Of a stretch of DNA of 27,826 nt, positions 1 through 27,826 are shown piece after piece. This DNA is from a virus: IMG/VR virus record IMGVR_UViG_3300032820_000085, positions 1 through 27,826 of that record; one strand, 5' to 3'. Positions within the stretch are counted from its first letter, which is position 1. Every line of letters starts with the position of its first letter. The notes under the pieces are model-generated. The model was not told where the DNA came from, did not search any database, and worked only from the letters and a program-made list of their open reading frames with translations. The position numbers and the translations under genes are program-made.

Positions 1-1
1 C

Positions 2-1174
2 GTTATAAGATTTAGCGCACGTCACATTAAAGAAATTTATATACAAGAAAACGAAAAAGGTTTTATCGATTTTATTTATCGAAGATTTAAAATGCCTGTT
101 GCCAATATCGTTAAGAAATTTGGCTACGATAATGTTTCTAAAGATATTCAAAGAAAAATTAAAACAACTCCTCATGATGAAATGGAAATTATTCATTGTG
201 TTAAACCACGTGGAGTTTATGACAATAAAAAATTAGATAAAAAAAATATGCCATTTCAAAGTATTTACTTTGAATATGAAAATGGACACATCATATCAAT
301 TGGTGGATTTAAGGAAATGCCTTATGTCATTCCAAGATATTTAAAAAGTTCGACAGAGGTTTATGGAAGATCTCCAGCTATGTCTGCTTTACCAGAAATA
401 AAAGTTTTGAATAAAATGGTAGAGGTCGGTTTAAAGGCTGCTCAAAAACAAGTTGATCCGCCGCTTTTAGTTCCAGACGATAGCATGATTATGCCAATTA
501 GAACGGCGCCAGGTTCACTTATATATTACCGTTCTGGTTCTAGAGATAGAATTGAACCATTAAATATTGGAGCCAACAATCCTCTCGGAATCCAAATGGA
601 AAATCAAAGAAGAGAAGCGATTGCAAAAACTTTTCATATCGACCAGTTACTTATAACTACAAACCGCCAAATGACAGCGACGGAGGTTATGTCTCGGAAT
701 GAAGAGAAGATGAGAATTTTAGGTCCAGTATTAGGAAGATTACAATCAGAATTATTACAACCATTAATTATCAGAGTGTTTAATGTGATGCTTAGAAGAA
801 AATTATTTTCAGAAGCTCCTCAAATGATAAACCAACAAGAAATGCAAATTGAATTTGTATCTCCTATGGCGATTGCTCAAAAATCCCAGGAGTTACAAAG
901 TATCATGAAAGGTCTCGAAATATTTGGATCTGTTTCAAATATAGTTCCAATTACAGATTATCTCGACGAAAGCGGATTTGTTAAGCAGGTAACGGCAACA
1001 TTGGGTTTACCTGCCAAACTTATTAAATCAGATGCTGAGGTAGCAGAAGCAAGAGCAAGAAAAGAACAAGCACAGATGCAACAAATGCAAATGCAGCAAA
1101 ATACTCAAGAGAGCGAAATGGCAAGAAACGTTGCTCCATTGGCTAAGGTAATTAATGACGGATCAAAACAATAA
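2..1174 (+). CDS. Portal (head-tail connector) protein, 5' end missing
   Basis: The reading frame is open from the first bases of the window, so the N-terminal part of this gene lies outside; about 390 residues are visible. The visible part matches the C-terminal region of T7 gp8-like podoviral portals: an extended 'PRYLKSSTEVYGRSPAMSALP' type segment, a 'KQVDPPLLVPDD' segment, a later 'TATEVMSRNEEKMRILGPVLGRL' type helix, and a Gln/Met-rich tail. A portal forms the dodecameric ring at the capsid vertex through which DNA is packaged and ejected. An internal ATG at 92 exists but lies inside conserved sequence and is not the true start. The 3' end overlaps the next gene by 20 bases. Position before scaffold and capsid genes supports the call. 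Confidence 0.9.
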   Translation, partial: VIRFSARHIKEIYIQENEKGFIDFIYRRFKMPVANIVKKFGYDNVSKDIQRKIKTTPHDEMEIIHCVKPRGVYDNKKLDKKNMPFQSIYFEYENGHIISIGGFKEMPYVIPRYLKSSTEVYGRSPAMSALPEIKVLNKMVEVGLKAAQKQVDPPLLVPDDSMIMPIRTAPGSLIYYRSGSRDRIEPLNIGANNPLGIQMENQRREAIAKTFHIDQLLITTNRQMTATEVMSRNEEKMRILGPVLGRLQSELLQPLIIRVFNVMLRRKLFSEAPQMINQQEMQIEFVSPMAIAQKSQELQSIMKGLEIFGSVSNIVPITDYLDESGFVKQVTATLGLPAKLIKSDAEVAEARARKEQAQMQQMQMQQNTQESEMARNVAPLAKVINDGSKQ

Positions 1175-1379
1175 AAAAGTTTTACAGCTTCGAGAAGATT
1201 ACAAAATAACATTTGGATCTGATCAAGGTAAAAGAGTTTTCAGCGATCTCCAAAAACGCTGTCATGATTTCGTTACTACTCATCAAAAAGGAGATAGTCA
1301 CGAAACCGCTTTTTTAGAAGGACAACGAGCTGTTCTTCTATTTATTAAAGCGATGATCACTAAAAACAATAAGGAGTAA
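1155..1379 (+). CDS. Small Bbp19-like head-module protein
   Basis: 74 aa, overlapping the portal end and followed 4 bases later by the scaffold gene. The central part, 'YKITFGSDQGKRVFSDLQKR' followed by a Cys-His and an 'FLEGQRAVLLFIKAMI' helix, follows the pattern of the small Bbp19-type proteins that sit between portal and scaffold in BPP-1-like podoviruses: a Tyr, a phenylalanine-x-x-x-x-Gly-x-x-Val segment, then a Gly-Arg/Gln-Arg helix. The role of that family is not settled. Family assignment is from pattern memory only. Confidence 0.6.
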   Translation: MTDQNNKKVLQLREDYKITFGSDQGKRVFSDLQKRCHDFVTTHQKGDSHETAFLEGQRAVLLFIKAMITKNNKE

Positions 1380-1383
1380 TCTT

Positions 1384-2238
1384 ATGGATCAAGTACAGAC
1401 AACTGAGCAACCTGCTCAACCTGCGGTAAAAGAAGAGACAACTACTCAACCTGCAGATCAATCGCAACCTGTAACTCAAGAGGAACCGAAGATAGATTTT
1501 AAATCTTTAATTCCAACTGAGTACAAAGAGGATAAAGCGTTAGCAAATTTTCAAGATATGAACCAATTTGTTAAAAGTTATCTTCACGCACAGAAAATGG
1601 TTGGACTGGATAAAATTCCAGTTCCAAATAAATACGCAACCGATGAAGATTGGAATGAAGTATTTAAACGTTTGGGTGCGCCAGAAAAACCAGACCAATA
1701 CAAATATAAATTTGATAAAGGTCAAGAAGTTGATGAGAAAGCATTAAAAGCATTTAACGAAGTAGCTCAAAAAAATGGCTTGTTACCTAAACAGGCTGAG
1801 AGCATTGTTAAATTTTATAATGAACTTAATCAACAAGCTGTTAGTCAAGAAACATCTAAAATGGATGCGGCTCAAAAAGAAGCTGAGACTGTATTAAAAA
1901 CCGAGTTCGGTGCAGAATATGGTAAGCGTCTGGATCAAGCTAAACGATTAGCGGTAGCAACTTTAGGAACTGATTTTTTAAACAAAACAGTTTTAAAAGA
2001 TGGTTCTAAGTTGGGAGATAATGTTTCTTTAATCAAAGCCTTTTCAACATTAGCAGATAAATTATCTGAAGATGAAATTGTAAAAGGTGAAGGCACAGAC
2101 TATATGAGTGCTAAGGAAATACAAAAACAAATTGATGAGCTTCAACAGGAAGGTTCAGCGTTTTGGGAAAAGACACATCCAAATCACAAACGTTCCGTCG
2201 ATGAGGTTTATAAATTAAGACAAATGTTAAATGGCTGA
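1384..2238 (+). CDS. Capsid scaffolding protein
   Basis: 284 aa, with AAGGAG about 8 bases before the ATG. The N-terminus (about residues 1-35) is a low-complexity Gln/Pro/Thr/Glu stretch. The rest is charged and mostly helical, with a C-terminal part rich in Lys/Glu ('AKEIQKQIDELQQEGSAFW', then 'HPNHKRSVDEVYKLRQML'). This is the usual make-up of podoviral scaffolds (T7 gp9 position), which nucleate procapsid assembly and then leave the head; the basic C-terminus typically contacts the capsid protein. It lies directly between portal and capsid genes and overlaps the next small gene by 8 bases. Confidence 0.85.
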   Translation: MDQVQTTEQPAQPAVKEETTTQPADQSQPVTQEEPKIDFKSLIPTEYKEDKALANFQDMNQFVKSYLHAQKMVGLDKIPVPNKYATDEDWNEVFKRLGAPEKPDQYKYKFDKGQEVDEKALKAFNEVAQKNGLLPKQAESIVKFYNELNQQAVSQETSKMDAAQKEAETVLKTEFGAEYGKRLDQAKRLAVATLGTDFLNKTVLKDGSKLGDNVSLIKAFSTLADKLSEDEIVKGEGTDYMSAKEIQKQIDELQQEGSAFWEKTHPNHKRSVDEVYKLRQMLNG

Positions 2239-2416
2239 TGGTTTAGCCAAATTAACAGATAGAGAAATTAGATTAGAATGTATTCGTCTGGCTATTGAAT
2301 TTGGTCCAGAAAATTTACGTTTTGATCCGCTATCTAGAGCGCAAGAATATTATGCCTGGGTATGTGAAAAAAATTCTTCGAGAAAATCTAAACAGACCTC
2401 GATCAATAAAGTCTAA
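2231..2416 (+). CDS. Small conserved-looking protein between scaffold and capsid
   Basis: 61 aa, starting inside the last codons of the scaffold gene, so probably translationally coupled to it. The first 45 residues ('LTDREIRLECIRLAIEFG', then a 'FDPLSRAQEYYAWV' helix) look like a compact helical domain; the tail is basic. I do not recognise a named family. Similar short genes occur at this place in other marine podoviruses, so it is likely a real gene of unknown, possibly head-related, function. Confidence 0.6.
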   Translation: MADGLAKLTDREIRLECIRLAIEFGPENLRFDPLSRAQEYYAWVCEKNSSRKSKQTSINKV

Positions 2417-2443
2417 CTGAGGACTAAAAACTTAGAGACGAGA

Positions 2444-2457
2444 TCCGCATTTGCGGA
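2444..2457 (+). promoter_or_regulatory. Short hairpin upstream of the capsid gene
   Basis: TCCGC-ATTT-GCGGA forms a 5-6 bp stem with a 4-base loop in the 87-base gap between the 61-aa gene and the capsid gene. No T-run follows, so it is not a classical terminator. It could be an RNA-processing or stability element for the capsid message. A good ribosome binding site (GGAGGA, 2491-2496) lies between the hairpin and the capsid ATG. Confidence 0.35.
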
Positions 2458-2503
2458 CAATCAAATCGATTAATTCATAACAACCAAATAGGAGGACATA
2501 AAA

Positions 2504-3367
2504 ATGTCTAGCCAAATAACAACGGCTTTCGTCCAACAATATTCAAATAATGTTGCGATGCTAAGTCAACAAAAAGGCTCTCTCCTTAGAAGTACAGTTG
2601 ATACTGAAACGGTCAATGCGAAAAATGCATTTTTTGATCAAGTTGGCGTTGCCACAGCTCAAAAAAGAACAAGTCGCCATTCTGATACGCCACAAATCGA
2701 CACGCCTTCTAGTCGGAGACGATGCTCACTATCGGATTATGAATATGCGGATTTAATTGATCAACAAGATAAAATTCGTACTTTAATCGATCCGACATCA
2801 TCTTATGCCTTAGCAGCTGCTTATGCGCTGGGAAGAGCAATTGATGATGAAATAATCGCTGCTGTAGTAGGCACGGCGTATTCTGGAGAAACTGGCTCAA
2901 CAGCTACTTCTTTCGATGCGTCTAATGCAATTACAGAAAGTGGAACCGATGGAATGACACTAGCAAAACTTCGTTCTGTAAAAGAAAAGTTAGATAGTGG
3001 TAACGTAGATCCAAGTATTTCTCGCTTCGCAATAATAGGACCAAAACAAGTTTCTGATTTGTTAAACACAACTCAAGTAACAAGTTCTGATTATGCAAGT
3101 GTGAGAGCTTTAGTGAACGGTGAAATTGATACGTTCATGGGATTTAAGTTCATAACATCAAATCGTTTAACAATCGCATCTTCTAAAAGAAAATGTTTGT
3201 TTTATGCTCAAGACGGAATGAAACTCGCTCTTGGTCAAGACATCATGACTAGAATTGACGAAAGATCTGACAAAGGATACGCAACGCAAGTTTACGTATG
3301 TATGTCGGCTGGCGCAGTTCGTATGGAAGAAGCTAAAGCTGTGAGCGTAGAAGCTCACGAAGCATAA
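2504..3367 (+). CDS. Major capsid protein
   Basis: 287 aa, preceded by GGAGGACATAAA. Landmarks include 'SDTPQIDTPSSRRRCSLSDY' (about residues 60-79), the 'YADLIDQQDKIRTLIDPTSS' segment just after it, and an 'AAAYALGRAIDDEII' helix. This set is typical of the short capsid proteins of BPP-1-like and many marine podoviruses, which have an HK97-related fold. A 'RFAIIGPKQVSDLL' strand-helix and a 'FMGFKFITSNRL' segment near the C-terminal third fit the same family. It forms the icosahedral shell. The upstream scaffold and downstream decoration-like gene agree with this. Length is within the range for this family (about 280-340 aa). Confidence 0.9.
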   Translation: MSSQITTAFVQQYSNNVAMLSQQKGSLLRSTVDTETVNAKNAFFDQVGVATAQKRTSRHSDTPQIDTPSSRRRCSLSDYEYADLIDQQDKIRTLIDPTSSYALAAAYALGRAIDDEIIAAVVGTAYSGETGSTATSFDASNAITESGTDGMTLAKLRSVKEKLDSGNVDPSISRFAIIGPKQVSDLLNTTQVTSSDYASVRALVNGEIDTFMGFKFITSNRLTIASSKRKCLFYAQDGMKLALGQDIMTRIDERSDKGYATQVYVCMSAGAVRMEEAKAVSVEAHEA

Positions 3368-3388
3368 TAGGAGGATAATAGAAATATT

Positions 3389-3841
3389 ATGGCAAGTGTA
3401 AAATCCGTCAACATGACGAACATAACTGCTACTCCTGTTGTTAATGCGAGTAGCGAACAGGCTGGAGGAAAACTTAGAGTATGGTACGACACATACGAAG
3501 CTTCTTCTCTCGGCTCTGGATCAGACATAACGATTGCTAGATTACCAGCGAATGCAACTGTACACGATGTAATCGTGAAAGCAGATGCGCTAGCAGGTTC
3601 AAGCACGCTAATTGCTGGAATAGCAAGTGATACTGATCTCTTCTGGGGTACAAACTCAATAACATGGAATGCTGCTGGACAGTCTTGTTCAATGGTAAAC
3701 GGAATTAGTACAGGAGCGCCAAGCGCAACTGTTACTGGTTTAGGTTACAGAACAACTGCTGAAACAGATGTCATTCTAACAACTGGTGGTGCTACGATTA
3801 GCAACACTATTTATAGTTGGGTGATCTACTCTACAGAGTAA
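3389..3841 (+). CDS. Decoration/cement-like head protein
   Basis: 150 aa, right after the capsid gene, with GGAGG 14 bases before the start. The protein is rich in Ala, Ser, Thr and Gly with alternating hydrophobic residues, implying an all-beta fold. Segments such as 'GSDITIARLPANATVHDVIV' and 'ALAGSSTLIAGIASDTDLFW' resemble the beta-sandwich accessory head proteins that follow the capsid gene in BPP-1-like phages (Bbp16, a cement protein). It most likely decorates or stabilises the shell. A hairpin with a short T-run follows. Confidence 0.65.
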   Translation: MASVKSVNMTNITATPVVNASSEQAGGKLRVWYDTYEASSLGSGSDITIARLPANATVHDVIVKADALAGSSTLIAGIASDTDLFWGTNSITWNAAGQSCSMVNGISTGAPSATVTGLGYRTTAETDVILTTGGATISNTIYSWVIYSTE

Positions 3842-3862
3842 TAGCTAATAAAAAGCAAATTA

Positions 3863-3893
3863 GTCTGGCGGCAATAAAAGTCGCCAGGCTTTC
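3863..3893 (+). terminator. Terminator-like hairpin after the head module
   Basis: GTCTGGCGGC (3863-3872) pairs with GTCGCCAGGC (3880-3889), with G-T wobbles, across a 7-base AATAAAA loop, giving a 10-bp stem followed by TTTC. It sits immediately after the capsid and decoration genes, the place where T7-like phages carry their main late terminator. The T-run is short, so termination may be partial. Confidence 0.65.
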
Positions 3894-3918
3894 ACAATGA
3901 ATTTTAAAAAAATATTTA

Positions 3919-4140
3919 ATGATCAAGACTTACCTTTTAGTAGGAATGCTTTGTATTCCGTCGATAGAGTGTTTCAGCTTTTTGGAACCAAAACCAACTT
4001 ACTATACAAATTTACAAAAATGTTTAGTGGATGGAAAAAAACTTGGAGACGATATGTACGGCAGAATGTTAGCGCTCGGTTTAAATGTGCGAATGAAAGT
4101 TTGGTGTCAAGAAATAGAACAACATGGAGAATATAGTTAA
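3919..4140 (+). CDS. Small secreted or membrane-anchored protein
   Basis: 73 aa. Residues 1-19 form a hydrophobic stretch after Met-Ile-Lys ('MIKTYLLVGMLCIPSIECFS') that looks like a signal peptide. The mature part has two cysteines about 29 residues apart (in 'QKCLVDG' and 'VWCQEIE') that could form a disulfide in the periplasm. Its stop codon overlaps the start of the tail tubular A gene (TAATG), which favours this frame over a competing longer frame that starts at 3897. No clear Shine-Dalgarno is seen. Function unknown. Confidence 0.55.
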   Translation: MIKTYLLVGMLCIPSIECFSFLEPKPTYYTNLQKCLVDGKKLGDDMYGRMLALGLNVRMKVWCQEIEQHGEYS

Positions 4141-4718
4141 TGGCAAGTAATGTAGATATATGTAATTCAGCTTTAAATCTTTTAGGAGCAAGTACGATCT
4201 CTGCGCTCACGGAAGATACGAAGAACGCCAGAATTTGCAATCAGCGTTTCGCTCCAGTTCGTAATAGAGTGTTCAGATCACATCCGTGGAATTGTCTAAT
4301 TAAGCGAGTACAGCTCGCAGAAAATTCGACAGCTCCTGTAGTGGAATATTCAAAAGCATTTAATCTTCCGAGTGATCACCTTCGTACTTTAAAGCTACAC
4401 AACGGATCTACTGATAGTATAACTGGATCGATCACTTATAAACTTGAAGGATCTACGTTAGTCACAAATGAATCTACGGCTTATATCGTTTATGTTGCTT
4501 TAGATACGGATCCGAATAATTACGATGCTTATTTAATGGAAGCTTTATCTTATCAGCTAGCTGCAGATATGGCTTATGGAATTACAAATAATGCAACGCT
4601 GGCGAAAAATTTATTAACGGATGCCGACGAAAAATTAAGAGAAGCAAGATTTATAGACGCAACTGAAAATTCAGTTGATACGATTGAAGCTTCTGAATTT
4701 ACCGATGCGAGGCTGTAA
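4140..4718 (+). CDS. Tail tubular protein A (T7 gp11-like adaptor)
   Basis: 192 aa, equal to the usual size of T7 gp11-type adaptors. The N-terminus 'ASNVDICNSALNLLGAS', the 'ICNQRFAPVRNRVFRSHPWN' segment (about residues 33-52) and the 'FNLPSDHLRTLKL' segment are hallmark features of the family. The protein forms a 12-mer ring under the portal that connects it to the nozzle. Start and stop overlap the neighbours by one base on each side (TAATG), as expected for a co-translated tail operon. Confidence 0.93.
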   Translation: MASNVDICNSALNLLGASTISALTEDTKNARICNQRFAPVRNRVFRSHPWNCLIKRVQLAENSTAPVVEYSKAFNLPSDHLRTLKLHNGSTDSITGSITYKLEGSTLVTNESTAYIVYVALDTDPNNYDAYLMEALSYQLAADMAYGITNNATLAKNLLTDADEKLREARFIDATENSVDTIEASEFTDARL

Positions 4719-7030
4719 TGCCTAGAACAACTTTAGCATTAACGTCTTTTGTAAGTGGTGAGCTAAGTCCTAAAATGGATGGTAGAACTGATTTTGAAAA
4801 ATACAGTTCTGGATGCAAAACTTTAGAAAATATGTTGATCCATCCTCAAGGAGCTGCAACACGAAGAGTTGGAACTCAATTTATTTCAGAGGTTAAAACA
4901 TCGGCAAATAAAACAAGATTAATTCCTTTTGAATTTAGTACAACACAAACTTATATTTTAGAATTTGGGAACACCTATATTCGTTTTTATAAAGATAAAG
5001 GACAAATTTTATCTGGCGGATCTGCTTATGAAATTTCCAGTCCTTATTTAACTGCAGAACTTTTTGATATTAAATATGCACAAAGTGCCGACGTAATGTA
5101 TCTTTGCCATAATAATCATGAGGTGATGAAATTATCTAGAACAGGACATACGGCTTGGACCTTAACCGAGGTGGCTTTTACCGATGGACCTTATCTAGCA
5201 GAAAATACGACAGCGACGACAATGACACCAGGTGGAACAACAGGATCAGTTTCGATTACCGCAAGTACGTCAACTTTTGTCGCAACCGATGTAGGACGAT
5301 TAATAAGTTTTAATAGTGGTCGAGCAAAAATTACTGGCTACACATCTGGAACAGTTGTAACCGCAACTACTCAAGATGATTTTGCAAGTACAGGAGCTGT
5401 TACTGCTTGGAAATTAGGAGCGTTCTCAGATACGACTGGACATCCATCTTGCGTATCCTTTTTTGAACAACGATTAGTTTTTGCTGGAACAACAAACGAA
5501 CCACAAACTTTATATTTTTCTAAATCTGGCGATTATGAAAATATGACAGCTGGAACCAATTCGGATGATGCTATGATTTATACGATTGCATCAAACGAAG
5601 TTAATAATATTAGATATTTAAAATCAGTTAGAACTTTAATTGTTGGAACCACAGCGGCAGAATATACTGTCTCAGCAGATGGCACAGATGCAGCGGTTAC
5701 TCCAACAAATGTAACGATTAAAAGACAAAGTTCTTTTGGATCTGCAAATGTAGATGCAATAGCTGCAGGTAATGCAGTTTTGTTTTTACAAAGAGCAAAA
5801 AGAAAAATTAGAGAGTTAGCTTATAATTTTGATGTAGATGGTTATACAGCTCCAGATTTAACAATTTTAAATGAAAGCGTTACCAATACAGGAATTAATC
5901 AAATTGCTTATCAACAAGAACCATCATCAATGTTGTGGTGTGTTCGAGACGATGGCGTTCTAGCAGCATTAACCTATCAACGATCAGAAAATGTTGTAGC
6001 TTGGTCGAGACATAAACTTGGTGGACGATTTAATGATTGCACAATCACCGTAACGGATTATGCAAACATAGCTGTCGGAACAACTTTAAAATTTACTAAA
6101 TCAGATGGATCAACCGTTACATTTACATCTGAGGCAATTTCTGGCTCTTCTCCTTCTAGCTCATTAGGATTTAGACCGAACCAAGATAATGATACCACGG
6201 CTGATAATATTTTTACTGCTGTCAACAGTCATTCTGATTTTACAGTTTCAAATCCTGCTGCTAACGTAGTGACAATTAAAGAGACGTCACCAAGCGCTGG
6301 AATATTAACAGTTAAAAGTTCTGATACCACACGACTTGCAACAACTAATCAAACGAATGCAGTTGTTGAAAGCGCTGCAAGTATTACAGGTGCTATTAAT
6401 GAAGATGAGCTGTGGCTGATTATAAAAAGAACAATTAACGGAGCTACGAAACGATATGTTGAAGTCTTTTCAGATTTTGATTTTGATGAAACAGATCAAA
6501 CAGCATTTCATTTCGTAGATAGCGGTCTATCGTATGATGGATCCGCAACAACATCGATTTCTGGATTGGATCATCTTGAAGGTGAGACTGTAACCATTCT
6601 TGCAGATGGAGGCACACACGCAACCAAAACGGTTAGTTCTGGAGCGATCACTCTTGATCGTTCCTCAAAAAAAGTGAAAGTAGGCTATCCATTTAATTCT
6701 GTTCTTCAATCAATGAGAGTTGAAGGTGGAGCAGCAGTTGGTGAAGGTACCTCTCAAGGTAAAACAAAAAGAATTTCAAAAGTTGTATTAAGATTGTTTG
6801 AAACAGTTGGAGCTAAAGTTGGTCCAAGTTTAACGAAATTGGAAACTATTCCTTTTCGTACTACGACGGATCCAATGGATACTCCTGTTTCAACATTCTT
6901 AGCTGGAGATAAAGAGATAGAATTTGACGGAGATTACGAAAGTGATGGTTTTATTGTAGTGAAACAAGAACAACCTTTACCGATGTCAATATTAGCAATC
7001 TATCCTACTCTGGTTACAAGTGATGGGTAA
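4718..7030 (+). CDS. Tail tubular protein B (T7 gp12-like nozzle)
   Basis: 770 aa, within the usual range for T7 gp12-type nozzles. The N-terminus 'SFVSGELSPKMDGRTDFEKY', followed by 'CKTLENMLIHPQGAATRRVG', is diagnostic of the family. So are 'LIPFEFSTTQTYILEFGNTY' (about residues 66-85) and 'VSFFEQRLVFAGTTNEPQTL' in the first third. A Ser/Thr-rich insert (about 160-230) and another (about 445-550) are beta-rich and less conserved. The hexameric nozzle closes the tail tube and carries the fibres. It overlaps the start of the next gene by 8 bases. Confidence 0.93.
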   Translation: MPRTTLALTSFVSGELSPKMDGRTDFEKYSSGCKTLENMLIHPQGAATRRVGTQFISEVKTSANKTRLIPFEFSTTQTYILEFGNTYIRFYKDKGQILSGGSAYEISSPYLTAELFDIKYAQSADVMYLCHNNHEVMKLSRTGHTAWTLTEVAFTDGPYLAENTTATTMTPGGTTGSVSITASTSTFVATDVGRLISFNSGRAKITGYTSGTVVTATTQDDFASTGAVTAWKLGAFSDTTGHPSCVSFFEQRLVFAGTTNEPQTLYFSKSGDYENMTAGTNSDDAMIYTIASNEVNNIRYLKSVRTLIVGTTAAEYTVSADGTDAAVTPTNVTIKRQSSFGSANVDAIAAGNAVLFLQRAKRKIRELAYNFDVDGYTAPDLTILNESVTNTGINQIAYQQEPSSMLWCVRDDGVLAALTYQRSENVVAWSRHKLGGRFNDCTITVTDYANIAVGTTLKFTKSDGSTVTFTSEAISGSSPSSSLGFRPNQDNDTTADNIFTAVNSHSDFTVSNPAANVVTIKETSPSAGILTVKSSDTTRLATTNQTNAVVESAASITGAINEDELWLIIKRTINGATKRYVEVFSDFDFDETDQTAFHFVDSGLSYDGSATTSISGLDHLEGETVTILADGGTHATKTVSSGAITLDRSSKKVKVGYPFNSVLQSMRVEGGAAVGEGTSQGKTKRISKVVLRLFETVGAKVGPSLTKLETIPFRTTTDPMDTPVSTFLAGDKEIEFDGDYESDGFIVVKQEQPLPMSILAIYPTLVTSDG

Positions 7031-7475
7031 TTGGATAGTCAAACCTTTTAAGCAAGAACATGCGGATGAAATTGTAAGTTATGGAATGAACCATAAACTT
7101 ATGGAGGTCGACGCAAGTTATAAAGAACATCGAATTTGTTTAGCTGATCAAGGTAATGGTTACACTTTATTCGTTGATAAAAAACCGATTGTTGCTGGAG
7201 GTATTTATATTTTATGGCAAGGCGTGGCTGAAGGATGGGTTCTCGCTAGCCAGAGTATTTATGATGTGAAATTTTTAGCAGCAAGAGAAATAAAAAAAAG
7301 AACAGACGAACTTTGTCAAAGAAATAAAGTTAAACGATTACAAACAACAGTAAAATATGATTTTAGCCAAGGCATAAGATTTGCTTCTTGGCTTGGATTA
7401 AAACCAGAAGGCATAATGAGAAAGTATGGTCCAGATGGATCAGATTATTACAGGATGGCAAAAATATACAAATGA
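7023..7475 (+). CDS. T7 gp13-like GNAT-fold protein
   Basis: 150 aa from the ATG at 7023; a GTG three bases upstream is the alternative start. The sequence follows the pattern of the GNAT-like proteins found at the T7 gene 13 position. It has an N-terminal 'VKPFKQEHADEIVSYGMN' strand-helix, a central 'LFVDKKPIVAGGIYILWQGV' beta-turn, and a C-terminal 'FASWLGLKPEGIMRKYGPDG' segment typical of the acetyl-transferase fold end. Whether it binds acetyl-CoA is not shown by the sequence. In T7, gp13 helps particle assembly. It sits between the nozzle and gp14-like genes, and its stop overlaps the next start (ATGA). Confidence 0.8.
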   Translation: MGNWIVKPFKQEHADEIVSYGMNHKLMEVDASYKEHRICLADQGNGYTLFVDKKPIVAGGIYILWQGVAEGWVLASQSIYDVKFLAAREIKKRTDELCQRNKVKRLQTTVKYDFSQGIRFASWLGLKPEGIMRKYGPDGSDYYRMAKIYK

Positions 7476-7939
7476 GTTTTATAGGTAATATAGCAGCGGC
7501 ACAAACCGCAAAAGCAATCGGCAATTACAACAAAAGAGTTTACGACGAACAATATAAATACGAAACCGCTAAGGCAGAAGCTAAAGCAAAGTTTTATGAC
7601 AAAGTTGAAAGACCAAAATTAATTGATGATCAAGAATTTTTATATGATGACTTTTTTGTTAATGCTTTAAGAACAGGTGCAGAATTTAGACCAGGCGAAA
7701 CAACTTGGTTAGTGGCTTTAAGAAATAAACAAAAGATGGCTTTGGATTTATCCATGGCTGATTACAATAAAGAAACTCAACGTATCGATGATATGAATGT
7801 AGCGTTGATGACTAAAGCTAGAGGTGAAGGCGAACGTTATAAAGGTTTAATGACGGCTCAAGCTGAATACATGAAAGCTGGCGCTAGTTTATTAACGATG
7901 GGTTATCGAAGTTATGATGCTGGGAGATTAGTTTTATAA
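7472..7939 (+). CDS. Internal virion protein B-like (T7 gp14-like)
   Basis: 155 aa from ATG 7472, which overlaps the previous stop as ATGA. Starting further upstream in the same frame would give a basic extension inside the previous gene and is not favoured. The protein is small, Ala/Lys/Glu-rich and helical ('IAAAQTAKAIGNYNKRVYDE', then 'YETAKAEAKAKFYDKVERPK'), with a Gly/Ala-rich amphipathic C-terminus ('KAGASLLTMGYRSY'). Size, composition and position match T7 gp14, which is ejected into the outer membrane to start the DNA channel. Confidence 0.75.
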   Translation: MSFIGNIAAAQTAKAIGNYNKRVYDEQYKYETAKAEAKAKFYDKVERPKLIDDQEFLYDDFFVNALRTGAEFRPGETTWLVALRNKQKMALDLSMADYNKETQRIDDMNVALMTKARGEGERYKGLMTAQAEYMKAGASLLTMGYRSYDAGRLVL

Positions 7940-9627
7940 TGGCTACACTTAAAATTTATGAACCAACGATTAAACCGAGAGAACCAGCAGCTGTCGATAC
8001 AGCTAAAGCAACTCTACCTTTAAGTTTAGCTTTACAAAAAGGCAAAGCGGTTTCTAGTGTTGGTCAAGCTTTTGCAGATATTGTAAATCATATTGGTGAA
8101 AGAGAAGATGAAAATCAAGCTCAAGAAATAATTCCAAAAATTATTAATAAGATTAATACTGAATATACAAAATATTCAAATAGTTCAGATATTAAAAATT
8201 CACCAATTTTATTTGAAAAAGCATTAACTGATAAAAGCTCTTGGTTTAAAAAGCTTACAAAAAATACAAACAAAAGAGTTACAAGAGCGCTTACGGATGA
8301 ACTCAATAAAAAAAGAAATTCAGTTATTGGATCTTTAATTACTGCGGTTTCTTCTAATAGTGCAGATAAAACTTTATTAACTATTGAAAGCAGACTTAAT
8401 CTGGCAATGGCTAATCGATTAAGTGGTGATCAATCTATTATTGGAATTGGCGAAACCGATTGGTTTAGTCTTATCAATAATAAAGCTCTTGAAGAAACTT
8501 TTGGCGCAAAAAAGTGGAAAGAGTTTGTTGATAAGAAAAAATTACAATTTATAGAATTACAAGTTTCTCGAAATGATAATATTGATCCAACGATTAATAT
8601 TAATAATAAAGAACAATTAATAAAAATATTTGGAACTGATCAAGCTGAACAAATCGTTCAAGATTCAAAAGAGGCGTTAGTTTCTAAAATGGCTGAAAGT
8701 GAAGATGCAGCTGTTCTTGAAGAATTAAAAGATAACAAAGATAAGACGGCAATCTTTTCAGAAATTCTTTTAAGAATACAAGCTCATCGAAGAGGAACTG
8801 AAGATGTAACTCAAGATATGGTTACTTTAACAGATCTTAAAAATTCATGGGAAGAAGGTTTAATTACTGAGCCAATGTTTAGTGCTTTGACAAGAGTTTA
8901 TACTCAAGAAGAAGATATTACCGATGAGGCTATTTTTGAATATGTTACTGAACAATTAGCATCGGCAAATACGTTACAGCAGATGGAAGATCTAACACAA
9001 ACCGTAAGCTTAGATCCAAGAATATTAGCAGCTATGGACATTGGAGATATGACCTTGGTTCATAGTTTAGTTAATAATGCTAAAAAAGATTTTCCAAAAC
9101 ATAAACAAACACAATTTTATTTAAAACAATTAAAAGCGCATTATAAAAATTTAAACAATATTAAAAGTTCTTCAGCAGCAAAATTTGCAGCAGCTTATGA
9201 AAGTAAAAGATTAGCTGTTGAAAGAAATTATTTACAACTCATTGCAGACGGTATTAATCCGAAAGCAGCTTATATTAATACCATTGCAACTGAATTTGAT
9301 TTGAATGCTATTCCTAACTTAAATCATTTAGAACAACCAAAATTTTTACCAATTAATCATGATTGGGAAACGGCAATCAGAGCTGCTAAAAAAAATAAAG
9401 AAGATATTTGGTCAACCTTAGATAATGAAGCTTTAAAAAGTTTTGAAGGTCATCAAGATCTTAATCGATTAAAAGAAGATCTAAATCGAATAGAGTTAAT
9501 TTCAACGATGTATGCTCTTCGTTATCAAATTCAAATAGACAAAACGCCAGATGAAAGAATTACATTTGCAGTCGAAAGTGGAATACAAAATTACGAACAA
9601 ATTAACTTTACTGGAGAGACGAATTAA
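7939..9627 (+). CDS. Internal virion protein C-like (T7 gp15-like)
   Basis: 562 aa, starting on the last base of the preceding stop codon (TAATG). It is almost entirely charged helices with many Lys, Glu, Asn and Gln. The N-terminus 'AVDTAKATLPLSLALQKGKA' and the following 'FADIVNHIGEREDENQAQEI' resemble the start of gp15-like core proteins. It is shorter than T7 gp15 (747 aa), as is common in marine podoviruses. The role is inferred from position: part of the internal core ejected into the periplasm. No enzymatic motif was seen. Confidence 0.7.
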   Translation: MATLKIYEPTIKPREPAAVDTAKATLPLSLALQKGKAVSSVGQAFADIVNHIGEREDENQAQEIIPKIINKINTEYTKYSNSSDIKNSPILFEKALTDKSSWFKKLTKNTNKRVTRALTDELNKKRNSVIGSLITAVSSNSADKTLLTIESRLNLAMANRLSGDQSIIGIGETDWFSLINNKALEETFGAKKWKEFVDKKKLQFIELQVSRNDNIDPTININNKEQLIKIFGTDQAEQIVQDSKEALVSKMAESEDAAVLEELKDNKDKTAIFSEILLRIQAHRRGTEDVTQDMVTLTDLKNSWEEGLITEPMFSALTRVYTQEEDITDEAIFEYVTEQLASANTLQQMEDLTQTVSLDPRILAAMDIGDMTLVHSLVNNAKKDFPKHKQTQFYLKQLKAHYKNLNNIKSSSAAKFAAAYESKRLAVERNYLQLIADGINPKAAYINTIATEFDLNAIPNLNHLEQPKFLPINHDWETAIRAAKKNKEDIWSTLDNEALKSFEGHQDLNRLKEDLNRIELISTMYALRYQIQIDKTPDERITFAVESGIQNYEQINFTGETN

Positions 9628-11216
9628 TGGTTATTAAATCAGCCGTAAGCGGATATATAAAAAAGAAAGCTCCTAAAATAATTGAAGAGGCAAAGGATTT
9701 AGCAAAAGAAAATATTACTGATACTGTTCTTGAAACAGGAATTGAAACCACAGAGGAAAAAATCAAACCATCTATATTAAAAACGTTAGAAAAAAAAGCC
9801 GATGCGTTTGCAACAAAAGCAATTCAAGAAAGTGGAACGCCAGGCACAAAGATAAAAGGATGGGCAAAAATTGCTGCGCCAGGAATTGCTGTAGCTCCTT
9901 TTACAATTAAAGATGAATTAGAAAAACAGAAAATAAAAAAATTAACAGATGTCCATGAAGGAGATCGCATACAAGGTGTTATCGATGGATTAAAATCTGG
10001 AAAATCAGATACTGAACTTTTAACTTATCTTGAAGGTGAATTTGACGCTGAACCAACTTTAGAGAAAATTAAAAAAGAATTAGGTTATAAAACCAACGAA
10101 GAAAAAATTAAGGAAATGACCGATGTTCATGAAGGTGATCGAATAGAAGCTGTTATTTCTCTTTTAAAATCTGGAAATTATAATCGAGCAGAATTAGAAA
10201 GTCATTTAACAGGAGAATTTCCTCCAGGAACTTTAGATAAAATTATCAATGAATTAGATTTAGATCCGAATGTTCTTAATAATAAAGATTTAACTGATTA
10301 TGATTATCAGCCATTAAGCATAGATGATACTCAAAAATATGATTTAATTGAAAGCAGTTTTTTACCGCATTTTGAATTTGAAAAATTACGAAACAGTAAA
10401 ATTTATAAATTATTAAAAAAAAATAATAAAGATACGTCTGAATTAGAAGGTTATGAAATAGTGCCAGGAACTGGTTCGATTAAATTACCAAATCCTCATC
10501 ATGATAAATACGATGAGAAATCTTTAATGCAAATGGTTTCAAAAGATGCTCAAACCGTTATTGAACCTCTTTTAGATTTTATAATCGAAACACCAAAAGA
10601 TCTTGTTTTAAGTTTAGGTGTAGCCGCAGTTAATGGAGCCGATGTTGCAGTTAATCTTATGCCATTGATAGACAAAATTTTTGATTATTCAGGCAATCCA
10701 GTTGGCTTTAAAGGTTTAGGCGATGATAAAAAAGTTATGGAGTTAGCTCAAAACCTGGATGTTAAATTAGATAAAACTAGAGAGTGGATTAAGAAATATA
10801 AAAAGGATGATAATTTTGTTTCTCAAATGATCGGCATTATGGGGCAAGATGCTCTTTATTCTATTCCAATTTATAACAAGCTTAGAGATTTAGGCATGCC
10901 AAAATATCCAGCATTTTTTATATCTGGTGGTATTGGCGGAGCAGTAGGAATTGAAAAAGAAATATTTGGAACTGAAAGTACGTTCTTAATGCATTTTTAT
11001 AGCAAGGAAATTCAAGGTCTTAAAAATGTAGTGGGAATTTTACCGAATACTCCTTATGACGAAATAGCAGACGAAGTGGTTCAAGCATTAGAATATGGAA
11101 CTTTTTCAGCTTTTATTCCAGCAGTTATACAAAGCTTACAATTTATGAAAAAGAATATTCCATTCTATGCAGAGAAAACAATTAAAAAGAATAAAAGAAA
11201 ATCCAAGAAAAAATAG
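9627..11216 (+). CDS. Internal virion protein, possible N-terminal half of a split gp16-like function
   Basis: 529 aa, starting in a TAATG overlap with the gp15-like gene. Residues about 1-60 are charged helices, and residues 79-94 ('WAKIAAPGIAVAPFTI') are hydrophobic. Residues about 103-210 hold two copies of a 58-residue unit, each starting 'TDVHEGDRI'. Residues about 315-350 contain a hydrophobic region ('FIIETPKDLVLSLGVAAVNG'), and another hydrophobic Gly-rich patch occurs near 425-445 ('AFFISGGIGGAVGIE'). The C-terminus is a Lys/Arg-rich tail. No transglycosylase motif was recognised. Lying between gp15-like and gp16-like genes, it is probably an ejected core protein. Confidence 0.6.
   Translation: MVIKSAVSGYIKKKAPKIIEEAKDLAKENITDTVLETGIETTEEKIKPSILKTLEKKADAFATKAIQESGTPGTKIKGWAKIAAPGIAVAPFTIKDELEKQKIKKLTDVHEGDRIQGVIDGLKSGKSDTELLTYLEGEFDAEPTLEKIKKELGYKTNEEKIKEMTDVHEGDRIEAVISLLKSGNYNRAELESHLTGEFPPGTLDKIINELDLDPNVLNNKDLTDYDYQPLSIDDTQKYDLIESSFLPHFEFEKLRNSKIYKLLKKNNKDTSELEGYEIVPGTGSIKLPNPHHDKYDEKSLMQMVSKDAQTVIEPLLDFIIETPKDLVLSLGVAAVNGADVAVNLMPLIDKIFDYSGNPVGFKGLGDDKKVMELAQNLDVKLDKTREWIKKYKKDDNFVSQMIGIMGQDALYSIPIYNKLRDLGMPKYPAFFISGGIGGAVGIEKEIFGTESTFLMHFYSKEIQGLKNVVGILPNTPYDEIADEVVQALEYGTFSAFIPAVIQSLQFMKKNIPFYAEKTIKKNKRKSKKK
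9933..10256 (+). repeat. Tandem protein repeat (two DVHEGDRI units)
   Basis: Within the 529-aa core protein, residues about 103-152 and 161-210 align as two units with a 58-residue period. The shared pattern is T-D-V-H-E-G-D-R-I-x-x-V-I-x-x-L-K-S-G, then a L-x-G-E-F element and a L-x-K-I-x-x-E-L helix. The DNA of the two copies has drifted, so the duplication is old or under protein-level selection. Each unit looks like a small three-helix module, possibly a binding domain; its partner is unknown. Confidence 0.75.
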
Positions 11217-11295
11217 TATTTCAAATTAAACATTTTATTAGTAAGAAAAGAATATCCTCAAATATTTCTTTTCAAAAATTAAGGAAAAATCATAA

Positions 11296-14274
11296 ATGGT
11301 CGTAAAAACTATCTTCACAGGTATTGGTAAAGTTAAAGCTAAAAAGCCTCCAAAACTTGAAAAGGTAATTAAATCAAAACAGGAAGCAAAACAGTTATTA
11401 ACTGAGGCTCAAGAAAAAATTCAGCTTAAAAAAGAAGGTAAGCTTGATATTAAAAGACCTAACGAAATTGTTCCTAAATCCGTTGATGAATTATTAATCG
11501 ATGGTCAAGGTATTACTGCTCCTACTCAGATAACAAAAAAAGATTTTATTACTCGAAAACCAAAAGTTAATCAAAAGAAAGCAAAAGATTTTTTAGATGA
11601 AGAGCGGAGAATAATTGAAGATACAGAACCGCTTAGTCCAAAAGAAATTGAAGGTATCAATATTAATACCATTAAAACATCCAATGATATTTTAAGATCG
11701 ATACAAGTTTTAGCCAGACAAGAAAAGCTTGGCACACATAAAATTCAAGGTTGGAAAGAAACTGAAAGTATCGCCACCTTAATGAATTTAGATAAAAATA
11801 AGATCTCTTCTCTAGCTTTAAACTGGAGACCAGGTAAACCTTTAAATGCTGCTGAAATACGAGCGGTAAAAAGATTATTAGTTTCGCAAGTTATTCGTAC
11901 AAAAAAGATTGCTAAAAGATTAGTAAGTGAGGAAGGCAATGATTTTCTTGCTATGGAGTTTGCTCAACAGCAAGCTTTAACAACTGCAATCATGAAAACC
12001 TTTAAAGGCGCTCAAGTTGAAGCTGCAAGAGCTTTTAATATTTTAAGAAAAACGGTTCAAGAGGAAAAGGTTTTAAGTGATATTAATTTAACTTTAGAAA
12101 AACTTAATAAAGAAAGTCTTTTACTTGAGTTAGGTGGCAAAAATCAAATATCTAAAATTGCTGAACTCTTTTTAAAACAGCCAACTGTATCAAAATCATT
12201 GGCTACTTTAGAAAAAGGTTTTTTATCAAAATCTTCCGATGCTTTAGTCGAAGTCTTTTTAAATAATATTCTTGTTATGGCTTATACACATATCAAGAAT
12301 ACAGGTGGAAACTGGATTTTCAAATCCATGCAGCGTCTTGAAAGATTATATGCCACCAAACGTTATGGTGGACAAACTTTAGATAGTGTAGCTGAACATG
12401 AACATGTGGCTATGGCATTTGGTGAACACTTGAGTTCAATGGCAATGCTTAGAGCTTTAGGATCTCAGCTTTTAAAAAATGTTAAGCAGAATTGGAATAG
12501 ACCTTTAAAGTTTTATAAAAAATTTCCAGGTACTGAAAGTACCATCCATGGCAGCAAAATTGAATCTCCACCGAATGCTTTTTCTGCTCAAGGATTTGGA
12601 GTGGAAGGTAAAGGAATGTATTCCACGCTTGTTGATGTAGTGGGAAGAGTTTTAACAATCGATCGCCTTCCTTATAAATGGTTAAAGAACGTTGATAATT
12701 ATTTTAAGAATGGAGCTTTTAGTTCTGAAATTTATGCTTTGGCATATCGAGAAACTATTAAACAGATTAAACAAGGATCTTTACAAAAAAAAGATGCTGC
12801 AGAATATTTAGCAAGCTTAGTTGTTAATCCTCCTCCTAGCTTTACTCAAAAAGCTTATGAGACGGCTTTAGAAAGAACATTTCAAACACCGTTAAAAAAA
12901 CGAGGAGATATTTTAGGATCAGCAGCTGCAGGTATTCAAAAGTTTAAAATGGCGATTAATCCATTAACGATTTTTACCTCGCAATTTTTTACGTTTTTAA
13001 GAACTCCAACAAATATTGCTGGAGCTTCGATGGAACGTACACCAGGTTTAAACAGAATTTTAAAAAGTTATAGAGATAAAATTAATGGTGGTGGAGCCGA
13101 TGCAGAGATTGCAAAAGCAAAAGCTGCAATGGGTTGGGCGTTCTTATCAACCTTTGCTCCATTAGGATATTTCGGAATATTTTCTGGATCCGATCCAGAC
13201 GTTAGAGGTCGTAAAGAATATGCAATAAGACAAGCTGGAAATTATCAACCAAAATCTTTTCGGTTTCATAATTTTTTAAATAGTGAATGGGCAGAAGCAA
13301 CTGGTTTAACTGGAGATAAACTCCAACTCAATTTAACTGGTTTTGAACCAGCTGTTTTAATTGCGTCGAATGCAGCAGATCTTGGAGTGTTGATTAAATA
13401 TTTACAAGAAGATCTTAATCATCTTCAACGAAACGAAGATGTTCTTAATCATCTTTATAATTTCTTTTCTGGTTACGCATTAGCCATTGGAGATAACATT
13501 GGAAACTCAACATTCATGCAAGGCACATCAAGATTATTAGATTTAATTAATTCACTTAAGATGTCTAACAATGCCTGGGAACCTGCATTAAGAGAATTTA
13601 AAAAAATGGGAGCAGGATTAGTTCCATACACAATGTTTTTAAAACAGTTTAACGATTTGTCTCAAGAGAAAACAGATTCTTTGAAATGGGGATTAACTAA
13701 TACCGATGATTTTAAAAAACTAAATATGGAATTTATGTCTTATGTTTTAAGAAATATTCCAGGTTTAGAAAATAATTTACATTTAGATCATGACTGGCTT
13801 GGAGACGAAGTTCAAAAATTTGGAGTTTTAACATCTATTAAATCACATCCAGTTAATGAAGAAGCAAGAAAAATTGATTATCGACCAAGACCACGAAAGA
13901 AAAAATTAAGTGTTTCGGTTAGTGATTACAATATGGAATATCCAATCCAGGTCAACGTCGAACTAACAGAAGAAGAATATAAAATTTTAGAGGTGGCTAC
14001 TGGTCAAGAAATTAAAAAGGCTTTAACAATATTAATTAACTCTAAAGAATATAAAGACGAAACAGTTATTAAATTTAAAAAAGCCATGTTTGATAAAACA
14101 GTTGGTGAAGCAAAGGCTACAGTATCAGAAGCTTTTAAGGACCAAGCGATTTATCAAAAAATTTATATCAGAGCAAAAAAACTAGCATTAAAGAAATTAA
14201 GGAAAGATCAATTTGGTCATCCTTTTCCAGATAACAAACAAGCAAGCACAGGACAAGTAGGAGCAATGAGTTAA
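11296..14274 (+). CDS. Large internal virion protein D-like (T7 gp16-like)
   Basis: 992 aa, preceded by AAGGAAAAATCATAA. Residues 1-100 are Lys-rich and charged. From about residue 300 the protein matches the central and C-terminal part of very large ejected proteins of marine podoviruses. Landmarks are a 'FFTFLRTPTNIAGASMERTP' motif near residue 563, a long hydrophobic stretch after it ('AMGWAFLSTFAPLGYFGIFS'), and 'KSFRFHNFLNSEW' type segments. This motif is recurrent in gp16-like and other virion-packaged polyvalent proteins. It probably forms the inner-membrane part of the ejection channel. T7 gp16 (1318 aa) carries an N-terminal lytic transglycosylase, which I cannot find here. Confidence 0.75.
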   Translation: MVVKTIFTGIGKVKAKKPPKLEKVIKSKQEAKQLLTEAQEKIQLKKEGKLDIKRPNEIVPKSVDELLIDGQGITAPTQITKKDFITRKPKVNQKKAKDFLDEERRIIEDTEPLSPKEIEGININTIKTSNDILRSIQVLARQEKLGTHKIQGWKETESIATLMNLDKNKISSLALNWRPGKPLNAAEIRAVKRLLVSQVIRTKKIAKRLVSEEGNDFLAMEFAQQQALTTAIMKTFKGAQVEAARAFNILRKTVQEEKVLSDINLTLEKLNKESLLLELGGKNQISKIAELFLKQPTVSKSLATLEKGFLSKSSDALVEVFLNNILVMAYTHIKNTGGNWIFKSMQRLERLYATKRYGGQTLDSVAEHEHVAMAFGEHLSSMAMLRALGSQLLKNVKQNWNRPLKFYKKFPGTESTIHGSKIESPPNAFSAQGFGVEGKGMYSTLVDVVGRVLTIDRLPYKWLKNVDNYFKNGAFSSEIYALAYRETIKQIKQGSLQKKDAAEYLASLVVNPPPSFTQKAYETALERTFQTPLKKRGDILGSAAAGIQKFKMAINPLTIFTSQFFTFLRTPTNIAGASMERTPGLNRILKSYRDKINGGGADAEIAKAKAAMGWAFLSTFAPLGYFGIFSGSDPDVRGRKEYAIRQAGNYQPKSFRFHNFLNSEWAEATGLTGDKLQLNLTGFEPAVLIASNAADLGVLIKYLQEDLNHLQRNEDVLNHLYNFFSGYALAIGDNIGNSTFMQGTSRLLDLINSLKMSNNAWEPALREFKKMGAGLVPYTMFLKQFNDLSQEKTDSLKWGLTNTDDFKKLNMEFMSYVLRNIPGLENNLHLDHDWLGDEVQKFGVLTSIKSHPVNEEARKIDYRPRPRKKKLSVSVSDYNMEYPIQVNVELTEEEYKILEVATGQEIKKALTILINSKEYKDETVIKFKKAMFDKTVGEAKATVSEAFKDQAIYQKIYIRAKKLALKKLRKDQFGHPFPDNKQASTGQVGAMS

Positions 14275-14275
14275 T

Positions 14276-16159
14276 ATGACAATAAGTACAACGATTACTA
14301 AAAATTCTTATGTAGGCAATGGATCTACTAGCCAATTTACATACAGTTTTAAAATTACCGATGAAGATTTTCTTCAAGTAATTATTAAAGTAACAGCAAC
14401 TGGTGCTGAAACTGTAAAAACAAAAACGACACATTATACCGTTGCAGGAGTTGGAAATTCTGGAGGTGGAACAGTAACGTTCACAGCAGGAAATTTACCA
14501 GCTTCAACGGATACAGTTATTTTAAGAAGAGTTACGACTAAAACTCAAGGAATGGATTTAATTGAAAATGATCCATTGCCAGCAAATACTTTAGAAGATG
14601 CGATTGATAAAAATTTAGCAATTTCTCAAGAAATCCAAGAAGAGGTTGATCGCTCATTAAAATTATCACGTGGTAACACGATGACCAGCACAGAGTTCAC
14701 AACAACTGCTGCTGATCGTGCTAGTAAAATTTTAGCATTTGATAGTTCTGGTGAATTATCAATTACTCAAGAACTTGGAACTTTTAAAGGTAACTGGGCG
14801 GCTTCGACTGCTTATGTTATTCGAGATATAATTAAAGATACATCGAATGCTAATATTTATATTTGCATAACAGCTCACACCTCTTCTGGTGCGCAGCCTA
14901 TAAGTTCAAATACCGATGTAGCAAAATGGAGTTTAATTGTTGATGCAGCTACGGCTACAACAGCATCTACGAGTGCAGCCGCAGACGCAGCGACAGCAAC
15001 AACGCAAGCTGGAATTGCTACAGCAAAAGCAGTTTTAACAGCTTCGGATGCAGTTGATACAGCGGCAGATGCAGTAGCAACAGCAGCCGATAAAGTTGCG
15101 ACAAATGCCGATGCAGTTAGTACAGCAGCGGATGTTGTTTCAGCAGCAGCTTTACTTGATACATTTGATGATAAATTTTTAGGAAGCAAAGGATCTAATC
15201 CAACATTAGATAATGATGGCAACGCTTTAACAGACGGTGCAATTTTCTATCATACTGGCGATAACAGGATGAAAGTTTATGATCTAGGTACGACTACCTG
15301 GTTATATATTTCACCATCAAGTTCAGATCAAACAGCAATCAATACCGTTTCAACAAACATTGCAGCGGTAAATACTGTTTCTACAAATGTTGCAGGCGTA
15401 AATAGTTTTGCAGATCGATATAGAATTACAGCAGGCAATCCAGTTTCTAGTTTGGATGTGGGTGACTTAAATTTTAATAGCTCCACCGATACTATGATGG
15501 TTTATGGAAGCTCTGGTTGGCAAAATGCAGGATCTTCAGTTAATGGAACGTCTGCAAGATTTATTTATAATATAACTGGAACTCCAACAACTTTAACTGG
15601 ATCTTCTGGAACAGGATATTCTGAAGCATCAAGTTCAGTTCTTGCTTATGATGCAGGATTTTTAGATATTTATCTTAATGGCTCAAAACAAGTTTTAGGA
15701 ACAGACGTAACAGCAACATCTGGTACCTCTGTTGTTTTTGCTTCAGCTTTAGCAAACGGTGATGTGGTTGACATTGTATGTTACGGAACTTTTTCTGTAG
15801 CAGCGGTTGCAGGTTCAGCAATTAATAGCGGAACAATTAATGCAGCTCGTATGCCATTATCTATTGCGGCAGACTGGGAAAGTAAATCAGCAAACTTTAC
15901 AGCAGCAGGAGGTAAAGCTTATTTTTGTGATACATCAAGTGGAGCAATAGACGTTACGTTACCAGCAAGTCCAGCACAAAAAGACACAATAAGATTTTTA
16001 GATGTTGCAGGATCTTTTGATACTAACGATTTAACAATACTAGCAGGCAGTCATAAAATTCAAGGTGTAGCGGCTAACTTGGATGTAGCAACTGAACGTG
16101 CTGGATTTCAAATAATTTATTATGACGCAACTCAAGGATGGTTATTAACCGATAAATAA
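14276..16159 (+). CDS. Tail fibre protein (T7 gp17-type N-terminus)
   Basis: 627 aa. Residues 1-135 match the T7 tail-fibre N-terminal domain that docks onto the nozzle: 'NSYVGNGSTSQFTYSFKITD', 'TVILRRVTTKTQGMDL', then 'LEDAIDKNLAISQEIQEEVD'. Residues about 225-290 are an Ala/Thr/Asp heptad-like repeat ('AADAVATAADKVATNADAV'), a trimeric coiled-coil shaft. The middle part includes 'LGSKGSNPTLDNDGNALTDG' and an 'IFYHTGDNRMKVYD' motif common in marine phage fibres. The C-terminal 90 residues are a beta-rich tip ending 'YYDATQGWLLTDK'. SD AGGAG lies about 12 bases upstream of the ATG. Two tip-like genes follow directly. Confidence 0.9.
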   Translation: MTISTTITKNSYVGNGSTSQFTYSFKITDEDFLQVIIKVTATGAETVKTKTTHYTVAGVGNSGGGTVTFTAGNLPASTDTVILRRVTTKTQGMDLIENDPLPANTLEDAIDKNLAISQEIQEEVDRSLKLSRGNTMTSTEFTTTAADRASKILAFDSSGELSITQELGTFKGNWAASTAYVIRDIIKDTSNANIYICITAHTSSGAQPISSNTDVAKWSLIVDAATATTASTSAAADAATATTQAGIATAKAVLTASDAVDTAADAVATAADKVATNADAVSTAADVVSAAALLDTFDDKFLGSKGSNPTLDNDGNALTDGAIFYHTGDNRMKVYDLGTTTWLYISPSSSDQTAINTVSTNIAAVNTVSTNVAGVNSFADRYRITAGNPVSSLDVGDLNFNSSTDTMMVYGSSGWQNAGSSVNGTSARFIYNITGTPTTLTGSSGTGYSEASSSVLAYDAGFLDIYLNGSKQVLGTDVTATSGTSVVFASALANGDVVDIVCYGTFSVAAVAGSAINSGTINAARMPLSIAADWESKSANFTAAGGKAYFCDTSSGAIDVTLPASPAQKDTIRFLDVAGSFDTNDLTILAGSHKIQGVAANLDVATERAGFQIIYYDATQGWLLTDK

Positions 16160-16160
16160 T

Positions 16161-17459
16161 ATGACAGACTATAAATCAATAAAATATAATATTAGTGGTG
16201 CAGATTTAACTGGACTAACAGCTGGTCAAATTCCTAATTTAGATACAGCAAAAATAACAACAGGAACAATGGCAGATGCTAGAATTTCATCTTCAAGTGT
16301 TGTTCAACATTCTCCGCCTGTAGACCTAACTCCAGTCCGTTATGATATTTTAACATTGGCGTTGAAACAGGCAGTACAAGAAAATTCAACAAAATTTAAT
16401 TTACCTAATTCTGCTATTGTAAAATTTGAGGCAGATGCAGATTTTAATTTAGCAGGTTCAACAAATATTGGTAGAAATGCTTTAGAATATATATCTCCGA
16501 CAACAACGAGTGTAGGTGCGGCAGCAGCTTTTCCTTATGCTACTGTTGCAGCAGCAGATAGAGCAAGACTTTATAGAGTTGGTTCATCACACACAAACTC
16601 AACTTGGTTAACGATTGGGGATGGTACAAATACTAATGCTGAAGAAGCTATTATTGATGGCTTTAATGATAGTGCAAATGGAACTCAACACGCTAATTAT
16701 GACTTTTCAACAAGTTCAAATTTTTCTGCGTATGCTCTTATTGATTATGCAAAAGAATATACTTTTTCAAGTAAATTAAGAATTGGAAAATATGCTACTT
16801 GGGGAGATCCAAAAGATTGGCATATTCAATATAGTACAGATAATGCTTCTTGGACTGATGTAGATTTTTCTAGTTCAACAGAAGATGACCATGGAACAAA
16901 ATCTGGAACTGCAACTGATGGTCAATTTGTATCTGCAACATCTGCAGGTATTATTCGAGTTGCCGCAACGACTGACCAATCAAATGTTTGGGGTTCGTAT
17001 GTAGTCGTAGATAACATACCAGATTTTACAGCAAGATATTTCAGATATGTTCACGAAACTTCTCACGCAAACTATAATACTTGGGCTGGTTATATGGAAT
17101 TTGTTCCTTGGTATAAGCCAACAACAATAGTAGTTAATGCAACAGGAACAGCTTTAGGAACAACAAACGTACCGACAAGTGCTGTGACTTCTGTATCTGG
17201 TGTACTCTTACTCAAAAATGCTTATGGCACAAATGTTTTGGGTACAGACGTAAAAGCATATTTTACAGCAGACAATTCTAATTGGACAGAAGCGGCTTCT
17301 TATACAGATGCAGGAACTTTCTCGACTGGAATTAAAATGATTAAGCTCGGCAATACAACAGTAACAAGTGGTTCAGATGTTAGATGGAAACTTGTCTGGG
17401 CAAATCAAGTAGCTTCTACAAAAGAAGGAAACATTTACGGAATAGGATTAAATTATTAA
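16161..17459 (+). CDS. Fibre-tip / receptor-binding protein 1 (discoidin-like)
   Basis: 432 aa, one base after the previous stop. Residues 23-41 carry the fibre repeat 'IPNLDTAKITTGTMADAR'. Residues about 178-318 look like an F5/8 type C (discoidin/galactose-binding) domain: 'WHIQYSTDNASWTDVDF' and 'DFTARYFRYVHETSH', followed by a Trp-rich final strand. Residues 320-432 are a beta-rich domain ending 'YGIGLNY' that is shared with the next gene. Such domains bind sugars or lipids, so this is probably a distal adhesin. The family call is by pattern only. It is a paralogue of the gene that follows. Confidence 0.7.
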   Translation: MTDYKSIKYNISGADLTGLTAGQIPNLDTAKITTGTMADARISSSSVVQHSPPVDLTPVRYDILTLALKQAVQENSTKFNLPNSAIVKFEADADFNLAGSTNIGRNALEYISPTTTSVGAAAAFPYATVAAADRARLYRVGSSHTNSTWLTIGDGTNTNAEEAIIDGFNDSANGTQHANYDFSTSSNFSAYALIDYAKEYTFSSKLRIGKYATWGDPKDWHIQYSTDNASWTDVDFSSSTEDDHGTKSGTATDGQFVSATSAGIIRVAATTDQSNVWGSYVVVDNIPDFTARYFRYVHETSHANYNTWAGYMEFVPWYKPTTIVVNATGTALGTTNVPTSAVTSVSGVLLLKNAYGTNVLGTDVKAYFTADNSNWTEAASYTDAGTFSTGIKMIKLGNTTVTSGSDVRWKLVWANQVASTKEGNIYGIGLNY

Positions 17460-17461
17460 TT

Positions 17462-18811
17462 ATGACAAAAGCAAGAGATTTAGCAAATATTATTAGTGGC
17501 GGTTTTACTGCTTCTGATATTCCAAATTTAGATACAGCAAAAATTACTACAGGTACTTTAGCAGATGCTAGAATACCAAATTTAGATACAGCAAAAGTTA
17601 CAACAGGAACATTTGCTAATGCTAGGATTTCAGCAGGTAGTGTAACTCAACACGTTACAGCTACAGATTTAACACCAGTAAGACAGGACTTAACAGTTTT
17701 AGGATTAAAACAAGCAGTAGCAGAAAATACTGTCGCATATAATTTGCCAAATACGTTTTTGGATATTTTCCAAGATGACACAGGAATTGGAAGTGAAACA
17801 AATGTAGATAGACAGACAGACGAATATATTACTTCAGTTTATACTACTTATGGTTCAGCGGCACTTTGGGATTATGCCAATGATGATGTTGGAGTAAATA
17901 TGACTAATATGTCCACAAATTATAGTGGCTATACCACAATTTTAGGAGATGGAAATAATCTTGATAATCTTCATAAAACTGATGGACAAGTTGCAGGAGA
18001 AGGCGTTGGACATTCTAGTGGTTCAGCTTCATCAACAGTATCATTGGATTATGGTTCATCACAAAGATGGGCGGCATTATTATTAGGAAAACGACTACAA
18101 CATGGAGATTGGAACGCAGGTACGATTGAATATAGTGCAGACGATAGCACTTGGACACCAGTTAATTTTACTGGTTGGTCAGCAACTCATACAGGAGATA
18201 GTACAAATCATGTAATTGGCGATGGAACTTTTAAACATAGTGGTGGAGCATCAAGTGGTACTGGGTTAATTCAAGCTATGGGAAGTGATGGAACTTTTAA
18301 CTGGTATCAATTTGGAACACAGAATGGTGGAGAAAATTCTGTTAAACAAAAGGTAACAGGTTTTACACCTTTTGATGCAAGATATTTGCGTATGAGAATG
18401 AACTCTTTACACTCCGCACCAAACAACAATGCTACTTGGAGTGGTTTTGGTTGGTATAATCAAGCAGTTAATGTAGTTAATAATGCAACAGGAACAGTAA
18501 TTGGAACTGCAAACGTACCAAGTTCAGCACAGACAAAAATTAGTGGTGTTATGAATTATAAAGACAATACAGGTACAGCAACGATAGGAACAGATTTAAA
18601 AATATACTTTACTTGTGATGGTGGTTCAAATTGGACTGAAGCGGCAGGATATACTGCTGTAACTCCATTATTTTCTACTGGTATCAAAATGGTTAAGCTA
18701 TCTGAAACAACTTGTACAAGCGGTTCAGATGTTCGTTACAAAGCTGTTTGGGCTAATCAAGCTAGTGGTTCAAAAGTTACAGAATTACACGGAATAGGAA
18801 TTAATTATTAA
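17462..18811 (+). CDS. Fibre-tip / receptor-binding protein 2 (paralogue)
   Basis: 449 aa from the ATG at 17462; a longer frame beginning at 17384 lies inside the previous gene and is not favoured. Residues 20-55 hold two fibre repeats in tandem. Residues about 221-315 contain 'TIEYSADDSTWTPVNFTGWS' and 'FDARYLRMRMNS', the F5/8-C-like pattern also seen in the preceding protein. The last 110 residues align closely with it ('SDVRYKAVWANQ' against 'SDVRWKLVWANQ', both ending in Gly-Ile-Gly/Gly-Leu-Asn-Tyr type termini). The middle is more divergent, as expected for a receptor-binding region under selection. Confidence 0.7.
   Translation: MTKARDLANIISGGFTASDIPNLDTAKITTGTLADARIPNLDTAKVTTGTFANARISAGSVTQHVTATDLTPVRQDLTVLGLKQAVAENTVAYNLPNTFLDIFQDDTGIGSETNVDRQTDEYITSVYTTYGSAALWDYANDDVGVNMTNMSTNYSGYTTILGDGNNLDNLHKTDGQVAGEGVGHSSGSASSTVSLDYGSSQRWAALLLGKRLQHGDWNAGTIEYSADDSTWTPVNFTGWSATHTGDSTNHVIGDGTFKHSGGASSGTGLIQAMGSDGTFNWYQFGTQNGGENSVKQKVTGFTPFDARYLRMRMNSLHSAPNNNATWSGFGWYNQAVNVVNNATGTVIGTANVPSSAQTKISGVMNYKDNTGTATIGTDLKIYFTCDGGSNWTEAAGYTAVTPLFSTGIKMVKLSETTCTSGSDVRYKAVWANQASGSKVTELHGIGINY
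17519..17626 (+). repeat. Tandem 54-bp fibre repeat (third copy at 16230-16283)
   Basis: Two adjacent 54-base units encode 'IPNLDTAKITTGTLADAR' and 'IPNLDTAKVTTGTFANAR'. A third related unit is at 16230-16283 in the preceding gene. The DNA is similar between the copies (ATTTAGATACAGCAAAA is shared), so they could serve as recombination sites between the two fibre-tip genes. Confidence 0.8.
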
Positions 18812-18839
18812 TCAGTAAATTTTAACCAGGAGATTAACT

Positions 18840-18995
18840 ATGTTTTTGAAAGGAAAGCATAGAAGGCAACCTTTTATGAAAATGTTTATTTTAGAATGGA
18901 AAATGTTTTTCAAAGAACTTGGCGATACGCTAGGTAATCTTTGGAAAAAGCATTGTCCAAAATTCTGCAAGTGTAATGACAAAAAAGAAAAGTAA
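18840..18995 (+). CDS. 51-aa basic protein with C-terminal cysteines
   Basis: Too short for usual ORF cut-offs, but it has a strong ribosome site (CAGGAGATTAACT before the ATG) and overlaps the next start by 20 bases. The protein begins 'MFLKGKHRRQPFMKMFILEW' and has an amphipathic aromatic helix. It ends with a Cys-Pro-Lys-Phe-Cys-Lys-Cys motif (three cysteines in five positions) and a Lys tail. It might associate with membranes or bind a metal. No family recognised. Confidence 0.6.
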   Translation: MFLKGKHRRQPFMKMFILEWKMFFKELGDTLGNLWKKHCPKFCKCNDKKEK

Positions 18996-19218
18996 ACCTC
19001 TTGTTGGAAATAATACAGTAGGATTAGGCTATCGCTTATCCTCACATGAAAGATTATGTGCGGAAAGAATGAAGCAGCTCATAAAGTCGATAGATGAACT
19101 GAAGAAAAATGTAGCCAGTCTCAACGATAGTATGTCTAAAGGAAAAGGCGCTGTAGCAGTTCTTATGGCTCTAGGCGCTTTCGTTATAGGAGTATTAGGT
19201 TATTTAAATATCAAGTGA
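18976..19218 (+). CDS. Coiled-coil protein with C-terminal membrane segment (XhlA-like)
   Basis: 80 aa. Residues about 25-55 are a coiled coil ('RMKQLIKSIDELKKNVASLN'), and residues about 58-77 are one hydrophobic segment ('AVAVLMALGAFVIGVLGYL'). This resembles the XhlA-type lysis accessory proteins and small T7-like lysis genes next to the fibre. It may assist the holin encoded at 19930. The family is inferred from layout only. The next gene starts inside its stop codon (GTGA). Confidence 0.6.
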   Translation: MTKKKSKPLVGNNTVGLGYRLSSHERLCAERMKQLIKSIDELKKNVASLNDSMSKGKGAVAVLMALGAFVIGVLGYLNIK

Positions 19219-19502
19219 AATATTACAACAAAGGCATCAAAGCTCATCTTATTGCAATGCAAGAGCTTCTTGATGACGATCATTTAATATTTCAAAACGT
19301 TCAAGGAATTGGTCCAATCGATATTGTTAGATTAAATATTCATACAGGAGCTGTCGAATTTTTTGATGCCAAATCAGATCGAGATAGAGCGCATCGAAAA
19401 AGACCATTTACAGAATTACAAAAAAAATTAGGAGTGCAACAATTTTATGTCAACTTTTATAAAAGAACCTGGAGACTGGGATCCAAACTGGGTAAATTTT
19501 AA
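19215..19502 (+). CDS. Putative PD-(D/E)XK-like nuclease
   Basis: 95 aa with a GTG start that overlaps the preceding TGA stop. Residues 5-20 form a helix after Asn-Lys-Gly. Then 'GIGPIDIVRLNIHTGAVEFF' and 'DAKS' give the pattern Asp36 ... Asp51-x-Lys53 of small PD-(D/E)XK nucleases such as VRR-NUC or Hjc-like enzymes. A nearby Gln-Gln motif ('LGVQQFYVNFY') fits the final helix. It could act in phage DNA breakdown or recombination. It overlaps the endolysin gene by 56 bases, which is unusually long here. The call is tentative. Confidence 0.5.
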   Translation: MKYYNKGIKAHLIAMQELLDDDHLIFQNVQGIGPIDIVRLNIHTGAVEFFDAKSDRDRAHRKRPFTELQKKLGVQQFYVNFYKRTWRLGSKLGKF

Positions 19503-19845
19503 ACCAGAGGAATTTCAATGTTCTCATTGCCAAGAATTAAAAATACATTCAAGTATTGTAGACTTAATTCAAACAGCTAGAAATGAACTTGGTTCATTAA
19601 GTATTACATCTGGTTATCGTTGTAGTGAACATAATAATAATGTTTCTTCTACAGGACCAAATGGACCGCACACAACAGGAAAAGCGATTGATATTTCAGT
19701 AAAAGATAGTCAACACAGAAAACAGTTGATTACTTATTTTGCTCCAAAAGTTACAGGATTAGGAATAGCAAAAAGTTTTATTCACGTAGATTTATTATCT
19801 GAAGATGATGGTTTTGAAATGAGACCTAACTCTTGGGTTTATTGA
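19447..19845 (+). CDS. Endolysin, M15-family peptidoglycan peptidase
   Basis: 132 aa, the size of a single-domain M15_3 peptidase. 'SITSGYRCSEHN' (residues 52-63), then His75 and Asp82 in 'GPHTTGKAIDI', and His113 in 'FIHVDL', give the zinc site His-x6-Asp ... His, with Asp115 next to it. N-terminal 'EEFQCSHC' (Cys25, Cys28) is also typical of the family. It likely cleaves peptide cross-links in the cell wall during lysis. No signal peptide is seen, so it should depend on the holin encoded downstream. Confidence 0.88.
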   Translation: MSTFIKEPGDWDPNWVNFKPEEFQCSHCQELKIHSSIVDLIQTARNELGSLSITSGYRCSEHNNNVSSTGPNGPHTTGKAIDISVKDSQHRKQLITYFAPKVTGLGIAKSFIHVDLLSEDDGFEMRPNSWVY

Positions 19846-20024
19846 AATACTTAAAAATCTTTTTACTATTCTTATTCTTTTATTTCATAGGCACATGCAC
19901 GCTCTACAAAGCAACAGGAAAATATAATTATGATACATCTATTAGGACTATTGAAAAATCCTCTCTTCCGCATGATCGGATCGAAAACCGTAGGATTAAT
20001 TACTCACAAATTAGAGAAGGATAA
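19842..20024 (+). CDS. Small membrane or lipoprotein-like protein
   Basis: 60 aa if started at the TTG at 19842, which overlaps the endolysin stop (TTGA); another TTG at 19833 is possible. Residues 2-18 are very hydrophobic ('KYLKIFLLFLFFYFIGTC'), ending in a Cys with a non-ideal lipobox (Ile-Gly-Thr-Cys). The last 30 residues are encoded where the next gene (from 19930) begins in another frame. An outer-membrane spanin-like part or a membrane protein is possible. Confidence is limited by the overlap and the rare start codon. Confidence 0.4.
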   Translation: MKYLKIFLLFLFFYFIGTCTLYKATGKYNYDTSIRTIEKSSLPHDRIENRRINYSQIREG

Positions 20025-20289
20025 AATAATAAAGGCAAAAGAAATAGAAGCTGCAAAGACTATTTCTGTTGAACAAGTTAGACAACAAGAAAACTCGATT
20101 AAAGATGAGTGGCTTTGTTTTTTCTTCACAATAATTTTTGGTTTACATTTCATACCTTATTTCCAAGACACAATGGCAAGAGGATGGGAAATTCTCAAAA
20201 TGGCAGATCCGATGTTTTGGTACATTATATTAACAATCGTAGGTGCAAGTTTTGGTGTAACAACCATGAACAAATTTAAGAAGAAGTAA
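19930..20289 (+). CDS. Holin, three-TM type
   Basis: 119 aa, with AGGA 8 bases before the ATG. Residues 1-20 are amphipathic to hydrophobic, followed by a charged helix (about 28-57). Two clear membrane segments follow: 'WLCFFFTIIFGLHFIPYF' (about 61-78) and 'MFWYIILTIVGASFGVTTM' (about 95-113), the second with the 'VGASFG' motif. A Lys-Asp-Glu-Trp sequence before the first segment and this motif match the GTA/marine-phage '3TM' holin pattern. It would form the inner-membrane lesion that releases the M15 endolysin. It ends with a Lys-rich tail and overlaps the next start by one base. Confidence 0.75.
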   Translation: MIHLLGLLKNPLFRMIGSKTVGLITHKLEKDKIIKAKEIEAAKTISVEQVRQQENSIKDEWLCFFFTIIFGLHFIPYFQDTMARGWEILKMADPMFWYIILTIVGASFGVTTMNKFKKK

Positions 20290-20423
20290 TGGCTCGAAAG
20301 AAGAAGCCTTTATTTGGTGCCAGTAATTATAAAAAGAAACCAAGAATTAAAAGACCAGGTAGGCATTCAAAAAGACCTAACAAAAATTCAAAGAAGAAGA
20401 AAAGGAGAGGAGCAGGAAGATGA
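20289..20423 (+). CDS. 44-aa highly basic RPGRH-type protein
   Basis: Starts in a TAATG overlap with the holin gene and ends in an ATGA overlap with the next. About half of the residues are Lys or Arg ('MARKKKPLFGASNYKKKPRI', then 'RPGRHSKRPNKNSKKKKRR'). A run of Arg-Pro-Gly-x-His-x-Lys followed by Asn-Lys is, from memory, repeatedly found in small basic proteins of marine phages. It may bind nucleic acid. An alternative frame from 20314 is a shadow. Function unknown. Confidence 0.65.
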   Translation: MARKKKPLFGASNYKKKPRIKRPGRHSKRPNKNSKKKKRRGAGR

Positions 20424-20593
20424 AAATACTAACAATAATGATGATGCTACTTTTTATTTATGGATGCGAAAATACCAGACATTCTATCGGAGTTTCTGGC
20501 AAGCCTTTAAGTGAAAATTATGAGCAAAGCATCAAGATGAATTACAAAATAATTTTTGGAAAAGTGAGACCTAAAGAGGATAATGATGATTAA
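20420..20593 (+). CDS. Small lipoprotein (57 aa)
   Basis: Preceded by an excellent Shine-Dalgarno tract (AGGAGAGGAGCAGGA). Residues 1-15 form a hydrophobic signal ('MKILTIMMMLLFIYGC') with a lipobox-like Ile-Tyr-Gly-Cys at 13-16. The mature part is 41 residues, polar and without further cysteines, ending in acidic residues. It may be an Rz1-like outer-membrane spanin or a lipoprotein modifying the infected cell. It overlaps the next gene by 11 bases. Confidence 0.6.
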   Translation: MKILTIMMMLLFIYGCENTRHSIGVSGKPLSENYEQSIKMNYKIIFGKVRPKEDNDD

Positions 20594-20747
20594 TAAAATA
20601 TTTATATTCTTAATTATACTGTTTGCTTTGAGCGCCTGTTCGGTAGGCAAAAAATGTACCTATACTCAAGATGGTACAAAACTGTCTAGCTGGGTATGGT
20701 TCTATAAAGACAAGCCAATAGATTTAGACAACAACAACTGTAACTAA
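20583..20747 (+). CDS. Small lipoprotein with canonical lipobox (54 aa)
   Basis: Starts inside the previous gene. Signal 'MMINKIFIFLIILFALSAC' ends in a textbook Leu-Ser-Ala-Cys lipobox (Cys19). The 35-residue mature part has further cysteines at 25 and 53 and the aromatic 'SSWVWFYKDKP' segment. An outer-membrane spanin or a surface-exclusion lipoprotein are both possible. It overlaps or adjoins both neighbours in a packed small-gene array. Confidence 0.65.
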   Translation: MMINKIFIFLIILFALSACSVGKKCTYTQDGTKLSSWVWFYKDKPIDLDNNNCN

Positions 20748-20749
20748 TT

Positions 20750-20878
20750 ATGCTGCAAATTATAGTAGCTTTATTGCTAGTACAAAACGTTAATTCTTTT
20801 GATGTTAAAAATCATCCTGGTTTTAATAAACTAGATAAAACGATCAAAGTTATAAGAGTTATTAACGGCATTAAGTAA
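20750..20878 (+). CDS. 42-aa protein with hydrophobic N-terminus
   Basis: Starts 2 bases after the preceding stop and ends in a TAATG overlap with the next start. The first 12 residues are hydrophobic ('MLQIIVALLLVQ'); the rest is 'VNSFDVKNHPGFNKLDKTIK' and a short basic-hydrophobic end. It is likely secreted or membrane-bound. Its placement between two well-supported genes is the main evidence. Confidence 0.45.
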   Translation: MLQIIVALLLVQNVNSFDVKNHPGFNKLDKTIKVIRVINGIK

Positions 20879-21288
20879 TGCGGATTTCTGAAAAGACAAA
20901 TGTAAATATGCCTCTCAAAACCATAGTGAGTTTAATCATTATGGCTAGTGCTTTTACATTTTCTTATTTTGAAATTACCTCAAAGATCCAACAGTTAGAA
21001 ACAGCTAAAAGTTTAATGACTGTAGATGTAGAGGAAAACAGTAAGTTTAGAATAGAAACTGCAAAAACTCTTTTAGAAGAAAAGATCAAACAGGTTCCAA
21101 TAGACAAAGAACAATTTTTTATTCTGGAGGAAATTCTAAAATCCATAGAACGAATTGAAAAGGAACAAGAAAACTCAAGATTTAATTATGTGAATATTGA
21201 GAATTTAACAAAAAATATGGATGGCGTTCTTGAAGATATTGAATTGCTAAAAGATAAAATAAGAGAAAACGGAAAATACAATCAATGA
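20878..21288 (+). CDS. Inner-membrane anchored coiled-coil protein (spanin candidate)
   Basis: 136 aa. One membrane segment at about residues 13-30 ('LKTIVSLIIMASAFTFSYFE') follows a short cytoplasmic head. From residue 35 to the end it is a charged coiled coil, with many Glu, Lys, Ile and Leu residues. This topology (N-in, long periplasmic coiled coil) is what Rz-like i-spanins have; partner o-spanins could be one of the two lipoproteins upstream. It could also be a scaffold for another membrane complex. Confidence 0.5.
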   Translation: MRISEKTNVNMPLKTIVSLIIMASAFTFSYFEITSKIQQLETAKSLMTVDVEENSKFRIETAKTLLEEKIKQVPIDKEQFFILEEILKSIERIEKEQENSRFNYVNIENLTKNMDGVLEDIELLKDKIRENGKYNQ

Positions 21289-21545
21289 AAACAATGGAAG
21301 TAATAGCTCTTTGTATGTGGCTTGCAAATGCAGAAGGAAAATTAGAATTAATCGAGCATACTTATAAAGAGAGCCTCCGAGAATGTTTACGCAGTTCGAG
21401 GATAGCTCAACGAGAATTGGATCCGATGCGTGCAAAATTCGCCTGCGGAAAAGTGATGGCTGTTGTTGAACTAGATAAATCTGGAACAAAAGATAGATGG
21501 CGAATAGTTAAAATTATTGATCATGGTTATAAGGACGAATATTAA
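21285..21545 (+). CDS. Small secreted two-cysteine protein
   Basis: 86 aa, starting in an ATGA overlap with the preceding gene. Residues 1-16 look like a signal peptide ('MKTMEVIALCMWLANAEG'). Mature part: 'YKESLRECLRSSRIAQRELD', then 'FACGKVMAVVELDKSG'. The two cysteines (in 'RECLR' and 'FACGK') could pair. The pattern resembles small Cys-containing accessory proteins of marine phages. Function unknown. Confidence 0.6.
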   Translation: MKTMEVIALCMWLANAEGKLELIEHTYKESLRECLRSSRIAQRELDPMRAKFACGKVMAVVELDKSGTKDRWRIVKIIDHGYKDEY

Positions 21546-21739
21546 TGGAAAATAAAATCATAGCTGCTGCTCTTGCATGTATCATAGCTCTTTCTGGTTG
21601 GTCGCTTACGACTACGGTTGGACTTAAAACAGATGTCGCTTTATTAAATCAAAAAGTCGAAACCTTAGAAAAGAAAGTAAACTCTGCTTTAAAGAAAAAC
21701 GTAAAAAAGAAAAAAAAGAAAAAGCAGAAAACTCAATAA
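21545..21739 (+). CDS. Membrane protein with coiled coil and poly-Lys tail
   Basis: 64 aa, starting in a TAATG overlap. N-terminal membrane segment ('IIAAALACIIALSGWSL', about 5-21), then a short heptad region ('LLNQKVETLEKKVNSALKK') and a tail with nine lysines in a run-like cluster. It may be an accessory lysis or membrane protein. The next gene starts 64 bases downstream. Confidence 0.55.
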   Translation: MENKIIAAALACIIALSGWSLTTTVGLKTDVALLNQKVETLEKKVNSALKKNVKKKKKKKQKTQ

Positions 21740-21754
21740 AATTATAAAAAAAGC

Positions 21755-21803
21755 TGTGAGGTATAGGTCGGACTAACCTCGAAATCAGAATCTCTGTTGA
21801 GAT
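21755..21803 (+). repeat. Two-copy structured element, copy 1
   Basis: TGTGAGGTATAGGTCG (21755-21770) is followed 13 bases later by ATCAGAATCT (21784-21793), and ATCTC-TGTT-GAGAT (21790-21803) forms a hairpin ending just before the ATG at 21804. GAGGT near the start can also pair with ACCTC at 21776-21780. A related element is at 24488-24535. It is non-coding and the same two sequence blocks occur in the same order. Function unknown; a regulatory RNA leader is one guess. Confidence 0.5.
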
Positions 21804-22190
21804 ATGGAAGCCTTTTTTTACAAATTTATGAGAAAAAAGAAGATCTTCGCTAGAAAATGCGATTGGTGCAAATCTGAAATTATCCTAAACGGACCAGATA
21901 CTGACAGTTATGTCGTTACGGCTGAGTGGAAATATTTTTGTATTAATCAAAGACCAGGTAAACCTGCTGAAAAAGATTGTATGGCGGACTACCTAAATAA
22001 CATAAAGGAAAAACTATATGAACGTACCATTAAAAAAGAACTGGAAAAAAAAGAAAAAGAACAAAAAGAAAAAGAAGAAAAAGAAAAGAAAATAAAATCA
22101 ATGCCTAGAGTTTTAGCCAAGCTTGATGCTTTTCAAAAAGAATTGAAAGATCGAGAATGGAAAAGACGCCTATCAAAACATCCTTCCTAA
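21804..22190 (+). CDS. Zinc-ribbon-like protein with charged helical tail
   Basis: 128 aa from ATG 21804; a second ATG at 21828 is possible. Cys19 and Cys22 ('CDWC'), Cys46 and Cys59 form a Cys-x2-Cys ... Cys ... Cys metal-site candidate in a compact N-terminal domain. Residues about 72-105 are an uninterrupted Lys/Glu helix, and the C-terminus is basic. It is the last rightward gene before the attP region, 400 bases ahead of the integrase. It may bind nucleic acid. No family recognised. Confidence 0.55.
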   Translation: MEAFFYKFMRKKKIFARKCDWCKSEIILNGPDTDSYVVTAEWKYFCINQRPGKPAEKDCMADYLNNIKEKLYERTIKKELEKKEKEQKEKEEKEKKIKSMPRVLAKLDAFQKELKDREWKRRLSKHPS

Positions 22191-22330
22191 AAAATTCCTA
22201 TCAACAAAAATTGAATCCTAGACTCGCTTAATTCACTATTGATAATCCTATGTTTTTTGATATTAATATTAATGCGGAGGTTGTTAAAACTTCAAATGTG
22301 TTTGGACAGTTTTTGAACCGAATACTTAAA

Positions 22331-22369
22331 GCGCTCTTAGCTCAGTTGGATAGAGCATCGGTTTTCTAA
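22331..22369 (+). other. attP core: 5' half of tRNA-Arg(UCU)
   Basis: Bases 22331-22369 fold as the 5' half of a tRNA: acceptor strand GCGCTCT, TA, D-stem GCTC/GAGC around AGTTGGATA, then TCGGT and a TTTCTAA anticodon loop with anticodon TCT at 22365-22367. This matches the E. coli argU-type tRNA-Arg(UCU) 5' half. Immediately after the anticodon loop the sequence departs (expected ACCGA is replaced by TTAAG), and no T-arm or 3' acceptor follows. It is therefore a fragment, not a functional tRNA, and marks the likely integration site within a host tRNA-Arg gene. Confidence 0.75.
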
Positions 22370-22400
22370 TTAAGTTCAGATCCATACCTTTAACAACTTA

Positions 22401-22426
22401 TCCGCTTTTATTAACGCTAAAGCGGA
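22401..22426 (+). repeat. Inverted repeat TCCGCTTT / AAAGCGGA
   Basis: An 8-bp perfect inverted repeat (22401-22408 and 22419-22426) with a 10-base spacer lies just 3' of the tRNA fragment. There is no T-run, so it is not a usual terminator. The same stem sequence (AAGCGGA / TCCGCTT) recurs in the terminator after the integrase. Confidence 0.5.
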
Positions 22427-22590
22427 GGAATAATTGAACCAGGAATTGTATAAATTCTTCAAGTATGTGGTAATTTTATTTAGAGTTGAAATTTGGCTTG
22501 AACCATTTTTGAACCATATCTCATCTAAGTTGTTAAAAGAAATTATCAGATCATCTTGTAAAATAAGCTTGGTTCTTTATTAAACTAAAT

Positions 22591-23928
22591 ATGGACCTAC
22601 GAGTATATCCAAAAAACGGAAAGTTTGTTATTCAAAATATGGATAACAATAGAAGGCAAATTGGCAGATGTTATCAAAGTAAGACTGCTGCCAATGCTGC
22701 TTGTAAAAAACTTTATGCCGATGTTGCTACAAAAAAAGTTGTAGTTGGAGATCGGTATAAGTTTAAAGACGAGTTCAAAAGATATGCAGATGAAAGACTT
22801 AAATCTGCGGAAGATGAAACCGTCGCTCTCTCTAAAGCTAGCATAAGATCTTATGAAAGCTTTTATCGCAACTACATAGTAGATTGTTTTCCAGATTTTG
22901 TGGAAATCAAAAATGCTCAAGGAGTTGTTATAAAAACAGTATCTTCTGTTTATTTAGATGAGATCACAGGTAAAGCTCTTCATAAGTTTGTAACTAATTG
23001 TTATGAACAAAAGGAAGCTACCTGGAAAACTGTTCAAAAAATAATCTCTCATATCAAAACATTTTTGAGAGATTGTGATGGTGATGATATGGTTATTAAT
23101 CAATCTGTTTTTAATTGGAAGATTGGAAAAAAGACAGAACTACAACCAGATCAGCATGAGTTGAAATATCCAAAAAAATCAACTCCAATCATGCCAGACG
23201 AAGCTGAAATGTTAATCAATAGTTTATATGCAAAAAGAAATATAGATTTTTATTCTGCTTATAAATTAGCTGCTATAGCAACTTTCACTTTTACTGGTTT
23301 AAGATTTTCTGAACTCAAAGGTATATTGAAAAAATATATTGATTTGGAAAATAAAACTATCTTCATTGCTGGTGTTTATGATCATAACGAAGGTCGTTAT
23401 AGAGAAAGAACTAAGCGTGAGGAAAGTAGAAGGCATATTGAAATTCAAGATGGGTTTATGCCTTATCTTACTGAATGGATGGAAAGAATTAAGGATATGA
23501 AAAATGATTATCTATTTCCATCATTAAGAGATACTGGTCCAATGTCTCAGCATAAGTTTAGATCTTTGATCTGGAAAACTTTTGAAGAGCATGGTTTGGC
23601 AACTCTAAAATGGAGAACTAAAAAATATAATAGTAAGTTCTCAAGAGGTACATCAACAACTTTTACAGTTATTGATAGTCCATTCAAAGGTTGTCCGACT
23701 AAAGCTTTTAGACATGCTTTTGGAACTCATCTAGTTAATGCCGTTAAATCTGATCCGAACCTTGATCAAAATTATGTAAGAAAAGCATTAGGTCATGCGG
23801 ATTACAGAACTTCTGAATTAGTTTATGGAACTCATGTTATGAGAGTTAGTGAGGAAGTTAGAATAGCAAGAAGAGCTGCTGTAGCAAAAGCTATGAGAAT
23901 AAAACCAGCTCACAAATTATTAAAATAA
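22591..23928 (+). CDS. int: Tyrosine-family integrase
   Basis: 445 aa, the length of a full phage integrase. The N-terminal ~50 residues resemble an arm-binding domain, about 60-190 is the core-binding helical domain ('SIRSYESFYRNYIVDCFPDF'), and the rest is catalytic. Catalytic set: Arg238 in 'FTGLRFSELKG', Arg374 in 'TKAFRHAFGTHLV', His402 in 'KALGHADYRTSEL', and nucleophile Tyr412 in 'LVYGTHV'. Box II reads Lys371-x-x-Arg374, so the usual His is a Lys. The gene starts at ATG 22591 without an obvious Shine-Dalgarno, 22 bases after the TTGG of a putative promoter. It should integrate the phage at the tRNA-Arg site next to it. Confidence 0.95.
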   Translation: MDLRVYPKNGKFVIQNMDNNRRQIGRCYQSKTAANAACKKLYADVATKKVVVGDRYKFKDEFKRYADERLKSAEDETVALSKASIRSYESFYRNYIVDCFPDFVEIKNAQGVVIKTVSSVYLDEITGKALHKFVTNCYEQKEATWKTVQKIISHIKTFLRDCDGDDMVINQSVFNWKIGKKTELQPDQHELKYPKKSTPIMPDEAEMLINSLYAKRNIDFYSAYKLAAIATFTFTGLRFSELKGILKKYIDLENKTIFIAGVYDHNEGRYRERTKREESRRHIEIQDGFMPYLTEWMERIKDMKNDYLFPSLRDTGPMSQHKFRSLIWKTFEEHGLATLKWRTKKYNSKFSRGTSTTFTVIDSPFKGCPTKAFRHAFGTHLVNAVKSDPNLDQNYVRKALGHADYRTSELVYGTHVMRVSEEVRIARRAAVAKAMRIKPAHKLLK

Positions 23929-23939
23929 ATTTAAAACAA

Positions 23940-24125
23940 TTAAGCGGATCGGTTAATAGCTGGTCCGCTTTTTTTTATTAACTTTTTATCTGCTCTAAGC
24001 AAGGCTTCGATCATTTTATTTTTATCCTTATCAAATGCCTCGTAAGCAGTTCCGCCATCTGCCATAATTGTACTGCAAGCAAATTGGACAGCTTCAAGTT
24101 CTAGTTTTGTAAGTTTAGTGTTCAT
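23940..24125 (-). CDS. Small leftward protein (61 aa)
   Basis: Begins 'MNTKLTKLELEAVQFACSTI', followed by 'MADGGTAYEAF' and a charged helix. The LTKLELEAVQFA...I-M-A-D-G-G pattern is like short phage proteins of unknown function that have an initial helix and a Gly-Gly turn. Its last codons lie in the integrase terminator, and its start is preceded by an A/T-rich stretch with a TTGGCA and a CATATA about 19 bases apart, a weak promoter candidate. It is convergent with the integrase. Confidence 0.6.
   Translation of the reverse strand: MNTKLTKLELEAVQFACSTIMADGGTAYEAFDKDKNKMIEALLRADKKLIKKSGPAINRSA
23942..23978 (+). terminator. Rho-independent terminator after the integrase
   Basis: AAGCGGATCGG (23942-23952) pairs with CTGGTCCGCTT (23960-23970), with two G-T wobbles, giving an 11-bp stem and 7-base loop, followed by a run of T. 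It ends the rightward integrase transcript. It also lies under the last codons of the leftward 61-aa gene, so it may act on both strands. Confidence 0.85.
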
Positions 24126-24185
24126 ACTCTTATATGGGGTTTATTTTCAAAATTGTGCCAAATATCTTTTTTATTTTTTGCTGGG

Positions 24186-24209
24186 GTATATATGTGTGGA
24201 GTATATATG
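24186..24209 (+). promoter_or_regulatory. Direct repeat GTATATATG with promoter-like sequence
   Basis: GTATATATG occurs at 24186-24194 and 24201-24209, with a 15-base period and a TGTGGA spacer. TTGCTG (24178-24183) and TATATA (24202-24207) are 18 bases apart, so a promoter is possible, but TATATA overlaps the ATG of the next gene. The repeat could also be a protein site, or simply a tandem duplication in a short open frame. Confidence 0.35.
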
Positions 24210-24338
24210 AATATGACACCAGCAGAACATGCAATAAGAGTAGCTAATGTTTTAATGTGGTATGAAAAAAAGATTAAAGGTAAACCATATTGGAAAATTA
24301 AAATGAGTATTGCTAAAGCAATTTTAAAAAACTTATAG
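24207..24338 (+). CDS. Small basic protein (43 aa)
   Basis: From ATG 24207 the protein is 'MNMTPAEHAIRVANVLMWYE' followed by a Lys-rich, tryptophan-containing helix ('KPYWKIKMSIAKAILKNL'). GGAG lies 5 bases before this ATG; an open extension to 24153 is less likely. It is rightward, unlike the genes around it. Function unknown. Confidence 0.5.
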   Translation: MNMTPAEHAIRVANVLMWYEKKIKGKPYWKIKMSIAKAILKNL

Positions 24339-24470
24339 CGGTAAAGAATAAATAATTACTGCGAGAAGAAAAGCACAAACTATTAATCGTGCAGCCAAAT
24401 TTAATACTGTTGTATTATTTTCCATGTGTTGGGTTTTTGTTAGCTCTTTCTTTTTCCTCATACAACTCAT
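24333..24470 (-). CDS. Short membrane protein (45 aa)
   Basis: From ATG 24470 the frame encodes 'MSCMRKKKELTKTQHMENNT', then a hydrophobic segment 'LAARLIVCAFLLAVIIYSL' near the C-terminus; a shorter start at 24425 would give 30 residues. Its stop overlaps the stop of the convergent 43-aa gene. No strong ribosome site is seen, so the gene is uncertain. Confidence 0.35.
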   Translation of the reverse strand: MSCMRKKKELTKTQHMENNTTVLNLAARLIVCAFLLAVIIYSLPL

Positions 24471-24487
24471 AATAACATGATTTTAGG

Positions 24488-24535
24488 TGTGAGGTGTAGG
24501 TCGTAAAAGTTTAAGATCGGAGTCTACGTGGCTCC
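24488..24535 (+). repeat. Two-copy structured element, copy 2
   Basis: TGTGAGGTGTAGGTCG (24488-24503) differs by one base from 21755-21770. It is followed after 12 bases by ATCGGAGTCT (24516-24525; ATCAGAATCT in copy 1) and a hairpin GGAGTC-TACGT-GGCTCC (24519-24535). The hairpin uses different bases in the two copies but keeps the same location. It lies between convergent genes, downstream of the leftward operon. Confidence 0.5.
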
Positions 24536-24876
24536 TAGGAGTCTGGATTGCTTAGTTTTTTCATCATTCTACCGTTTTCTATAGAAAGTAATTGATTATC
24601 TTCTCTGGCTAAATCCAAATCTTTTCTCAATTCTCCGTTGATTTTTTGATGCTCTAGATTAACTGTAAGCGCATCTGCAATTCTATTAAACAAATCATTA
24701 TTCTCTTTCTTAACTCTATCTAGTTCATTTTGTAATTGGTCTGTTTTAGCCTGTGCTTCCTTAACTCGATTAGTTTCAATTCCTTTAAGGATACTTAATT
24801 CTCCTTCTGCTTCTTGCGCTCTTTTTTTAAATTTTGCTAATTCAATAGCTTCTTCAAATATTCCTTTGTAGGTCAT
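24535..24876 (-). CDS. Coiled-coil protein
   Basis: 113 aa, mostly charged helix: 'AKFKKRAQEAEGELSILKGI', then 'KTDQLQNELDRVKKENNDLF' and a similar end. Probably a long dimeric coiled coil. It is the last gene of the leftward operon and overlaps the preceding 54-aa gene by 23 bases. No family recognised. Confidence 0.65.
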   Translation of the reverse strand: MTYKGIFEEAIELAKFKKRAQEAEGELSILKGIETNRVKEAQAKTDQLQNELDRVKKENNDLFNRIADALTVNLEHQKINGELRKDLDLAREDNQLLSIENGRMMKKLSNPDS

Positions 24877-25018
24877 ACCTCTCCTCTGCTTTAATTTCTT
24901 TTAAAGCCAGGTCAACCTGGTCAAACAAATTCATAGCAGGATTTTTCTTCATTATTTTATCCAACTGTTTTTTATATTTTCGATTAAACTTTTGAAAATC
25001 TCTATCAATTCTTTTCAC
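24854..25018 (-). CDS. 54-aa protein with GTG start
   Basis: Starts with GTG at 25018-25016, overlapping the preceding TGA stop. The protein begins 'MKRIDRDFQKFNRKYKKQLD' and contains 'NPAMNLFDQVDLALKEIK'. It is a basic N-terminal helix and a second acidic helix. The chain of overlaps on both sides supports a real gene. Function unknown. Confidence 0.6.
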   Translation of the reverse strand: MKRIDRDFQKFNRKYKKQLDKIMKKNPAMNLFDQVDLALKEIKAEERYDLQRNI

Positions 25019-25308
25019 ATTCCATCCTTATATAATTCTTCAACCTCAATAATTTTCTTTTCCTGTTTTAATGGATCTGTTGGAGGCAGCTCTTTAATAT
25101 CCATGCCACTCTCAATAGCAATCTCATATTTGCAGTCTCTGATTTGTTCTTTGCAATGGTCCTTAGCAGTCTCCAGGATCTCCATTAGATGAGGAAAATT
25201 TCCAGGTGTAATTCCATACATATAAAGATCATCAATAGCAGCACAAACTCGGCTCAAGCCTTTATAGCGCTTTCCAATTCTTGCTAATTTTCCGTCTCTA
25301 TCACTCAT
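25015..25308 (-). CDS. Conserved-looking leftward protein (97 aa)
   Basis: Begins 'MSDRDGKLARIGKRYKGLSR'. It contains 'AAIDDLYMYGITPGNFPHLM', 'TAKDHCKEQIRDCKYEIAIE' and an acidic end. It is helical and has two Cys separated by 7 residues ('HCKEQIRDC'). It overlaps the 57-aa gene upstream (start inside its stop region) and the 54-aa gene downstream. No family recognised. Confidence 0.65.
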   Translation of the reverse strand: MSDRDGKLARIGKRYKGLSRVCAAIDDLYMYGITPGNFPHLMEILETAKDHCKEQIRDCKYEIAIESGMDIKELPPTDPLKQEKKIIEVEELYKDGM

Positions 25309-25474
25309 CTTTTTTTTTTAATCTGTATTTAATATTATTAACTCTTATGTCTGAAACAGTTGCTTTAGATTCTGTTGTTGGATTACGATCTGCATAAGCA
25401 TCTTCTACTGAGCTAAATTCTTGCTCAGTAAAATATGATGCATCACCAGTAACTTTTTTAATTACGATTTCCAT
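25301..25474 (-). CDS. 57-aa protein
   Basis: From ATG 25474, overlapping the end of the preceding gene by 13 bases. Sequence 'MEIVIKKVTGDASYFTEQEF', then 'SSVEDAYADRNPTTESKATV' and a basic end. A short beta-helix protein is likely. The end of its frame runs through ten consecutive A on the coding strand (25310-25319). Function unknown. Confidence 0.6.
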   Translation of the reverse strand: MEIVIKKVTGDASYFTEQEFSSVEDAYADRNPTTESKATVSDIRVNNIKYRLKKKDE

Positions 25475-25839
25475 CCGCCTCTGGAGATAACTTCTATCTT
25501 TTCTCCTTTTTTAATTTCATCAACGGCGCCATGAAACATTTTTGGCATTGGATTAGGTTTTTCATCTTGAATACTTTCATCCAAAGCTTTGACCTCTTTT
25601 AGACTGTCAATCAAATCTTGCTTTTGTGCTGTATTCATTAAAGAGACAGTATCGCCATTATTAATTGTAAACCTGGTCTTAGGTTTTTCATTTGTCTTGA
25701 TCATCATAAGTAATTTGTCATGGTCTTTTTTTCTTACTCTAATATAAAGACACCATTTACAGCTCACATCTGGATGCTGCTTTTCAAATTCTATTTCAAG
25801 ATCGTCTACCTCAATTATTTTGGTCATTTTTCCTCTCAT
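25462..25839 (-). CDS. Leftward protein of unknown function (125 aa)
   Basis: 125 aa from ATG 25839, or 121 aa from the second ATG at 25827 ('MTKIIEVDDLEIEFEKQHPD'). It includes a 'SCKWCLYIRVRKKDHD' segment with Cys-x2-Cys, a beta-rich 'TRFTINNGDTVSLM' part and a helical 'KQDLIDSLKEVKAL' part. It overlaps the XRE-like gene upstream by 17-29 bases. No family recognised. Confidence 0.6.
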   Translation of the reverse strand: MRGKMTKIIEVDDLEIEFEKQHPDVSCKWCLYIRVRKKDHDKLLMMIKTNEKPKTRFTINNGDTVSLMNTAQKQDLIDSLKEVKALDESIQDEKPNPMPKMFHGAVDEIKKGEKIEVISRGGWKS

Positions 25840-26113
25840 AATCTTCCAATAACTTTTGGTGGACCTCTATAAAATCTGGTCTGGTAATATTCTCAATACC
25901 AACTCCATAAATTTTACAAAGCTTATCCAGTTTATAAACACTTATTGTATTTCTGCCTTTTTCATATTTCTGCAATTGTTGAAACGTAAAAGGAATTTGT
26001 TCTGCAACTTTAGTCATGGCTATTTTTTTATATTTGCGCATGTAGTTGAGATTACCTCCAAGCATTTCATCAAATGCACATTGATTAGGTACTCGTGTTC
26101 GCATTATCTTCAT
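25811..26113 (-). CDS. XRE-type helix-turn-helix regulator
   Basis: 100 aa. The start at 26113 has a strong ribosome site (AAGGAGG, 7-base spacing). The HTH domain spans about residues 20-75: 'GGNLNYMRKYKKIAMTKVAE', then recognition-helix region 'FTFQQLQKYEKGRNTISVYK', and 'LDKLCKIYGVGIENI'. It matches the lambda-repressor-like/XRE fold. It would bind DNA and could be the phage repressor or an auxiliary regulator; it lies inside the leftward operon instead of facing a divergent gene. The C-terminus is acidic then basic. Confidence 0.8.
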   Translation of the reverse strand: MKIMRTRVPNQCAFDEMLGGNLNYMRKYKKIAMTKVAEQIPFTFQQLQKYEKGRNTISVYKLDKLCKIYGVGIENITRPDFIEVHQKLLEDYERKNDQNN

Positions 26114-26372
26114 TCTTAACCTCCTTCATAAAGCTATCTATTTGTTGTTGGATATTTGAAAAATCATATTGTTTTGATCTTGCTGCAGTAGCTTGAAATG
26201 TAGCTGCAGGTAATTCCTGCATCGTCATATCCATTTTTAAAAAATATCCTGGTTCACCTTCTATATTTTTAAGATGCCATGGCGTGTCATTAATTCTCAT
26301 TACTTTTCCAGTTGTTGGATCAAAGAATTTATTTACAGGATAGGATCTGCATCTTCTGCGGTTTCGTGTCAT
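26085..26372 (-). CDS. Leftward protein of unknown function (95 aa)
   Basis: Begins 'MTRNRRRCRSYPVNKFFDPT' with a very basic N-terminus. It continues with 'GKVMRINDTPWHLKNIEGEP' and a helical, Gln-rich C-terminal half. The start overlaps the previous stop (ATGA, 26369-26372) and the end overlaps the regulator's start by 29 bases. No family recognised. Confidence 0.6.
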   Translation of the reverse strand: MTRNRRRCRSYPVNKFFDPTTGKVMRINDTPWHLKNIEGEPGYFLKMDMTMQELPAATFQATAARSKQYDFSNIQQQIDSFMKEVKNEDNANTST

Positions 26373-26695
26373 ATATCTCCGAATGGGTTTGCTATTTGAT
26401 CACGCAGCTTCATTACTACGGTTGATAAATTAGCGATTAAACGACGAGCCACTATAGGCTTTAATTCTAGAACCTCTCCGCAGGTGGAGAGCGTGTAAAG
26501 GATATGATCTGGAACAACAGTAATATCCCATTTGTCCGTGTTCATATTCTCATTAATATTGACCAGACATTCAGCAATGATTTTATCTTTTGCTTCTGCC
26601 TGTAAATTCGGTTTTTTATTTTTTGGAAAATTAATAACGTTGTTGTGATTTCTAGGATAAAAACTCATTTTTTTTTCTTTTGATCCTTTTGCCAT
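26369..26695 (-). CDS. Leftward protein of unknown function (108 aa)
   Basis: The start was placed at 26695 (Met-Ala-Lys-Gly-Ser) because AGAGGA lies 8 bases upstream. ATGs at 26716 and 26668 are alternatives; the latter forms an ATGA overlap with the preceding stop. The protein has a basic N-terminus ('FYPRNHNNVINFPKNKKPN'), a 'ECLVNINENMNTDKWDIT' part and a C-terminal helix 'LIANLSTVVMKLRDQIANPF'. Function unknown. Confidence 0.6.
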   Translation of the reverse strand: MAKGSKEKKMSFYPRNHNNVINFPKNKKPNLQAEAKDKIIAECLVNINENMNTDKWDITVVPDHILYTLSTCGEVLELKPIVARRLIANLSTVVMKLRDQIANPFGDI

Positions 26696-26991
26696 TTTAA
26701 ATATCCTCTGATCCATTCTTCCGTCATTGGTTGTTGCATTTCTTTCGCCTGCAAAAGATACAATTCACAATCGTCATAACTGTCCTCTTTGTAGGAATGG
26801 GTAATTCTGATTAATTTTGCCTGCGCATACATGAGCGCTACTTGCCAGCCTTCTATTCCTAGTCTGAGCTGGTCTTTCAACAGAATGTTCCAAGCAGCAG
26901 CAATTTTATTCATACTGCTACTGAATGGACCATACTGTTTTTCCTTAACGGATCTTAAATGTTGCAATCTTTTATCTTGCGGATTTTCCAT
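26665..26991 (-). CDS. DUF6378-like protein
   Basis: 108 aa. The pattern 'RSVKEKQYGPFSSSMNKIAA', a Trp, then 'GIEGWQVALMYAQAKLIRIT' and 'DSYDDCELYLLQAKEM', resembles the phage protein family with DUF6378 (a YG-x-F ... N-x-IA-x-W opening followed by a K-I-x-R-I helix and a D-x-x-D-x-x-x-Y helix). Roles are unknown; it is common among phage early genes. Overlaps the neighbours by 20 and about 31 bases. Confidence 0.65.
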   Translation of the reverse strand: MENPQDKRLQHLRSVKEKQYGPFSSSMNKIAAAWNILLKDQLRLGIEGWQVALMYAQAKLIRITHSYKEDSYDDCELYLLQAKEMQQPMTEEWIRGYLKWQKDQKKKK

Positions 26992-27181
26992 CTTTTTCTT
27001 TTGCTTTTTCCTCTTTGTCTTTTTTTAAAGAGGCTTTGTAATCTCCGTGAGATTTTTCGATTAAAAACTCTGTGGTTTTGCTGAGTGAAATCGGTAACTC
27101 AAATTTCTTATCAGCGAGTTCTCTTAACATTTTGTAAGAGGCGATATTTATGGCAACGCTTTTAAATTTATCGCTATCCAT
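26972..27181 (-). CDS. Possible ribbon-helix-helix (CopG-like) protein
   Basis: 69 aa. 'KFKSVAINIASYKMLRELAD' then 'LPISLSKTTEFLIEKSHGD' has a beta strand followed by two helices as in RHH DNA-binding proteins, with a basic/acidic Lys-Glu tail. It may be a small transcription regulator. The assignment rests on pattern only. Confidence 0.5.
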   Translation of the reverse strand: MDSDKFKSVAINIASYKMLRELADKKFELPISLSKTTEFLIEKSHGDYKASLKKDKEEKAKEKDGKSAR

Positions 27182-27185
27182 ATTA

Positions 27186-27461
27186 TTATGCCTCTAACTT
27201 TGAAGGTTCAAATGCAGTAGCATCACTAGCTCCAGCAGGTTCTCCTCCGTTATCTTCAAATGGTTCCACACGGTACCAAGCATAAAACTCAGTTCCTTTT
27301 GCCATTTTGCCGTCTCCGCTGGCTAATTTTTTATAACCACCTAGACGAATTTTTTTACCATCAATGATTACTGAGCCTTTAATATCAAAGCTTGTACTTT
27401 TTTCTTTGTTGGTATTTAGAAAAACCATACCTAGGTTTTTCCGTTCTTGATTATCTGCCAT
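27186..27461 (-). CDS. DUF736-like small protein
   Basis: 91 aa. 'NLGMVFLNTNKEKSTSFDIK', then 'GSVIIDGKKIRLGGYKKLAS' and an acidic C-terminus, resemble DUF736-like phage proteins with the N-x-G-x-x-F-x-N-x-x-K opening and a GxxxxxGK(x)4GG core. Being next to a single-strand-annealing-type gene, it may be a small DNA-binding partner. It overlaps the upstream gene by 11 bases. Confidence 0.55.
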   Translation of the reverse strand: MADNQERKNLGMVFLNTNKEKSTSFDIKGSVIIDGKKIRLGGYKKLASGDGKMAKGTEFYAWYRVEPFEDNGGEPAGASDATAFEPSKLEA

Positions 27462-27826
27462 CTTGTATTACTCCTTTTGATTGCAGGTTAGATTTAACGG
27501 CTGTGTATTTCTCCAAGAACCGTTGATAAGCTAAAGGATCACTTTCCTTTAAGTTTAAAAAAGTTGCTTGGTGATTTGTCAGCCATTGATTGTAAGCGCC
27601 TTTATGACTTATTGTTTCTAAGTCCTTCAAAGCTACTTGCAGTTTTTTATCGGACTGCTCACGAGCTAGAGAAACTTCTTCAGCGCTAGCAACGCTGTCG
27701 TTAATCAAACCGCACATACTCAACGCACGGCTAATAGCCGACGTCTCACAGTTTTCAACATAGCTTGTTTGATTAATTCTTGATGCAGCTCTAAATTCTT
27801 GAGCTGTACCTGTTGCAACATGTTTG
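27451..27826 (-). CDS. ERF/single-strand annealing-type recombinase, N-terminus missing
   Basis: The frame stays open to the window edge, so only about 124 C-terminal residues are visible. The diagnostic string runs near the edge: 'TSYVENCETSAISRALSMCG', then 'ASAEEVSLA'. It matches the ...Glu-Asn-x-Glu-Thr-Ser-Ala-x-x-Arg-Ala-Leu...Ala-Ser-Ala-x-Glu-Val pattern of ERF-like single-strand annealing proteins, with 'HVATGTAQEFRAASRINQ' before it. A TTG at 27723 is not the true start. The enzyme anneals single strands during phage DNA repair or recombination. Confidence 0.8.
   Translation of the reverse strand, partial: KHVATGTAQEFRAASRINQTSYVENCETSAISRALSMCGLINDSVASAEEVSLAREQSDKKLQVALKDLETISHKGAYNQWLTNHQATFLNLKESDPLAYQRFLEKYTAVKSNLQSKGVIQDGR

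Follow-up and report, generated by a model that had tools for sequence, protein, structure and literature searches.

The 39 nucleotides at positions 22331-22369 of the virus contig analyzed here (27,826 bases, hereafter the window) are most probably the attP core of a temperate SAR11 podovirus, which supplies the 5′ half of tRNA-Arg(UCU) and whose integration would rebuild the tRNA gene behind phage DNA; we put the probability of this reading at about 0.87. The segment, GCGCTCTTAGCTCAGTTGGATAGAGCATCGGTTTTCTAA, was identical at 39/39 positions to the 5′ part of tRNA-Arg(UCU) in eight SAR11 genomes, seven of which contained the complete 77-nt gene by ARAGORN, the contig of the eighth ending within the gene. 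The match runs from tRNA base 1 to the final base of the anticodon loop. The base after position 22369 is T in the phage, whereas it is A in every host, and the bases 5′ of 22331 showed no consistent agreement with the hosts. A 39-base identity bounded on both sides by tRNA landmarks far exceeds chance expectation.

The probable attachment core, the integrase and the carrier phage

The features of the window to which we refer are as follows.

22191..22330, + strand: non-coding stretch, which would lie directly before the restored tRNA after integration
22302..22319, + strand: candidate arm-type integrase sites of the left arm, tandem repeats of TTGGACAgtttTTGAACC with 11-bp spacing
22331..22369, + strand: predicted attP core, an exact 5′ half of SAR11 tRNA-Arg(UCU) (from host identity and the hybrid tRNA)
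22363..22369, + strand: anticodon loop TTTCTAA, presumed 7-bp crossover overlap by analogy with the anticodon-loop integrase class (PMC8371274)
22434..22441, + strand: candidate arm-type site of the right arm, repeat TTGAACCA
22498..22516, + strand: two more candidate arm-type sites TTGAACCA of the right arm (22498-22505 and 22509-22516), 11-bp spacing
22591..23928, + strand: tyrosine integrase, 445 aa (Pfam Phage_integrase, E 9e-15)
23942..23970, + strand: terminator-like hairpin with a T run, 3′ of the integrase

The first-pass annotation of this DNA had described a well-formed 5′ half of the tRNA ending after the anticodon loop and had held that this half, rather than the 3′ end, is carried by the phage. 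Both points agree with the host match, which stops right after TTTCTAA, and with the absence of the 3′ half of tRNA-Arg(UCU) from the window. ARAGORN found no tRNA in these 27.8 kb, which represent an incomplete genome. When 22331-22369 was virtually joined to the host 3′ half, the product was tRNA-Arg(UCU) with all stems perfectly paired, and the reciprocal virtual junction was scored as no tRNA.

The integrase lies downstream of the core, 221 bases separating the core end from its start. Residues R238, K275, K371 (at the HxxR position), R374, H402 and Y412 were invariant in ten members of the integrase family. As a separate observation on the protein encoded at 22591-23928, the invariant K371 is a lysine that replaces the first histidine of the HxxR motif usual in tyrosine integrases. 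With the window protein alone as query, no close relatives of the integrase were obtained from the viral contigs; relatives were recovered with an alignment-based query. Three of them, L030 (52% identity) and L087/L088 (51-54%), bear the Arg 5′ half at the same position before the integrase, with a single change in one and exactly in the others. The TTGAACC-type repeats that fill the stretch just upstream of the core are likely arm sites of the integrase, and paired variants occur where the window has its left-arm repeats in L030 (TTACACC) and L087 (TTGCACC). In the whole window, TTGAACC was observed 14 times against 3.7 expected, and many of these copies are distant from attP.

By its homologous structural genes, their order, the M15 peptidase and the position of the integrase, the window can be assigned to a pelagiphage of the HTVC028P/HTVC010P type (Ubiqueviridae). 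Its tail tubular protein B shared 73% identity with its counterpart in Pelagibacter phage HTVC028P and 58% with the one in HTVC010P, and from portal through scaffold, capsid, tail, internal proteins and M15 peptidase to integrase, the genes are ordered as in HTVC028P. Most of the arginine codons used by the phage are AGA (124/197). A 2013 report (PMC3861242) ties HTVC010P-related phages to SAR11 through att/tRNA matches.

Homologous prophages and the distribution of tRNA halves

A profile of three integrases detected seven strong homologues in 397 SAR11-family genomes, and three prophages with both junctions were found, two at tRNA-Asn (G296 and G078, in each of which the two prophage ends lie on separate contigs) and one at tRNA-Asp (G195). 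In all three, one end consists of host flank, a lone 5′ half and the integrase, and the far end of phage DNA, then the intact tRNA, then host flank. At attL of G296 and G078, host tRNA-Cys is followed by the Asn 5′ half, about 230-260 bases and the integrase, and in genomes with an empty site tRNA-Cys adjoins tRNA-Asn. At attR of G296, homologues of gp30-gp21 of an HTVC028P-like phage precede the intact tRNA-Asn and host DNA. Compared with the empty site in G342, the outer flanks of G296 were 99% (left) and 95% (right) identical (shuffled baseline ~58%), whereas the inner flanks stayed at the shuffled level (~58%) against the empty site and were 84% and 71% identical to HTVC028P. A tRNA-Ser 5′ half before an integrase of the same family in G563 (L191) adds a further target tRNA.

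Thus the arrangement put forward in the first-pass annotation, in which the phage gives the 5′ half and the intact tRNA comes to lie behind phage DNA, was seen in these homologous prophages. In these three prophages the duplicated half is the 5′ one, at tRNA-Asn and tRNA-Asp, but no prophage at tRNA-Arg(UCU) was found by a pattern search and an Arg-type integrase profile in two partly overlapping draws of 397 SAR11 genomes each. One SAR11-family genome (G106, contig C52; L083/L118) bears a lone tRNA-Arg(UCU) 5′ half between gpsA-like and YeeE-like genes, and no phage genes were found beside it.

Among IMG/VR contigs, counted without de-duplication, the same 39 bases occurred in 15 others, none of which had the complete tRNA, whereas the Arg 3′ half was found in 0. 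The 5′ half of SAR11 tRNA-Asn occurred in 59 contigs, of which 52 had only the half and 7 the whole tRNA, and in 32 of the 52 half-only contigs an integrase of the window type was located within ~300 bases downstream. The Asn 3′ half was present in 7 contigs, comprising 6 whole tRNAs and one 3′-only case. As for isolates, HTVC028P has the 5′ half of tRNA-Asn(GUU) before its integrase, with the same cut point as the window core, and the 39-base Arg half is found in HTVC120P and HTVC134P. The HTVC120P-type integrase represents a second lineage without significant similarity to that of the window (E 0.16).

Grouping in the integrase tree corresponds to the target, with Arg 5′, Asn 5′, Asp 5′ and Met groups. 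The last of these is of the canonical type: in G133, the intact tRNA-Met stands beside the integrase, and a 3′ fragment has been displaced to the opposite end. Intact tRNA-Met genes before the integrase (L036, L037 and L097) were considered as a contradiction to the 5′-half arrangement and dismissed, because G133 is a canonical 3′-half prophage of a sister clade. The tRNA-Met hot spot (L119, L121, L055 and G133 contig C1) shows further details: apart from the canonical 3′-half HTVC028P-like prophage, contig C1 has, 1.6 kb past the prophage, another 3′ fragment, as well as a 1.5-kb insert bordered by a 5′ fragment (1-63) with GGTCCACTG repeats.

In L098 (about 2350-2460), a tRNA-Asn 3′ half lies behind a decayed 5′ half, and the integrase is sister to that of a 5′-half user (support 100/99). 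Since this 3′ half occurs within a clade of 5′ users, the carried half can flip inside one lineage, and the presence of 3′-half users (L098 at Asn, G133 at Met) in the same integrase family indicates that the half is not set by the enzyme. Contigs of the Asp type have both an Asp 5′ half and a complete, divergent tRNA-Asp (L089 3901-3977, L090-L093, L095, L053 12604-12680 and L127 8480-8556). The complete tRNA-Asp of these phages and prophages is possibly a backup, which would bring them close to tRNA-dependent lysogeny. The Asp 5′ halves of L089-L095 (GATCGCC) were also considered as decayed, and hence as a sign of tRNA-dependent lysogeny, and this idea was dropped because a native host gene reads the same there (G009, L128). 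For SAR11 phages in general, we offer with somewhat less than even confidence a picture in which the 5′ half would be the default, promoters would be swapped upon integration, the half could flip as in L098, and some lineages would hold a spare, complete tRNA in reserve.

Transcription of the restored tRNA and rival readings

In textbook integration at a tRNA gene, the host gene stays under its own promoter. For the window phage, we infer integration at tRNA-Arg, a cut within the anticodon loop and a swap of promoters. The integrase encoded at 22591-23928 would recombine the attP core with host tRNA-Arg(UCU) at the anticodon loop. Because the phage carries the 5′ half, the host promoter and the host 5′ half would remain ahead of the phage DNA, pointing toward the integrase, and at the far prophage end the phage 5′ half and the host 3′ half would form a complete tRNA-Arg directly behind phage DNA. 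Before integration, a phage promoter would read through the half-tRNA into the integrase; after integration, it would drive the tRNA, with the integrase read from the promoter of the host tRNA. No terminator-like site and no + strand promoter-like site were found between the core and the integrase, which suits the promoter swap without proving it.

Each of the four SAR11 genomes that were checked had a single tRNA-Arg(UCU) gene, so the lysogen would have to transcribe tRNA-Arg from phage DNA. Since only phage DNA would precede the restored tRNA, 22191-22330 must contain its promoter unless the tRNA is made by read-through. The phage-borne promoter that had been predicted for this arrangement was found conserved in the tRNA-Asn relatives but was not identified in the window, where nothing above background was found upstream of 22331, including 22191-22330. 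In 9/10 non-redundant Asn-type sites, the end of a sigma-70-like pair (TTGACA/TTTACA, 16-17 bases, TAAAAM, in most cases TAAAAC/TAAAAA) lies 17-20 bases ahead of tRNA base 1. Its mean score was 9.2/12 versus 7.23 (sd 0.30) in shuffles, and 0/200 shuffles reached 9.2, although this test overstates independence because the Asn sites share ancestry. A separate set of Asn-half phages showed no excess of promoter-like score. In the window, the candidate TTRnAC-17-CTTAAW, the sole conserved motif just upstream of 22331, was rejected, as it touches the tRNA and is explained by the arm-type repeats, and the other promoter-like sites upstream of 22331 were at chance level.

The restored tRNA-Arg might instead be made by read-through from the phage genes at 21285-22190 on the same strand, without a dedicated promoter. 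Such read-through would modify the favored explanation in the promoter only. It would account for the lack of an outstanding promoter in 22191-22330, and the upstream ORFs do point toward the core; however, these genes come after the lysis/tail region and are presumably not expressed in a lysogen, and in the Asn-type relatives a clear promoter stands at a constant distance from the tRNA. We therefore regard read-through as unlikely, though a serious contender. That the half-tRNA plays no part in integration, being a relic or a captured piece, and that the integrase is dead or uses another site, would fit the lack of a tRNA-Arg lysogen in the SAR11 genomes and the report that T7-like cyanophages integrate without stable lysogeny (PMC8776855). 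Yet the three integrase-family members that are only 51-54% identical retain the Arg half at the same place, relatives are real prophages with crossovers at the anticodon loop, and the catalytic residues are conserved, which makes this reading very improbable.

We give still less credence to tRNA-dependent lysogeny, in which the host tRNA would be broken by integration and replaced by a complete phage tRNA. The spare complete tRNA-Asp in Asp-type members of the integrase family speaks for such a strategy; the window, itself a genome fragment, has no complete tRNA, however, and its core is 39 nt rather than ~10 and rebuilds a perfectly paired tRNA.

If the attP reading is correct, an abundant ocean phage group reverses the textbook arrangement at single-copy SAR11 tRNA genes, and the lysogen would rely on viral DNA for an essential tRNA. 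This dependence would make loss of the prophage or decay of its promoter costly, and would open a route to phage control over host translation. In addition, these phages would provide a concrete setting in which the 5′ and 3′ forms and tRNA-dependent lysogeny change into one another, a relation described as unclear by the authors of PMC10865867.

Comparison with known systems

The closest likeness is to HTVC028P (proposed genus Vigintioctopevirus, Ubiqueviridae), which shares with the window the podovirus gene order and a 5′ half-tRNA core that ends at the anticodon loop and likewise stands before the integrase (~30% identical to that of the window). Unlike the window, it targets tRNA-Asn(GUU) instead of tRNA-Arg(UCU) and has a clear promoter-like site before the half-tRNA. 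The T7-like pelagiphages of the HTVC120P type (Autographiviridae) have the same 39-base Arg core, 5′ half only, but their integrase is of 319 aa and lies on the opposite side of the core, and a phage RNA polymerase is present. In L026 (HTVC120P; 3930-4225), integration would place the host tRNA-Arg promoter before the phage RNA polymerase gene, and a hairpin GGTTCCC...GAACC lies between the core and this gene. P-SSP7 likewise bears the 5′ half of a tRNA (tRNA-Leu), as read from its sequence, and its integration has been demonstrated by PCR (PMC8776855).

In mycobacteriophages with tRNA-dependent lysogeny (PMC10865867), an essential tRNA is also kept in the lysogen with the help of the phage, but through a short, non-rebuilding core and a complete phage tRNA, neither of which is in the window. 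The archaeal pTN3-like integrases use 5′ halves, with the integrase promoter driving the restored tRNA (PMC8371274); the likeness, drawn by geometry alone, is that expression comes from the side of the element, in their case an archaeal plasmid/virus family unlike the window phage. The same review notes that the 5′-half arrangement is seldom met in bacteria. In the Islander data, 5′ fragments were recorded in 159/3919 islands (PMC4383910), which resemble the present case in having a lone 5′ tDNA fragment upstream, a tyrosine integrase and the intact tDNA at the far end. Attachment through a 5′ half is thus already known from Islander and the archaeal pTN3 elements, and the window site belongs to this uncommon kind. 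What is new is the dominance of 5′ halves in SAR11 phages and the switching of halves within one integrase family: the 5′ class is rare in Islander, whereas among SAR11 phages it is the norm at two tRNA genes of a single host group.
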